A DNA stretch of 64,000 bases, taken from the NCBI RefSeq assembly GCF_012222305.1, contig NZ_CP035730.1, positions 2,692,945 to 2,756,944 of the forward strand, written 5' to 3'. Below, piece by piece: positions 1 to 64,000 of the stretch. Source of the stretch: Sulfolobus sp. S-194 (GTDB taxonomy: Archaea > Thermoproteota > Thermoprotei_A > Sulfolobales > Sulfolobaceae). The notes beneath the pieces were generated by a model that worked only from the letters and a program-made list of their open reading frames with translations, had not been told where the DNA came from and ran no database searches. The first letter of the stretch is position 1. Every line of letters begins with the position of its first letter. Both the position numbers and the translations under genes were made by a program.

Positions 1-122
1 AATTCCTATTCAATCAATCATATATTAATTTAACTATTCAAGGAAATGAAATTTTTTAAAAGTTTTTAATATTACCTTATTAATCTACTAAAAAGTTAAG
101 GGGTTATACGTTGCAAAAAGAA

Positions 123-128
123 TTTAAA
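123..128 (+). promoter_or_regulatory. TATA box of the 150-1603 gene pair
   Basis: TTTAAA lies 27 bases before the GTG at 150. This is the usual archaeal spacing when transcription starts at or next to the start codon, so the message is probably leaderless. Assigned by position and sequence only. Confidence 0.4.
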
Positions 129-149
129 CCCAATTATATAGGTTAGAGT

Positions 150-350
150 GTGAAACGGATAATAACGTTGTCATTAGAAGATCTGAGTGAAGCTAAAGAT
201 AAAGTAAGGAGGGTATTAAAAAAATTACAGTATGAAGATGAGGTTATCATTCTTTCAAAGTCAGATATTTCTTATCTTTTTAGGGGTTATAACGTAGAAA
301 AGGAGAAAAATGAAGAAGGTTTATGGATAATTAGGATTAAAAAGAATTGA
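150..350 (+). CDS. Small TusA-like protein without the catalytic cysteine
   Basis: A 66-residue protein with a GTG start, consistent with a leaderless promoter upstream. Its secondary-structure pattern is strand (residues 3-9), helix (12-26), strand (30-36), helix (39-47), strand (57-63). This recalls the TusA/SirA sulfur-carrier fold (UPF0033). The CPxP motif that gives TusA its reactive cysteine is absent, and the protein has no cysteine at all, so sulfur transfer is not expected. The stop codon overlaps the TTG at the front of the deaminase frame, so the two are probably co-transcribed. The fold call is by eye; the function is unknown. Confidence 0.55.
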   Translation: MKRIITLSLEDLSEAKDKVRRVLKKLQYEDEVIILSKSDISYLFRGYNVEKEKNEEGLWIIRIKKN

Positions 351-364
351 TCATATTTCCTTAT

Positions 365-1603
365 ATGCTTATAAAAAATGCAAGACTTTTAGATGGTAAA
401 ATAGTTACCATTTACATTGAAGATGGGGTCATTAACTGTTTTAACTGTAGAGAGCGTGACGACGAAATTATTGATGCTGAAAATCACTTGGTAATTCCTC
501 CTTATTTTAATATGCATTTTCATCTAGATAGCGTATTTCTTCCAGAATTGAATAAGAGCGGAACTTTATGGGAAGGTATAAGGATTTGGAAGGAGGTTAA
601 AGGTAAACTGACAGAAGAGGATGTGATAAAAAGGGCTATTACAGCTGTGAAACTAATGGTTGCACAAGGTACTTTGTGGATAAGGACGCATGTTGATATT
701 ACTGAAAAGTCCTTAACTCTTCTTCATGCACTTCTAAAAGTTAAAGAAGAAGTAAAGGAGATTGCTGATATTCAGATTACTGCTTTTCCCCAAGATGGTA
801 TTTATACTGATAAGGGAAATGATGAGATATTACGTAAGGCTATTCAACAAGGTGCAGATAACGTAGGCTTAATACCTCATAATGAGATTACAAGAGAAGA
901 TGGGATTAAATCTATAAAATTTGCTCTTGAGTTGGCAAAGGAGTATAATAGGAAAGTTGATGGTCATATTGATGAGACTGATGATCCAAATTCGAGATTT
1001 TTAGAAGTTTTAGCTAAGTATACGTTAGAGTATGATTATGAGGGTAAAGTCTCAGCTGGGCATGTTACGGCTATGCATTCGTGGGATCCAGCTTATAGAT
1101 ACAGAATTCTACCTACAGTTGCAAGGGCCGGTATCCATATAATTCCTAATCCTTTAGTTAATGTTTCTCTTCAGGGAAGGTTTGATAATTATCCTAAGAG
1201 GAGAGGTATGGCACCTATTAAAGAGATGTTAAGTTATGGTATAAATGTTGCTTTAGGTCATGACTGTATCATGGATCCTTGGTATCCTTTAGGTAGTGGT
1301 AATATGCTACATGTCCTTTTTATGGCTATTCATTTAGATCAAATGTTGTCCCCAGACGAGATTAACTATTCTATTAACTTAATAACATATAATGGCGCTA
1401 AGGCTTGGCCGCTTAAAGATTACGGCATTAACGTTGGTAATAAGGCTAATCTGCTTATTACGGCTGAAGATGACGTGTTTGATCTTTTGAGATTTATGTC
1501 TCCTCCTCTTTATGTCATAAAAGATGGAAGGGTAGTTGCTAGGGAGGGTAAATTAGTCTATTTTAAGGGAAAATGGGAGAATGTCTTGAAAAAACCAATA
1601 TAG
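365..1603 (+). CDS. Cytosine deaminase-like amidohydrolase
   Basis: A metal-dependent deaminase of the amidohydrolase superfamily. Numbered from the upstream TTG at 347, the expected ligands are present: His57-x-His59, His207 with catalytic Glu210 (DGHIDE), His239 in SAGHVTAMH, and Asp306 in GHDCIMDPW. These match the metal and proton-transfer set of bacterial CodA. The frame opens at TTG 347, overlapping the previous stop, but ATG 365 gives the natural MLIKNARLLDG start, so I use it. Length (about 412 residues) fits the family. It probably acts in the cytosol in pyrimidine salvage, although related enzymes deaminate or hydrolyse other N-heterocycles, so the substrate is not certain. Confidence 0.8.
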   Translation: MLIKNARLLDGKIVTIYIEDGVINCFNCRERDDEIIDAENHLVIPPYFNMHFHLDSVFLPELNKSGTLWEGIRIWKEVKGKLTEEDVIKRAITAVKLMVAQGTLWIRTHVDITEKSLTLLHALLKVKEEVKEIADIQITAFPQDGIYTDKGNDEILRKAIQQGADNVGLIPHNEITREDGIKSIKFALELAKEYNRKVDGHIDETDDPNSRFLEVLAKYTLEYDYEGKVSAGHVTAMHSWDPAYRYRILPTVARAGIHIIPNPLVNVSLQGRFDNYPKRRGMAPIKEMLSYGINVALGHDCIMDPWYPLGSGNMLHVLFMAIHLDQMLSPDEINYSINLITYNGAKAWPLKDYGINVGNKANLLITAEDDVFDLLRFMSPPLYVIKDGRVVAREGKLVYFKGKWENVLKKPI

Positions 1604-1861
1604 ATTTAATAAAAATTCAATCTCAGATAAGAGAAAAGGTAATATTTACGGAAATATATGGTAACACCATTCGTCAGAAAAAGAACCTAACTAAACAATT
1701 TTCATTAATGCATTATAATGTATTAAAAAGATATAATATTGCGATCAAGAGATAGCAAGTTAATATTTAGATAATATAGTGCATTTTTACGTAAATATTT
1801 AACAAGTTTTATTTTAGTATTGCTTAATAACTGGTTTTAGATATCATATTTTAGACCTAAT

Positions 1862-1924
1862 ATGGCGAAGAAGAAGAAAGAGGGCCAAGGTCAACAGCAG
1901 CAAGGCGGTTCACAGAAGAAATAA
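1862..1924 (+). CDS. Lys/Gln-rich microprotein of 20 residues
   Basis: ATG to TAA encodes 20 residues: a basic AKKKKEG head, a Q/G-rich middle and a QKK tail. About half the bases are G or C, clearly richer than the flanking sequence. A weak TATA-like CTTAATAA lies about 35 bases upstream. T-rich stretches that could end transcription follow at 1965-1997. I do not recognise a family. Its composition suggests an unstructured nucleic-acid- or ribosome-binding peptide. It is too short to be certain, but the isolated position, GC jump and flanking signals argue for a real gene. Confidence 0.45.
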   Translation: MAKKKKEGQGQQQQGGSQKK

Positions 1925-1964
1925 GTGTAATGAGATTGTAATCACACCTAATAAAGTTAACCTA

Positions 1965-1997
1965 TTTTTTAATCGCGTTATTTTTCTTTCTCTTTTT
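1965..1997 (+). terminator. T-rich termination region after the microgene
   Basis: Repeated runs of five to six T residues, interrupted by single C or short CG stretches, lie 40-70 bases after the microgene stop. Archaeal RNA polymerase terminates at such runs without needing a hairpin. Inferred from base composition. Confidence 0.35.
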
Positions 1998-2102
1998 CAT
2001 CATATAATCATGGTTATGGTTATTTGGAATGAGAGTTTTGTGTTGAGATAATCATAACCAGGTTGAACAATATTTTTATTAAACGAAAACAAACTTGACA
2101 TT

Positions 2103-2987
2103 ATGATAAGAGGAATATATGGTATATTAGAAGGTAAAAGAACTGTTGACGGCGCTGGCGTAAAGTTGTACAGAGTTTTCGGTGGTCCAACAACTGTTCA
2201 GTTAACAGATCCTTTCCTTCTCTTGGACTTCTTTGGTTCAGCTAATCCAGAGGATTATATAGTAGGTTTTCCATGGCACCCTCATAGAGGTATTGAAACT
2301 GTTACGTTACTATATGAAGGTAAGGTAGAACATGAAGATAGTGAAGGGAATAAAGGAGTTATATATCCTGGACAAGTACAATGGATGACTGCTGGTAGTG
2401 GTATTTTTCACCAGGAAATGCCAAAGCCATTAGAAGGCGTAGAAATTGCGAAGTATAATCAAAATCCTTTATCAGTGAAGGGTTTACAACTTTGGATAAA
2501 TCTTCCTTCCTACAAAAAGATGACAGAACCTACATATAGGAATATAAAGTCACTTCCTAAGGAGAGATTCGACTTTGGTGATGTAAGTATACTTGTAGGA
2601 GAATATAAAGGAATTGAGGGACCTATAAGAGTTAAAAGTGATGTTGATCCTTTATATCTTGATGTTAATTTAGATGGAGAGTTTCATTTAAACGTTAAGA
2701 ATGGATATACAGTGCTAGCTTTCGTGGTTGATGGTAAGGCTAAGTTCTCTCCTAATGTTCCTGAAATTGAGAAGGGAAATCTAGTTATATTTAATAGAGA
2801 AGGCGATGAAATAGTAGTAAAGGGTAAGGCTAGATTTATAGTTCTATCTGGAAAACCATTAGAAGAGCCTGTAGCATGGTATGGTCCTATAGTGATGAAT
2901 ACTGAAGACCAAATACTTGAAGCTTTAGCTGATCTAAGGAAAGGTACTTTTATAAGGCATAAGCAAGTTAATATTGAGGATTATTAG
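2103..2987 (+). CDS. Pirin family protein
   Basis: A 294-residue bicupin of the pirin family. The metal site is intact: His59 and His61 in PWHPHRG, and His103 and Glu105 in GIFHQEMP, equivalent to the iron ligands of human pirin and YhhW. Some pirins have quercetinase activity and others act as redox-sensitive regulators; the sequence does not tell which. A promoter of its own is likely because about 180 bases separate it from the microgene. Its last 20 bases overlap the 3' end of the convergent glycosylase gene. Confidence 0.85.
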   Translation: MIRGIYGILEGKRTVDGAGVKLYRVFGGPTTVQLTDPFLLLDFFGSANPEDYIVGFPWHPHRGIETVTLLYEGKVEHEDSEGNKGVIYPGQVQWMTAGSGIFHQEMPKPLEGVEIAKYNQNPLSVKGLQLWINLPSYKKMTEPTYRNIKSLPKERFDFGDVSILVGEYKGIEGPIRVKSDVDPLYLDVNLDGEFHLNVKNGYTVLAFVVDGKAKFSPNVPEIEKGNLVIFNREGDEIVVKGKARFIVLSGKPLEEPVAWYGPIVMNTEDQILEALADLRKGTFIRHKQVNIEDY

Positions 2988-3621
2988 CAATTTCGTAAGC
3001 TAATTTAAGTATTTTTACCCAATCCTCCCATTTTAATCTACCAGTCTTAGTATTTTGAGCACTAGGGTGATAAGATCCTATTAGAATTTTGTTATCTGGC
3101 AATTTTACAATAATCCCGTGGTAAAATTTACTTTTTATTCCATAAAGAGAAAGGATAGTATCAAAAGCTATTCTACCTAAGGCTAAAATTACTTTTATTT
3201 GAAGCAATTTAATTTCCTCAATTAAAAACTTGGAACAATTTAAAATTTCTTCTTTTAACGGTTTATTTTTAGGTGGAGCACATTTTACAGCATTTGTTAA
3301 GTAAACTTCCTTAACTTCTAGGCCATCATCTCTTGCTTTTCCTTCCTCTTTATTCGATAAACCTAAACTATAAAGCCCTTTAATAACCCATTTTCCAGAT
3401 TCATCTCCGGTAAACACTCTTCCTGTCCTATTACCACCGTGAAGTGCTGGAGCTAAACCTACAATAAGTATTTTTGCTTTTTCATCTCCAAAACCTGGTA
3501 CTGGTTTATTCCAATAATTCCAGTTTACAAATCTAGGCGGTATTTTGAAATTTTTTCTATACTCAACTAATCTTTCACATCTGCTACATGAGACTATTTC
3601 ATTATACAGTATACTAATCAC
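2968..3621 (-). CDS. Uracil-DNA glycosylase, family 5 (UDGb)
   Basis: Removes uracil and other deaminated bases from DNA, the first step of base-excision repair and especially relevant to a hot, acid-living cell. Cys12, Cys15, Cys114 and Cys129 are the four ligands of the [4Fe-4S] cluster shared by families 4 and 5. Motif A at residues 55-73 reads GLAPALHGGNRTGRVFTGD, with Ala in place of the polar catalytic residue. This is the family 5 form rather than the GEAPG form of family 4. Motif B is YHPSAQN at 184-190. Length (217) fits. It overlaps pirin convergently by 20 bp. Confidence 0.88.
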   Translation of the reverse strand: MISILYNEIVSCSRCERLVEYRKNFKIPPRFVNWNYWNKPVPGFGDEKAKILIVGLAPALHGGNRTGRVFTGDESGKWVIKGLYSLGLSNKEEGKARDDGLEVKEVYLTNAVKCAPPKNKPLKEEILNCSKFLIEEIKLLQIKVILALGRIAFDTILSLYGIKSKFYHGIIVKLPDNKILIGSYHPSAQNTKTGRLKWEDWVKILKLAYEIANNPQY

Positions 3622-3770
3622 AAATACTGTTTAGAAGAAATATTTATAAAAATTTGTAGTTATAATGATTTGTTCTAACTAACTTTACAAATACCATTTG
3701 ATTCAGTAATGTATAATAAACAACTTTTTTATAATTAAATATTTTAATTCTACTTAAGAAAGTGATATTT

Positions 3771-4097
3771 ATGGATGAAAAGGAAATTGTTCTTAAAGCT
3801 TTAGATAAAATTGACAAATGGTATGTTATGCTAGCCGGAATAAAGGAAAATACTCTTCTTATTGTCTCTAAAAAAATTCCTCCTAGCTCAATAAATATTA
3901 ACGGTATTGAATATTCAGTAAGATACTACGAACCCGAGGAGTATTTAAGAGTAATAACACATAATGAAGATGAGTTTAGATCATACAAAATTTACTACTT
4001 CGTTAAAGTTTATATGAGAAAAGTTTTGGATATTCTTTCCTCACTTGAAGTACAAAGAATGAGTGAGGAGTTTGAGAAAAATAACAGACTAGTTTAG
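3771..4097 (+). CDS. Conserved-looking small protein, unknown function
   Basis: A 108-residue acidic protein from ATG 3771. An in-frame GTG lies three codons earlier at 3762. An AT-rich TATA element at about 3735-3746 is at the right distance for ATG 3771. The sequence alternates strands and helices: an N-terminal helix, two strands, a loop with paired prolines, a strand, and a long C-terminal helix from about residue 80. It has no cysteines, no membrane segment and no recognised motif. The MFS gene follows 34 bases later in the same direction, so they may share a transcript. Confidence 0.6.
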   Translation: MDEKEIVLKALDKIDKWYVMLAGIKENTLLIVSKKIPPSSININGIEYSVRYYEPEEYLRVITHNEDEFRSYKIYYFVKVYMRKVLDILSSLEVQRMSEEFEKNNRLV

Positions 4098-4131
4098 ATG
4101 ATTTTTTAAACGTAATAGCATTAAGTCTCAT

Positions 4132-5196
4132 GTGAGAGGTTATCCAATTCTATTCGCAAGAATAATTTATGGTGCTAGTTGGTTCTTTCTTTCTCCTTAT
4201 ATCCCTTATTTGCTCAGTGAATTCTCAGCTCCTAAATATTTTGCAAGCCTTATTCCTCTATCCTTTTTCGTAACTGCCGCAATCATGCAAATACCGGCTG
4301 GGTTAATTTCAACAAGGTTGGGGATGAAAAACACTTATACATTAGGTCTTATTATTATGGGAATAAGTGATAGCCTAATAGGTTTAAGCAAAAGTATTGA
4401 AGAAGTACTCTTCTTTTACGCTTTAACCGGTTTCGGTGCTTCTTTTTTCTTCTCTTCCGCTGGGGGTACGTTAGCGTTAATTAATGAAGGTAGAACTATC
4501 TTAGTGATGGGACTCTATAATTCAATGTTTTCTGTAGGAGGAATATTAGGGCTTAACTGGGGATTTGTTGATTCTTTAGTGGGTTTTACTTATGCTTCTT
4601 TATTTTTAGGTTCTTTAACTGTTATCGCTGGTGTAGTAAATTACGTTATTTCGTATCAAAACGTTAAGCCTGAGTTTAAAGTGTTGAAAAATAGGAATGT
4701 CTTTCTTGTGGCTCTTTCAACTGTAGGTGTTTGGGGCTCTTATTATGTAGTAAGTGAATATTTCCCTACTTTTTCATACTACGTACTTGGTAAATCTTCA
4801 ATAGTTACCGGTTCCTTATCCTCTCTTCTCTTGTTATCATCGGTTATTGGAGGGGCTTTTACCTTTACTTTTTCCTTTATAAAAAACGATAAGCTAAGAG
4901 TTATTATTTCAAGCATTCTAGGAGTCATACCAGTCATTTTCCTTTACAACTATTTTATAATCGGTCTGGTTATTATGGGAATGTTTAATGAAATGGCTAT
5001 TTCAATAATTTATGCATTTGTAGTGAAAGAAGTTAGAAGTGAAAATTCTTCATTAGCTTTAGCTGAAGTTAATTCTATTCAAATAGGTCTAGGAATGTTA
5101 GAATTACTATTACCGTATCTTTCTCTAGAGTATTTATGGTATTTAGTTATTATAGTATCTCTTTTACCTCTTTTAATTTTGATTAACGTGAGATAA
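4132..5196 (+). CDS. MFS transporter
   Basis: A 354-residue integral membrane protein with about 11-12 hydrophobic segments, typical of a compact major facilitator. The loop between segments 2 and 3 (STRLGMKNT, about residues 71-79) is a degenerate version of MFS motif A. The GTG start at 4132 is the first that precedes segment 1. The substrate cannot be read from sequence. It lies in a same-strand run with the Cys-rich protein, a second MFS carrier and the ThDP enzyme, which suggests import or export of a small carboxylate, but that is guesswork. Confidence 0.75.
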   Translation: MRGYPILFARIIYGASWFFLSPYIPYLLSEFSAPKYFASLIPLSFFVTAAIMQIPAGLISTRLGMKNTYTLGLIIMGISDSLIGLSKSIEEVLFFYALTGFGASFFFSSAGGTLALINEGRTILVMGLYNSMFSVGGILGLNWGFVDSLVGFTYASLFLGSLTVIAGVVNYVISYQNVKPEFKVLKNRNVFLVALSTVGVWGSYYVVSEYFPTFSYYVLGKSSIVTGSLSSLLLLSSVIGGAFTFTFSFIKNDKLRVIISSILGVIPVIFLYNYFIIGLVIMGMFNEMAISIIYAFVVKEVRSENSSLALAEVNSIQIGLGMLELLLPYLSLEYLWYLVIIVSLLPLLILINVR

Positions 5197-5226
5197 CATT
5201 TTATTATTAAGCGAGTAAGTAAGCAA

Positions 5227-5814
5227 GTGAATGCTGATCAGATTCATATGTTAACTAAGAATGCACTAAGAGGAGATATTAAGAGCTTAGGAGTGCTCTT
5301 AGATTTTTTAGAGAAGTTTAATGCTCCTATATCTAAGTTTGCAATGTATTCTATAATATATCAAGTAATAATGAATAATTTTCTTAATTTGGGAAAGTAT
5401 TGTGAGGAGTGCGGAGGAAAATGTTGTAAAATTGGTTTTCCAGTCCCAGTTTATCATTTTGATTATAAAGAATTAAAAACAAGATTAAGTAAAGATGAAC
5501 TAAAAAACCTAAGAAAATATAACGGATTTTATACACTTTCTAGGCCTTGTCCTTTTCAAGATGACTGGAAGTGTAAAATACATGAATTTAAACCTTATGC
5601 ATGCATGTCTTATCCTTTTGCTACTGAAGATGAGCAGAAAGATACAATGGAAACCTACAAGGATGGTGTACCTAATTTTAAAGTACCGGATTTTTGTATT
5701 GCTGGTAAGAAAGTTAAAGAATTTATGGATGAGATAGTTAACAAGTTACGAGTTAAATTAGGAAGAGATCCTACTCCAAGGGAAATACTAAACGAAGTAC
5801 TGACAAAGTTTTAA
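5227..5814 (+). CDS. YkgJ/UPF0153-type Cys-rich metal-binding protein
   Basis: A 195-residue soluble protein with the family cysteine pattern: C59-x2-C62-x3-C66-C67, then Cys108, Cys116 and Cys126 (PCPF, CKIHE, PYACMSYPF), and Cys157. Members of this family bind zinc or an iron-sulfur cluster, and some are tied to protein modification; none of this can be assigned here. The N-terminal 50 residues are helical and precede the metal domain. The GTG start at 5227 follows the MFS stop by 30 bases, so this is probably one transcriptional unit. Confidence 0.7.
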   Translation: MNADQIHMLTKNALRGDIKSLGVLLDFLEKFNAPISKFAMYSIIYQVIMNNFLNLGKYCEECGGKCCKIGFPVPVYHFDYKELKTRLSKDELKNLRKYNGFYTLSRPCPFQDDWKCKIHEFKPYACMSYPFATEDEQKDTMETYKDGVPNFKVPDFCIAGKKVKEFMDEIVNKLRVKLGRDPTPREILNEVLTKF

Positions 5815-5861
5815 AATTAATTGATAGTTAGGTATAAAAAATTCTAATCATAAGTAATGGC

Positions 5862-6989
5862 GTGAATAATGTAAATAAACTAGCTATTATTGGTGCTTTT
5901 AGAGCTTTTGGCGGATCATTAATTTGGCCATTTACTGGTTATGCCCTTTTCACAGTCTTTAGAATATCACTATCTTTTATTGCCATCTATTATGCTCTTC
6001 AAGCTGTAGTTAGCGTCTTATCTTATGTGATGGGGGGTTATATAGTCGACTTTATAGGTAGATTAAAGACTATGATGATGTCAATAATCTCGTCTTCCCT
6101 GTTCCTTTTTCTTTCTTACTTCTTCTTTCATCCTCTCTTAGTAGTCTCTTTCTTACTTCTTCAATCTTTCTCAAATAATGTTTACAACGTTGCAAATACT
6201 ACATTAGTTGGTGATATTAACAAAGGTGAATTCAAAAAGTTAGTTGTATCTTTTAGTAGAGTAAGAGTAGGGATAAATGCAGGTTGGGCATTTGGTCCTC
6301 TTTTAGGTTCAATTATATTTCAATATGAAGGTTTCAGAATGTTACTACTCATATCCTCGTTTATTTTACTTACTCCGCTAATTTTTGTAAATTCTTTACC
6401 AGATTTTAAAGGAGGAAGAAAGTTATCGTTTACTGTACATAGAGAATTTATTAAGTTTCTTATTCCCACATTTTTAACCTTTATGCTAATGAGTCAATTA
6501 GGTTTTTCACTTTTAACGTTTTATACTGAAGTAGTTAAGCTCTCAGTTGAAGATGTAGGTTTACTCTTTATGGTAAATGGTATATTAATTGTATTCTTGC
6601 AAGACGTTATAGGTAGACATCTGAAAATTAAACATATTGTTCTAGGAATGCTCATATATTCAGTTTCTTATTTTGCAGTAGGCTTTATAACTAATTTTTT
6701 ATTTGCTATAATAGATGTGATTTTCATTACCGTTGCAGAAATGATAGTTTCTCCACTCTCTCAAGCAATTGCTTCATTGTTCACGAAAGATGAGCAAAGA
6801 GGAAGAGAAATTGGAATTTATGGAATGGTTACTGCAATAGGAAGACTGGTTGGTTCTTCATATGCAAGTTATTTAATGTCATTCTTTCTCTTTTCTCCAT
6901 TTTATCTTTGGGCATTAATTTCTATTTTAGGCTTTCTCTCTATTCCATTATATTTATTAAGTATCAAGAGGATTGAAACAAATGGATAG
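5862..6989 (+). CDS. MFS transporter
   Basis: A 375-residue carrier with about 12 membrane segments. MFS motif A is recognisable in the second-third loop as GGYIVDFIGRLKTM, about residues 58-71, with the conserved Asp and Arg. Start GTG 5862. It overlaps the ThDP enzyme frame: its TAG at 6987 lies eight bases inside that gene, a tight arrangement that implies co-translation. It may move the substrate or product of that enzyme; this is inference from spacing only. Confidence 0.75.
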   Translation: MNNVNKLAIIGAFRAFGGSLIWPFTGYALFTVFRISLSFIAIYYALQAVVSVLSYVMGGYIVDFIGRLKTMMMSIISSSLFLFLSYFFFHPLLVVSFLLLQSFSNNVYNVANTTLVGDINKGEFKKLVVSFSRVRVGINAGWAFGPLLGSIIFQYEGFRMLLLISSFILLTPLIFVNSLPDFKGGRKLSFTVHREFIKFLIPTFLTFMLMSQLGFSLLTFYTEVVKLSVEDVGLLFMVNGILIVFLQDVIGRHLKIKHIVLGMLIYSVSYFAVGFITNFLFAIIDVIFITVAEMIVSPLSQAIASLFTKDEQRGREIGIYGMVTAIGRLVGSSYASYLMSFFLFSPFYLWALISILGFLSIPLYLLSIKRIETNG

Positions 6990-8577
6990 CGGTGCAAGAC
7001 TCATTTTAAAAAGTCTACAAGAGTTAGGTGTAGATAAAATCTTTATGGTATCTGGAACGGATTATGCTGCATTTATTGAAGAAAAGGTAAGAGATCCTTC
7101 ATTGCCGGATTTCATAATAGTACCACATGAAATAACAGCCACTGCTGCAGCAATAGGTTATTCTTTATCTGGGAAAATAGGGGTTGTTGCAGTTCATACA
7201 ATTCCGGGTACTACAAATGCTTTAGGAATGATAATTAATGCTTTTACATCTAGAATACCTCTAATAGTTATTGCTGGTAGAAGTCCTTATACTGAATCTG
7301 GTAGTCCAGCAAGCAGGAATCTAAGAATACATTGGACGCAAGAAGCTAGAGATCAAGGAGAAATAGTTAGACAATGGGTTAAATATGATTTTGAAATAAG
7401 GAGGGTTGAACAAATACCAGAGGTTATAGCTAGGGCTTATCAGATAGCATTTAGTGAACCTAAAGGACCAGTATATATTGTAATTCCTAGGGAAGTAAGT
7501 ATAGAGAGAAGTGAGTACAGAAAAGTTAGAGTTTCATCTTTTGAACCAGGGGTAAAGAGAGAGGATTTAGTAAAGGCTAAGAAAATGATCGAGGAGAGTG
7601 AAAGACCAATTATAATTAGCTGGAGGGGCGGTAGAAGGAAAGAGTGGTTTAATAGCTTAAAAGCGTTTGCTGATAAGGTAGGGATACCGGTTTTAAATTA
7701 CGTCGGGGAAGTTGTAAATTATTCTGGTGAAATGGGATTAGATAGGATTGATTTATCAACAGTTGATTTAGCTATTGTAGTAGAGGCTGAGGTACCTTAT
7801 ATTCCAAAGAAAACTAAATTTGATGGCAAAATTATAAAGGTTGATGTCGATCCATCTTACTCTTATATCCCATTTTATGGTTTTCCTTGTGATCTTTGTA
7901 TTCAATCTAGTGTTTCGGAATTCTTTGACCAACTTGATGTTAAGGAGAAAAAGGAATGGAAGGAAAAAGTAAAAGAGCTGAAACTTCAACAAGAAAAGAA
8001 AAAAGAAGAGGAAATAGAACAATTGAGGAAGCGGAAGTCCATTCACCCTAGATATTTAAGTTATGTTATTGGTAAGGTAATTGGTAAAGATGATGTTATA
8101 CTTAATGAGTATCCATTTAATCCTAGATATGCTAAACTTGATTTCGGGCAATATTTTGCTGATCCTTCATTTGGTCATTTAGGCTGGGCTTTAGGTGCTT
8201 CTTTCGGGATCTCACTAACAAATAGGAAAGTTATTGCTACAGTTGGTGATGGCGCATTTATTTTTGGTGTGCCAGAAGCGTTCTATTATGCCGTTTCTAC
8301 ACATGGTGGTAATATAATAGTAATAATTTATGATAATGGTGGTTGGTTAGCTAGTGCTGAAGCTGTTGAAGAAGTCTTTCCAGAGGGATTAGCTAAAGCA
8401 AAGAAATATTTTCCTGGAGCTGATTTTAAGAGATATAATATTGGTGAAACCGTTAAGGTTTTTGGTGGATATTATAGATTAATAGAAGATATTAATGAAC
8501 TAGAAGAAACTGTAAGAGAAGCGTATGAGTTTAAGGGCATTTCAGTGCTTCAAGTAATTGTGGATAGGGTAAGATAA
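6982..8577 (+). CDS. ThDP-dependent enzyme, acetolactate synthase/benzoylformate decarboxylase type
   Basis: A 531-residue three-domain thiamine-diphosphate enzyme. The cofactor-activating Glu is in PHEITAT (residue 50 from ATG 6982). The pyrimidine-side helix, a central Rossmann-like domain (about 190-340) and the C-terminal pyrophosphate domain follow in order. The Mg-ThDP motif begins at GDGAF (about residue 422) and ends at DNGG about 25 residues later. A highly charged linker of about 30 residues rich in Lys and Glu (about 325-350) separates the last two domains. ATG 6982 is preferred over TTG 6973. The upstream MFS gene overlaps it. Substrate is unknown: a decarboxylase or lyase of a 2-oxo acid is likely, and true acetolactate synthase is less so. 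Confidence 0.78.
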   Translation: MDSGARLILKSLQELGVDKIFMVSGTDYAAFIEEKVRDPSLPDFIIVPHEITATAAAIGYSLSGKIGVVAVHTIPGTTNALGMIINAFTSRIPLIVIAGRSPYTESGSPASRNLRIHWTQEARDQGEIVRQWVKYDFEIRRVEQIPEVIARAYQIAFSEPKGPVYIVIPREVSIERSEYRKVRVSSFEPGVKREDLVKAKKMIEESERPIIISWRGGRRKEWFNSLKAFADKVGIPVLNYVGEVVNYSGEMGLDRIDLSTVDLAIVVEAEVPYIPKKTKFDGKIIKVDVDPSYSYIPFYGFPCDLCIQSSVSEFFDQLDVKEKKEWKEKVKELKLQQEKKKEEEIEQLRKRKSIHPRYLSYVIGKVIGKDDVILNEYPFNPRYAKLDFGQYFADPSFGHLGWALGASFGISLTNRKVIATVGDGAFIFGVPEAFYYAVSTHGGNIIVIIYDNGGWLASAEAVEEVFPEGLAKAKKYFPGADFKRYNIGETVKVFGGYYRLIEDINELEETVREAYEFKGISVLQVIVDRVR

Positions 8578-8579
8578 AA

Positions 8580-10343
8580 TTATTTATTTGCTTCTTTAAT
8601 TTGTTTTAGTTCCCTTTCATATGCTTCTACAATAGAATCGTAAGTTAATATTCCTATAAATTTCTCTTTTTCCACCACTGCCACCCACCTTGATTTATTC
8701 TTAGCCATTACTTCTAAAGCCTGCTCTAATGTTGAATCCAAATGAACGTATAAAGATCCTTTAGTCATATAATTTGCTATGATGTCATCATTTTTTGCCT
8801 TCTCTAAATCTTTAAAATAAACTATCCCTAGGAAATTATTGTTTTGATCGGTTACTGGCAAGCTCATGAAGCCAAAATTAAGCATTAAATCAGTTACATG
8901 ACTTACTTTGTCAGTGATCAAAGCTTTAATGTCTTTTATTTCGCAGTCCTTTACGCGTAAGCTTTCCATAATAGGGGTTTCATATTCAACTTTATGTGCA
9001 GGAGAATCTCTTCTAGTAGGAAGTTGTGAGATATATATAGTGTAATCTCCAGAAACTAAATATGCTATTGCCGCGGCTATCATGGCTCCTGGTAATAGCT
9101 GAAGGCTTGATGTCATCTCAGTAACCATTATAATTACTGATATAGGAACTTTCCCTGCTGCAGCAAAAAATGCCATCATACCTATTATAACAAATGGAGC
9201 TATGTTAGGTACTATACTGGGAAAAAGATAGTGAAATAAAAGACCTACTGAAGCTCCAATATATGCTCCAATAAATAATCCTGGAGCAAAAACACCTCCA
9301 CTACCTCCAGATCCAACAGAAAAAGAAGTACCAATTATTTTTAAAATAGGTAATAGCACTATTAAGATCAATGCTGGAATAACAGGAGAGTAAAAGGCGT
9401 TGAACTTTTCATACTCTACCAAATTTATCCAACCATAACCAGTCGCAAGTATTTCTGGTGCTAAAAGTGCAATCAATCCAGTTATTGCTCCACCAATAAG
9501 TGGTTTTATATGATTAGGAACTCTTAATCTTTTGAAAATCGAATGTATCCCGTAGAAAGTTTTAACATATACTATTGCTAACAGACCAGCTATTGCTCCT
9601 AAGAGTGCATACATTGGAAGTCTTAGAGGATTAAAAGTACCAGTATAATATCCAAAAACCGGTGTGAACCCGAATATACTTCCAAATATTGTATAACCTA
9701 TAGCTGAGGCTATAATTGCTGGATATAAAACTTCTGGTTCAAAATCTCTTTTATACAAAATTTCACCAGCTAGGAGTGCCCCACCGATGGGAGTTTTAAA
9801 TATTGTTCCTATCCCTGCCCCAATTCCAACAGCAAGTGCAATTCTTCTATCTTGAGGACTAAGATGTAAAAGATCTGCGATTACAGAGCCTACTCCAGCT
9901 GAAAACTGCGCAGTTGGTCCTTCTCTACCTGCACTACCTCCAGAACCTATTGTAATAGCGGAAGCTATTATTTTAACTGGAATAACTACCCATTTTACCT
10001 TGCCTTGAAAATAATGATAAGCCTTTATTGCTGCATCCGTACCATGTCCCTCAGCCTCTGGGGCGAAAGTATAAACGATTAGTCCAGAAATTAGCCCTCC
10101 AATTGCAGTTGATAGTGGTATTAAATAATATCTTCCGGGGTAAAATGTGAAGTTTAGTGAGCCCCCTTCACCAAGTGGTCTAGGATAACTCATCCCAATA
10201 AGATGAAATATGAATAAATCTTCAGCTAAGTGAAGCAGTAAGTAAAAAGTAGTCGCTGCGAGACCTGCAACAATGCCAAGAACGACTCCTAAAATAGCCC
10301 ATTTCTCGTAGTATTTCAGTGAAGAGAGACGCACAGTCTTCAT
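8580..10343 (-). CDS. CLC chloride channel/transporter with tandem CBS domains
   Basis: A 587-residue CLC protein. The anion-pathway motifs are present: [11 protein letters not shown] (residues 133-143) with the gating Glu141, and [12 protein letters not shown] (344-355). The helix after [15 protein letters not shown] keeps Glu194 but has Ile where the internal proton-carrying glutamate of E. coli CLC (Glu203) sits. A conserved region around [12 protein letters not shown] (433-444) corresponds to the central tyrosine. Residues from about 465 to 580 form two CBS domains, which in this family bind adenine nucleotides and tune gating. Without the inner glutamate, proton coupling may be lost or altered. 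Confidence 0.88.
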
Positions 10344-10378
10344 TATTTCAGTAAGTTAATAAACTTTATTTGAACTCA

Positions 10379-11395
10379 CTAAATATAATTAGAGATTATA
10401 CTGAACATTGGTTCAATTATTCTTTCTTTAACAATTTTATAATCTTTCCACGTGAAGAGCGATGGTTCTAAATAACAAGCTAAAGCACACTTATTACAAG
10501 TCGAATATTTGTTCCAATCATACTCATTCCATAATTTAATTATATCAACTTCCCATGCTTTTTCGCTTCCTTGATATTCGTTCAGAACATAACAAGGTAG
10601 CACTATTCTTCCTTGGGGGTCAATATTTATCGTTAGCCAGGGTTTACAAACCCATGGAATTTCATGAAACCAACTATTTAATATAGCCTCAAAATATTTC
10701 TCGCTTTCAACAATTGGCTTTCCTCTTCTTTTTAGCTCTAAAATTCCTTCTAATACTTGTTTTAATCCATCTCTTTTTCTAGGTGATAACTTCTCTGCTG
10801 TGGAATAGTCGTAAGCAATTTGAATACTTACTGTTACTTTAAGCTTTTCGGCCAACTCTATCACCTTGAATACTTCATCTATGTTCTCATTTGTTAGAGT
10901 AAAACTAATCGATGTTGGTATTTCTCTTTTCACACTTTCTTTTATTCCCTCGATGGCCCTATCAAATGACCCAGAAATCCCCCTTAGTTTATCATGAACT
11001 TCCCCTATTCCATCTATCGAGACGAATAAATTATCTATGTAATCCTTTATCTCATCTATTCTATCTTTCAATAGCCAACCGTTAGTTACGAGAGAAGTAT
11101 AAAATCTTTTACTTGATTCTTTAAGTATTTCAGGTAAATCTCTTCTCAGCAACGGTTCTCCACCCTCAAATCCCATGAAGAGGACTCCAGCTCTCTGTAA
11201 CGCGTCCATCATTTTAACTTCTTCTTCTAATGTTAGTAATTTTTCATCCTTTCTTCTCCAAAAGGGGCACATTCTACATCTTAAGTTACAAGAATACAAT
11301 AGTTTATGTCCAGCAATTAAGGGTAATTTTTTCACTCCTCGTCCTTTAACAAGTCTTAAAAAATTTCCAATTGTCATTGGTTTTATTTTTGCCAT
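10379..11395 (-). CDS. Radical SAM/SPASM-like protein
   Basis: A 338-residue radical SAM enzyme. The [4Fe-4S] cluster motif is Cys36-x3-Cys40-x2-Cys43 (CNLRCRMC), followed by the SAM-binding GGEP at about 78-81 and an SxDG motif near residue 126. The C-terminal part carries further cysteines (WVCKPW, LPCYV, CNKCALAC), the pattern of a SPASM/twitch-type auxiliary cluster domain. Such enzymes modify peptides, cofactors or heme-like molecules; no partner gene marks the substrate. It lies between the CLC gene and the 3-hydroxyacyl-CoA dehydrogenase on the same strand, without overlap. Confidence 0.78.
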   Translation of the reverse strand: MAKIKPMTIGNFLRLVKGRGVKKLPLIAGHKLLYSCNLRCRMCPFWRRKDEKLLTLEEEVKMMDALQRAGVLFMGFEGGEPLLRRDLPEILKESSKRFYTSLVTNGWLLKDRIDEIKDYIDNLFVSIDGIGEVHDKLRGISGSFDRAIEGIKESVKREIPTSISFTLTNENIDEVFKVIELAEKLKVTVSIQIAYDYSTAEKLSPRKRDGLKQVLEGILELKRRGKPIVESEKYFEAILNSWFHEIPWVCKPWLTINIDPQGRIVLPCYVLNEYQGSEKAWEVDIIKLWNEYDWNKYSTCNKCALACYLEPSLFTWKDYKIVKERIIEPMFSIISNYI

Positions 11396-11420
11396 ATATT
11401 TACTTTGTAGAGGCGGTTTA

Positions 11421-12446
11421 TTATTTTATTGATAATTCTCTAGCATAAGTAAATATTCCTTTTTTCAATCCTAAACCTAATTTTGTGGCTAATTCAATTT
11501 CTTCCTCTGTAGAAACATTATTTTTAACTAGCCAAATAGCTTCGTTTATAGCGTCTCTAAGTAAGTCTTCTGGTTTAGGTATTCTATCAGTTTTCCTAAT
11601 TTCTGGTCTCCCATTACTCCAATCGTAAAATCCTTTTCCGACTTTTGCTCCATAATAACCTTTTTCATATAATTCTTTCAGTTTTTCACAAGTAAAATCA
11701 AAGCCTCTTTTTTTAACCTCATTTGAAATTAGATAGTTTGTATCAATTCCAGTGTAATCTAGCAACTCGAATATTCCCATCGGAAATTCTAAGACGTATC
11801 TAGCCAAACTATCTATCTCTTCTACTGTATAATTTTTTAATAATTTACAAGCGGAGGTAAAAATTCTGAATAAAATCCTATTTACTACGAATCCTATAAC
11901 GTCTTTTCTTACTGGAATAGGGACTTTTTCAATATTTTTAACTATTTCAATCCCTTTAGAAAAAATTAAATCGTCAGTCTTAGCCCCCTTAACTACTTCT
12001 ACTAACTTCATGAGGACTGGAGGGTTAAAGAAGTGAAGTCCTAAAAATCTCTGAGGATTTTCAACACTTTGAGCCAATTCAGATATAGGTAAACTACTTG
12101 TATTGGTTGCTATTATTGAATACTTACTAACAATCTTACTAACTTGTTTAAAAACAGAGCTTTTTAAGTCTAAATTTTCTGAAACTGCTTCTATTACTAA
12201 CTCAGCATCGGAAATTTGAGATAAATCATTTATTGGTCTTATTCGTGAGAAGATACTTTCAACATCTGTTATTTTTCCTTTTTCTTTTAATTTATTAAGA
12301 GACCAAAGAATATTTTTTAATCCTTTTTCTAATGCATTTGGATATTTATCGTATAAATATACTTCGTTATCGTGGAGAGAAAAAACTTCCGCTATGCCAT
12401 GACCCATAACTCCAGCTCCTATTACTGCAACTTTCAATTTGGGCAC
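11421..12446 (-). CDS. 3-Hydroxyacyl-CoA dehydrogenase
   Basis: Oxidises 3-hydroxyacyl-CoA to 3-oxoacyl-CoA with NAD+, step three of beta-oxidation. The N-terminal Rossmann domain starts with GAGVMG (residues 10-15). The catalytic region shows NTSSLP (Ser127) and HFFNPP (His148, Asn151). The C-terminal helical domain holds the dimer and substrate region (GKGFYDWS). Its 341 residues are a stand-alone dehydrogenase, not the bifunctional form fused to crotonase. The start is GTG at 12446. It follows the R2-like gene by three bases and is surely co-transcribed with it. Confidence 0.88.
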   Translation of the reverse strand: MPKLKVAVIGAGVMGHGIAEVFSLHDNEVYLYDKYPNALEKGLKNILWSLNKLKEKGKITDVESIFSRIRPINDLSQISDAELVIEAVSENLDLKSSVFKQVSKIVSKYSIIATNTSSLPISELAQSVENPQRFLGLHFFNPPVLMKLVEVVKGAKTDDLIFSKGIEIVKNIEKVPIPVRKDVIGFVVNRILFRIFTSACKLLKNYTVEEIDSLARYVLEFPMGIFELLDYTGIDTNYLISNEVKKRGFDFTCEKLKELYEKGYYGAKVGKGFYDWSNGRPEIRKTDRIPKPEDLLRDAINEAIWLVKNNVSTEEEIELATKLGLGLKKGIFTYARELSIK

Positions 12447-12449
12447 CGG

Positions 12450-13475
12450 TTAAAAAACTGGGATAAAATCATCTTCCTTTATGTTTTCTACTACATCTCC
12501 AGAAATACCCAATTCTGGCATATCAGGTAATTTTATACCATAATGTTTCAGAGAAGCCCCCACTCTCAATACTGCATTTCTCCAAGCTTCTTCTTTTTCC
12601 TTTAACTCTGGTATGTAAAATCCAGCATCCCTAGCTATATCTTCCATTTTCTGATGAACCTCTATGAACCATGGAGGTAATTTCCAAAAATCTTTTGGCG
12701 GAATATAAGTAATAAGGGATAGAAAGACAAAGCCAGCCCTTATTTGTTTAGTTACTAACTTCTTCCTTTCATCATCCATTTTCTCTGCATTCTGAGACAT
12801 TATCATGTGAGTAAATGCATAATGTCTAGTTTCATCTACGGCAGTATTCTTAAATAATTCTTTAAAGGCATTAATTTTAGCACCTCTTGACATTGTGGTA
12901 AATACTGTTGTAGCGGCTGCTTCACCCATCATGAAGGAAGTAAATAAAACATCAAATGTATATTTTTTATATGCCTCAAGATAAGCCTTCCAATATCTAG
13001 AGCCATTCCACCAAGTCCATAAAACGTTTAATTTCGCTTTCTTTTCTAAATCATCCTGTGGTTTAAAATCAAACGGAAATCCTGGGAGCACACTATTTAT
13101 TGCTAAACCGCACATAATATTGTGCCTATTTTCATCGTAAGTTATTGTAGTTAGTATACCTCTTATAGCAGTATCAAGGTGTTGTTCAAAGGCTTTAATT
13201 ACAGCATATGCAAATACTGGAGTTGCATTATCGAAATTTGAAAGTAATCCCCACCAGTACGCTATTGCTAATTTTTGTTTTCTATCTAAACCGGATGCAA
13301 TATCTTTTACCTCTTTCCAATCTATATTTTCTTCATCCCATTGTTCCCTTTTTGCTCTTCTATAAAGTTGCCACGCCTTCTCATTATCGAAATTCCATCT
13401 TGGTGGATATACATTTTCTGGTGGGTAATCAGGCTCTTCTTCAAAATTAAGGTTGGAGTATTTTGAGCTCATCAA
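12450..13475 (-). CDS. R2-like ferritin-fold diiron protein
   Basis: A 341-residue helical protein resembling the small subunit of ribonucleotide reductase or R2-like ligand-binding oxidases. Likely iron ligands are Glu115-x2-His118 (YDENRH), Glu185 (MMGEAA) and Glu215-x2-His218 (VDETRH), with Asp82 a candidate for the first. The residue four after His118, where R2 carries its radical tyrosine, is Cys122, so a classical radical-generating R2 role is unlikely. It sits directly before the hydroxyacyl-CoA dehydrogenase in a beta-oxidation block. An acyl-chain oxidase, desaturase-like or oxygenase role is a reasonable inference. Confidence 0.7.
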   Translation of the reverse strand: MMSSKYSNLNFEEEPDYPPENVYPPRWNFDNEKAWQLYRRAKREQWDEENIDWKEVKDIASGLDRKQKLAIAYWWGLLSNFDNATPVFAYAVIKAFEQHLDTAIRGILTTITYDENRHNIMCGLAINSVLPGFPFDFKPQDDLEKKAKLNVLWTWWNGSRYWKAYLEAYKKYTFDVLFTSFMMGEAAATTVFTTMSRGAKINAFKELFKNTAVDETRHYAFTHMIMSQNAEKMDDERKKLVTKQIRAGFVFLSLITYIPPKDFWKLPPWFIEVHQKMEDIARDAGFYIPELKEKEEAWRNAVLRVGASLKHYGIKLPDMPELGISGDVVENIKEDDFIPVF

Positions 13476-13549
13476 ATATATATTAGAAAGATCGATATAT
13501 AAATTTTAATGGTTCAATTATATGTAACATGCATAACATATATATGAAT

Positions 13550-14452
13550 TTAAATTAGCCTCACTGACTTATGTACGGCATCATCCATGATGGCAACACA
13601 ATATGAAGCCATTCTTACAAACTCCTTGCAAGCTTCTATTGTGGTATTACATTTCTCTTCTATTATTTTCATATTTCTTCTTATTTGTTGAATATCTGAA
13701 AGGTTCTCCGTCATAAACATTGATGTAGCACTTGTAAACATTGAAATAAGGGTATCGATCAGTTCAGTACTGGGTATGGATTTTTCATCAGCCAAAATTA
13801 GAAATGTTCTTAAATGCGAAATCAAACGCCCTAGATCTCTCATGAATATAGCATATAGAATTATATCCTTAAAGGGTAAGCTAAAATTATATAAATCGTC
13901 TAGTTGAACTCCTATTGCTATATTCCTTATAATCACTCTATAATCTTTCATTAGTATATCACAACGGGTTATGAGATCTTCTTTAATCTCTTTATTGAAC
14001 TTTTCCAATACTCTCAGATCGTATAACAGTTTCCTTATTTTATCTACGAATGATGAAACCAAACCATTAAGATCAGTTGATACTGGTAAATTAACTTTAA
14101 ATACAATCCTATTAAATGTCTCATCCTCTATTTCTAACCCTGCATGTGTAAGTTGGAGCTCCCTTAATGCTTTTTTAACTTCTTGGCTCATTACATTATC
14201 GGACTTTACAATTATCTTGTCTATCCCTTGCATGTAATAGACTGATATTAAATACAGAGCCTCGTTAAGATCTCGTAAAATAATTTCTCTCTCATTATTT
14301 ATTTTTCTCTCTGGTTTTATCTTTAAACCATCATATATCTCGTAAACTTTCAGTTCACTTTTTACGTCCAATCCATTTTTCCTAACCCATTCACTAGGGA
14401 GGGATATTATATAACTTCCTCCCTTAATTTTTTGGAGTCTTCTAGTGCTCAT
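13550..14452 (-). CDS. PhoU-domain protein with AbrB-like DNA-binding head
   Basis: A 300-residue protein from ATG 14452. The frame opens upstream at TTG 14473, but ATG 14452 is the likelier start, with a TATA-like TTTATAC at about 14485-14491 giving a short leader. Residues 1-45 form a SpoVT/AbrB swapped-hairpin domain (RLQKIKGGSYIISLPSEW, then VRKNGL), the archaeal hallmark of this group. From about residue 100 two PhoU-like helical bundles follow. Bacterial PhoU restrains phosphate uptake signalling; archaeal forms with a DNA-binding head may regulate transcription. No phosphate transporter lies next to it; it interrupts a beta-oxidation block, so its ligand is open. Confidence 0.8.
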   Translation of the reverse strand: MSTRRLQKIKGGSYIISLPSEWVRKNGLDVKSELKVYEIYDGLKIKPERKINNEREIILRDLNEALYLISVYYMQGIDKIIVKSDNVMSQEVKKALRELQLTHAGLEIEDETFNRIVFKVNLPVSTDLNGLVSSFVDKIRKLLYDLRVLEKFNKEIKEDLITRCDILMKDYRVIIRNIAIGVQLDDLYNFSLPFKDIILYAIFMRDLGRLISHLRTFLILADEKSIPSTELIDTLISMFTSATSMFMTENLSDIQQIRRNMKIIEEKCNTTIEACKEFVRMASYCVAIMDDAVHKSVRLI

Positions 14453-14508
14453 ATTTATACGTATATATTCCAAAATAAAAAAGTATAAATTATTTTCTCT
14501 TGTTCATA

Positions 14509-15285
14509 TTATGTTTTCCAATTAGGTTTTCTCTTCTCTATAAATGCCCTCATACCTTCCTTACCATCCTCGCTGGTTAAAGCAACATAGAAGTTCCTTC
14601 TCTCAATATCTAATCCTTGTTGCAAATTAGTCTCTAAAGCCTTATTTACAGCTTCTTTTCCTAATTCTACTGCAAACGGAGACTTAGAAGCAATCTCTTT
14701 TGCTAACCTAATTGCCTCATCAAGTAAAGCCTCATCTGGAACAACTTTAATAACTAGACCCCTTCTATAAGCTTCCCATGCTGAGATTAATCTCCCAGTC
14801 AGTACCATCTCCATACCCTTATATTTCCCTACAGTCCTAGTTAGTCTCTGAGTTCCACCAGCACCTGGAATTATGCCAAGGTTTATTTCCGGCTGACCTA
14901 ACATAGCGTTTTCAGCAGCAATTATAATATCGCATGCCATTGCTAACTCTAAACCCCCACCTACAGTTAATCCGTTAAGTGCAGCAATAACTGGTTTTCT
15001 GAATGTCCTTAATCTCTCCCACATAGGTGCATGACCAACTCTCACTACATCCTCAACTTTCATATTAGCCATTTCATTAACATCCGCACCGGCGCAAAAT
15101 GCTCTACCATTCCCAGTAATTATTACTACCCTAATATTCTTATTATTCTCGAGCTCATTGAATACATTAACAAAATCCCATACCATTTCCATATTTAAAG
15201 CGTTTAACTTATCTGGTCTATTGAGCTTAACTATTGCTATATTATCCACAATCTCGTATAATACAGTACTGGGCATTCTACTCAC
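14509..15285 (-). CDS. Enoyl-CoA hydratase
   Basis: Crotonase-fold enzyme of 258 residues, adding water to trans-2-enoyl-CoA. Both catalytic glutamates are present: Glu113 in GGGLELAM and Glu133 in GQPEINLG, equivalent to Glu144 and Glu164 of rat mitochondrial hydratase. The oxyanion-hole segment CAGADV (64-69) and the IPGAGGTQRL stretch (139-148) are textbook. Its start overlaps the end of the second crotonase gene upstream by eight bases, so translation is probably coupled. Together with the neighbouring dehydrogenase and thiolase it completes a beta-oxidation spiral. Confidence 0.9.
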   Translation of the reverse strand: MSRMPSTVLYEIVDNIAIVKLNRPDKLNALNMEMVWDFVNVFNELENNKNIRVVIITGNGRAFCAGADVNEMANMKVEDVVRVGHAPMWERLRTFRKPVIAALNGLTVGGGLELAMACDIIIAAENAMLGQPEINLGIIPGAGGTQRLTRTVGKYKGMEMVLTGRLISAWEAYRRGLVIKVVPDEALLDEAIRLAKEIASKSPFAVELGKEAVNKALETNLQQGLDIERRNFYVALTSEDGKEGMRAFIEKRKPNWKT

Positions 15286-16030
15286 CCTTAAACTGTGGTT
15301 TTCTCTTTTCTAAGAAAGCAGTTATTCCCTCCTTAAAATCATGTGTTTTCCCTAAAGCCCCTTGCATTGCTGCTTCGTAATCTAGAAATTCCTCTAGATC
15401 TTGATAAATTACCCTATTAATTAACCTTTTACTAGCAGAAAATGATTTAAAAGGACCATTAGAAATTTCCTCAGCTCTCTTCAATGCTTCTGACAGAGGA
15501 TCATCAACAATCTCAAATCCAAGATCTCTCGCAATTTCAGCATTAAATTCCCCTCCAGTTAAAATATATTTTTCGAACTTCACTCCTCCAAGTCTTAACA
15601 TCATTAAGGCCAAACCACTATCTGGGGCTAAACCTATATTATGGAAAGCCATTACGAATCTTGAATCTTTTGAAGCTAACCTAATATCGGTAGCTAATGC
15701 TAGACTTAACCCAGCTCCAGCAACAACACCCCTTACTGCTGAAATAAATATCTTGTTCGAAAATCTAACTTCCTTAATTATTTGATAAAATGAATTTCTT
15801 AGATCTTCCGCTAAATCTTCTGCTATACTTGAAATATCTGCTCCAACTGAAAATGCCCTCCCACTCCCAGTGATTACAGCAACTCTCTTCTTAGGATCCC
15901 TATTAAAATCCCTTAAAGCCTTTACCAGTTGGTTTCTCAAATCAAGATTCATCGCATTTAATTTGTCTGGTCTATTTAGAGTTATTACTGAGATGCTCCC
16001 TCTATCCTCAACCAAAATCTCGTTTGCCAC
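15278..16030 (-). CDS. Crotonase-fold isomerase-like protein (PaaG-like)
   Basis: A 250-residue crotonase family member. Position 109 is Ser where hydratases have the first catalytic Glu, and the second Glu is also missing (AFHNIGLAPDSG, about 128-139). Asp137 in APDSG matches the aspartate of PaaG-type isomerases, which shift a double bond or open an epoxide-CoA ring. It is therefore more likely a dienoyl-, enoyl- or PaaG-type isomerase than a hydratase. It leads the operon with the true hydratase and faces the thiolase operon across about 180 bases of shared divergent promoter. Confidence 0.8.
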   Translation of the reverse strand: MANEILVEDRGSISVITLNRPDKLNAMNLDLRNQLVKALRDFNRDPKKRVAVITGSGRAFSVGADISSIAEDLAEDLRNSFYQIIKEVRFSNKIFISAVRGVVAGAGLSLALATDIRLASKDSRFVMAFHNIGLAPDSGLALMMLRLGGVKFEKYILTGGEFNAEIARDLGFEIVDDPLSEALKRAEEISNGPFKSFSASKRLINRVIYQDLEEFLDYEAAMQGALGKTHDFKEGITAFLEKRKPQFKGE

Positions 16031-16178
16031 ATGTCATTTATTTAAAACGAATTATAAAACTCTTACGGATAAAAATCAGACTAATTTTATTTTTCTTACA
16101 TTTTACATATATATTCTTTGTTTAAGCAATATTGGACAAATGATAACATTTAATTCAATATCATTATATTAGAGTAAG

Positions 16179-16187
16179 ATATATAAG
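16179..16187 (+). promoter_or_regulatory. TATA box of the thiolase operon
   Basis: An ATATATAAG-type element lies about 30 bases before GTG 16211, giving a leaderless thiolase message. The crotonase pair is transcribed away from the same 180-base interval, so a regulator binding here could control both arms of the pathway. Confidence 0.45.
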
Positions 16188-16210
16188 TCATTTAAACAAT
16201 TTATATTGAT

Positions 16211-17374
16211 GTGAATAGGAAAGTAGCCGTTATAGGGGTAGGGAATTCCAAGTTTGGAAAAAGGGATGATGTAACTATAAAGGAATTAGCTTGGGAATCA
16301 GTCAAAGAAGCTTTGGAAGACGCAGGTTTGACTCAGAAAGATATTGATATAACAGTAATTGGGAGTACAGCATACAGAGGGACAGAGATCTATCCTGCTC
16401 CTCCAGTTTCTGAATACTGTGGATTAGTTGGTAAAAGTCCAATAAGAGTTGAAGCAGCTTGTGCCACTGGAAGTTCTGCAGCTTTTACTGCTATTAATTT
16501 AATTGCATCTGGTTTAGCTGATATAGTATTGGCTATTGGAGTAGATAAAATGACAGAAGTTGATACATCTACCTCATTGGCAATTGGAGGACGAGGAGGA
16601 AACTATTATTGGGAATTTCATATGTACGGTACTACATTTCCTACTTATTACGCTTTATATGCAACTAGGCATATGGCTTTATTTGGAACTACAGAAGAAG
16701 ATATGGCATTAGCATCAGTAAAAGCCCATAAATATGCTACATTAAATGAAAAAGCACATTTCAGGAATAAAATTACAGTAGAAGACGTATTAAAGTCCAG
16801 AGTGATATCATGGCCAATAAAATTGTTAGATTCTTCTCCAATTAGTGATGGTTCTGCAACAGTTATATTTGCGTCAGAAGAAAAGGTAAGAGAATTAAAA
16901 ATTGATACTCCTATATGGGTTAAGGGAATTGGCTATAGTAGCGATACTTCTTATATTGCTGCCAGAGGTGAGTGGGTGGGTTTAGAAGCTGCGAGAGACG
17001 CTGCAGCAAAAGCTTATAAAATGGCTAAGATCTCTCCGTTAGATATTGAATATGCAACTGTTCATGACTGTTTCACTATTGCTGAAATTATGGCTTATGA
17101 GGATTTGGGTTTTGTTGAAAAAGGTAAGGGAGCTGAGTTGTTGAGAGAGGGACAAACTGAAAAAGACGGTAAAGTTGCTGTAAACTTGTTCGGTGGTTTA
17201 AAAGCTAAAGGTCATCCTTTAGGTGCAACCGGTTTATCCATGATTTACGAAGTTACAAAACAATTAAGGGAAGAAGCTGGGCCGGTACAACATTCTTTCA
17301 AAAGATATTTAGCTTTAACTCATAATGTTGGTGGTACAGGTCATTATGCCTACGTCATGATATTTAATAGGTGA
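16211..17374 (+). CDS. SCP2-type thiolase (acetyl-CoA acetyltransferase)
   Basis: A 387-residue thiolase. The nucleophile is Cys84 in EAACATGSS. HDCF (near residue 282) and GHPLGATG (near 337) provide the other active-site residues, and the tail ends in HNVGGTGHYAYV, the SCP2-thiolase form without the usual CxG. Archaeal members either cleave 3-oxoacyl-CoA or make acetoacetyl-CoA. The DUF35 partner five bases downstream is the standard companion, joining thiolases into complexes. With the adjacent CoA ligase and beta-oxidation genes, cleavage is the better guess here. Start GTG 16211. Confidence 0.88.
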   Translation: MNRKVAVIGVGNSKFGKRDDVTIKELAWESVKEALEDAGLTQKDIDITVIGSTAYRGTEIYPAPPVSEYCGLVGKSPIRVEAACATGSSAAFTAINLIASGLADIVLAIGVDKMTEVDTSTSLAIGGRGGNYYWEFHMYGTTFPTYYALYATRHMALFGTTEEDMALASVKAHKYATLNEKAHFRNKITVEDVLKSRVISWPIKLLDSSPISDGSATVIFASEEKVRELKIDTPIWVKGIGYSSDTSYIAARGEWVGLEAARDAAAKAYKMAKISPLDIEYATVHDCFTIAEIMAYEDLGFVEKGKGAELLREGQTEKDGKVAVNLFGGLKAKGHPLGATGLSMIYEVTKQLREEAGPVQHSFKRYLALTHNVGGTGHYAYVMIFNR

Positions 17375-17379
17375 TGTAA

Positions 17380-17766
17380 ATGGATGGAATACCCCTTCTC
17401 TTTAAATATACTGTTCCAGATAAACTATATGAAAAATTCTGGGAAGGACTAAAGAGAGGTGAAATTTATACTACAAAGTGTAAGAAATGCGGTACACTTT
17501 ATTATCCTCCAAGGAAGGATTGTGAGAAATGTATGTCCTCAGATATGGAATGGGTTAAACTTAGCAATGAGGGTATACTTATGACTTATAGTGTTGTTAA
17601 ACAGAAGCCCCAAGGATTTGAGAATTATAGTGATTACACGGTAGGTATTGCAAGAAATTCTGATGGTGCAAATCTAATGTGCTGGGTTAAAGGTGAAGCA
17701 AAAGTTGGTAAAAAAGTCAGATTGACAACAGACGGCCAAAGAGTTATTTGTGAGGTGATAGAATGA
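17380..17766 (+). CDS. DUF35 zinc-ribbon/OB-fold protein, thiolase partner
   Basis: A 128-residue protein. Residues 34-51 hold a rubredoxin-like zinc knuckle with Cys34, Cys37, Cys48 and Cys51. The rest is an OB-fold that in characterised archaeal thiolase/HMG-CoA synthase complexes holds the CoA-binding tunnel between enzymes. It starts five bases after the thiolase stop and overlaps the ligase start by four bases (ATGA), so the three genes form one operon and probably one channelled assembly. Confidence 0.85.
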   Translation: MDGIPLLFKYTVPDKLYEKFWEGLKRGEIYTTKCKKCGTLYYPPRKDCEKCMSSDMEWVKLSNEGILMTYSVVKQKPQGFENYSDYTVGIARNSDGANLMCWVKGEAKVGKKVRLTTDGQRVICEVIE

Positions 17767-19052
17767 TCCTATACGATGAGACAGATCCAAGAGCATTAAC
17801 AAAAGATGAAATAAAAGTAGTACAACAATTTAGATTTAGAAGGATGATAAAAAGAGTATTAGAAAATAGTGCATTTTACCGTAAAGTAATAAAAGAAAAA
17901 GGGCTAACAGTCGATGATATTAAAACTCCAGACGATTTGGTAAAGTTGCCTTTTACGACTAAAGATGATTTAAGAAAATACGCATATCCTTATGGTGGTG
18001 ATTTCTTAACAGTTCCCTTAAGTGAAATTGTAGGATGGCATATGACAAGTGGTACTACTGGAGTTCCTACAGTGGGTGCTTATACAAAGAGCGATATTGA
18101 GTTATGGGCAAATTTAGTTGCCCGATCTTTAAGAACAGCTGGTGTTACTAAGGATGATATAATTGCTAATGTATATGGATATGGGCTATTCACTGGTGGT
18201 TTGGGCTTACATATTGGTGCTCAGAAGATAGGGGCTAAAGTTATTCCATGGAGTACTGGGAGAACTGAGGCATTAGTTAAAACACTTAAAGAGTTTAAGG
18301 CAACAGTAATTACTGGAACACCCTCTTACGAGCTTTATATTGCTGAAAAAATTAGAGAGACAGGACTAGATCCTGAAAAGGACTTAGACTTAAGATTAGC
18401 TATACCAGGGGCTGAAGCCATGACTAGTGAAATGTTAAGTAGAATAGAGAAAGAACTAGGTTTAAAAGCTAGAGGTGGAGGAGCAAGGGAGATCTATGGA
18501 TTAACTGAAGCTATTGGTCCAGGTGTCGCACAAGAGTGTCCAGAAGACGAGCATACTAAAATGCATATATGGACGGATCATTTTTATGTAGAGATAATAG
18601 ACCCAGAGACTGGTGAAAGAGTAGGTGAAGGAGAAGAAGGTGAATTAGTTATTACACATCTAACGAGAGAAGGTATGCCGCTAATTCGTTATAGGACTAG
18701 AGATATGACAAAACTTGAGGAAAGTGAAGATGAAATACCTTATCCAACAATCTCAATAATTAAAGGAAGAGTTGATGATGTTATATTCTATAAGGGTGTC
18801 AAAATTTATCCTACTGCTATCAATGAAGTTATTATGCATTATCCAGAAATAAAAGAGTATAAGATAATAATTACAAGAGAACCTGCAAAGTTTGAAATCT
18901 TGGTTGAAACAGAAAAACCTTCAGAAGAATTAAGAAGAAAGCTAGCTGCAGAAATTCAGGGTGTGGCTTTTGCTACCCCAGAGATCCAGTTTGTCTCTCC
19001 CAATACTTTACCAAGATGGGAAGGAAAATCAAAGAGAGTTGAAATCAAGTGA
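17763..19052 (+). CDS. Phenylacetate-CoA ligase-like acyl-CoA synthetase
   Basis: A 429-residue ANL-superfamily ligase of the PaaK type, activating an aryl or acyl acid to its CoA thioester with ATP. The adenylation P-loop is SGTTGVP (residues 96-102). YGLTEAIGPG (about 240-249) and RYRTRD (about 307-312) are the A5/A7 motifs, and GRVDDVIFYKGVKIYP marks the hinge. It is short, as PaaK enzymes are. The last gene of the thiolase operon, it ends one base before the convergent DUF5658-like gene. The substrate could be phenylacetate, another aromatic acid or a medium-chain acid; no ring-epoxidase genes are nearby. Confidence 0.82.
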   Translation: MILYDETDPRALTKDEIKVVQQFRFRRMIKRVLENSAFYRKVIKEKGLTVDDIKTPDDLVKLPFTTKDDLRKYAYPYGGDFLTVPLSEIVGWHMTSGTTGVPTVGAYTKSDIELWANLVARSLRTAGVTKDDIIANVYGYGLFTGGLGLHIGAQKIGAKVIPWSTGRTEALVKTLKEFKATVITGTPSYELYIAEKIRETGLDPEKDLDLRLAIPGAEAMTSEMLSRIEKELGLKARGGGAREIYGLTEAIGPGVAQECPEDEHTKMHIWTDHFYVEIIDPETGERVGEGEEGELVITHLTREGMPLIRYRTRDMTKLEESEDEIPYPTISIIKGRVDDVIFYKGVKIYPTAINEVIMHYPEIKEYKIIITREPAKFEILVETEKPSEELRRKLAAEIQGVAFATPEIQFVSPNTLPRWEGKSKRVEIK

Positions 19053-19328
19053 TTAAAAAAGTAATGTAAAGTTATTTATTACTGCGAAAGCCATCATAGC
19101 CATTACTATAATTACTGGTAAGACATATCCTTTTTTCAGAAGAATATAAGATAATGCTATAACACTAATTTTCAGAATAGTCATTACAATAAACATTTCA
19201 CCTCCTAAGGATAAAAGGAAAATATTATCTTCGGCTAAACCCTTACTAATCCCAACATATGTTGTCAAAATATCAAGCGAGGAAAAGATCGTAAGCAATG
19301 ACATCAGTAATGGTTTTTCAATCCTCAT
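19053..19328 (-). CDS. Small DUF5658-like membrane protein
   Basis: A 91-residue protein with three membrane segments (about 8-24, 44-62, 69-88). The first segment contains SSLDILTTYVG, and an EDN triplet follows, both typical of the DUF5658 group. Function is unknown for the group. It ends directly against the CoA-ligase stop on the other strand. Confidence 0.65.
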   Translation of the reverse strand: MRIEKPLLMSLLTIFSSLDILTTYVGISKGLAEDNIFLLSLGGEMFIVMTILKISVIALSYILLKKGYVLPVIIVMAMMAFAVINNFTLLF

Positions 19329-19429
19329 ATGTTAATGTTTACTTTTCATAAATTTAAATTGCTATTGTTTAAATCTAAAAAATTACATGCATTTATGTTA
19401 TAAAGCATACATATATATTTTTTTGAAAA

Positions 19430-19942
19430 TTACAAAATTTTTCCTCCTTTTATCTTTTGAGAGAGCATTAATAAGCCTATGAGTTTCACTACGTCACCTA
19501 AAATAGCTATTTCAGAGATATTATATAGATAAAAGGGAAGACCTAATGTGTAAACCACAGCTCCCCAGAAGAATAAATTTGAGGCTATAACAAACTGCTT
19601 AACTGTTAGATAAATTGAAATTCCTGCAATAGGTTCAAATATGTATCCTAGAACTATTAGTTCTATTCCTAGGAAAGCGTGATAGGAAGCCAATAAAATC
19701 CCTATAAAAGTTATAGCTATTGCTAGCGGTGCAAAATAATCCATAAAGTATCTCTTTTGAATAGACGATTTATAGTAAAAACAAAATGCCGGAATTGATA
19801 GCGTCCATATTATCCAAAATTGGACTAACATAGATGGATAAAATATTGATTTGATACCGAGTATTGCAATTTGTAAAAGTACAGCCAAAATTAAGAAACC
19901 AGCAATTATACTTACTAAATTACCTAGTCTAAAATATTCCAT
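19430..19942 (-). CDS. Membrane protein, unknown function
   Basis: A 170-residue protein with five or six predicted membrane helices and very short loops (about 12-32, 40-57, 70-90, 92-112, 115-135, 140-160). I recognise no family. A single charged cluster (KSSIQKRYF, about 58-66) is the main polar feature. It lies 40 bases after the start of the neighbouring MFS gene on the same strand and could be co-transcribed with it. Confidence 0.6.
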   Translation of the reverse strand: MEYFRLGNLVSIIAGFLILAVLLQIAILGIKSIFYPSMLVQFWIIWTLSIPAFCFYYKSSIQKRYFMDYFAPLAIAITFIGILLASYHAFLGIELIVLGYIFEPIAGISIYLTVKQFVIASNLFFWGAVVYTLGLPFYLYNISEIAILGDVVKLIGLLMLSQKIKGGKIL

Positions 19943-19982
19943 AAGATAAGGTTTGTTTAAAAAAATAAAAATATTTGTAAGC

Positions 19983-21155
19983 CTAGTCTGAATAGATGAT
20001 TGCGGGAGCTTTACTCTTTGGCCACGTTATTACACTGACTAATACTAATGCTAAGGCAAAAAATCCAAAAAAGTTGATTGTGTCTATAAGAGCCCTTAAT
20101 CCTAGTTCTATTTCTATAATTCCTAGAATTATATTGCCTATCCCTCCCACAAGTCCTCCAATATTATAAGATAATCCAGATAACATTCCTCTAACTTCAT
20201 TAGGAACTGCTTCAGCTAGTAATAACGGCATTAAAGGCCAAAAACCTGTGGAAAATGCGTAAATCAAAATTCCAATCTCAGAAATTACTATAGATTTAAT
20301 AAAAACTGGTACTGCTAGTGGTAAAGATACTAGTAATCCAGATACTCCAATATAAATTAACTTTCTTTTATCTACTTTGTCAGCAAGTCTTCCAAATAAA
20401 ATAAAAGATACTGCTAATCCTAAGTTACTTGATGTTATCAATAATCCCAAAGTCAGGCTATTCATATTCAAATATTTTTCAGCAACTAGAGTGTAATTTC
20501 CGAATACTGAAAAATATGCAAGGAACATACCGCTCATGCCAGCAGTACCTTTGACTAAAAGACTTAAGTAATCGTTATATCTGGGCTTAAAGTTAAATGA
20601 AGAAAATTTAGTTTCATTAATAATTCTTATATAAGGTAGTAAGATTAATGGTAAAGCACCAGTGATTAAGAATAATCTTGGTTCGTTTCCTAGGATAACA
20701 TATGTTAACCCAGTTAAAGCATAACCTATTCCATAACCAGCTTGTACAATCCCAGTTACAATCCCTCTTAAATTAACTGGGGCGTTCTCATAAGCTAGTA
20801 CAGTTCCAGCAGTCCATTGAGCACCCATAAAAATTCCTTGCAGAAATCTTGCGATAAAGAGAATTAGAGAATTTGGGGAAAAAGCTAGAACAATCTGAAA
20901 GACAGAATAGCCAGATGTGCCAATAGCTAAGATTGGTTTTCTACCAATTTTGTCCGCTAATCTTCCAAAATATGTTCCTCCAATAGCTCTACCAATAAGA
21001 CCTAAAGCGAAAAGAATTGAGAAGGCAAAATAATTAAGACTATAAACTTTTTCGAAGAACGAATAGACAAATGTTAGTAATAATAAATCGTAAATGTTTC
21101 CTGCCCATGCTAAAGTAGATACTATAGTGGCATGAACATAATTTCTCATAAACAT
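19983..21155 (-). CDS. MFS transporter, metabolite:H+ symporter type
   Basis: A 390-residue carrier with 12 membrane segments. Motif A is clear in both halves: GRLADKIGRKPI (about 60-71) and GRLADKVDKRKL (about 254-265). The signature RFLQGIFMGAQWTAG (about 113-127), with its EN-A-P after helix 4, is typical of the metabolite:H+ symporter group that moves organic acids such as citrate, oxoglutarate or aromatic acids. The substrate cannot be fixed, but the acyl-CoA block nearby makes an organic-acid uptake role plausible. Confidence 0.78.
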   Translation of the reverse strand: MFMRNYVHATIVSTLAWAGNIYDLLLLTFVYSFFEKVYSLNYFAFSILFALGLIGRAIGGTYFGRLADKIGRKPILAIGTSGYSVFQIVLAFSPNSLILFIARFLQGIFMGAQWTAGTVLAYENAPVNLRGIVTGIVQAGYGIGYALTGLTYVILGNEPRLFLITGALPLILLPYIRIINETKFSSFNFKPRYNDYLSLLVKGTAGMSGMFLAYFSVFGNYTLVAEKYLNMNSLTLGLLITSSNLGLAVSFILFGRLADKVDKRKLIYIGVSGLLVSLPLAVPVFIKSIVISEIGILIYAFSTGFWPLMPLLLAEAVPNEVRGMLSGLSYNIGGLVGGIGNIILGIIEIELGLRALIDTINFFGFFALALVLVSVITWPKSKAPAIIYSD

Positions 21156-21451
21156 CTTTTCTTTTTGATCAAAACTTAAATGTGCCTAATCTAAGCGCTT
21201 AACGATTTATAAGAAATCATACTGAATCAATCAAAACTAAGCAATAGAGAATAATAGAACTATAATGCTAATTTCAACAATTTCTAACATCATAAAATAT
21301 TTTTAATTAAAATTTTTTAAATCGTATAACTATCTTAGCATGTTCTATTAGCCCTCTACTTTATATAGTATCAAAGTAAAATGTGATAAAACATGATATT
21401 TGATTTAAAAACTAGACGAATAAGGAAAGGTTTAAGGGAGGCTTTTAAAAA

Positions 21452-22480
21452 TTACCCTGAGACTTTCGATATGAAGAAACCTTCGCTTTGATGAAGATAG
21501 GGAATAAATCTATTTCCAAAAGCGTTAGAAGAAGCAAAGTTAAGCGGCGGTTTTGCATTGAATTCCTTTACAGTGTATTCTCCTTCTTGAGGTAAAAGTG
21601 AACAAGTAGCATAAATTACATAAGATGAAATAGAAAGGGCTTTGTTAAGTAGATTCTTTTGTAATTCCGCTAATTCATTTACTCTTTGTTTCGTTAGTCT
21701 AAGTAAAACTGTGGGCTCATTGCTTATCATTCCGGTAGAGCTACAAGGGGCATCTAAGAGTACTTTATCAGCCTTAATTACACTACTATATGTAGAATCT
21801 TGATGAATGATGTGAACTTTATCTGTATTAACTCCTACGTTATGAAGAAATTTAATCTCCTTGTACAGTCTTTCTCTATCCACATCAGATATGACTAATT
21901 CGCTCTGATTATCAGTCAAAGCCATAATAAGAGACGCTTTTATGCCAGGAGCTGATGTCATATCAAATATTAATTCTCCTCTTTCTGGTTTCAGAGCTTC
22001 AATTACCGCCATACTAGCTTTATCTTGTATAATAACTTTAAATTCCTTAAATGCTGTAGTACTTTTTATATCCCCTTTTACCACTTTATATGCATATTTA
22101 ATATCTTTATCTCTTTCTAATATTATACTCTCATTTTCTAAACTCTTTATTACTTTGTCCTCATCAGCTTTTAACGTATTTACCCTTATCCAAATTACTC
22201 TATTAAGAAAAGATTCCTTTAATTTCTCTATGTCGTAAATACCATGTAACTCTCTTTCAAACCATTCTGGGAGGACTATATGTACGCCTTTTTGTAAAAA
22301 ATCTCTTACTTTTTTCCTGTAACTTTTTCCAGAGAGAGAATAGTAAGAGAGTAAGAGCCTTCTAGCTACTTCGTAAGAATCTTTTACGCTTCTACTCATC
22401 TCCTTAGCTTTTTTGTATGCAACCGGCAGAGGATATCCCTTTTCAGCAAAGTATAATACTCTGCTTAAGAAATCCTCCAC
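21452..22480 (-). CDS. RNA cytosine-C5 methyltransferase (NSUN/RsmB family)
   Basis: A 342-residue SAM-dependent RNA m5C methyltransferase. Motif IV is LLDAPCSSTG with Cys246, which releases the product. Motif VI is YATCSLLPQEGE with the catalytic Cys293. The SAM-binding segment FDMTSAPGIKAS is at 172-183, followed by the acidic ISDVD at 197-201. The N-terminal 90 residues are helical, related to the NusB-like or N1 domain of this family. The target is an rRNA or tRNA cytosine; which one cannot be said. It is transcribed divergently from the 22532 gene across about 50 bases. Confidence 0.88.
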   Translation of the reverse strand: MEDFLSRVLYFAEKGYPLPVAYKKAKEMSRSVKDSYEVARRLLLSYYSLSGKSYRKKVRDFLQKGVHIVLPEWFERELHGIYDIEKLKESFLNRVIWIRVNTLKADEDKVIKSLENESIILERDKDIKYAYKVVKGDIKSTTAFKEFKVIIQDKASMAVIEALKPERGELIFDMTSAPGIKASLIMALTDNQSELVISDVDRERLYKEIKFLHNVGVNTDKVHIIHQDSTYSSVIKADKVLLDAPCSSTGMISNEPTVLLRLTKQRVNELAELQKNLLNKALSISSYVIYATCSLLPQEGEYTVKEFNAKPPLNFASSNAFGNRFIPYLHQSEGFFISKVSG

Positions 22481-22531
22481 ATTATAATTTCTCTGGCAAA
22501 AATATTTAAGTTTGGAATGAGAGTAGAACTT

Positions 22532-22912
22532 ATGAATATCGAAAAGCTAGAAAAATTATATTTTACAGCAGTCTACGAGATAGAGAATGCAGATGACGCT
22601 AATGATTTACTCAAACGCGTTAGTAAGTCTTTATTCTTACTTCTTAGATTAATCTATGCACGAAAAGCGGAAATTAGCAGATCTTTAGGTAGGGAAATAA
22701 CTAGGTTCTTTTATGAAGAAGAGAAAGTAGAGGATAAAGTCCAAAGAATATCAAAGATTGTCAGTCTAATGAGGTATGAGGCAGTTACGACGAATTTTCC
22801 TTATATCGATTTTTACATGCAGAATTTTGTATCCGAAATGGATAGGTTAATGATGACTAAGGGTTATAAATTCTTCTTAACTTCTGACAGAAAAACCAAG
22901 ACTATTCAATAA
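22532..22912 (+). CDS. Helical protein, unknown function
   Basis: About 126 residues, all-helical and rich in Lys, Glu and Arg, with no recognised domain. The frame opens at ATG 22517, but a TATA box at 22501-22510 would then be only 7-16 bases away. ATG 22532, about 31 bases after it, fits leaderless initiation, so I prefer that start. The protein has a heptad-like pattern at about 1-60. Its 3' end overlaps the convergent RmlD-like gene by 36 bases, the longest tail-to-tail overlap in the window. Confidence 0.6.
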   Translation: MNIEKLEKLYFTAVYEIENADDANDLLKRVSKSLFLLLRLIYARKAEISRSLGREITRFFYEEEKVEDKVQRISKIVSLMRYEAVTTNFPYIDFYMQNFVSEMDRLMMTKGYKFFLTSDRKTKTIQ

Positions 22913-23593
22913 CCAAGTATCTAATGAGAAATCATAATATTTACCTTCAGTTGGAATAACTTTTACTTCAAATATTTCACCTAATTCTTTACAGACTTCA
23001 TATAGGCTCTTTCTCTTACCACCTAGGTTTACTACGCCTCTTAATTCTTTCTTTACCATTAAGGAAATTATTTCGCTTGCTTCATTCATTGATATAGGTG
23101 AAACATAAAAATTCGAATTGCATTTAATTGCTCTCTTACCCCTTAATATACCTTTTATAAAAGGGAAAAGTAATCCTTTATATTGCATTGAGTAAAGTAA
23201 GCCCAGTCTAATTATAAGATAATTACCAAGGCTCATTATTCCAGATTCTCCTACTAGTTTTGTTAGTCCATAATAATTTATAGGATTTGGTGTGGAAGTT
23301 TCTGAGTAATATCCTTTCTTTCCGTCAAATATCATAAAGGTAGATAAGTAGACGTTGACAGCTTTCACTCTATTTGCTGCTCTACCTATATTTATTGCAT
23401 ACCAAGTATTTATATTCCAAGCCAAAGGCCTATTATTATTTGCCTCTAGGTAAGGTATTTCAAATGTGTGAATAACAACGTCTGGTCTTTCTTCAAGAAC
23501 TTTTTGAGGAGAAGTTATAACTATAACTTCATCAAAGAATTTAGCTATATTTTCTCCTAACTCCCCCTCAGAAGTAACTCCTACGAGCAACAT
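22877..23593 (-). CDS. RmlD/MAT2B-like short-chain dehydrogenase
   Basis: A 238-residue extended-type SDR. The dinucleotide-binding loop is GVTSEGELG (residues 5-13), and Ser84 with Tyr108-x3-Lys112 (YYGLTK) forms the catalytic triad. It resembles dTDP-4-dehydrorhamnose reductase but is shorter than the usual 280-300 residues, and no rhamnose genes are nearby. It may act on another sugar nucleotide, or be a MAT2B-like binding subunit. It is divergent from the 23628 gene, with a 34-base shared promoter. Confidence 0.7.
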   Translation of the reverse strand: MLLVGVTSEGELGENIAKFFDEVIVITSPQKVLEERPDVVIHTFEIPYLEANNNRPLAWNINTWYAINIGRAANRVKAVNVYLSTFMIFDGKKGYYSETSTPNPINYYGLTKLVGESGIMSLGNYLIIRLGLLYSMQYKGLLFPFIKGILRGKRAIKCNSNFYVSPISMNEASEIISLMVKKELRGVVNLGGKRKSLYEVCKELGEIFEVKVIPTEGKYYDFSLDTWLLNSLGFSVRS

Positions 23594-23627
23594 ATATATT
23601 TATAAACGTAAGGTAAAAAGTTTATAC
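23594..23627. promoter_or_regulatory. Compact divergent promoter
   Basis: Only 34 bases separate the ATG of the RmlD-like gene from GTG 23628. On the plus strand TTTATAAAC (about 23599-23607) sits about 28 bases before the GTG. On the minus strand GTATAAAC (23620-23627, read in reverse) sits about 27-30 bases before the ATG. The two TATA boxes thus face each other inside one another's initiation region, so the two genes probably compete for the same DNA. Confidence 0.45.
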
Positions 23628-23990
23628 GTGAATGACATAATCGAGAGGTTCGTAGAACTGGAAGAAGGAGATGAGAATGAGGTTAAGTTACTTAAGAGTT
23701 TATGGAGTGATAAGATAACAAAGCTTACCTTATCAGATTTTCAGACTTTAGAAAGGACTGAAGGGAATGTTCTGCTCTTACAAATTCACAGGGGTAATAT
23801 TGTTTCTCTACTCCATAAACCTTCTGGGCTCTTCTTACTAATTTATGGTGTTTCTGCACTTGAAATAGAAACTTTGAGATACATAACGTTAAAATCAAAA
23901 AATCCTGACACAGATTTTGTATCTCTAGTCTACGAATATTTAAACAAAGGTAACGCTAGGTTAGGATTTCAACCTAACGTTTCAAAGTAG
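23628..23990 (+). CDS. Small acidic protein, unknown function
   Basis: A 120-residue protein, GTG start, leaderless by its TATA position. An acidic N-terminal helix (ELEEGDENE) is followed by mixed strands and helices. No cysteines, membrane segments or known motifs are visible. Its last 22 bases overlap the convergent gene. I cannot assign a family. Confidence 0.55.
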   Translation: MNDIIERFVELEEGDENEVKLLKSLWSDKITKLTLSDFQTLERTEGNVLLLQIHRGNIVSLLHKPSGLFLLIYGVSALEIETLRYITLKSKNPDTDFVSLVYEYLNKGNARLGFQPNVSK

Positions 23991-24403
23991 ATTTGCTCGT
24001 GAAGTTCATTACAAGATGATTTATCCCCTTTTAAACATCCTCTTATTAAATAAAGGTAAAATAATATTTCTTTTGATTTTTGTGTATCAATTTTCTCCTC
24101 AATTTCCATAATAACTTTATCTAATGCATTTGTAATTATACTCTCTCTTTCGGATACGACTATATTATTATCAATTATCTCGTCGTCAGTAGTTAGAAAC
24201 TTATATTGTACACTTCCTTTTTTTGCTATTCTCGAAGCAAAGATGTTTTTGTACACTTTTACAAGTAATATACTTAAATTTTTATTAAATAAGATTACTC
24301 TGTTAGGTCCTCTTATCTCTATAACTGAAAATCCTTTAGGAATTCTTTTTATATTTCCGTTTTCACTAATTAGGTCCTCTATTTTATAGCCCATATGATA
24401 CAT
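23969..24403 (-). CDS. Protein of unknown function
   Basis: A 144-residue protein. The N-terminal half looks like a beta-rich domain (about 15-60) and the C-terminal half like helices (about 85-130), with two cysteines close together in GCLKGDKSSC (about 124-133). Starts at ATG 24403 or at the fourth codon, ATG 24394, are both possible. No family is recognised. The 3' end overlaps the plus-strand gene by 22 bases. Confidence 0.55.
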   Translation of the reverse strand: MYHMGYKIEDLISENGNIKRIPKGFSVIEIRGPNRVILFNKNLSILLVKVYKNIFASRIAKKGSVQYKFLTTDDEIIDNNIVVSERESIITNALDKVIMEIEEKIDTQKSKEILFYLYLIRGCLKGDKSSCNELHEQIYFETLG

Positions 24404-24500
24404 TTTTACTCATAATATATATAGTTTCCCATCTTATTCTATTTATATCTATATAGGCTAATTATATAACTATAGTTCTATGTGTAATAAATACATAATC

Positions 24501-24507
24501 TTTATAA
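24501..24507 (+). promoter_or_regulatory. TATA box of the 24534 MFS gene
   Basis: TTTATAA is 33 bases before the ATG at 24534, placing the start of transcription a few bases upstream of the codon. Position-based call. Confidence 0.45.
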
Positions 24508-24533
24508 GAACGTGAACTGGACTCTAAAGTGAA

Positions 24534-25910
24534 ATGAAGTTATCAGATATTTTCAAACCCCTAGATCAAAGAAAGTTCGATGTATGGCATATAAAGTCAC
24601 TACTAACTACAGGTATGGGAGTTTTTACAGACGGATATGATCTCTCATCTATTGGTATAGTCTTAGCAATGGTTTTATCATCACTAGGTATAACAAGTAA
24701 ATCACCAGATTACACTTTGTGGGAAAGCCTAATATCGGGATCAGCACTAATAGGTGCAGCAATAGGAGCAATAGTTTTCGGAATACTCTCTAACAGAGGT
24801 AGGAAAACATTTTACGGAATAGACGTCGCACTTCTTTCTGTGGGTGCTTTATTACAAGCGTTTGTTTCTACTCCTTTAGAATTAGTATTAGTTAGAGGAC
24901 TTTTAGGTTTGGGCGTAGGTGCGGATTATGTATTATCTCCAATGATAATGGCAGAACATTCGAATGCTAAAGATAGGGGAAAATTACTCGCTTTTGGTTT
25001 TGGTTTGATGTGGGGATTTGGGGCTACTGTAGCTGCTGCAATAGCTCTTGGCCTAGAAGCTCTTGGTGTACCCACAGATGTTATTTGGAGAGTTGTTTTA
25101 GCGTCTGGTGCAATACCATCAGCATCTGTAGTTTATCTAAGAAGGAAAATACCTGAAACACCAAGATATTTAGCTAGGATTAAGGGAGATGTTGAAAAGT
25201 TCAGAGAAGTTGTAAGGGCATTAGCTAATACTGATGTTCATATAAGTAAAGAATTAAAAGATGTTAATAGCTTCTCCGCATATTTTAGCAAGTTTTGGAA
25301 AACATTTTTGGCAGCATGCTTACTTTGGTTCTTATTTGATATTGTAGCGTACTCGGGTATTTTATTTGGTCCAACTGCAATTGCCAAAAGTATTGGTATA
25401 AATAATAGTGCTATCTTTCAATTCATTATAGAATTTGGCTTTACTTTACCTGGAGGGGTGATTGCGCTGTTAACCCTAGATAAAATTGGAAGAAAACCAA
25501 TGCAAACATTAGGATTCTTCGGAATGGCAATTTCTTTACTTCTTTTCTCTTTGTTAAAAACAAGTATACCGGCTACTACAGCTTTGCTATTATATGGTTT
25601 ACAGAATTTATTCTCACAAGCTGGGCCAGGTTCAGTAAGTGCCTCTGGTATGTTAGGTGTGGAATTAGCGCCCACTAAGGTTAGAGGCCTTGTTCAATCT
25701 TTAACAGTAGCTTCCGGTAGGACAGGTGCAGCATTAACAGCCTTTGTCTTTCCAGCTTTATTTAATACTTATGGAGAATCTTTTGCTGTCGCATTTTTAA
25801 GTTCTATCGCGTTTATTGCAGCAGTTATAACGTTGATTGCAATACCAGAGACAAAAGGAAAACCATTAGAAGCTTCTTCAAAAGAAGATATGATTGCTCA
25901 AGAGATCTAA
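24534..25910 (+). CDS. MFS transporter, phosphate/sugar-porter type
   Basis: A 458-residue carrier with 12 membrane segments and a cytosolic central loop (about 205-245). The entry [12 protein letters not shown] (about 37-48) resembles the FDAYDLF segment of PHS-type phosphate:H+ symporters, and [12 protein letters not shown] (about 204-215) is the classic PESPR loop of the sugar-porter/PHS group. [13 protein letters not shown] (about 84-96) is motif A. Substrate: phosphate or an organic solute. Its own promoter and a long downstream gap make it monocistronic. Confidence 0.75.
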
Positions 25911-26438
25911 ATTTTTTAACAAAATAAAAGTACGTATTTTATGTAGATAAGTAGTAAATTTCTATTTCTTTTTATTTGATTAATAACTTTCAGTTACTAA
26001 GTAAAATTAAGTGAGTATTTCTAATCATGGTTTCGTTTGATGAAGACTTCTTACTAAAGATTTAATGCAATACAAGTTTTATTATGTCTGCTTAAAACTT
26101 TAAGGAACAAAACTTAACATAATGAAGGTTCTTTTGTAATTTTAGAAGTATCTTTGTACTTTAACTATAAGGCAAATATAATCCTTACATTGTTTAGTAT
26201 CTTTAAAATGATTAGGGAACCATATGTAAAAGGAATTCTTTATGATCATGAGAAGATCATCAAGCTAAAGATTTTTAATTAGTTATCTCAAAAACTTTTA
26301 AACTATTAAATTTATCTACGTTACTCGTTTATTATTTACTCCCTTTTATTAAAATTATAATATTCAAACTTTCAAGTTTAAACACTTCAAACTACATTAA
26401 CAAAAGTTTATATTTTAGGATTCCATATTATATATTGG
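25911..26438. other. Intergenic region, 528 bp, no gene recognised
   Basis: AT-rich with many stop codons in all frames. It holds a small inverted repeat (ATGATC, seven-base loop, GATCAT at 26242-26260) and a 24-codon plus-strand open stretch from about 26209. Neither is convincing. The final 35 bases carry the TATA box (about 26405-26415) of the winged-helix gene. Confidence 0.5.
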
Positions 26439-29513
<3,075 letters not shown>

Positions 29514-29574
29514 AAAGTCTCTATCTCATTTGGAAATTATAAGGTTTTTTTATTCTTATTCAGAAGATAGATTA

Positions 29575-30480
29575 ATGATTAATGCATTTGGACTAGTAAA
29601 GAAATATAGTAAAAAAGAAGTTTTATCTAATGTTTCTATAGAAGTTAAGAAGGGAGAATTTGTATCATTAATTGGTCCTAATGGTGCAGGGAAGACTACA
29701 CTAATAAGAACTGTTTTAACTTTAATAAAACCAGACAAGGGAGAAGTAAGAATAATGGATAGAGATCCCTTTAAGGATAAGGGTGTCTTTAAAAATCTTG
29801 GGTATGTCCAAGAGTTGCCAAATTTACCTCCTTTTATGACTGGAAGAGAAGTACTGATGTTATCAGCTAAATTAAAGGGGGCTAAAAAGGATGATGTGGA
29901 TGAGTTGCTAGATATTGTTGGTATGACAGAATTTGCAGATAGACAAATTGCTAAGTATAGTAAGGGAATGACTCAAAGAATAGCTATTGCTGAAGCATTA
30001 TTGGGGAATCCAGAGGTTATGATACTTGATGAGCCTAATATAGGTGTTGATCCAATATTTAGTGTAAGAGTTAGAGAGATGTTTAATAAGTTAAAGAAAA
30101 GTGGTTCTTCAATTTTAATGACCTCACATGAATTGGAGGACGTAAAAAAACTTTCTGATAAGGTTTATATGATCTATAAGGGTAAAATAGTTTTTGAAGG
30201 TAGTGTTGAGGATCTTGTTAGAGAATTTCTCGGAATAAATGTAGTTATTGAGACTAATGAAGTTGAAAAGGTTAATAATCTAGTTAGTTCCTTAGACTAT
30301 GTAAAGAGAATTTATAAAGAAAATTCAAGAGTTGTTGTATCTCTCTCAGAGGATAAAAGAGAAGAATTGCTTAAGTCTTTAATTCAATCTAACATTAGCG
30401 TTAAAGGTTTTTATTTAGATTTAAATTTGGAAGAGGCTTATGCTAGGGCGATAAATAATGTTAGAAATAGTGCTTTATGA
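29575..30480 (+). CDS. ABC transporter ATP-binding protein
   Basis: A 301-residue ATPase from ATG 29575. The longer frame from TTG 29530 would add 15 residues without conserved sequence. Walker A is GPNGAGKT (about 34-41), the signature is YSKGMTQR, Walker B is VMILDEPNIGVDP, with a switch His in TSHELED. The extra C-terminal 80 residues resemble the tail of ABC-2 exporter ATPases. The downstream permease start lies inside this gene (23-base overlap), so they are one exporter. Cargo is unknown. Confidence 0.86.
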   Translation: MINAFGLVKKYSKKEVLSNVSIEVKKGEFVSLIGPNGAGKTTLIRTVLTLIKPDKGEVRIMDRDPFKDKGVFKNLGYVQELPNLPPFMTGREVLMLSAKLKGAKKDDVDELLDIVGMTEFADRQIAKYSKGMTQRIAIAEALLGNPEVMILDEPNIGVDPIFSVRVREMFNKLKKSGSSILMTSHELEDVKKLSDKVYMIYKGKIVFEGSVEDLVREFLGINVVIETNEVEKVNNLVSSLDYVKRIYKENSRVVVSLSEDKREELLKSLIQSNISVKGFYLDLNLEEAYARAINNVRNSAL

Positions 30481-31291
30481 GTGGAAAAGAGCTTTTTCGA
30501 GAAAGAAAGTTATTGTACTTATTGCTATTTCCTTATTCTTCGAAATAGCTGTTTACCTTGCCGTAGCTTATGTTCCATCAGAGAGAGTTAAGGTCTTGCT
30601 CATGCCTCTCTATCCTTATATGTGGGCATTAGGAACTCTTTTACCTCAAAGTCTTCTTCTTCATTTCTTAGCAATATCTATATCGTCTGGTTCAATGTCA
30701 GAAGAATACGAACAAGGTACAATAGATTTCTTCCTTACTAAGGCTATTACTCGATTTAGATTTATAATGGAGAAATGGTTAGGCTCATTTATACTGTTAT
30801 CTTCCATTTATGGTATAATGATTATCCTCTCAGTAGTTATGTCTTATTTGTTATTTGGTAATCAGGAAGAAATTGGGGTTTTGCCAGAAATAATCGCTTC
30901 TGTACTTTTCTCTTCATTAGTATTTTTCAATATAGCTTTTATGATAGGAGAAATATTAAGGAGAAGTAGCTTATCCTTCATTATCTCAAGTTCTTTACTT
31001 ATTGGTTCTATATTAATTTCTGACGTACTAGAGTTTATTGATATATTAACGCATTCAGTACAATATGTAATAGTATCTGAGTATTTACCTTCATGGGGTG
31101 CTACACAGCTACCTTTTATAATAGTTTCTAATTCACCATTTAGTGTTTTAGTCCAAGCTATTGATTTACTTCCTTTAATATCATCTACTTTAAATACTGC
31201 CGTAATCTCCGTCTTAGTTTACTCTTTATTTTCTCTCTCTCTAGGAGTAATAAGTTTCTTATATAGAGATATTCCTAAAAAAGTAACCTGA
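30458..31291 (+). CDS. ABC-2 type permease
   Basis: A 277-residue membrane protein with six helices and the long helix 1-2 loop seen in ABC-2 exporters. The segment EEYEQGTIDFFLTKAITR (about 85-102) is the conserved cytosolic coupling region of this family. It overlaps the ATPase gene by 23 bases. Together they form a homodimeric exporter for drugs, peptides or envelope material. Confidence 0.8.
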   Translation: MLEIVLYEWKRAFSRKKVIVLIAISLFFEIAVYLAVAYVPSERVKVLLMPLYPYMWALGTLLPQSLLLHFLAISISSGSMSEEYEQGTIDFFLTKAITRFRFIMEKWLGSFILLSSIYGIMIILSVVMSYLLFGNQEEIGVLPEIIASVLFSSLVFFNIAFMIGEILRRSSLSFIISSSLLIGSILISDVLEFIDILTHSVQYVIVSEYLPSWGATQLPFIIVSNSPFSVLVQAIDLLPLISSTLNTAVISVLVYSLFSLSLGVISFLYRDIPKKVT

Positions 31292-31420
31292 TAGTTTCTA
31301 ACTTTATTGTTTTTAATCTCAAAATAAAAACAGCGAAAAAAAGGCTAATAATATGAAGAATAAGGAATCTATATATTATGACTAAGATTTAAAAGTCTAA
31401 AAAAGAGAAATATAATAATA

Positions 31421-32116
31421 ATGTTAGGAATTAATATAATAAGTTTGAAAGGAGGTATCGGGAAATCATCCATAGCCTTCCAATTAGCTAAAAAATTATC
31501 AAAAAATAGAAACGTAGTTATTATTGATAGGTCTTTATCGAGAACTCTTTCTAGTTATTTTAATGTTAAAGACGAATTCCCTAATGGAGATTATAAAAAA
31601 GATATTGATACCATATCTCTTGTAAACATAGGATGTTCAAGGAATTTTCTCTCTTTAGATATTGCTAAAATCGTAGAAGAATATAAAAAATATAAAGATT
31701 ATGATGTAATAATAATAGATAATCCTCCCCTTTTCTCTGATGAATGTTTCGAAAAAAACTTAATAGCATGGATAAAAGCGTTTAATGAATACTCTTACAA
31801 GGCCATACCCGTTTTAGCACCTCCAGACGAGATAATAGATTATACTATGAGACTTATGTTACCTATAAATGATTTTCTTTCTGATCTTATACAGAAAAAT
31901 CTAGGTTTCAAATCTACTAGATTATTTAATCCGTTGGCAATAGTAATAAATGAAGTCACAGCCTCTTATCAAATTAATTTTGAAAATATAAGAAAATACT
32001 TTAGAGATACTCTAATTATCACTATTCCGTTTGATAAGAAAATTCTCTTAAATCCGTTTAACGTTGATATAAAAGAATTAGATCCATTAGTAGAATATTT
32101 AAGTACTCTAATCTAA
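31421..32116 (+). CDS. ParA/MinD-like P-loop ATPase
   Basis: A 231-residue deviant-Walker ATPase. Walker A is KGGIGKSS (residues 10-17) with the signature lysine Lys10. Walker A' is VVIIDRSLS, in which Arg replaces the usual second aspartate. Walker B is YDVIIIDNPP. Such ATPases position chromosomes, plasmids or protein clusters by ATP-dependent dimerisation on DNA or membrane. No ParB-like partner or amphipathic MinD tail is visible. The membrane-bound protein kinase starts eight bases after the stop, making a shared function likely. A TATA-like TTTAAAAG (31388-31395) lies about 30 bases upstream of the ATG. Confidence 0.8.
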   Translation: MLGINIISLKGGIGKSSIAFQLAKKLSKNRNVVIIDRSLSRTLSSYFNVKDEFPNGDYKKDIDTISLVNIGCSRNFLSLDIAKIVEEYKKYKDYDVIIIDNPPLFSDECFEKNLIAWIKAFNEYSYKAIPVLAPPDEIIDYTMRLMLPINDFLSDLIQKNLGFKSTRLFNPLAIVINEVTASYQINFENIRKYFRDTLIITIPFDKKILLNPFNVDIKELDPLVEYLSTLI

Positions 32117-32124
32117 TCAATATC

Positions 32125-33669
32125 GTGATTAGGGAGTTAATTAGAAAATTTGGGATAGTAATTTTCTCACTAGGTGTCATACTCTCCCTTTTTTCCATCT
32201 ATGATCTCTTACTTTTACCGTTTTCCTTTCTCTTCAGCATTGTGGGATACTTAGCTCTCCTTTTAATCTATCGTGACTATAAAAAGGCTTTAGTTGAGGC
32301 ATTTAAAGTCCCTTTAATTATTATCTTAATCTTCATAGCCGTTTATATTTCAATCCATAAATTTCATTATTTTTATGAAATTGATGCTGGAATTCTGGGA
32401 ACAATTGTATATCTCATATTCAGATTAAGATGGAGTATTTGTAAAGAGACTAATTGCAAAATCATAATAAAATCTACCAAAAGGTCTCGGGATTACCTAG
32501 AATGCAAAAACTTGGTGAGATTTGCTGAATGCTTTGCCAAGGCTGATGAAGAATTTCTTTTCGTGCAAACAATTAGTAAAATGAAAAAGAGTGAACTTGA
32601 AAAGATAAGTAATGCAGATTTACCAGCTAAATACTATTATTTGCTTTCTCAGTTTTACCTAGATAAAAGAGCAGAATTATTAATGAGAGCATGTAAAGAT
32701 GGCTATAGACAAGCTTGCAGTGAATGGAAACCAACAATGTGGAGAGGTCAAGAAATTAATGGCTATAAGATTGTGGATTTTATTTCTGAAGGTGGTTTAA
32801 GTTATGTTCTAAAAGGGGAAAAGAAAGGAGTTTTCTACGCTATAAAAATTCCTAAAATAAATCCTACTAGTTTTACTACAAAAAATATTAAAGAAATGTT
32901 ATTAGATATAAAAAATGAAGAAAGTGTTCTTGTCCAAATTTCTGAGAAATCAGACAATATAGTTAGAATTTACGCTGTACACTTTGATGAACCAGATATT
33001 TACGCTATACTTAGGGGGGATATTTTAACGTATATAAAGAATCCTCCACATATAGTCCTCGAATATATGTCTGGTGGGTCTGCAAACGACTACGATTTTA
33101 CTAACCCTAGGTGGAGAAAAGTAGTATACTTAATAATTGCTAAAATTGCATCTGCATTAGAGGTAATTCATAATAACGGGTATGTGCATTCTGATGTTAA
33201 ACCTCATAATATCCTTTTCACGTCTACATTACCTAAAAAGTCTGAAGAAGCTTTAAAAGGACTACTTAATGGAAGGATAAAGGTAAAACTAAGTGATTTA
33301 GGAAGCGCTGTAAAGGTGGGAGAAAAAGCGTTTCAATTAACTCCAGAATATGCATCAATAGAGCATGTAAAATCAACGGTTTTAGGTGGTATTTCACCAT
33401 CCGATGATATTTATTCGCTAGGTGCAACAACATTTAAATTACTAACTGGTAAAGTATTAAATTCTCCTCAAATGTTACAAGTATATAATGATTTCTTTTC
33501 CACGTTAAATGTTTCTTTATTAGATTCAAAACTTTATACAACGAGAGATTTTACACCACTAAGAAACGTTGAACCAGATGTGGCTAACTTTATCATTTAC
33601 ATGACATCACCTGGAAAAAGACCTAATGTGTCAGAAGTATTTAGATTCTTTTATTCGAAAGTTTTTTAA
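32125..33669 (+). CDS. Membrane-anchored Ser/Thr protein kinase
   Basis: A 514-residue protein from GTG 32125. Residues 1-110 hold about four hydrophobic segments. Residues 110-205 are a Cys-containing helical region with TPR/Sel1-like look (CKETNC, ECKNLVRFAEC, RACKDGYRQAC). From about 213 comes a eukaryote-like kinase: glycine loop SEGGLSYVLKG, ATP lysine in YAIKIPK, catalytic loop HSDVKPHN (HRD replaced by HSD), and DLG for DFG. An ordinary APE is not seen, but PEYASIEHV follows. The key catalytic residues remain, so activity is expected. As a non-RD kinase it may not need loop phosphorylation. Confidence 0.82.
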   Translation: MIRELIRKFGIVIFSLGVILSLFSIYDLLLLPFSFLFSIVGYLALLLIYRDYKKALVEAFKVPLIIILIFIAVYISIHKFHYFYEIDAGILGTIVYLIFRLRWSICKETNCKIIIKSTKRSRDYLECKNLVRFAECFAKADEEFLFVQTISKMKKSELEKISNADLPAKYYYLLSQFYLDKRAELLMRACKDGYRQACSEWKPTMWRGQEINGYKIVDFISEGGLSYVLKGEKKGVFYAIKIPKINPTSFTTKNIKEMLLDIKNEESVLVQISEKSDNIVRIYAVHFDEPDIYAILRGDILTYIKNPPHIVLEYMSGGSANDYDFTNPRWRKVVYLIIAKIASALEVIHNNGYVHSDVKPHNILFTSTLPKKSEEALKGLLNGRIKVKLSDLGSAVKVGEKAFQLTPEYASIEHVKSTVLGGISPSDDIYSLGATTFKLLTGKVLNSPQMLQVYNDFFSTLNVSLLDSKLYTTRDFTPLRNVEPDVANFIIYMTSPGKRPNVSEVFRFFYSKVF

Positions 33670-33692
33670 TTTTTGCTTTCATATATTCAAAT

Positions 33693-33953
33693 ATGAAAGA
33701 AACAGAAAATGAGATAATAATTGAAGTTCCGAATTTACCTCCTATAAAGATAAATAAGAAAAATATTGAAAAGATTGAAAGCACAACTCCTCCAGATGAT
33801 GTTTGTAAATTAATAATGAATTTGTATGAAAAAGGTGTTATAGTCGCAGGAACAACTATTGACGGTAAAGTCTCGTACTATAACATAAAGCCTGGTGAAA
33901 AATGTGTTAAAATAACTTTAAAAGACGGAAGAGTATTTTATGTCTCATCATAA
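33693..33953 (+). CDS. Small protein following the kinase gene, unknown function
   Basis: An 86-residue, beta-rich protein with two cysteines (DDVCKLI and GEKCVKI). Repeated strand-like segments (EIIIEVPNLPPIKI and CVKITLKDGRVFYV) hint at a small beta-sandwich or SH3-like fold. It begins 24 bases after the kinase and its stop lies inside the next gene. It could be a substrate or adaptor of the kinase; this is inference from spacing only. Confidence 0.6.
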   Translation: MKETENEIIIEVPNLPPIKINKKNIEKIESTTPPDDVCKLIMNLYEKGVIVAGTTIDGKVSYYNIKPGEKCVKITLKDGRVFYVSS

Positions 33954-34941
33954 TATGTCTGTAAGAGCAGAATGGGAAAAGTTAAGAGAAGTCGTTGTAC
34001 ACAAACCAGGTTACGAAGTATTATTTGCACTGCTTAACCCTTCACAATTTCTTTTTGAAAGATCCTTTAGCTTAACTAAAGCTAGGAGAGAGCATGATAA
34101 ACTAAGAAAAACGTTAGAAAAGGAGGGAGTTAGGGTCCATAGATTAAAAGGTGTAATAATAACTAAAATGAGGAACAACTATTCTTTTTTGGAAAAAGTT
34201 AAAAGCCTTGTGGGAGTCGATACTGATGATCCTAATTATCTAATAGAACTCCTCATCCTAAACCCGGTTATAAAAGATGAGAATGTAATTATAGCAGATC
34301 CCTTACCTAACCTTTACTTTATGAGAGATCAACAAATTACAACAAATGATGGCATAATAATAGGAAAAATGGCGACCAAACAGAGAGAAAGAGAAACAGA
34401 AGTTACTAAACTCTTTTGGGAAGCTTTAGGAATAAAGTATAAAGAAATCAAGAAGGGTAAACTAGAAGGAGGTGATTATTTTCCGATGAAGGATTTTCAC
34501 ATTATAGGTATTGGTAATAGGACTGATTTTACTGGAGCATCAAATCTGTTTAACTTAGGTGAGGTCGCTGTAGTTTATGAGACTCGTAAGGAGTTTTTTC
34601 ATTTAGATATGTTCTTTAACGTTCCATCGTCAAATACTGTTGTTGGTGTGAAGAAACTAATGGAAGAGAGTAGAACCGAAGTGTACAATCACGGAAAACT
34701 TGTTGAAGTAACTAATTTGTATGAGTATGTTAAAAAGAAGGGTTTTAACATAATAGAAATTGATGAGAATGAGGCTAAAATGCAATTAGGCAATTTTCTA
34801 ACTATAGATGATGGTAAGATAATTTCACCTAGATATAGTAAAAAGTTTAGGGAATTAGACGTTATTGAAGTTAATGTAGAAAACTTGACTGGAGGAAATG
34901 GAGGAATACATTGTATGACTGGAGTAGTTAGGAGAGGATAA
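33940..34941 (+). CDS. Arginine deiminase-like amidinotransferase-fold enzyme
   Basis: A 333-residue protein of the guanidine-modifying superfamily. Active-site elements are in order: FMRD (about 128-131) for the guanidinium-binding Asp, LEGGDYF for the Glu and Asp, FHLDMFFN for the catalytic His, and the nucleophilic Cys in GGIHCMTG near residue 326. This fits arginine deiminase, which makes citrulline and ammonia. ATG 33940 overlaps the preceding gene by 14 bases; ATG 33955 is an equally good start. No carbamate kinase or ornithine carbamoyltransferase is adjacent. Confidence 0.8.
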   Translation: MSHHNMSVRAEWEKLREVVVHKPGYEVLFALLNPSQFLFERSFSLTKARREHDKLRKTLEKEGVRVHRLKGVIITKMRNNYSFLEKVKSLVGVDTDDPNYLIELLILNPVIKDENVIIADPLPNLYFMRDQQITTNDGIIIGKMATKQRERETEVTKLFWEALGIKYKEIKKGKLEGGDYFPMKDFHIIGIGNRTDFTGASNLFNLGEVAVVYETRKEFFHLDMFFNVPSSNTVVGVKKLMEESRTEVYNHGKLVEVTNLYEYVKKKGFNIIEIDENEAKMQLGNFLTIDDGKIISPRYSKKFRELDVIEVNVENLTGGNGGIHCMTGVVRRG

Positions 34942-34948
34942 AAAATAC

Positions 34949-35587
34949 TCATATTTCTTTATACGTAAACCACCAATCAAATGGCTGATTTATTCTTAAT
35001 TTAGCATCTTTAACTGTTCTTGGTGGCGGATTAATTACCTTATTGCCGATAAGCTCATTGTTAGGCCAATTTGCTGGAATAACTACACCGCTTTTATCTA
35101 CTAACTGTAATGCTCTTATACTTCTTAAAATCTCATCTATATTCCTTCCGATTTCCATGGGATAATACATAATTAACCTAACTATACCCTTATCATCGAC
35201 GATAAATACAGCCCTAACGGTAGAGGTTGAGGATTCTGCATGTATCATTCCTAATCTTTTGGCTACATTTCCCATAGGATCTGCTATAATTGGGAATGGA
35301 ATTTCGACTTTCAAGTTCTTTTCTATCCACATTATCCATTCGATGTGTGAAATGTTACTATCTACTGAAAGTCCTATTAGTTCAGTATTCAACTTCTTGA
35401 ACTCCTCGTATTTCTTTGCAAATGAGTAGAACTCCGTAGTGCACACCGGTGTGAAATCTCCAGGATGGCTAAATAATACAAACCATCTCCCTTTATAGTC
35501 ATCAGGTAGTTTTATCCTGCCTTGCGTAGTTATAACTTCCATTTCTGGGAATCTTTCTCCTATTAATGGAATTCTTTCCTCACTCAT
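34949..35587 (-). CDS. 1-Cys peroxiredoxin (Prx6 type)
   Basis: A 212-residue peroxiredoxin that reduces H2O2 and organic peroxides. The peroxidatic Cys49 is in [13 protein letters not shown]. The active-site Arg is in [11 protein letters not shown]. The C-terminal extension ends in [10 protein letters not shown] and lacks the resolving cysteines that Aeropyrum-type homologues carry around positions 207 and 213, so this is a one-Cys enzyme. It ends eight bases from the convergent deiminase gene. Confidence 0.9.
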
Positions 35588-35920
35588 TTTATATCTATTA
35601 TTATTTACAACTTACTGCTATTTAAGTTTAACTTATTCTTAATTCGAAAAAACTTTAGTTTGAAAGTCTTTTTTAAATAATATTATGACAACACTTAGTA
35701 ACGTATAAGAGAATCTTTGTAATTTTAGGAATATTTAAAAGCTTTCAACATTCTCATTAACATAAGGCTTATACTAAAAGTAGTACACAAGTAAAACTAA
35801 TGATCTAAAAAAGTAAAAATAAGAATGAAATGTAATCTTAAGAATATATAGAGTATGAGATAACCATAAAGTATTAACTAAGTATTAATCATAAAGGGGA
35901 GTAATAATAGTAAAGATCTA
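35588..35920. other. Intergenic region, 333 bp, AT-rich
   Basis: Upstream of the peroxiredoxin gene. No open frame of interest is visible. The stretch nearest 35588-35640 must contain the peroxiredoxin promoter on the minus strand. Nothing else is recognised before the C/D box RNA. Confidence 0.4.
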
Positions 35921-35970
35921 ATGATGAAAAGCCCATAAACTGAATTAATGAAGAGATGCGGGTACTCTGA
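35921..35970 (+). ncRNA. Candidate C/D box sRNA
   Basis: All four boxes are present with archaeal spacing. Box C is ATGATGA (35921-35927), followed by a 12-base guide, then box D' CTGA (35940-35943). After a five-base gap, box C' is TGAAGA (35949-35954, one mismatch to TGATGA), followed by a 12-base guide, then box D CTGA (35967-35970). Total length is 50 bases. Such RNAs guide 2'-O-methylation of rRNA or tRNA at the base paired five positions before D or D'. Targets were not identified. The second guide (GATGCGGGTACT) is notably GC-rich for this region. Confidence 0.6.
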
Positions 35971-36013
35971 TTTTATGCTCAACATAATTTTATCAAATGC
36001 CATCTGTTTGATG

Positions 36014-36057
36014 TGGATAACATATCCAAAAAGTTTATAATATGGATAACCTATCCA
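36014..36057 (+). promoter_or_regulatory. Twin palindromic operators around the Ni/Co permease TATA box
   Basis: Two near-identical 15-base palindromes, TGGATA-ACA-TATCCA (36014-36028) and TGGATA-ACC-TATCCA (36043-36057), have centres 29 bases apart. The TATA element TTTATAAT (36034-36041) sits exactly between them. The second palindrome covers the stretch between TATA box and start codon at 36064. This geometry is that of a repressor blocking TBP/TFB and RNA polymerase. A metal-sensing regulator is the natural candidate; none is encoded beside the gene. Confidence 0.65.
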
Positions 36058-36063
36058 AATATT

Positions 36064-37134
36064 ATGGGTTCAAAAACCTTAACAAAAATGGTATTGATGG
36101 GTTTATTTTTTATTATAAATATTATTTTGACTATGATTTTTTATTTCACTTTATTTAATTTACCAAAAGAGAATTTATACATACAGACTGATAATGGTAT
36201 ACTAACTGGAACTTTCATAACTCTTGGTATTTTAGCTTATACATTTGGATTAAGACATGCAGTAGACGCTGATCATCTTGCTGCGATAGACAATGTTACC
36301 AGAAAACTTCTTCAAGAAGGAAGAAACCCAGTGTTCGTTGGTACATTCTTCTCGTTAGGTCATTCAACTGTAGTTATCCTTCTAAGTCTGATGCTAGTCA
36401 TAGCTTCAAGGTATGTTATAAATAGTTTACCAAGCATAGAGAATACGGGTAGTATTATAGGAACTTTAATAAGCGGAGGGTTTTTATATATAATAGCATT
36501 CTTGAATACTCTAGTCCTTTTAGAATTATATGGAGTTTATAAAACTATTAAGAGGGACAAAAATCTTGATGAAAAGAAATTAAATGAACTTTTGCTAAAG
36601 AGGGGTTTCATGAATAGATTTTTCAGTAAATTGTTTAAGATAGTTACTTCAGAATGGCAAATGTACATTATAGGGTTTTTATTTGGTTTAGGCTTTGATA
36701 CTGCAACTGAAGTGGCTATATTAGCTATATCTGCTACAGTAGCTGGAGCTTTCTCCTCAATCCCAATAACTACAATACTAATTTTGCCAGGATTATTTGC
36801 ACTAGGTATGAGTTTGATAGATACGCTTGATGGATTGTTTATGAGATCTGCTTACGGTTGGGCTTTCAGAAATCCTTTAGGGAAAATCTGGTATAATTTG
36901 ACAATGACCTTCATATCAATCTTAGTAGCTTATGGAATTGGCACAATAGAGTTGTTTGGTTTAATAGTTAGTGAGTTTAATCTTCATGGTCCATTTTGGG
37001 ATCAAATAAATGCATTAAACAACGTATACTGGGAATCAATAGGTTATTTCGTGGTATTAACTTTTGCTATAACATGGGTAATTTCTGCTTTAGTATATAA
37101 AATGAGGATTAAGCAGTTAGGTATAAATAAGTAA
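36064..37134 (+). CDS. Nickel/cobalt permease (NiCoT family)
   Basis: A 356-residue permease from ATG 36064, with about eight membrane helices. The NiCoT signature is RHAVDADHLAAIDN (His65 to His71 carry the H-x-D-x-D-H-type metal motif). LGFDTATEVAIL further on is the second family motif, and the FSLGHSTVV segment is also conserved. Takes up Ni2+ or Co2+ for enzymes such as hydrogenase, urease or cobalamin-dependent ribonucleotide reductase. The frame extends to GTG 36013, but that would put both operators and the TATA box inside the gene, so ATG 36064 is preferred (leaderless). Confidence 0.88.
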   Translation: MGSKTLTKMVLMGLFFIINIILTMIFYFTLFNLPKENLYIQTDNGILTGTFITLGILAYTFGLRHAVDADHLAAIDNVTRKLLQEGRNPVFVGTFFSLGHSTVVILLSLMLVIASRYVINSLPSIENTGSIIGTLISGGFLYIIAFLNTLVLLELYGVYKTIKRDKNLDEKKLNELLLKRGFMNRFFSKLFKIVTSEWQMYIIGFLFGLGFDTATEVAILAISATVAGAFSSIPITTILILPGLFALGMSLIDTLDGLFMRSAYGWAFRNPLGKIWYNLTMTFISILVAYGIGTIELFGLIVSEFNLHGPFWDQINALNNVYWESIGYFVVLTFAITWVISALVYKMRIKQLGINK

Positions 37135-37138
37135 GATC

Positions 37139-37465
37139 CTAAATAGGTTGGCCATCTTTTTTAATATCTCTTATAATTCTAAATATTTGAATCACAATAT
37201 CATCCGGTATTATTGGTGATATATTAGGTTCACATTCTCCAAAATAATCACAATTATAAAGATACTTAGCTAAATAACCTGCTATAAATACTTTCCTTCC
37301 TACCCTTTTATCAATAAAATTACTTAGGATTTTCTTTTTATTTTCCATAGAGAGGGGTAATAAGTAAACTTTACTTATAAAGCATTCCCATGGATCGTTT
37401 TTCTGGCTACAAAATTTGAAAATTTCTGGTAATATATAATCCTCAAAGTAATCCATAATTTTCAC
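37139..37465 (-). CDS. Small helical protein with four cysteines, unknown function
   Basis: A 108-residue protein. Four cysteines lie in FKFC, WECF, YNCDY and GECEP, a possible metal site or disulfide pair. The rest is helical and basic (MENKKKILSNFIDKRVGRK). No family is recognised. It ends four bases after the Ni/Co permease stop on the opposite strand; the Cys content next to a metal carrier may be coincidence. Confidence 0.5.
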   Translation of the reverse strand: MKIMDYFEDYILPEIFKFCSQKNDPWECFISKVYLLPLSMENKKKILSNFIDKRVGRKVFIAGYLAKYLYNCDYFGECEPNISPIIPDDIVIQIFRIIRDIKKDGQPI

Positions 37466-37502
37466 ATTTCAATCTTAGCTTTAAAAATAATATCTCATAT
37501 AA

Positions 37503-38243
37503 TCATACACTTCTCCATCTACTATACTTAAGGGATATGTAATAAAAGATAAAGGTTTCTGTGACCAGTAATATCCACGAAAATGCTAATAAACTGTTTG
37601 AAAGAGATACTAAACCAGTATAATTTTGAATTATTAGGGCCGACAATGTAGTCGGTAAAGGATAAAGTATATAAAAGAACGCTTTCGGCAACAGATAGTA
37701 AGGATAGAAAATAGGCGGAATAATGCTCAAAAAAGTAGATAATAAACCACCTATTCCCCAACTATACCTCATATGTGGAATTAAGGTACTTATAAAGAAA
37801 CCTATTGCTGATGTATTAATCAGTAAAAGTAAGAGTATTAAGATCATAATTAGATTAAATAATTTGAAGATTATTGAAAGTAATATATAGACTATAATTC
37901 CTGGTAAAGAGTAAACAAGGTTAGACAACATTAGTCCCAAAATGTAATCGTTTGGTGTAACTTCGCTAGAAACAAGTAAATCTTGTAATTTAACTTCAAG
38001 TCTTAAGTATGCAAAATCTGCTGTTGATGACAATCCATTACTAGCAATTACTGTAACTAATCCGCCTATTATTCCATAACCTAAAAAAACTCCTTTTGAA
38101 ATTATATATATTAAAAATAGTTCTGCTAAAGGTATTGCCATGTACGTTAAAACGTATATAAATCCTCTCTTAATTGAAGAGACTCCATAGAATTTTATAA
38201 AAGCAATTAGAAAGTCAATTTTCTTCAAGACCTTCACCTGCAT
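37503..38243 (-). CDS. ABC-2 type permease
   Basis: A 246-residue protein with six membrane segments, the arrangement of ABC-2 exporters. The segment [20 protein letters not shown] (about 84-103) is the cytosolic coupling element. It overlaps the 3' end of the upstream ATPase gene by 29 bases, so the two form one operon and one exporter. Cargo unknown. Confidence 0.78.
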
Positions 38244-39045
38244 ATAGTATAAACAAATCCTCTAAACTAATTGGTTTCACAACATATTTTCCTACAAAGT
38301 TTGATGCTTCTCTCTTATCTACATAAGTTATTCTTAGCCTACCTACTTTTATATCGCCAATACCCTCTACTCTAACTTTATCTTTTAATTTCTCCAGTAA
38401 GGTTGTAACACTTCCCATTGCAATAATTTTTCCTTTATGTAAAAGTATAACTTCATCTGAAAGCTCTTCAGCCTCTTCCATATAATGTGTAGTTAATATA
38501 ATTTTTCCCTTCATTGTCTTTAGTATTGACCAAATTTCGGTTCTTGAATAGGGATCTAAACCGGTTGTAGGCTCATCAAGAAATATTACTTCTGAATTTG
38601 CAGCTAATGCCATAGCAACAAAGATCTTTCTCTTCATTCCTCCAGACAGTTCATCAGAGGGCTTGTCTTTTACTTCCCATAAACCTACTTCTTTTAAGGC
38701 TTCTCTAGCTACACTTTCAGATTCTGAAAGAGATAACCCTTTAGCTGTTAAAAACATAATTAAATGTTCATAAGGAGATGCCATTCCTACTGGCTGTGCC
38801 TCTTGTGGTATAGAAGTAATTATTTTTCTAACTTTCTTAGCTTCTCTTATTACGTTATAACCTTCAACGTAAGCCTCTCCTTTACTCGGTAAAAGTTGGG
38901 TTGACAAAATCCTTGTGAGAGTAGTTTTCCCAGCTCCATTTCTTCCTAAAAGGGTTAAAATCTTCACATTACTAGAAAATGTAATATTGTCAAGAGCAAT
39001 AGTTCCATCTTTGTAAATCTTAGTTAAATTAATAGTTTCTATCAC
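38215..39045 (-). CDS. ABC transporter ATP-binding protein
   Basis: A 276-residue ATPase. Walker A is GRNGAGKT (residues 34-41), the signature LSGGMKRK, Walker [15 protein letters not shown], and switch His in TTHYMEE. The short C-terminal part after residue 210 is the usual ABC-2 tail. It is paired with the overlapping permease. It diverges from trmO with only 13 bases between the start codons, an unusually small shared promoter region that must reach into both genes. Confidence 0.86.
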
Positions 39046-39058
39046 AAATTACTATATA

Positions 39059-39463
39059 ATGAGTGTATGCTTTAAGTACATTGGTTATATAAAGAGAAAA
39101 GACAATTCTGCCTCAAGGCACGAAATCGTAGAAGTAATTGTTAACAAGGAATATGAGGAAGGACTAACTGGAATAGAAGAATTTTCTCATATAATCCTAG
39201 TATATCATTTACATTTGGTAAATGAACATAGACTAGTAAGGGATAGAGATAACATAAAGATTGGTGTATTTGCTACAAGATCTCAATTTAGACCAAACCC
39301 TATTGGGATTTCCGTATGTGAGTTAATAAAAAGAGAGGGGAATGTATTATATGTTAGAGGAGTTAACGCATATGATGGTACTCCAGTTCTAGATATAAAA
39401 CCTTATGATGAGTGGGATAGGATTGAAAAAATTAGAGTACCTTTTTGGCATAATGCTAGATAG
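39059..39463 (+). CDS. tRNA N6-methylating protein TrmO (UPF0066)
   Basis: A 134-residue TrmO-family protein, which in E. coli methylates N6 of t6A37 in tRNA-Thr using SAM. The beta-barrel core shows the family stretches YIGYIKRK, GIEEFSHIILVYHLH, FATRSQFRPNPIGIS (about 78-92) and DGTPVLDIKPYDEWD. The SRHEI segment near residue 19 is typical too. Length matches the N-terminal catalytic domain alone, as in other archaea. Its end overlaps the convergent RHH gene by eight bases. Confidence 0.88.
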   Translation: MSVCFKYIGYIKRKDNSASRHEIVEVIVNKEYEEGLTGIEEFSHIILVYHLHLVNEHRLVRDRDNIKIGVFATRSQFRPNPIGISVCELIKREGNVLYVRGVNAYDGTPVLDIKPYDEWDRIEKIRVPFWHNAR

Positions 39464-39962
39464 TAGTAATCCTTTTAACAAATCTACATTTCTGAAGAAG
39501 AAGTAGTTTATTTATGGAAGAAGGTACTACTACTTCATCTACGGTAATAATGGAGTCTATATATTGCTCTATTGTTTGTTGATCAATATCATCTAATATT
39601 AACCTCTTAATATTTCTGAATGATATAGGTTTACCTAATCCTATAATCTCATTCTTTGTTATGCGCAGTTCCTCCAAATCTGATACTATAAATATATTTT
39701 TACCAGCTTCATTATATCCTTCAACAAAGGCTTTTCCAACATTTATTGCCTTCTGGGTAGCATCGTCAATTTTTTCACCGACTTTTCCGGCTAATCCTAA
39801 GAAAGTCATCATTGCTTGATTCATAACTTCACCTACAGTCTTCCCTGAATTTCTCGCTATATTAACCATTCTTTCATATAAATCCCTATTAACTCCTCGT
39901 ATCGTAATAGTTTTTTTGTTTTCATCTTGTTGATTGTTTGACATGTCTAACATGTAATACAT
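39456..39962 (-). CDS. RHH-type regulator with a repeat-like C-terminal domain
   Basis: A 168-residue protein. Residues 17-56 fit a ribbon-helix-helix: strand KTITIRGV, helix RDLYERMVNIARNSG, helix TVGEVMNQAMMTFLG. The C-terminal 80 residues have a leucine/isoleucine-spaced pattern (EELRI, IKRLILDDI, IDSIITVDEVVV) resembling a small beta-solenoid that could sense a signal. Three in-frame ATG codons open it (39962, 39953, 39944), two of them inside ACATGT repeats that recur upstream. The gene may regulate itself. Confidence 0.6.
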   Translation of the reverse strand: MYYMLDMSNNQQDENKKTITIRGVNRDLYERMVNIARNSGKTVGEVMNQAMMTFLGLAGKVGEKIDDATQKAINVGKAFVEGYNEAGKNIFIVSDLEELRITKNEIIGLGKPISFRNIKRLILDDIDQQTIEQYIDSIITVDEVVVPSSINKLLLLQKCRFVKRITTI

Positions 39963-39995
39963 AGTTTACAAATAAAAAGTTTACTCTAAACATGT
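39944..39995 (-). promoter_or_regulatory. Repeated ACATGT sites at the RHH gene front
   Basis: The palindromic hexamer ACATGT occurs at 39944-39949, 39953-39958 and 39990-39995, three times within 52 bases covering the start and the promoter of the RHH gene. RHH proteins commonly bind such short tandem palindromes in their own promoters. Inferred operator; no binding data. Confidence 0.35.
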
Positions 39996-40698
39996 ATAGT
40001 AAGTATAAGATATTTTATAGTGTCATTATTAAGCTGCTTATATTTCTATATTAAAATGGAGTATACAATAACTTTATCTTAGCATCTTCTGTAGCTAGAG
40101 ATAAACTCCGCTAATGAATTTATATACAAATAACGACACTTTTTTTATCTTTTAAATTTTCGTAATATGATAAATATTTTAAGAAAAGTAATTTTAGAGC
40201 AAACTTAGTTTTAACTAAATGTCATAGGGTCATCATTATATTATAAATTCATTAATTGAGGCTAATCTCCAGCAAGAGAAGATACTAAGATAAAGTCCTT
40301 GCACGCCTTATTTTTACTATAGAAATATAAGTAACTTAATGACGATACTATCAGATAAAAATTCCAAAATTTCTATGAGTTAAAATTTTACCGTGAATCT
40401 AAATTGATTTTTTATATTGATTAATAAATATATATTGATATTGATTATGTATAATATATCTATTTCTAAAATCGTTACTGTTGCTTCATCTAAAGTGTAG
40501 GAATACTAAAATATCACGACAGTTACTAAAAACATTGTTACAGAAAGATTTGTTAATAATAAATTCTAGAAGTATTTAAAGAAGAAAGAATGATCTTTGA
40601 TTGTTCTCACATAAGAAATTACATTAAATCTCATAGATATGCGAGAAATATGGATTCATACAAAAAGATTAAAATATGCTGATCGATGATAAATTGTT
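39996..40698. other. Intergenic region, about 700 bp, no gene recognised
   Basis: Very AT-rich with stops in all frames. A stretch at 40404-40446 repeats ATTGAT several times. TTTATATAC at about 40118-40126 followed by a T run at 40141-40148 could mark a short transcript. No tRNA, C/D box set or gene remnant was found. Confidence 0.4.
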
Positions 40699-40974
40699 TT
40701 AAATTTTTAGAGACTGTGGCACCTGGACAGCTAATTTAGATATTATAGCCTTTTTTACTTCATCCTTTTCGAAACCTATGCACTGTATGGCTACCAGTTT
40801 GTTCTTACTCGTATCTATTTCAAGAACACAAACTGAATCATAGTTTAAACAACGAAGAATTACCTTAGTTAGAGTACCAGGCTTAATTTCCACCTTATAC
40901 GTAACTTCTATACCGTGAATTAGTAGTCTAAACTTATCATTATCTATCCATTGTACATCTTTAAACACAATCAC
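40699..40974 (-). CDS. Orphan small protein, third gene of a trio
   Basis: A 91-residue mixed alpha/beta protein. It is strand-rich in the first 60 residues (KFRLLIHGIEVTYKVEI, TKVILRCLN) with three cysteines (RCLN, SVCVLE, IQCIG) and a C-terminal helix. No family is recognised. The four-base overlap with the 104-residue gene (ATGA type) makes co-translation near certain. Confidence 0.55.
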   Translation of the reverse strand: MIVFKDVQWIDNDKFRLLIHGIEVTYKVEIKPGTLTKVILRCLNYDSVCVLEIDTSKNKLVAIQCIGFEKDEVKKAIISKLAVQVPQSLKI

Positions 40975-41285
40975 CTTTCTATCACCACTGTGATATCAGA
41001 CTTATCGCATATTTTCTGGTTCTTAAATAGAGGTTTAAGCTCTTCTTGTAGAGTTTTTGCTATACACTCACAATATTCTCCTCCTTCAATGATCTCGTAC
41101 TCAAAGATGTAACCGGAGAGAAAGGGCGGGGGCTTATAATTTGCTAAATGATCATGAGAGCAATCCACATATAATATTCTATTCTGCGTTCTAATGACCA
41201 CTACTACATCTTTCATGAATGCGTATTTACCCCTAACTTCAGAAGGAAAAATTCTAATAGTTTTGTAAGGTACTTTTATTAACAT
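40971..41285 (-). CDS. Orphan small protein, second gene of a trio
   Basis: A 104-residue protein with four cysteines (VDCSHDH, YCECIAK, KICDKSD) and His residues that could bind a metal. The first half is strand-rich. No family is recognised. It starts six bases after the membrane-protein gene and overlaps the following gene by four bases. Confidence 0.55.
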   Translation of the reverse strand: MLIKVPYKTIRIFPSEVRGKYAFMKDVVVVIRTQNRILYVDCSHDHLANYKPPPFLSGYIFEYEIIEGGEYCECIAKTLQEELKPLFKNQKICDKSDITVVIER

Positions 41286-41291
41286 TATCTA

Positions 41292-41687
41292 TCAACCAAA
41301 TATCTTTTTCTGTATCCTTCTATACAAGTACAATACACCCAATTGTATTATGCATAATCCTATAATGGTTAGGGCCAAATATACTATATACAATGGTAAG
41401 GAAAAGAATGATAGATACAGAGAATATATCACAATTGCTATAACCGATTTTATAATCCCATACATGACCGCGTCTTTCAATTGAGCTATTATCAACCCAA
41501 GAATCACTCCGTTTATGACTGCGGACCATAAGGGAACTGCGAATAATAGCGAAAATATTAAACTACCTTTAGCTAGACCTAAGCTTTCTAATGCGGTATA
41601 GATGGAAGCGGAGAAAAATATGTTTACAAAATAAAGGAGACCGCCAATAAACCTAATAGTACTTAATTGTTTTTCAACCCCTTCCAT
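41292..41687 (-). CDS. Membrane protein, first gene of a trio
   Basis: A 131-residue protein with four predicted membrane helices (about 12-32, 42-68, 74-92, 94-121) and a basic tail (YRRIQKKIFG). An SD-like GGTGA lies about ten bases before the ATG, so unlike many genes here it has a leader. No family is recognised. The three genes look like one operon of a membrane protein with two cysteine-bearing partners. Confidence 0.58.
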   Translation of the reverse strand: MEGVEKQLSTIRFIGGLLYFVNIFFSASIYTALESLGLAKGSLIFSLLFAVPLWSAVINGVILGLIIAQLKDAVMYGIIKSVIAIVIYSLYLSFFSLPLYIVYLALTIIGLCIIQLGVLYLYRRIQKKIFG

Positions 41688-42117
41688 CTAATTCACCACA
41701 AATAATATATAGACATTATACCTTATATATTTATATTAATAAAAGTACAAAAACTTAACAATTAATTAATTAAAACTTTCTAAAAATAAGTTAAAAAATT
41801 ATAAATTAAACTAGATTTGATTAAATTTAAATTTTCAAGGTATTATCTCAATTTTGTAAATATAATACAGAATATAGTTTAACTCTCTACTTAACTTCTA
41901 TCGAAATATGCACCTAAATCCCTTCACTACCAATTCACAGTGACTTAAATCCATTTTATGTCAAATGTTAAAAGTATATTTTCTCTTAATAGGGTTAGAT
42001 ATCACTTCACAATAAGGGAAAGTGATTTATAGAAAAAGATAGTAAACAACTTGTTTTAGAACCTGTACTTAGCCTTATGATCAATTTGTGTACTTGATGA
42101 AAAACAGTAAAGGAATT
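41688..42117. other. Intergenic region, 430 bp, no gene recognised
   Basis: AT-rich. The part next to 41688 contains the TATA-like AATATATAAGG (minus strand) and SD of the orphan trio. Nothing else recognisable lies before the channel gene, whose 3' end faces this region. Confidence 0.4.
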
Positions 42118-43128
42118 TCACTCAACTAATTTACTAATATCCTTAAATTTTAGTGGATTTCCAAGAACAAATAATATTTCTCCTGGCTTTACTTCTGTTT
42201 CTTTAGAAAAGTAAGGATCTAGCTTTCCATCATGAAGTATTGCTATGGGTATTGTGCCTTCTGGAAGTTCGCTTAGCTTAAAGTTTTTCTTTACTTCAAA
42301 AACTCCGATTGAATAATCCCTATCGCTTGATGGGTAGACGATTCCTGCAAAGTTCTTTGAGATAGCTGCTGATGCCATAATCCTACCCATAAATTCTTCA
42401 AAAGGAATTACAATATCTGCTCCTGCTGTTTTAAATACGTCAATTAATGATGAGTCCTTTATCATCGTTACAATTGTTAATGGTGGGTTTAGCTTTTGGA
42501 CTTTTAGTGTAATTAATAGTGTTTGCGAATCATCTTCCATAGCTATTATTGCCGAGTTAGCGTTTTTTATTCCAGCAGAAAGTAAGTTATTTTCATCATT
42601 AGGATCACCAAAGATTACTTTATCACTCTTCAATTCGTCATAAAGCTTTTTGGAATTAGTAACCACTACGTAGTCTTTCCCTAATATTTCAAGCCTTTTA
42701 ACCGCAGATAAAATACTTTCTGTGTTACCAATTAATACAATATGACCCTTCATAAGCTTACCTCTCCACCTTGCTCTAGCATCTATCCAAGTATTCCTAT
42801 TTAATATTGTAGATATTAAAGATTGGGCCATACTAGCAAATAATCCTACAGTAAACAAGATCATTACTGTAAGAAACAACTTCTCTTGAGAGGGCATTTG
42901 ATATATATCTGGTGCATAAAGTCCTACTGTTGTAATAACATTTACTGCAGCATATATTGCTGAAATCCAATCTAGGCCTTGATAATATACAAAAACTAGT
43001 GCTATAGTATAAACAACTATACTAAGTAAAACTAGTTGAACGTAAATCCTTCTTAAAACGGAATAGGGTGCTGCAATTGTTTCTAAAATTCTAATGATGT
43101 ATTTATTCCAAATCCTTATCTTATCCAC
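42118..43128 (-). CDS. RCK-type potassium channel with an unusual filter
   Basis: A 336-residue protein with two membrane helices (about 27-48 and 84-107), a pore loop, then an RCK/TrkA-N domain (about 128-245) and a TrkA-C domain (about 255-336). The filter is TTVGLYAP (residues 66-73) where channels normally read TVGYGD, so only TVG is kept. The Rossmann loop reads HIVLIGNTES, without the full GxGxxG. Either selectivity differs, or it is a Sulfolobales-specific variant. It is transcribed divergently from the MFS gene at 43243. Confidence 0.78.
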   Translation of the reverse strand: MDKIRIWNKYIIRILETIAAPYSVLRRIYVQLVLLSIVVYTIALVFVYYQGLDWISAIYAAVNVITTVGLYAPDIYQMPSQEKLFLTVMILFTVGLFASMAQSLISTILNRNTWIDARARWRGKLMKGHIVLIGNTESILSAVKRLEILGKDYVVVTNSKKLYDELKSDKVIFGDPNDENNLLSAGIKNANSAIIAMEDDSQTLLITLKVQKLNPPLTIVTMIKDSSLIDVFKTAGADIVIPFEEFMGRIMASAAISKNFAGIVYPSSDRDYSIGVFEVKKNFKLSELPEGTIPIAILHDGKLDPYFSKETEVKPGEILFVLGNPLKFKDISKLVE

Positions 43129-43211
43129 AATTTTAAATTATAGTTTAGAATAATAAGACTAATGTTAGAGCTGTTAAAACTATAATTACAAAAATTCAAA
43201 GTTGCTTAAAG

Positions 43212-43220
43212 CTTATATAT
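43212..43220 (+). promoter_or_regulatory. TATA box of the 43243 MFS gene
   Basis: CTTATATAT lies about 31 bases before the ATG, consistent with leaderless or near-leaderless transcription. Confidence 0.45.
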
Positions 43221-43242
43221 TCTTAAAAAGTATAAATTTCTG

Positions 43243-44664
43243 ATGTCAGACAAGCCTACAAAAGAACAAATCTATAAAAAAGTGGCTGAGTTGACTGCAA
43301 GAATTGATAGATTACCTACAATGGTTTTACCAATATCGGTAATTCTTGCATTAGCATTTGGATACTTTATAGCATTATACGATGTAATAGATATTGGTAT
43401 TGCCTTCTCTGGAACATCACTACCATATACTGGCTTAACTTCAACTCAAGCTTCTATTGTAGTCTCTATGGGATTAGCTGGCTATATACCTGGAGCAATA
43501 CTTCTGGGATTTTTTGCTGATAAGTACGGTAGGAAACCAATGTTAATGTTTACTGCATTACTAACAGCTATAGGTAGCTTAGGAAACGCATTATCATTTA
43601 ATTTCCCAATGTTTATAGTCTTTAGATTTATAACCGGTATGGGAATTGGCGGTGATTTAATATTAGTACCAACTTACATAGTAGAAATGGTCCCAGCAGT
43701 AAAAAGAGGACAGTATTTTAACCTAGTTTATATTGCTGGATGGGCTGGTTTAGGATTAGGACCGTTTCTAGCCTCAGTAATTGACTTATTAAACCCAGCA
43801 ATTGGTTGGAGGGTAATATTCTTAATTGGTGCTACTTTAGCATTTATAGTATTGATAATAAGGTCTCACGCTAGCGAAACTGTAAGAATGTTAGCGTTAA
43901 AAGGAAAACTTGATGAAGCTGAAAAAATTGTAGCTGAAATGGAAGAGAAAGCAATACAGAAAACAGGTATGCCATTACCTCCTTATAATCCCTTAAATTA
44001 TAAGGTTGAGGAGAAAAATCCCTTTAGTGTATTTAAGAACAAGAAGTACGCAATAAGGATAATTTCTGTGATGTTGTCTATCTTCTTCTTCTATTTTGGA
44101 GAATATCCATACTTAACAGAATTCTTGTTATGGGCTGGAGGATTATCAAATCTTACAAAGGCCCAGATTAACGAGTTAACGTTTTTATATGGTTTGGCTG
44201 GTGTTGCAACATTTTTAGGGGCTATAGCATTAAGATATATAGTTGAAAAAGTAAGGAGAGCTATTTTAACTACTTTAGCATATTTTGTCGGAATGCTGTT
44301 AGGAGTACTAATTGCTACCATAGGCACTATTAATTATAATGTGCCTTTAGCATTTGTCGGAATGCTATTGACAAACTTTATTGGTGTAGGATGGAGTAAT
44401 CAGTTAAATTACTTAAATGGAACCGAAAATGTGCCTACATATGCTAGAGCAACATCATTTGCTTTCAGTGATGGTGCTGCTCATTTAGGAGCTGCAATAT
44501 CAACAGCAATAATATTACCAATTATAAGCAGTATAGGTGCCCTACCAACTTGGGTATTATTCCAAGTACCAATGGTCATTATGGGGATTGTGTTAATCTT
44601 TGTATTACCTAATACAATTGGTCAAAGTTTAGAGAAAATAAATGAAGCTGAAGCAGGGGCTTAA
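43243..44664 (+). CDS. MFS transporter, sugar/organic solute type
   Basis: A 473-residue, 12-helix carrier. Motif A is GFFADKYGRKPM (89-100). RFITGMGIGGDLILVPTYIVE (about 129-149) and RGQYF after helix 4 fit the sugar-porter and SV2-like groups, and the extended central loop (about 210-265) is rich in Lys and Glu. Substrate unknown. Its stop overlaps the convergent 82-residue gene by four bases. Confidence 0.78.
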   Translation: MSDKPTKEQIYKKVAELTARIDRLPTMVLPISVILALAFGYFIALYDVIDIGIAFSGTSLPYTGLTSTQASIVVSMGLAGYIPGAILLGFFADKYGRKPMLMFTALLTAIGSLGNALSFNFPMFIVFRFITGMGIGGDLILVPTYIVEMVPAVKRGQYFNLVYIAGWAGLGLGPFLASVIDLLNPAIGWRVIFLIGATLAFIVLIIRSHASETVRMLALKGKLDEAEKIVAEMEEKAIQKTGMPLPPYNPLNYKVEEKNPFSVFKNKKYAIRIISVMLSIFFFYFGEYPYLTEFLLWAGGLSNLTKAQINELTFLYGLAGVATFLGAIALRYIVEKVRRAILTTLAYFVGMLLGVLIATIGTINYNVPLAFVGMLLTNFIGVGWSNQLNYLNGTENVPTYARATSFAFSDGAAHLGAAISTAIILPIISSIGALPTWVLFQVPMVIMGIVLIFVLPNTIGQSLEKINEAEAGA

Positions 44665-44909
44665 ATCCTAAGACATTCTTTAATTTTTTCTATTAGTATT
44701 TCTGCGTCGTCTTTTTCTATGTGGACGAAATATCTCCAACTTTCGTCATTAAGAGAAGGAAAGTTCAAAATAATATTAGATATTGCTTTGCATTCTTCTG
44801 TATTTTCTACCTTATCTGGATTATTCTTCAAAAACTGTTTAATAAAATTTATAGCAGTTAAAGGTTTTCCCATTCTAACTAGATTTAATGCATATTTAAT
44901 TTCCTCCAT
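44661..44909 (-). CDS. Small helical protein, unknown function
   Basis: An 82-residue helical protein with a TPR-like first pair (ALNLVRMGKPLTAINFIKQF, about 8-27) and two cysteines (ECKAI, KECLRI). No family is certain. It begins within the 3' end of the amino-acid permease gene (25-base overlap) and could be its small partner. Confidence 0.5.
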   Translation of the reverse strand: MEEIKYALNLVRMGKPLTAINFIKQFLKNNPDKVENTEECKAISNIILNFPSLNDESWRYFVHIEKDDAEILIEKIKECLRI

Positions 44910-46201
44910 TCTAATCCCCAGCTTATAATTCCTATTATTACACCTCCAATTAATGAAAGTATTCCAACTAATGTTGTTAAACCAGAGTACGGCACTATAT
45001 TTGAGTAAACACCGTATCCCATTAAAATAACTGCTGAAAATGATAACAAGATATGATATAGCCTAAATCCTATCATTTTCCTTGAAAATAGTGGGAATAA
45101 AGCAGACACTATTACATGTGAACCGTACAAAGTAACTAGAGAGGCTTCTGTAGTTAGTGAGTATACTAGGGAGTACTCACCAGTAATCCCAGCTATCAAA
45201 TTGATTAAAAGAAAGAACAAAGCTACTGCTAAAATCGATTTCAACATATCTTTTCTAAGTAAGCTGTAAGTTAATCTGGATAAAGCTACATAAGCGGCAG
45301 TCACAGAACCAATTAAGCTGTTTATAGTAAAGATAAATATCAATAATGCCATACTATTTCCCATAAGCTTTTGTGCAATATAGTATGCAGGGTACTGAGT
45401 GACATTTAGTAAGTTTTCCATACCAGAATTTGAATATCCGGCGAATGCGATTTCAAAATATGAGGCAAAAAGTACTGAGATTGATGCTATCCAATAAGCA
45501 TAAAGATAGGATTTTGCTACTGTTTTTCCTTTTCCTATAGCCTCATAACCTAGAAAGAACGAGGCACCACCACCTGCAAGTGTAAAACCTACTGCTAAAG
45601 CCCCAGAAAAGAAATCTGATACTGGTACTGAAATCTTTAAGGGATTCAAAGAGAACCCTGTAATAGATATTACTTTTATTCCTAAGATAAATATTAAGAT
45701 TACTTCAATAGTTGAAGTTAAAAGTGCATAAAAAAGTGGTGGTCTTATTCCGCTTAAAAGTAAAAGAGTTAGAACTATAGGAATTAATATTTCTATGAGA
45801 GTGACCATAACAGGTGGGAAAGAAAATTCAGAAGTTATTACTATTCCGGTAAGGTAAGTTGTAGCTGAAGGTAAATATATAGCGTAGCTTATCCAGTACA
45901 GCCAGCCAGCGATTTTCCCCAAAAGTTCACCACCACTCCTTCTAGCAAATTCATATATACCTCCAGTTGAAGCAATTACTTTTGAGTACTCATATCCAAT
46001 TAATACCCACAAAAAGTAGATTAGCACACCAAAAATCCCAGCTATAAATGTCGAGGACAAGGAGTATTGGAGAGCGTATGTTAAATATGCTGAGGCAGAA
46101 CCTAAAGGGGCTATGGAACTTAAAGATTGCGCATAAATAAGATATCTTGGTATCGTATTTTCTTTTGGCTCTAATTTCTTGGATAAGTTAACCATACGCA
46201 T
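44885..46201 (-). CDS. APC-family amino acid permease
   Basis: A 438-residue carrier with about 12 membrane segments and the APC fold. The first segment region SLSSIAPLGSASAYLTYAL (about 29-47) carries the unwound-helix glycines typical of these permeases, and the GGIYEFARRSGGELLGKIAGW segment (starting about 79) is the conserved helix 2-3 loop. It imports or exchanges an amino acid or polyamine; the substrate is not readable. It diverges from the small acidic-protein gene at 46234. Confidence 0.82.
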   Translation of the reverse strand: MRMVNLSKKLEPKENTIPRYLIYAQSLSSIAPLGSASAYLTYALQYSLSSTFIAGIFGVLIYFLWVLIGYEYSKVIASTGGIYEFARRSGGELLGKIAGWLYWISYAIYLPSATTYLTGIVITSEFSFPPVMVTLIEILIPIVLTLLLLSGIRPPLFYALLTSTIEVILIFILGIKVISITGFSLNPLKISVPVSDFFSGALAVGFTLAGGGASFFLGYEAIGKGKTVAKSYLYAYWIASISVLFASYFEIAFAGYSNSGMENLLNVTQYPAYYIAQKLMGNSMALLIFIFTINSLIGSVTAAYVALSRLTYSLLRKDMLKSILAVALFFLLINLIAGITGEYSLVYSLTTEASLVTLYGSHVIVSALFPLFSRKMIGFRLYHILLSFSAVILMGYGVYSNIVPYSGLTTLVGILSLIGGVIIGIISWGLEWRKLNMH

Positions 46202-46233
46202 AATTTAAATAAGACTAATTTAATTTTTTTCTG

Positions 46234-46428
46234 ATGGATAAGGAAAAGATAAAAAACATGTTAGAAGAACTTAAAGACGAGATAGATTCAGTTTCTTCTG
46301 AAATAGATGACTTATTGGATAATATAGATGATTTAAGCGAAGATGAATTAAAAAACAAGATAAATGATATTGTAGATTCAATTGCAGACTTAAAGGATGA
46401 TGCTAGAGATTTACAGAAATCACTCTAA
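46234..46428 (+). CDS. Small acidic coiled-coil protein
   Basis: A 64-residue protein, almost entirely charged, with heptads of Leu/Ile and many Asp/Glu (DEIDSVSSEIDDLLDNIDDL). One continuous coiled coil is predicted from about residue 5 to 62. TATA ATTTAAATA (about 46204-46212) lies about 25 bases upstream. It is likely an oligomerising partner protein or cap; no family is certain. Confidence 0.6.
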   Translation: MDKEKIKNMLEELKDEIDSVSSEIDDLLDNIDDLSEDELKNKINDIVDSIADLKDDARDLQKSL

Positions 46429-46491
46429 TTTTTTATCATACCGTATTATTTTAAAGATAAATTTAAATTTGTGAAGTTTAATAATTAATTC

Positions 46492-46689
46492 ATGCTTATT
46501 ACACCTGAATTAGCAGTAAGGATAATACTTACTTTAATAGGTATTATTACTGGTTTTTATGGTATAATGCATATTCTATTTTATAAATTACAACTTCCAG
46601 GCTTTGAAGGGAAATGGGTTATGAACATGTCTGCGACATTATTAACGATTTCTGTAGTGTTAATTGTATTAGCCTATACCTTTATTTAG
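46492..46689 (+). CDS. Small two-helix membrane protein
   Basis: A 65-residue protein with helices at about 8-29 and 44-64 and a Phe/Gly loop (LPGFEGKW). A TATA-like AATTTAAATTT lies 30-35 bases upstream, giving its own promoter. No family is recognised. Confidence 0.55.
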   Translation: MLITPELAVRIILTLIGIITGFYGIMHILFYKLQLPGFEGKWVMNMSATLLTISVVLIVLAYTFI

Positions 46690-46711
46690 TCTCTTTTAAC
46701 AACTTTGTAAA

Positions 46712-47350
46712 ATGATAAGAATTGGAAAAATAGGAAAAGATGAAGAAGAGTACTATTTTGCTTTTGATAACGGAAAATGGAGGCAAATTAAAGTCAAAAA
46801 TAAGATATGGCGTTCTGTTAAGGGTTTAAAATATATTGAGGGAGAAATAGATGAACAAGATGAGACTATTATAAAGAAGATATATAAGAATAAGGAGAGA
46901 ACTTTCGTAAATTATTATGTGGTTTGTAAAGGTGATTTGAAAGAATTAGACTTGAAGTGCGAAGAAAAAGATAAGATCTTAAATAAAATTCTTTATATTT
47001 GTGACTATGAAAATAAGATAAAACTTTATCAATATGAGGGAAACCTTTTTGATGATAAATTGCAACTACAGAACTATATTTATAATAAATTGAAAAAAGA
47101 TTTTGATAACGAACTTATAAAGATAGAAGGAAAAGTTAAAGTTGAGACCGATAAAGCTTGCTTATTCCTATCAAATGGAATAGAAGTTTGGATCCCTAAG
47201 AGTATTTGTTCCTTAGGAGAGAGTTATGTTGAAGTACCACTTTGGTTCGCAAGGAGCAGAGGATTAATTAGTGAAAAAGAATATAATCAGATAATTAATG
47301 ACAAAATGAAAAAATATGAAAATGAGTTAAGCAAAATTGTCTTTATTTAA
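46712..47350 (+). CDS. Lysine-rich protein, unknown function
   Basis: A 212-residue soluble protein unusually rich in Lys, Glu, Asn and Ile. The N-terminal half looks beta-rich (YYFAFDNGKWRQIKVKNKIW) with cysteines in VCKGD, LKCEEK, YICDYE, ACLFL and SICSLG. The latter half resembles a beta-barrel (KIEGKVKVETDKACLFLSNG), possibly OB-like, which is only a fold guess. Its end overlaps the convergent ferritin-like gene by eight bases. Confidence 0.5.
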   Translation: MIRIGKIGKDEEEYYFAFDNGKWRQIKVKNKIWRSVKGLKYIEGEIDEQDETIIKKIYKNKERTFVNYYVVCKGDLKELDLKCEEKDKILNKILYICDYENKIKLYQYEGNLFDDKLQLQNYIYNKLKKDFDNELIKIEGKVKVETDKACLFLSNGIEVWIPKSICSLGESYVEVPLWFARSRGLISEKEYNQIINDKMKKYENELSKIVFI

Positions 47351-47684
47351 TAAAATGATGCTTCTCGTCTTCCACTATTTTAGCCATTTCTCCGTTTATT
47401 TCGAAGTTTTTATAGTAAAAATCTAGAGCTTGAGACTCTATTTTATTAACTACTTTTCGTATTATAGGCATACCCATTATTCCAACTAATATTCCTACTA
47501 GAAAGAGAGTATAATAGACTGGTTTTTCTAACAAACTCCTTCTGAACCTCTTAAAATATTCCCAATGTGAAAGTTCATTTTCATACGCTATATGAAATCT
47601 GTCCTCTTTTCTAATTAAGTAAATTCCCTTTGCTAGACCAGTAGCTCCAGACTCACCTAATAACGCAAATAAGTATTTATCCAT
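47343..47684 (-). CDS. Compact ferritin-like (COQ7/rubrerythrin-fold) protein
   Basis: Only 113 residues, yet with the four-helix diiron pattern: Glu11 in GESGATGLAKGIY, Glu37-x2-His40 in ENELSHWEYF, Glu83 in NKIESQALDFYY, and Glu107-x2-His110 in EDEKHHF. The repeated Glu and Glu-x2-His order is that of ferritin-like carboxylate-bridged diiron proteins such as demethoxyubiquinone hydroxylase (COQ7). The segment between helices 2 and 3 (about 56-75) is hydrophobic enough to enter the membrane. A role on quinones or in iron/peroxide handling is plausible. Known COQ7 is 40-60 residues longer. Confidence 0.62.
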   Translation of the reverse strand: MDKYLFALLGESGATGLAKGIYLIRKEDRFHIAYENELSHWEYFKRFRRSLLEKPVYYTLFLVGILVGIMGMPIIRKVVNKIESQALDFYYKNFEINGEMAKIVEDEKHHFIK

Positions 47685-47852
47685 AAGAGGTTAATAGATA
47701 AGGGATAATAAAAAGGATTGTAAATATTTTTATTTCATAGTATATTAAGGGACAAATAAAAGACTAAAGGAGTCTAATAAAATTCCTATGAGTTACGCAA
47801 AAACATGGAGGAGTTTTCGAATAGTTTAGTAAGTTTAAGGAAGAGGTAAATA

Positions 47853-48078
47853 AAGATTTGCAGGACTTCAATTATGTTTAACTCATTTTAGTATAGAACA
47901 TAATACGGAGAAAACCACGTTAGAATTCATAAGGAAGAGTTTAACACTTAGTGGTATTGATACTTCAGATATTAGGCATGGATTTGTAGAAAGCAAAAAT
48001 AGAGGGAGAAAGTATTTCTATGAGAGTGACGGTTATATTTAGAATATCGAGAATATTCTATTACCAATAAAATCATAA
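47853..48078 (+). pseudogene. Decayed coding remnant
   Basis: A frame with clear protein-like composition lacks a start and is broken. From about 47853 it reads without stop to TAG 48040, including HNTEKTTLEFIRKS, GIDTSDIRHG and GRKYFYESDGY. After that stop the same frame continues NIENILLPIKS to TAA 48076. Upstream, related-looking coding (SKFKEEVNKDLQDF) sits in another frame from about 47829. At least one stop and one shift have destroyed the gene. I do not recognise the parent family. Confidence 0.4.
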
Positions 48079-48395
48079 CATTTACTTATGAGTTAATAAA
48101 ATATTTAATTTAACTTTTTTAGTCTTCTTGTTTATTAATAAAAAGTTTTAATCAATAGAACGATTTTTCTTATATGCTTTTAAGGTAGTAAAGTAATGAT
48201 TTTTCTATAGGTCTTATGCATTTTTAAGCAAAGAACCTATGTGATAATAAGTCCCTATTTAGAAGAAGAGAAATGAAGTTTTTAGAAGAATTATCTTAGG
48301 AAGAAGAATAATTGTTTATAGTTTATTTTAATAGAATATAAGATTAAGAAATACGCGGAAAATGAGGAAATAATTGTGATAATGGGAAAACATCT
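48079..48395. other. Intergenic region, 317 bp
   Basis: AT-rich, stops in all frames. It ends at the helicase stop on the minus strand. No recognisable gene, RNA or repeat. Confidence 0.4.
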
Positions 48396-49409
48396 TTACG
48401 TTTTCTGACTAAGCTTCTTAACTTCTTTCTCTAACCAATATTCATCCAAAATAAAAGTTACTGCCTCACCTTTTCTTCCCATTCTTCCTGTTCTTCCAAT
48501 TCTGTGTATGTAGGTCCTTAAATCCTGCGGGGCATCAAAGTTTATCACTTTTTCTACTAAAGGAATATCTAAACCCCTAGATGCTACATCAGTAGTTATT
48601 AACATATCGTACTCTCCTTCTCTAAATGCATCAATATTCCTGTTTCTAACACTTTGCGGTAAATCTCCTCTTAACTCTATTGCATTATCAAATAATCTTA
48701 CTAATTTGGCAACTCTATTTCTTGTCCTTACGAAAACTATAACTCCCTTATCTTTATTTTCTTTCAAAGCTTTAACTTTACTTCTCCAATCATCTTCTAC
48801 GTGTACAAATCTATGGTCAACATTAGCTAATCCTATGCAAGCCTCTATTTCTTCGTAATTAATAATAAAATCTTTTATAACCTTTCTTATTTCCTCTGGG
48901 ATAGTAGCTGAAAATAAACCCGTTATTTTCCTATTATTTGTTTGTGCTAAGATTATTTTTATGTCATCAATAAATCCCATCTCAAACATTAAGTCAGCTT
49001 CATCTATAATTACAATGTCAAAAGAGGAGAGATCAATAATACCTTTACTCCATAAGTCCAGTAATCTTCCTGGAGTAGCTACTATTATGTTTGCATCCTT
49101 AACTCTTTTAGTTTGTGTCCTATATGGCATCCCGCCATAAACTTCCGCAACATTAACATCCATATATCTTCCTATGTCCCTAATGTGAGAAGCTACTTGC
49201 CTAGTAAGTTCTCTAGTTGGTGCTACTACAAGACTTTTCATTCCTAACTCAAGAATTGGTATTGCGTAAGCCGCGGTCTTCCCACTACCTGTCTTTGCCC
49301 TTACTACCACATTTTTTCCCTGTAACATTAAAGGGATAGTTTTCTTTTGAACTTCTGTAAGATCTCTGAAACCCATTTCTTTAATGGCTTTTTCTATTTT
49401 CTCATTCAT
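48396..49409 (-). CDS. DEAD-box RNA helicase, minimal core
   Basis: A 337-residue ATP-dependent RNA helicase with just the two RecA domains and no extensions. Motifs: Q motif region GFRDLTEVQKKTIP (13-26), motif I AKTGSGKT (38-45), PTRELTR (64-70), II DEAD (136-139), III SAT (167-169), then TDVASRGLDIP and HRIGRTGRMG in domain 2. It unwinds short RNA duplexes, often in ribosome assembly or cold adaptation. It has a separate promoter from its neighbours. Confidence 0.93.
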   Translation of the reverse strand: MNEKIEKAIKEMGFRDLTEVQKKTIPLMLQGKNVVVRAKTGSGKTAAYAIPILELGMKSLVVAPTRELTRQVASHIRDIGRYMDVNVAEVYGGMPYRTQTKRVKDANIIVATPGRLLDLWSKGIIDLSSFDIVIIDEADLMFEMGFIDDIKIILAQTNNRKITGLFSATIPEEIRKVIKDFIINYEEIEACIGLANVDHRFVHVEDDWRSKVKALKENKDKGVIVFVRTRNRVAKLVRLFDNAIELRGDLPQSVRNRNIDAFREGEYDMLITTDVASRGLDIPLVEKVINFDAPQDLRTYIHRIGRTGRMGRKGEAVTFILDEYWLEKEVKKLSQKT

Positions 49410-49642
49410 AAGGTATAACTCACTAAAAGTAAAATATAAAATTATGCTTTTTCCTTAATCTGCATCTTTTTCATTTATTCTGAGCTAGCTCTTTGTGTTG
49501 GCTATCCTTAATATATCTATGTAGATTACGCGTAACGAATAAAAAAGGATAGATAACGAGTTTCGTGACATTAGCTTAAACCCTTACACTTAATCTTGAT
49601 AGATGAAAAGATTAGATGAAAATGATACATTTTAATAATTAA

Positions 49643-50224
49643 TTAGTTGGTAAAAAGTAAATGCAAGTTTTTCTTCCTATATTCAAGAATCCTAGAACTT
49701 ATCTTTACAAAATCCTCTATTTCATCATTATTTAAATTAAAGATATGGGCAACTTCATTAGCAGTTTCTTTCAAGAGTATTTTTGTTTGCTCACAATCTA
49801 AAGACCTTACTATCTCGACTCCTTCATTATAACTTTTCATATCACTCCATAATTTAAACCTCGTAACCGGCTTATTTATTATTTCCACTACGTAATATAA
49901 GGGTTTCCAAGCAGATAATGAGTGTCCATGATCTATTATATAAGCTGTATTAGTATTATCTACCATTACATGTTCTTCCTTTAAGTCAATATTTAATAAC
50001 CATTCCTCAAACGCTAAAGCCCTCTTAATCTTATCTGCATTCCTTGATTTTCCATCTGATTTCTTTTGCAGAAGTTTCATCATTAGTCCCTCTTCTTTTG
50101 GAACTATTTCCAGTACTGGCATGTCTAATACTCTTCCTATTCTTGATGAAAAGAGCTCTGCTATTACTTCATATTTTGTATTAATATCATTCTCTTTCTT
50201 GTATTTCTTAATGAAAAATTGCAC
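49643..50224 (-). CDS. HipA-like kinase-fold protein, short form
   Basis: A 193-residue protein related to the HipA_2 group. FFIKKYKK near the start looks like the ATP-lysine strand. The helix AELFSSRIGRVLDMPV follows, then the catalytic-loop-like stretch NIDLKEEHVMVDN, then IIDHGHSL in the DFG position. What would be the glycine loop is absent from the predicted protein: from GTG 50224 it begins directly at the lysine strand. The upstream frame stays open for about 21 codons but has no start, so a longer ancestor is likely. It may still bind nucleotide, or be a degenerate kinase. No HipB-like antitoxin lies nearby. Confidence 0.55.
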   Translation of the reverse strand: MQFFIKKYKKENDINTKYEVIAELFSSRIGRVLDMPVLEIVPKEEGLMMKLLQKKSDGKSRNADKIKRALAFEEWLLNIDLKEEHVMVDNTNTAYIIDHGHSLSAWKPLYYVVEIINKPVTRFKLWSDMKSYNEGVEIVRSLDCEQTKILLKETANEVAHIFNLNNDEIEDFVKISSRILEYRKKNLHLLFTN

Positions 50225-50270
50225 TTGGGTTAAAAGTTTTGCGATCTTAAAAAACTTACTAAAAGATGAA

Positions 50271-50278
50271 TATTTATA
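50271..50278 (+). promoter_or_regulatory. TATA box that decides the LysO start
   Basis: TATTTATA lies 23-30 bases before ATG 50301. The longer open frame beginning at 50121 would place this box inside the coding region and overlap the HipA-like gene, so 50301 is the better start. Confidence 0.5.
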
Positions 50279-50300
50279 CTCATCCCTTCAATCCTACTTT

Positions 50301-51155
50301 ATGTATTTTCTTTTTCTGTTTATATTACTTTATCTTGTGTTTATCCTTGTAGGCAGATTTATCAAACTTCCTTCTATAATATCTGATATTGTAATAGTTT
50401 CTTTAATATTTACAATTTCGTTTTGGGGTGGTAATGAGATTAGTGGATCCCAGATTTTATATATTTTATATACTTCATTACTAACCTCGATCGTAGTAGT
50501 TTCGATCACTTATCTACTAGGATTGTTCCTTTCCGTCTCAAGCAAATCGGAATGGAAGAAGATTGATTTTAAATCACAATTAAAGTATATGTTGCCCTTG
50601 GTCTTAGGTCTTCTTTCAGGATTCTTTATAAAGGTAAAGATAAATTTTAATGAGATCATCGATTACGAATTGTATGCTTTAGTAATCGTTATAGGTATTC
50701 AAGTAGGGGAAAGTTTAAGGCTCGAGATATTAAAGAGAATTTCTGGACTAGCTATAGTTTCTATTTTGGTAGATTTTATTGGGGCAATTATTTCAGCAAT
50801 TCTTCTCTCGCCTTTCTATCCTTTTAAGGAGATTTTACTTACAACTCTAGGTTCTGGGTGGTACTCTTATACCGGACCGTTTTTAGCAAAATATTATGGT
50901 CCAACAATTGGGGTTTTTGCTTTTTTAGTAAACTTTTTGAGAGAACAGTTAACTTTCCTCTTAATTCCATTATTCTTTAAAGTTAGAGCCTCCCCAATAG
51001 GGGCAATAGCTGTTGGTGGTGCTACAAGTATGGACGTTACCCTACCATTGTACGTTGATTTATTGGGTAATGAATATGCGATTGGAGCGTTGATAAATGG
51101 GTTAATATTGACGTTATTAGTACCCATATTATTACCTCTAGTGGAGGTCTTATAA
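50301..51155 (+). CDS. Lysine exporter LysO family protein
   Basis: A 284-residue membrane protein with about eight helices, matching DUF340/LysO (E. coli YbjE), which exports lysine. Family stretches are visible: GSGWYSYTGPFLAKYYGP (about 188-205), FLREQLTFLLIPL (about 213-225) and GGATSMDVTLP (about 240-250). In LysO, export relies on acidic residues in the helices; GEIIDYELY-like acidic loops are present. Co-transcribed with the next MFS gene: the stop is two bases before its ATG. Confidence 0.78.
   Translation: MYFLFLFILLYLVFILVGRFIKLPSIISDIVIVSLIFTISFWGGNEISGSQILYILYTSLLTSIVVVSITYLLGLFLSVSSKSEWKKIDFKSQLKYMLPLVLGLLSGFFIKVKINFNEIIDYELYALVIVIGIQVGESLRLEILKRISGLAIVSILVDFIGAIISAILLSPFYPFKEILLTTLGSGWYSYTGPFLAKYYGPTIGVFAFLVNFLREQLTFLLIPLFFKVRASPIGAIAVGGATSMDVTLPLYVDLLGNEYAIGALINGLILTLLVPILLPLVEVL
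51143..51148 (+). promoter_or_regulatory. Ribosome-binding site of the 51158 MFS gene
   Basis: GGAGGT ends nine bases before the ATG at 51158, inside the last codons of LysO. A strong Shine-Dalgarno of this kind is typical for internal genes of Sulfolobales operons, in contrast to the leaderless first genes. Confidence 0.55.
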
Positions 51156-51157
51156 CA

Positions 51158-52273
51158 ATGCTAAAGAAGATTTTCATAGTATTTGTTTCGTCTCTGTCAT
51201 TCTTCCTATCGTATTTCTCAAGAATAGCATGGAGTATAGTATCAGTGTATTCTTCGTTAAAACCAACAGTTATTGAAGATGGAATAATATTCTCACTTTT
51301 CTTTATTGGCTATATTATAGTCCAAATACCAGCTGGAATTTTATCAGATTATGTTTCACCTAAAATTATAGCTCTTCTTAGCTTAGTAGGATTAACAGTA
51401 TCGTCTTTTATTTCTGGTATATCGTCAAATATACAAGAGGAATATTTCGGAAGTATTTTAATGGGATTATCAGCAGGATGGATATATCCAGTTACTATAA
51501 AGATTTTATCCTTAAGTTTTTCTAGGCAAGAACTACCTATTGCAATAGGCTATTATAGTTTAGCATGGCCACTATCTATAGTCCTGGCTGGACTTATCTT
51601 ACCGTGGCTTAGTATAAATTTTGGCTGGAGGTTTTCATACTACATAATTTCATTAATTTCGCTTATCACTGCCCTTATGTTTCTCTTCATAAAGAGTAGA
51701 AAAGGAGAACGAAGTACACAAGAGATAATTATGAAGGACAAAAATGTTATTATTGTAAGTTTAGCGGGTTTTCTCTTCTTTTTAGCATATTGGATAATTA
51801 CTTTGTATGCTTACAAGTACTTTTTGTTCATAGGCCTTAATGATTATTTGGCTGGTATTGCATATTCTCTACTTGCATTAGCTGGAATACCATCTACGAT
51901 AATTGCAGGATATATTATAAGAAGTTTAGGGGTGAAGATTACACTTTCTCTCTTTGAACTTTTTTACGGGACTTTAACCTTATCTCTATCTTTCCTTACT
52001 CTTCCAATTTACATAATGATTACATCAGGGATTATGGGATTTGTTCGTTTTATCATCACACCAGCTAATTCTACGGCAGTATCTTTAATAGGCGGTAAAA
52101 AGGCTGGTAGTGTAACGGGTTTTGCAAATTTCTTTTGGCAAAGTAGCGGAATTGTAGCCCCAATAGTAGCATCTTTTATAATTATATCAATGGGCTATTT
52201 TTTACTCTGGATAATAAGTGGTATTATTATAATAATTTCATCGTTAGTTTATTTTATGCTTCTAAAAATTTAA
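51158..52273 (+). CDS. MFS transporter
   Basis: A 371-residue, 12-helix carrier. VQIPAGILSDYVSPK (about 56-70) matches the motif A region, and the QxPAG segment is typical of anion:cation and nitrate-type MFS. It shares an operon with LysO, so it may handle a related basic or amino compound, by inference only. Confidence 0.75.
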   Translation: MLKKIFIVFVSSLSFFLSYFSRIAWSIVSVYSSLKPTVIEDGIIFSLFFIGYIIVQIPAGILSDYVSPKIIALLSLVGLTVSSFISGISSNIQEEYFGSILMGLSAGWIYPVTIKILSLSFSRQELPIAIGYYSLAWPLSIVLAGLILPWLSINFGWRFSYYIISLISLITALMFLFIKSRKGERSTQEIIMKDKNVIIVSLAGFLFFLAYWIITLYAYKYFLFIGLNDYLAGIAYSLLALAGIPSTIIAGYIIRSLGVKITLSLFELFYGTLTLSLSFLTLPIYIMITSGIMGFVRFIITPANSTAVSLIGGKKAGSVTGFANFFWQSSGIVAPIVASFIIISMGYFLLWIISGIIIIISSLVYFMLLKI

Positions 52274-52373
52274 CTATCTTCTTGTCGTAAAAATTGGCTA
52301 TATTAAGAAGAATCATTACTTGTGATACACCCACTTTCATACATGTTACAAAACGTCTTCCAAGCTAGAAAAA

Positions 52374-52740
52374 TCATTTAAAGTTTAAAGCCCTTCCACA
52401 ATTAGGGCAATATTTCCAATTTGGTTCGAACCCTCATCTCACAATATGGGCATGAGTATTAGGAACCCTGATACTCATAATACAGTATGATTTGTTGTAT
52501 TCCACTAAGGATCTTGTTCTCCTCTTCATGGCTACCTAAAATGCCAGCCACATCAACTTCTGCTAAACTAATTGAAAATAAAGCGAATAAAGAGCTATGT
52601 AAAAATTCATCAGCTATTCCTAGCCCATCACTTAATCCAGATCTTTCCAATTCAACTCTTCCATTTGTTACATCACTTTCTATATGAATAGAATTTAGCG
52701 ATTGATAAATTTTATATTGTATAGTGATGGTTCCTAATAC
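52374..52740 (-). pseudogene. Broken gene with a C-terminal zinc ribbon
   Basis: On the minus strand a frame runs from about 52740 through NSIHIESDVTNGRVELE and SLAEVDVAGILGSHEEENK to QGS and a TAA at 52459-52461. The same frame continues past this stop as YSCPYCEMR, then shifts by one base and finishes FEPNWKYCPNCGRALNFK to TGA 52374-52376. The CPYC and CPNC pairs make a classic zinc ribbon split by the damage. TTATAAA at about 52750-52756 lies about 24 bases before ATC in the position where a start ATG would be expected. One stop and one frameshift have inactivated it. Confidence 0.5.
52456..52740. repeat. 12-bp inverted repeat flanking the broken gene
   Basis: GTATTAGGAACC at 52456-52467 is repeated in exact inverse as GGTTCCTAATAC at 52729-52740. 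The 285-base interval contains most of the broken zinc-ribbon gene. It may be chance or the ends of a small element, though no duplicated target site is obvious. Confidence 0.35.
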
Positions 52741-52817
52741 CTATTCTATGAATTTATAAGAGTTAAGTCATGGGTAAACACTATTGCATTAGGACTATAA
52801 ATGTAGTAAACCCTGTA

Positions 52818-52943
52818 TCATTGTCCTCTTAAATAAAGGGCTAAGTCTTTGCTTAACTCTTTTGTATTTAAAGATCTATAAAGAGGTAGCTGTATTATCT
52901 TGTTATCAATTCCTACTGGTTGACAAATATAAGAATAATTGGA
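52818..52943 (-). pseudogene. Remnant resembling a DegT/DnrJ aminotransferase tail
   Basis: A 42-codon open stretch without a start codon reads ICQPVGIDNKIIQLPLYRSL, then NTKELSKDLALYLRGQ to TGA 52818-52820. The LPLYRSLNTKELSK segment resembles the C-terminal LPMYPxLTEEE signature of DegT/DnrJ aminotransferases. No upstream part of such a gene is present in the window, so it would be the leftover 3' end. Weak evidence. Confidence 0.25.
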
Positions 52944-52993
52944 TTATACACATAGAATATTTTTCAAATAGAAGTATATAATCTTAACTAAAA

Positions 52994-53000
52994 GCTTATA
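52994..53000 (+). promoter_or_regulatory. TATA box of the CaCA antiporter gene
   Basis: GCTTATAG-type element about 30 bases before TTG 53027. It supports the rare TTG start and a leaderless message. Confidence 0.4.
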
Positions 53001-53026
53001 GGGTATAGAATCAAATTTTTTATAGG

Positions 53027-53938
53027 TTGCTTGAACTAATAATAATCTTTATCTTTCTAATATTGTCAGCCGAACTAATTTCTAAGGGTACTGAAAAACT
53101 GGAACCATTCATGGGACAAGGAATGGCTGGAGGTATTATAATGGGTTTGTTAACAGCTTTACCAGAGACAATTTTTGTCATCGTGGCTAGTCTAAGAAAT
53201 CAACCCTATGTAGCTTTAGGCTCGGCTATTGGGGGTAACGTTTTGCTTTTTACTTTTGGCATAGGTTTTCTAGGTGTTTATTTCTATTTAAGATGGAGAA
53301 AAAATCTGAGTATTAATGAGGATTATTCAGTCGAAGAAAGATTCCTTATAATAACTACAATAGCTTTAGCAATCATCCTTTTATATGGTCATCTTAATTT
53401 ATATACTGCAATTCCACTCCTAGGCATTTACTTATATTATGCAATATATAGGGTTAGGAAATTTACAAAAGAGAATAGAGATATAGACGAGAAAGAGGTA
53501 CTGAAAGCAGCTATTTATTTAATTATAGGAGCATTTATTCTCATCATATTTTCTGATCCTTTCGTGGAAGAATTAGCATCCTTATCTAAACAATTAGGAG
53601 TTCCAGCTGTTTGGCTAGCTCTCATTATCTCACCATTAGCTGGTGAAATAGAAGAAACACTCTCAGCAATAAGATTAGCACACTCATATGAAGCTGGAGG
53701 ATCTTTAGCTATATTTGACTTCGTTGGCAGCAAAATACAAAATGGTACAGTACTTCTAGGGATAATAGGTCTGTTTTCTGATATATCAATAATGCCCGGA
53801 TTAAATGAACTTATAGCTACGCTAGTCGTTAATGTAATAGCTATAATGATTCTTATGGATAAAAAATTAGGAGTCAAAGAAAGTATAGTTTTACTATTTC
53901 TCTATTTTTTAATAGCTACTATGACCTTATATTTATGA
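53027..53938 (+). CDS. CaCA-family sodium/calcium (cation) antiporter
   Basis: A 303-residue protein with about ten helices in two inverted halves. The first alpha-repeat is [16 protein letters not shown] with Glu47 of the ALPE motif, followed by [13 protein letters not shown]. The second alpha-repeat is [15 protein letters not shown], then [12 protein letters not shown]. Paired Glu residues in these repeats bind the cation. It expels Ca2+ or another cation in exchange for Na+ or H+. TTG start, leaderless. Sixteen bases separate it from the DUF202 gene. Confidence 0.8.
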
Positions 53939-53954
53939 ATAAAAATGTACTCTT

Positions 53955-54299
53955 ATGAGTGCGAGTGATCATTTAGCAAACAAGAGGACATTTTTAGCAT
54001 GGGTTAGAACAGCAATAGCCTTAATGGGTTTTGGTTTCGTAATAGCAAAATTTCAAATTTTTCTTCACATCCTGGCACATCAACCTTTAACCTCAACAAC
54101 TCTGTTGGGCGGAGTGATAATGATAATTATGGGAATAGCGACCTTGCTTTACGGTTTTTATGAGTATATTCAACAAGAAAAAGAACTAGAACGAAAACAG
54201 TTCAGTCCTAGACTAACCCCAATGATTATTTACACAGCTTTACTTACAGTTTTAGCGATAGCTTTAGTAGTTAGCCTATACTTAAGTACTGGGATTTAA
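53955..54299 (+). CDS. DUF202 (YidH-type) membrane protein
   Basis: A 114-residue membrane protein with three helices. LANKRTFLAWVRTAIALMG (7-25) is the diagnostic DUF202 stretch, and the second half GFYEYIQQEKELE plus a hydrophobic tail completes it. The molecular role is unknown. Probably co-transcribed with the antiporter. Its end overlaps the convergent EF-Tu-like gene by 18 bases. Confidence 0.78.
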   Translation: MSASDHLANKRTFLAWVRTAIALMGFGFVIAKFQIFLHILAHQPLTSTTLLGGVIMIIMGIATLLYGFYEYIQQEKELERKQFSPRLTPMIIYTALLTVLAIALVVSLYLSTGI

Positions 54300-55142
54300 T
54301 TCTGCGTATCCAAATACTCTAGGAGTTTTTGGCTTAGCGTTAACGTTGATTATTATTCCTCTTTCTATTGTCTCTGGAATTTCTCCGTTTAAAACAATTT
54401 CATCTCCAGAAACACTACCCATCACTTTAAAACCTCCAGCTATTACATGAACGTTTTGCGCATCTGAAGACCATTTAAACTTCCTATATTTTACTCTATT
54501 AACGAGTTTAATTCCAGGTTTTATTAGCGCGGTTACACCTTCAATATCTTCTAATTTCACATTTCTAAGTGCAAATCCTATCCTTGTCCCTGGTAGAACA
54601 CTTTCTTGGTCTTCATCAAGAACTTGTATGCTTTTTATCTCGACTTCTTTTTTCATCGGAAGGGCAATTAACTTATCATGAACATTTACTTGAGTTAAAG
54701 CAAAACCTAAAACTACTACGCCAACTCCCTTAACGTTAAATGCCCTATCAATATAAACATAACCTCTATCCTTTACCTCAACATCCTCCTCCTTAAATTC
54801 ACTGACCATGGAAGAAATCGAAAGCTCTTTGAATATCTTATTGAACGTCTCAGTATCATCTGGTAAAACTATTCCTCTAATTCCAGAGGCTTCTGCTATT
54901 AGAGCTAACTCGCCTTCTATTGCTGTAATCTTTGGCATTCTAAGGTAGAAGAAACTTGATATGGATAGAGCTTCAGCTTGATCAAGAATTTTTTGTGAAG
55001 AGGGAACTAAGATAGATCTAACTAAATCGCCAATTTTCCTATAGTATATCTGGTTTTCAGTCTTTTTCCCTAGTTTTTCTGCTATACTTAAGGCGTCTTT
55101 TTCATCTGATGAAAGCACTGTGATTATTGAACCCTTAAGCAT
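54282..55142 (-). CDS. EF-Tu/SelB-like translation-factor homologue lacking a GTPase motif
   Basis: A 286-residue protein. The C-terminal part has EF-Tu domain 2 and 3 features: NVKGVGVVVLGFALTQVNVHDKL (about 135-157), PGTRIGFALRNVKLEDIEG (about 204-222), and GGFKVMGSVSGDEIVLNGEIPE. In the N-terminal 120 residues none of the G-motifs is seen: no GxxxxGK[ST], no DxxG, no NKxD. It is therefore a pseudo-GTPase by sequence, perhaps an adaptor competing for ribosome, mRNA or tRNA binding. A palindrome sits at its transcription start. Confidence 0.65.
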   Translation of the reverse strand: MLKGSIITVLSSDEKDALSIAEKLGKKTENQIYYRKIGDLVRSILVPSSQKILDQAEALSISSFFYLRMPKITAIEGELALIAEASGIRGIVLPDDTETFNKIFKELSISSMVSEFKEEDVEVKDRGYVYIDRAFNVKGVGVVVLGFALTQVNVHDKLIALPMKKEVEIKSIQVLDEDQESVLPGTRIGFALRNVKLEDIEGVTALIKPGIKLVNRVKYRKFKWSSDAQNVHVIAGGFKVMGSVSGDEIVLNGEIPETIERGIIINVNAKPKTPRVFGYAELNPST

Positions 55143-55144
55143 AT

Positions 55145-55162
55145 GTGTTAGTTATGTAACAC
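55145..55162 (-). promoter_or_regulatory. Palindrome at the EF-Tu-like gene start
   Basis: GTGTTA-GTTATG-TAACAC (perfect six-base arms) lies three bases before the start codon, between a TATTTAAA box (about 55168-55175, minus strand) and the gene. A repressor here would cover the start of transcription. Confidence 0.45.
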
Positions 55163-55656
55163 GTTTAAATATTTGACTAAATGATATTGCAGTTTATAAG
55201 CTCTTAGCTATCTTTCCCTCGATCTAAAGTACCTATTCATCATCTATCTTTTGATTCAAGGACTATTATATGTTAAAGCTCTTTATGCTCGATTTTATCA
55301 TATATAATAAAGATTGCTCTTTATGCTATTTTCCTCATTCATATAGGCACAACTAATTAAAAAAGTGTTAAAAGACTTTAATATTTATCATCTTTGTGTC
55401 AAAAATTTCCAGGTTTTTATAATCTAAAGTAAAAATACCAGAATTTTATAGTTTATAAAATCTTTTTATATGTATAACTTTAATTCGATATGTACTATAT
55501 TTATCAAATTTATGTTAAATAAGATATAATACTCAAAATTTCCTAGGAAAATCTATAACTTTTACTCTTTTTATATCATATTTATAAATTTTGTGTATAA
55601 TGCTGTTTAACTAAAAGTTTAAAAATAGTATAATTCTCAAAAGATTCCGATCAAAT
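55163..55656. other. Intergenic region, 494 bp
   Basis: AT-rich, no gene. GCTCTTTATGCT occurs twice as a direct repeat at 55278-55289 and 55316-55327. The TATA-like AGTTTAAAAATA (about 55617-55628) serves the PQQ-type gene. Confidence 0.4.
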
Positions 55657-57336
55657 ATGAATGCAAAGATTTTAGGTATAATATTACTTATCGTAGGATT
55701 AATTATAGGGATAGGAGTAGGATATGTCATCCATCAACCTGCAACAATGACAAAAATAGAGTATAAGACTGTAATTCCTTCTGATATGATAAATGAAACA
55801 ACTACAACATTCACTATGAAATCGCCTTTAACTGGGATAAGTGAAGAAGTAACTGAATCTACTTATCAAAACTCAACCATGAAATGGTATCAGTACGTTT
55901 ATTATAACTATGGTGACTGTTATCTACCTTGGTGGACAGAGGTAACTTATTATCCGTCTAATCTTCCAAAAGATCCAGTAAATGAAGGAAATTGGACAGT
56001 TTACGCTTATCAGCAAGATCATGAATCGGTAATAAATGTCAACTTCCCAGCAGAAAATTGGTCTTTCGAGCAAATGAATGCCTTACCACTTAATGCGCAA
56101 TTCCCAGCATATAAAGCTCTAGGAAATAGGACTGCTCCAGTTATTTTAACACAATTAGTTGGAGATGCTGTAGGTGTAACATACTTTGATGGTATAATTT
56201 ATGTTCCATCGGATGCCAATGAACTTTACGCAATAAATGCGTATACTGGAAAACTCATATGGGAGGCAACAACAGTAAACTCAGTAATGAGTAATCCAAT
56301 TGTAGTAAATACTTCAAGGGGACCAATAGTTTATGTTTCAGTAGGTGATGCTGGCTTCTCAGCCTCTCATAGCATTTTTGCTGTAATTACTGGAAACTAT
56401 GGGCATGTCATAAGAGGTTATAGTTACGGTGCCGTTTACGCTTTTAATGCAACTAACGGGCAGTTATTGTGGGTACATTTTGATGATGGTAATGTAATGC
56501 CAACACCGGCGTATATTGATGGATTACTAATCTATGGCGATGGATCTGGTCATATTATAGCTTTAAATGCAACTAATGGCCAAGTAGTATGGAGAGATTA
56601 TGTAGGGGTTTCTGCATTTGACTCTATGAGTTCAACCAATTATTACGTATTTCCTAACGGGACAACAATAGCAATAATGGGCTTTACTTTAGCTTTACCG
56701 CCCTACGGTGAGTTGATTGCTGTCAATGTTCAAAATGGTCAAATAGTTTGGAAGTTCGCTTTACCTAAAGGATATGTACCATTTAACACTGGTATGGGTG
56801 ATGTGTCACCAGCTGTAGATGAAGAGAAAGGAATTGTTGTACAAAGTACTATTGTTAACTTCAATAAAACAAACAGAACAGTAGGATTTGCAGTTTTTGC
56901 ATTAAACGCAACTAATGGTCACTTATTATGGATAGAACAATTAGTAAGGGGCTACGTACCACCTGCATTCAAAGGAGGAGTTCCAACAATTTATAATGGT
57001 GTTGTATATGTAGGAACACCAGTTGCAAATGAGCTATTTGCACTAAATGAAACTAACGGTAAAATACTATGGGTTACTCAAATTCCTAATGTTCAAGGTC
57101 CACCAAATGGTGCTGGCGGTGGTAGAGCTAATCCAGTATATGTCAATGGTTATATTATTGAGCCTGCTGGTGCATATATAGATGTTTATAATGCATCTAA
57201 TGGTCAACTAGTAAAGAATTATTATGTAGGTGGAAGATTTGGAATAGTTAATGCAGTAGTAGTTGGGAGTACAGTATTTGTAGATAATAGCTATAATTGG
57301 GTATTCGCAATTCCACTTAGTGAATTAATTTCCTAA
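55657..57336 (+). CDS. Exported PQQ-type beta-propeller protein
   Basis: A 559-residue protein. Residues 5-27 are an uncleaved signal or membrane anchor. The rest is an extracellular domain with repeated tryptophan-docking motifs at about one per blade: YAINAYTGKLIWEA, YAFNATNGQLLWVH, ALNATNGQVVWRD, AVNVQNGQIVWKF, ALNATNGHLLWIE, ALNETNGKILWVT and a degenerate VYNASNGQLVKN. This makes a propeller like the quinoprotein alcohol dehydrogenases. No heme motif or CC pair for PQQ is evident, so enzymatic use of PQQ is uncertain. It is rich in N-glycosylation sequons. Confidence 0.78.
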   Translation: MNAKILGIILLIVGLIIGIGVGYVIHQPATMTKIEYKTVIPSDMINETTTTFTMKSPLTGISEEVTESTYQNSTMKWYQYVYYNYGDCYLPWWTEVTYYPSNLPKDPVNEGNWTVYAYQQDHESVINVNFPAENWSFEQMNALPLNAQFPAYKALGNRTAPVILTQLVGDAVGVTYFDGIIYVPSDANELYAINAYTGKLIWEATTVNSVMSNPIVVNTSRGPIVYVSVGDAGFSASHSIFAVITGNYGHVIRGYSYGAVYAFNATNGQLLWVHFDDGNVMPTPAYIDGLLIYGDGSGHIIALNATNGQVVWRDYVGVSAFDSMSSTNYYVFPNGTTIAIMGFTLALPPYGELIAVNVQNGQIVWKFALPKGYVPFNTGMGDVSPAVDEEKGIVVQSTIVNFNKTNRTVGFAVFALNATNGHLLWIEQLVRGYVPPAFKGGVPTIYNGVVYVGTPVANELFALNETNGKILWVTQIPNVQGPPNGAGGGRANPVYVNGYIIEPAGAYIDVYNASNGQLVKNYYVGGRFGIVNAVVVGSTVFVDNSYNWVFAIPLSELIS

Positions 57337-57778
57337 TAACATAAATCACGAAAGATAGGATTAATCCTACAATCCCAGAAAGATAGAGTATTTTTTGGTG
57401 TAGCACCACACTCATTTTTTGTATCAATAGAGTTAAAGTTACATTGTATATGATGTTTGTTGGCTTATTATTACTCTCATTAATCTCCTTTATTAGTACA
57501 AACTTATAACTTCCAGGAGGTAAAGAGGTTATAAATGGATCTATATTAGAGACATTCACTATAAAGTGATTAGAACTAGATATAATCTCAACTTCTGAGA
57601 TCACATTACTACGATTTTGTATAAGCGTAATACTATCTGAGGTGACAAGCGGTGATATGCTCATTTCGTAACTGCTACCAAAATTTATGACAATATGAGT
57701 TGGATTATTTAGAGTTACTATTGACAAGCTGATTAATGTAAGAGATATTGAAGCTAGTAATAATTCCCATCTTATCAT
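57317..57778 (-). CDS. Two-anchor membrane protein, ABC exporter partner
   Basis: A 153-residue protein with a hydrophobic N-terminus (about 5-25), an extracellular Ser/Thr/Asn-rich domain with sequons (NVSNIDPF, NESNNK, NVTLTL), and a C-terminal membrane helix (about 130-149). No family is recognised. It follows the permease by three bases, so it is part of that operon. Its 3' end overlaps the PQQ-type gene by 20 bases. Confidence 0.58.
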   Translation of the reverse strand: MIRWELLLASISLTLISLSIVTLNNPTHIVINFGSSYEMSISPLVTSDSITLIQNRSNVISEVEIISSSNHFIVNVSNIDPFITSLPPGSYKFVLIKEINESNNKPTNIIYNVTLTLLIQKMSVVLHQKILYLSGIVGLILSFVIYVIRKLIH

Positions 57779-57781
57779 ATC

Positions 57782-58528
57782 TTACACCTCTATTCTATAA
57801 AATATAATAAGCGATGTGAAAAATAGGGTAATAGCTAGAAATCCATCAATTATAACACCATCTATTAAGTAGTTCAATAGTGCGTATGAAGGATCAAAAG
57901 AGTAGGCTAAAATTATCGGATAGGGGTTCATAAATGAAGTTAAAGCTAGAAACGAAGAGTTAGATTCAATTAACGTATAATTTCCAAAACCGCCCACAAT
58001 AAAGATCGATCCTAAAGTAAACAACGATGCTAAAGTTGATGCACCATTACTCCTTAGTAGTAAAGTATAAAATAGGATAACTGACGTAGAGAAGAAATAT
58101 CCAGCGGTATATGACAACATAAGAGTTATTGTCAAAGAGTTTATCATGTTAATATCTAGTAAATAAAAGGTATTAGAAATCAGCCAAAAAAGATAAGGTA
58201 AGACTACGTCTAATATATAACTATATGCAAAGAATCGGATTCTTTTTATAGGCATCATTAAGAAGGACACAATGCTTCCATTAGTTAAATGATCCCCCAA
58301 CACAAATATAATATTCCTTAAAGCAAGGGAAAATGTAACAGTTTCTGATAAATTAATAAGGGGTATGTAAGCAACGACTAGTGAATAAGGTTCGAAGTTC
58401 CCCTTTTCTAGAAAGGCTGGAATAAATACGTAACCTACTAAGATTACCGGTAACATAAGTTGAAGAGTAGGATCTTTATATCTCTCCTTAAAAAGTATCT
58501 TAAAAATCTCAAACATGTTAAGCACCAC
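57782..58528 (-). CDS. ABC transporter permease
   Basis: A 248-residue protein with six membrane helices of the ABC-2 type. The region [20 protein letters not shown] (about 76-95) is the cytosolic coupling element. It overlaps the ATPase by 11 bases. Cargo unknown, but the neighbours with exported domains suggest envelope material. Confidence 0.75.
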
Positions 58529-59381
58529 TTAACTTTCTAAAAACATCATCAAGACTTGCTTTTCTTATGCTTAAAATTTCAATCTTTCCATCATCTAATA
58601 AATCCACGATCTCCCTCAGATTTCCTTTAACTTTTATATAAGCTCCGTCAACAGTTGGATTATATTTTTCAAGGACTTTTAGTGCTTTTTCTTTCTCTTT
58701 GACTAGTATTAAGATCTCATCAGAGGAAATTTTCGCTTCAATATCGTTTATTTCCCCTAATGTTGTTATTAATCCGTTGTTGATAAATACAATGTGGGTG
58801 ATTACTTTTTCTAATTCAGAAAGTATATGAGATGAAATGAAAAACGTTACACTATACTCCTTAACCATGAACTTGACTAACTCATAAAATTCTAATCTAG
58901 CTTGAGGATCTAAATTAGCTGTAGGTTCATCGGCAATAATTAACTCTGGATTTTTTAGTAGAGCAGCAATTAACTGGATCTTTTGTGCTTGTCCAGAAGA
59001 AAGTTGAGATATCTTTTTCTTTAAATGCTCGCTTAAATTAAACTCCTTTATAAGTTTGCTTAAATCTCCCTTAAATATCGTATTTAGATCACTTAAGTAT
59101 TCTTCTACGGTATCATTAGGAGGATAAGGTAATTTTGTAAAAATAACAGATACTTTTCTTTTTAGTTTAGGATTATCCCACGGATCTTCTCCAAGAACTT
59201 TAACAACTCCTGAATCTTTTCTAATTAATCCGGATAGTATCTTTATAGTAGTAGTCTTTCCAGAACTATTGGGGCCAATAAATCCAGTTATAGAGCTTTG
59301 ATGAACAATAAATGTGATGTTTCGTAAAATAGGTTTATTGTTATAACTTTTAGAAACGTTATATACTTCGATAGCATACAC
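58518..59381 (-). CDS. ABC transporter ATP-binding protein
   Basis: A 287-residue ATPase from GTG 59381. TTG 59405 would add eight residues, but TTTATAT lies about 30 bases before GTG 59381, which supports leaderless initiation there. Walker A is GPNSSGKT, signature LSSGQAQK, Walker [15 protein letters not shown], switch His in SSHILSE. It forms a three-gene exporter operon with the permease and the anchored partner. Confidence 0.83.
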
Positions 59382-59489
59382 AGAAAATCTGTGGATAAAA
59401 AACAATATAAAATTTTTCCATATTTGAAAGGAAATGAAGTTTTAGTTTTTATTAAATTAACTTAAAGCAAGAAAAATGATGAAAGAAAA

Positions 59490-59497
59490 CTTTTTAT
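59490..59497 (+). promoter_or_regulatory. TATA box of the 59519 gene
   Basis: CTTTTTAT lies about 22-29 bases before the ATG. Leaderless start inferred. Confidence 0.4.
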
Positions 59498-59518
59498 TCT
59501 TTCGGGCTACCCTAAAAT

Positions 59519-60427
59519 ATGATGATAAGCATAAACACACTCTTAAATCCACCGGAAGGTTTATCAGTAACAGAAATATTGTTACTGTCATTAATATTAG
59601 GTATGCTACATGGTGCAACTCCTGATGAACATACATGGCCAATAACGTTCAGCTATGCAATAGGTAAATATAGTTCAAAGGGAGGAATGAAAGCTGGATT
59701 TTTATTTTCCTTAGGATTCACAATACAGAGAGCATTTCTAACGACTTTAGGATTCATAGGTTTAGCTGCAATATATAAGGAGTATAATTTAGACGGTCCA
59801 GTATATTTTATCGTAGGTTTAGTAATGGCTATTGCTGGATCTTATATACTTAAAGGAAAATATTTACATTTGCCTATTGATAAGCTACTTCATAAAGATA
59901 TACATCGAGAAGAAGAAAATATGTTACGAGATATACCGCTAAAAATGACAATAGTTCATGGATTAATTGCAGGATTTGGGTTCGGTGCTTATGCGTCAAT
60001 AATAACCTTTATCTTAGCTCCTCAGTTACCTAGCATTTGGTATGCACCATTGCCAGGATTATTCTTTGGTATAGGGACTATGATAATGCAAATAGTTTTC
60101 GGAGCAATCTTTGCTAACATTATGAAGCTTAAGAAGATGACAGAGGAAGAAATCAGTTATATAGCTAGAAAAACAGCAGGAAGAACATTATATTATGGTG
60201 GACTAGTGTTTGTTATTGCAGGCCTACTTATCATAGCATTACCTGCAATAGATAACTGGGCTATTTCTACTGGAAACCCAATTCCAAACTTAGATGCTAT
60301 AGATATAGGCTTCTTATTAGTAGTTATTGTAGTAGGATTAATTGGAATTACTAGTATAATATCGTCTTATAGGGAAGTAGTAAGGACAAAACATGACAAG
60401 AAAGAGAAAGTAAAGGAAGTCAAGTAA
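59519..60427 (+). CDS. HoxN/UreH-like membrane protein
   Basis: A 302-residue membrane protein related to the NiCoT and UreH families. HGATPDEHTWP (about 31-41) is the equivalent of the HxxxxDH motif in helix 2, and FSLGFTIQRAFLTT (about 63-76) follows. VHGLIAGFGFGAYA (about 144-157) is a second His-containing helix. Helix count about eight. It may carry nickel, cobalt or another metal; the motif differs from classical NiCoT, and unlike the 36-kb permease its promoter lacks the twin palindrome. Confidence 0.65.
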   Translation: MMISINTLLNPPEGLSVTEILLLSLILGMLHGATPDEHTWPITFSYAIGKYSSKGGMKAGFLFSLGFTIQRAFLTTLGFIGLAAIYKEYNLDGPVYFIVGLVMAIAGSYILKGKYLHLPIDKLLHKDIHREEENMLRDIPLKMTIVHGLIAGFGFGAYASIITFILAPQLPSIWYAPLPGLFFGIGTMIMQIVFGAIFANIMKLKKMTEEEISYIARKTAGRTLYYGGLVFVIAGLLIIALPAIDNWAISTGNPIPNLDAIDIGFLLVVIVVGLIGITSIISSYREVVRTKHDKKEKVKEVK

Positions 60428-60455
60428 GCTTTTTGCATATCTTAAAAATTACTAC

Positions 60456-63419
60456 TTATTTTTTAAATCTTTTTATATTTGTTAAAATACTTATAAGTGC
60501 TAGAAGAAGAGACCCGATAGATATAATATTAATAAAGTTTATAGTGTATACTGCTCTCTCAGTTATCGGCGAGCGAACTATTATGCTGTAGTTGTTTGGA
60601 ACATTGTAAGTACCTATCCATTTAACAGTATAGTAAAATGGGGCCTCTACATAAAGGTCTACCCTACTACCATTAAATAGCCAGAAACTTTTTCCGTTAA
60701 TATTTACTAGATATTCCGATTCATAATTAACTGAAACAGTAAGGGGAGAAGTGACCCTAAAACTTAATAGTGTTGCATTATATATAGAATAACGTACGGT
60801 ATCATTAACGTAATAACTTATATTTTCTATTATTATCTTGTCAAATTTATTATACCATCCTGACATCAGTGTAGTATTAGTACCATTAACTAACGCATGA
60901 ACCGGATGATTACTTAAAACGACTAAGTAATATTGTGTTCCCCAATCGGCTATATAGGTAAGACTTTCACTAACAGTTATATTTTCTGGGTTAAGCAACG
61001 CAATTCTACTGTAGTTGTTTATCATCTTGTACTGGAATGGTATGACAATTATCTCGGAATAATTATACCATCCGCTCCTTAATAAGACTTTAGTTCCGTT
61101 AATTTTACCCTCTAATTGATACGTAGAATTAAAGTAAAGGAAGTATTGGGTAATGCTTTTAAAGCTCACATTATAGGGCTCAGTTACGTTAATTAATGTA
61201 ATGGATGGAATATAGAGGACTCTCTCATTAGAGGAAATGTATTTGTAATAAGTAGAATTTAATTTAATTATAGTGTACATATTATACCAATCAGATTTTA
61301 AAAGTTCTAAACTATCGTTTACTTCGCCTAAAATGCTCATAGAGAAATTCACATAAAACTGAACAGTAGCATTGATCTTTACTACTAAAGATGAATTTAC
61401 TATTATTACTATCGGAGTCTTATTGTATATATAAACTCTCTCATATTTTCCAACATATTGCAGATTTTGAGATATAACTATCTTCTCGGAAGCATTATAC
61501 CAGCCAGTAGAAAATGTGACACTTTCTCCCTCTACTGTGGCATTTACTGGGAAACTTACTGTTATAAAGTACTGTGTTTGCCATTTTGCAGTGTAATTTA
61601 TCGGTGAGTTAACGAGTATATCAGTAGGATTTAATAGTACCTCTCTTTGAGAACTAGAAACATAGTAAATTTGGGCTGAGATTACTATCTTTTCTGATGC
61701 ATTAAACCAATTAGATTTTAGAGTTACATTTTCATTATTTATCACTCCATACAACGGATAGGTAGAATTTACGTTAATATAATACTGTGTTTGCCATTTT
61801 GCAGTATAATTTATCGGTGAGTTAACGAGTATATTAGTAGGATTTAATAGGATTTCTCTAATTGCAGTGTTTACATAGTAAATCTGAGATGGTATTTTTA
61901 TTACACAACTCTCATTAAACCAATTAGAATAAAGTTTAACCTTAACGTTGTTAATATAACCATAGAGAGGGTACTGTGACGTAATCCCTATATAATATTG
62001 AAGTACCTCTGTTACATGTATCGAAATATTTTGAATAACGACTATTTCAGTATAATTGGGGAAGAAGGCATATCTTTCAAGGGAATTTATATATGTAAAG
62101 TTTACTAATGGTAATTGAATAATTGTACCGTAGGTATAATAACCGCTTTTAACTAGCATCGGTGTACCGTTAACTATACCCCACATTGGTATGTTTATAC
62201 AGACATATAATTTTCTAGGTATAAGTTTATAGTATACTATTATCTGGAAATAATTATTAGATAATGTTAATGTAGTACTTGTTGTATTATACTCTCTACT
62301 CGTATAAGGTTCTACCACACTTATCTCGTGAGGTTCTAATACGCCATTCTGTTCCTTTACTGGATAGATAGTTACTGTAATAGCATTAGGAGAAGTAAAA
62401 GAAATGTAATAAGGTAAACCAAAATTATCATTATATTCTTTGATACTGTTATAAGTAAAATTATACCCGTCAACACTATAAGTTGAGTTCCCTAAAACTG
62501 TCACTTCAGTCCAACCTGGTATTAGTGGTGCTGAGTAGTTAGTTAATAAAGTCGGGTTAGGTGTACCCACACTTACCTCAACTAAACCATCAGAAGCTAA
62601 ATATGCGGATAAATCTGATGTTGATTCTTGAGTATCGAAACCATAATTGTAAATAATTGGAAATGCAGAGTATAACCCTGGTTTTATTTGGTAAAATATT
62701 GCTAAGTCGGATTCCATATTGGTAAAAGTAGCCGATTGACCATTTCCACTACCTCCCCATACTAGTTCGACGCTATATGGTAATCCTACCCCGGTATATG
62801 ACGGAGAAACATAAATACATGCGTTTTCAAGGTTTGGTACATCTATTGTTATCGTATCATATACAGTTGATGTCGGATTATTCAAGCTTCCATATCCAAT
62901 ATTGACATAAATATACGGTGAAGAATAAGAAATTGAAATGAAGAGTATGTAATTTAGTGGTAAAGAGTAAGATTGATAGGGTGTAGAATACGAATAATAG
63001 CTTACTATGTGATTATTAATACCAATTGAGTAAACTTCTCCTTTCCCAGATATTAGGCTGGGATTAATGCTTGCATATGAGTACGTAAAGTTCCAAATTT
63101 CATCAGTGAAGTTAAGTTCTTGCTCATTAAACTCTAGTATATTTTGTACCCAGAAGTTAAGTATTTCACCGTAAATATTCATAGCTTTAATTACTGCATT
63201 AAACTGTAGCGAGAATGGTGAAGAGGAAGACGCACTATAAACTTCTACATATCCGAGTACCTCATTGGTTGATATTGAAAGTAGAGAAGAACCTATACTT
63301 GAAACGCCAATTGCATATTGTGATGAAGGACTATATTTAGGGATAAATCCTATGAATGTCGTTAAATTTCCTGGAAATAAAGAGAATAGTATGAATGCTA
63401 ATAGAATTATTGACTTCAT
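60456..63419 (-). CDS. Giant thermopsin-like surface protein with tandem repeats
   Basis: A 987-residue exported protein. A signal peptide (about 1-20) is followed by a thermopsin-like (family A5) region: YAIGVSSIG, STNEVLGYVEVYS, NFWVQNILEF, FTDEIWNFTYSYASINP. From about residue 470 to 900 come tandem repeats of about 65-71 residues with QYYINVNSTYPLYGxINxxxV, SxWFNxSEKIVI, and LLNPTxILVNSPINYTAKW. A C-terminal helix (about 960-980) with a KRFKK tail anchors it. N-glycosylation sequons are abundant. It is either an acid protease or a structural surface protein; catalytic aspartates of thermopsin are not well established, so activity is uncertain. Confidence 0.72.
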   Translation of the reverse strand: MKSIILLAFILFSLFPGNLTTFIGFIPKYSPSSQYAIGVSSIGSSLLSISTNEVLGYVEVYSASSSSPFSLQFNAVIKAMNIYGEILNFWVQNILEFNEQELNFTDEIWNFTYSYASINPSLISGKGEVYSIGINNHIVSYYSYSTPYQSYSLPLNYILFISISYSSPYIYVNIGYGSLNNPTSTVYDTITIDVPNLENACIYVSPSYTGVGLPYSVELVWGGSGNGQSATFTNMESDLAIFYQIKPGLYSAFPIIYNYGFDTQESTSDLSAYLASDGLVEVSVGTPNPTLLTNYSAPLIPGWTEVTVLGNSTYSVDGYNFTYNSIKEYNDNFGLPYYISFTSPNAITVTIYPVKEQNGVLEPHEISVVEPYTSREYNTTSTTLTLSNNYFQIIVYYKLIPRKLYVCINIPMWGIVNGTPMLVKSGYYTYGTIIQLPLVNFTYINSLERYAFFPNYTEIVVIQNISIHVTEVLQYYIGITSQYPLYGYINNVKVKLYSNWFNESCVIKIPSQIYYVNTAIREILLNPTNILVNSPINYTAKWQTQYYINVNSTYPLYGVINNENVTLKSNWFNASEKIVISAQIYYVSSSQREVLLNPTDILVNSPINYTAKWQTQYFITVSFPVNATVEGESVTFSTGWYNASEKIVISQNLQYVGKYERVYIYNKTPIVIIVNSSLVVKINATVQFYVNFSMSILGEVNDSLELLKSDWYNMYTIIKLNSTYYKYISSNERVLYIPSITLINVTEPYNVSFKSITQYFLYFNSTYQLEGKINGTKVLLRSGWYNYSEIIVIPFQYKMINNYSRIALLNPENITVSESLTYIADWGTQYYLVVLSNHPVHALVNGTNTTLMSGWYNKFDKIIIENISYYVNDTVRYSIYNATLLSFRVTSPLTVSVNYESEYLVNINGKSFWLFNGSRVDLYVEAPFYYTVKWIGTYNVPNNYSIIVRSPITERAVYTINFINIISIGSLLLALISILTNIKRFKK
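61570..61637 (-). repeat. Direct repeat copy A inside the thermopsin-like gene
   Basis: Almost identical (two differences seen) to 61783-61850, 213 bases (71 codons) away. The encoded text is the ILVNSPINYTAKWQTQYF part of the tandem unit. Recent duplication or gene conversion is likely. Confidence 0.6.
61783..61850 (-). repeat. Direct repeat copy B inside the thermopsin-like gene
   Basis: Partner of 61570-61637; the spacing is exactly 71 codons, so the reading frame is kept. Only these two copies remain near-identical at the DNA level. The other repeat units have diverged. Confidence 0.6.
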
Positions 63420-64000
63420 TAACTCTGAATAATCATAAAGGGATTAAAATATTTTAAGAATGATATAATGAAAAGTGGAAGTAATATCAATATTCATATC
63501 TTACTCTAAAAAGATACTTGAAATAAAATCTCAGAAAGAGGAATCCCATTAAGATATAATTAGTATTTATAGAAAAATTTTTATATTCACATTAGGTGAG
63601 TAAGAGACTCGCTAACTGAATATATCCTAAATGTCTGAATTGAATTAAGATAGATGAAAACCATTTACTTAGTCGTAAATAAATTCCTTTGTTCTTTTAT
63701 AATAAGGAGTTAATACTAAACAGTTTAGATGAAAGTAATTGCTATCTTAATTAAATTACTTAATTAAACTGTTCGAGCTATACTAATAATTCTTCAGCTA
63801 CTATAACAAAGTTAGATAATAGTCCCTAAAATTAGAGTTATAAAAATAAAAATCAGTAAAAATATAAAAAGTACAAGAATTATATCACTTACTAAAGGCT
63901 TTAAATATAACAGAAAGGCAAATAATCTTACAATTGTTGTTGGTAACATTAATAATAAAAAAGAAAATATAACTTAAAATATTTTACACCGCCTCTTCCC
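63420..64000. other. Intergenic region, 581 bp, at the window edge
   Basis: AT-rich with no open reading frame. It contains the nested inverted repeat at 63719-63773 (listed separately). The promoter of the thermopsin-like gene must lie at the 63420 end. Nothing else is recognised. Confidence 0.45.
63719..63773. repeat. Nested inverted repeat (candidate structured element)
   Basis: Outer arms AACAGTTTA (63719-63727) and TAAACTGTT (63765-63773) pair over nine bases. Inner arms AAGTAATT (63733-63740) and AATTACTT (63754-63761) pair over eight, with a 13-base loop holding TTAATTAA. The five- and three-base internal gaps separate the two stems. No gene overlaps it. Confidence 0.5.

Follow-up and report, generated by a model that had tools for sequence, protein, structure and literature searches.

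A palindromic box at cobalt and cobalamin genes of the Sulfolobaceae: a predicted operator with a wHTH-DUF4443 protein as candidate regulator

Rodionov et al. reportedly predicted, in 2003, an archaeal 'CBL-box' for a hypothetical archaeal B12 regulator. The box described here is probably this archaeal CBL-box (the 'CblR' cobalamin regulon of RegPrecise), to which we liken it by gene list and type of site. To our knowledge, archaea largely lack B12 riboswitches; in the Sulfolobales, B12 serves the methylmalonyl-CoA mutase of the carbon-fixation cycle. The site of the nickel regulator NikR has six-base arms lying 16 bp apart. The cobalamin regulator of P. furiosus was still listed as unknown in 2023 (PMC10746257), and the bacterial cobalamin riboswitch classes are associated with cobalt transporters, B12 transporters and B12 biosynthesis genes (PMC3766115). 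Our study concerns a 64-kb stretch of the genome of Sulfolobus sp. S-194 (the window), in which a NicO-family permease gene is preceded by a pair of short palindromes.

The palindrome pair at the NicO promoter

The two palindromes, TGGATAACATATCCA upstream and TGGATAACCTATCCA downstream, are both perfect 6-3-6 repeats, with centres 29 bp apart and the 14 bp AAAAGTTTATAATA separating them (Table 1). An initial annotation, made from the sequence alone, had described two same-armed palindromes flanking the NicO TATA box, and the pair is present as described. It had also placed the TATA box exactly between them; the element does lie between the palindromes, but it is off-centre, with a gap of 5 bp to the first and of only 1 bp to the second. 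The TATA box lies approximately 26 bp upstream of the NicO ATG, which follows just after the second palindrome, as annotated, with six intervening bases (AATATT). An in-frame GTG is found upstream, at 36013; the ATG was taken as the start of the gene because a 97 % identical orthologue aligns from there and because the box is conserved as DNA. No other same-arm 6-3-6 palindromes stand within 60 bp of each other in the window, and a same-arm pair, with any arm, arose in 2 of 200 first-order Markov simulations of it.

Table 1. Coordinates of the box copies, core promoter and associated genes in the window
Feature	Position	Strand	Evidence or remark
Upstream box copy, TGGATAACATATCCA	36014..36028	.	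Directly adjoins the BRE/TATA region; with the ATG counted as +1, about -50 to -36
Core promoter: purine-rich BRE-like AAAAG and TATA box TTTATAAT (36034-36041)	36029..36041	+	Sequence
Main box, TGGATAACCTATCCA	36043..36057	.	-21 to -7, between the TATA box and the predicted transcription start; fits TGGATAR-N-YTATCCA
NicO-family Ni2+/Co2+ permease, 356 aa	36064..37134	+	PF03824, 347.7 bits (cut-off 27.7); TIGR00802, 348.8 bits (cut-off 333.05)
APC-type (amino-acid permease) transporter, same regulon as NicO	44885..46201	-	Pfam AA_permease, 48.7 bits (cut-off 24.6)
Third box copy in the window, TGGATAAGTTAACCA, 1 mismatch	46180..46194	.	Overlaps the start of the APC-type permease gene

Relatives of NicO were present in 23 of the 31 Sulfolobaceae genomes. 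The box, with at most one mismatch, was found no more than 220 bp upstream in 20 of the 29 NicO loci examined, and it is thus conserved before orthologous permeases. In the orthologous promoters of several genera it occupies the same place, usually straight after the TATA box. The tandem pair around the TATA box is common to two further genomes (G029 and G030), in which the upstream copy reads TGGATAACTTATCCA, and the NicO gene of another (G006) has a box on either side of its TATA box at a spacing of 27 bp, the second copy carrying one mismatch.

The S-194 genome (G000) encodes a second full NicO paralogue (G000:C1:1356823-1357863, L057), upstream of which the box is absent. This gene and its relatives (L054-L056 and L058) share other short, similar elements upstream, such as GTAGTAAAG before the TATA box, and the paralogue is possibly a nickel transporter under other control. 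A NicO fragment of approximately 155 residues (G000:C1:2020106-2020641) has a box with one mismatch upstream and looks like a decayed third copy. The presence of the box argues that a NicO carrying it transports cobalt and not nickel, and the permease of the window is probably a cobalt importer of the B12 regulon.

Distribution of the box and content of the regulon

Across the 31 Sulfolobaceae genomes, the exact pattern TGGATAnnnTATCCA was found at 93 sites (the sum of the per-genome counts) against 5 for the reversed control. In the S-194 genome (2.79 Mb) the exact motif occurs 4 times, twice at NicO, once at bluB and once at cbiX-cbiC, with no match to the reversed pattern. Ninety-two sites were fetched and assigned to classes by comparing the downstream frames with seed proteins, and in 85 cases the site marks the start of a regulon gene, namely NicO (18), BtuF-like (20, of which 2 are shared with a divergent FecCD gene), FecCD (6 more), BluB (18), CbiX-CbiC (14), APC-type permease (8, being 6 plus 2 of a second type) and CbiG (1). 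The remaining 7 had no assigned gene, and one of them (L117) precedes what looks like a NicO remnant. Frequent occurrence at unrelated positions, which would have spoken against an operator, was therefore not observed. A few exact matches do fall inside unrelated coding sequence (e.g. L108, L114 and L122), as palindromes arising by chance or from repeats would, but the excess over the control, the concentration at regulon genes and a second arm that changes to match the first (see below) have already refuted that explanation.

The regulon proteins scored above their model cut-offs, with BluB at 235 bits (cut-off 150), CbiX-CbiC at 526 (298), CbiG at 472 (376) and NicO at 349 (333). One S-194 box heads a run of genes for CbiX-C, CbiH, CbiD, CbiT, CbiL and CbiF, of which CbiX-C, CbiH and CbiL were confirmed by NCBIfam and the other three were named by eye. 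At the APC-type permease, the sites in G029 and G030 that are orthologous to the third box of the window are exact (TGGATAAGTTATCCA), and a box stands at the start of its relatives in 6 Sulfolobaceae genomes and in two order-mates outside the family (L316 and L319). The permease belongs to the B12/cobalt regulon in several genera as well as in these order-mates, which brings it into B12 metabolism; it may carry a precursor or a building block of B12.

In gene orientation the consensus is TGGATAR-N-YTATCCA, with R in 80 and Y in 84 of 87 sites. Most of the 87 oriented family promoters have a TATA-like element whose end is 0-3 bp from the box, on its upstream side. Apart from the upstream NicO copy, nearly all boxes are placed after the TATA box and before the start codon, which they often overlap. 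In several genes, such as those at L110, L131 and L166, the likely start codon is overlapped by the box, and the first residues, M-D-S/N-L-S, would then be encoded by the operator. What the computation shows directly is the motif and its conservation, a placement almost confined to B12 and cobalt genes, the position relative to the TATA box and, as described below, the association with the DUF4443 gene. As the box is directly downstream of the TATA box, repression is predicted; the tight repression that the initial annotation had read from the geometry of the leaderless NicO promoter agrees with a box between TATA box and start and with a predicted operator pair. Activation through the boxes is an alternative, above all for the upstream NicO copy, which precedes the BRE and TATA box, where activators can act. 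We consider this very unlikely, since nearly all of the other boxes occupy what is the repressor position in archaeal promoters.

Beyond the Sulfolobaceae, order-mates (f3) have the palindrome in the promoters of BtuF-like genes, of an APC-type permease and of further genes. In f8 (L310) it lies upstream of a methylmalonyl-CoA-mutase-type B12-binding domain, named by eye. ECF-type S components with an upstream palindrome were seen in f11, f13, f22 and f34, one from f11 scoring above the Pfam cut-off and one from f22 just below it. A genome of the Nitrososphaeria (G247) has the palindrome upstream of NicO at two loci, and the pattern TTGGATRnnnYATCCAA was counted, from the table, at 34 sites in 42 Nitrososphaeria genomes against 0 for the reversed control. 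Other matches in distant genomes, inside coding sequence, were set aside as chance-like. In G242 (L343:4119) an exact box stands at a NifH-family gene; partner-like genes come after it and a CbiL-like gene is close by. This arrangement suggests a tetrapyrrole reductase under the same control as the box regulon. In G058 (L443:3974-4283) a box lies 52 bp upstream of a gene for an RcnR/CsoR-like metal-sensing repressor, which itself comes after a transporter-like gene.

The initial annotation had assigned the pair to another metal sensor, one that it could not name. A sensor of nickel is not supported by the survey, since elsewhere in S-194 and in the family the box stands at B12 uptake and synthesis genes. 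The box is instead the predicted operator of a cobalt/cobalamin regulon. More broadly, a nickel- or cobalt-ion sensor of the NikR, DtxR/MntR or RcnR type could act at a metal-uptake operator, with the B12 genes co-regulated through their need for cobalt. Boxes at NicO and CbtAB and the one in G058 fit such a sensor, and a cobalt-ion signal would yield a similar gene list. BluB, CbiX-C, CbiG, BtuF/FecCD and the ECF transporters, however, point to corrinoid or its synthesis and not to ion homeostasis. The 15-bp palindrome, whose arms are 3 bp apart, is also unlike the 6-16-6 NikR site, a difference that the initial annotation had pointed out. We therefore regard an ion sensor as unlikely.

A winged-helix-DUF4443 protein as candidate regulator

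Clustering of the neighbours shared around boxes led to one helix-turn-helix family, in which a winged helix-turn-helix (wHTH) domain is joined to DUF4443. It was the only helix-turn-helix family so recovered that had both box-bearing promoters of its own and linkage to box-bearing genes in two lineages. In the Nitrosopumilaceae, 16 of the 23 best-matching DUF4443 genes have a box upstream (at most one mismatch on five-base arms), just downstream of a TATA-like element. At most of these 16, cbtB is divergent and the box lies between the DUF4443 gene and cbtBA; CbtB and CbtA were confirmed by Pfam in one genome. In several of these boxes both arms have changed (TGGATG...CATCCA), which is what a site bound symmetrically by a protein would be expected to show. 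Nitrosopumilaceae DUF4443 genes away from cbtB have no box, and the box could therefore serve the divergent cbtBA alone. A DUF4443 gene and a box-bearing ECF transporter gene are approximately 1.1 kb apart in f13, and two such genes are also close together in f34.

The DUF4443 gene is single-copy in all 31 Sulfolobaceae, and in S-194 it is found outside the window, at about G000:1634658-1635278, and encodes a protein of 206 aa. It was present in all nine f3 genomes examined. The order-mate family f2 yielded no DUF4443 gene at E≤1e-6 and no promoter-type box, its one exact box being inside coding sequence. The family was found in 248 of 300 Thermoproteota, including genomes without an exact box, and being near-universal in the phylum its co-occurrence with the box is, alone, weak evidence. 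The Sulfolobaceae gene carries no exact box and is unlinked to B12 genes, adjoining argF and a NAD-kinase-like gene; the latter is conserved downstream of it (L355 and orthologues).

The S-194 protein matched CggR_N (40.0 bits, cut-off 30) and DUF4443 (37.2 bits, cut-off 27). Its AF2 model (pLDDT 93.9) aligned over most of its length with PDB 2P8T (E 2e-8), and with the DNA-bound CggR domain at 1.1 Å rmsd over 68 columns. No strong structural match of the DUF4443 fold to a known corrinoid-binding domain was found.

Other candidates were also considered. For a helix-turn-helix fused to a B12-binding domain, PF02310 gave one match above the cut-off in the S-194 genome, in a 145-aa frame that is too short, and one below it, and this option was rejected. 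No regulator was recognized by eye among the ORFs of the cobalamin cluster (L210). A winged-helix-like gene near the f3 site L315 was seen only in f3.

On the evidence of gene neighbourhoods, the wHTH-DUF4443 protein is the likely regulator and a candidate binder of the box. The regulon and operator could be the same with another DNA-binding protein as regulator, the DUF4443 gene near cbtBA or the ECF genes being merely a regulated neighbour. The Sulfolobaceae gene, unlinked and boxless, would fit this, and so near-universal a family could have a housekeeping role. Against it are the family's singular recovery from the neighbourhood clustering and a structural model that appears clearly that of a DNA-binding protein, and we hold a different regulator to be possible, though distinctly the less probable reading. 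On balance we favour, with some reserve, the wHTH-DUF4443 family of the Thermoproteota, found also in Pyrococcus as PH0730, as the archaeal cobalamin/cobalt repressor that has been missing, in organisms ranging from Sulfolobus to ammonia-oxidising archaea. This nomination is the new part of the work. In the literature searched, nothing was found on the CBL-box, on DUF4443 or on CbtA with Thaumarchaeota, and PH0730 occurred once, as the name of a wHTH family.

Proposed mechanism and comparison with described systems

We infer the binder, the repression and the ligand from the data above. It appears reasonably probable that the boxes are operators of a cobalt/cobalamin regulon, bound by a wHTH-DUF4443 dimer that represses when corrinoid or cobalt is sufficient. 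Under this proposal, a dimeric, PH0730-like winged-helix protein would bind TGGATAR-N-YTATCCA under such sufficiency and, seated on the 15-bp palindrome beside the TATA box, would block TBP/TFB or RNA polymerase. Repression would shut cobalt import (NicO), B12 import (BtuF/FecCD) and corrin synthesis (the CbiX-C operon and BluB). The NicO promoter, whose TATA box has a copy on either side, the upstream one just before the BRE, would be under tighter control. The gene list, with its B12 uptake and synthesis genes, makes a corrinoid end-product the most likely signal, with the cobalt ion as the alternative.

The result is a clean predicted operator with a regulon spanning cobalt uptake, B12 uptake and corrin synthesis. 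The B12 of the Nitrosopumilaceae bears on the aquatic B12 supply (PMC4303638), and if the proposal is true, DUF4443 proteins control B12 supply from Sulfolobus to ammonia-oxidising archaea implicated in global B12 production.

Compared with described systems, NikR/nikABCDE-type nickel regulation likewise represses a Ni/Co permease, whereas the six-base arms of the box are only 3 bp apart and its regulon is one of B12 and cobalt. The cobalamin riboswitch regulons have the same kind of gene list, but the riboswitch is an RNA aptamer in the mRNA leader and the box a DNA palindrome at a leaderless promoter. PH0730 (PDB 2P8T), a hypothetical protein, shares the wHTH and DUF4443 fold and domain order with the candidate regulator, at approximately 22 % identity in the structural match. 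What the box has in common with the CBL-box/CblR regulon of archaea is a palindromic DNA site at genes for cobalamin synthesis and for the transport of B12 and of cobalt. Our study adds the distribution of the site over the Sulfolobaceae and further Thermoproteota, the two copies in tandem around the NicO TATA box and the naming of a candidate regulator. The DUF4443 nomination would give a regulon of a known type its missing regulator, from one protein family with a solved relative.
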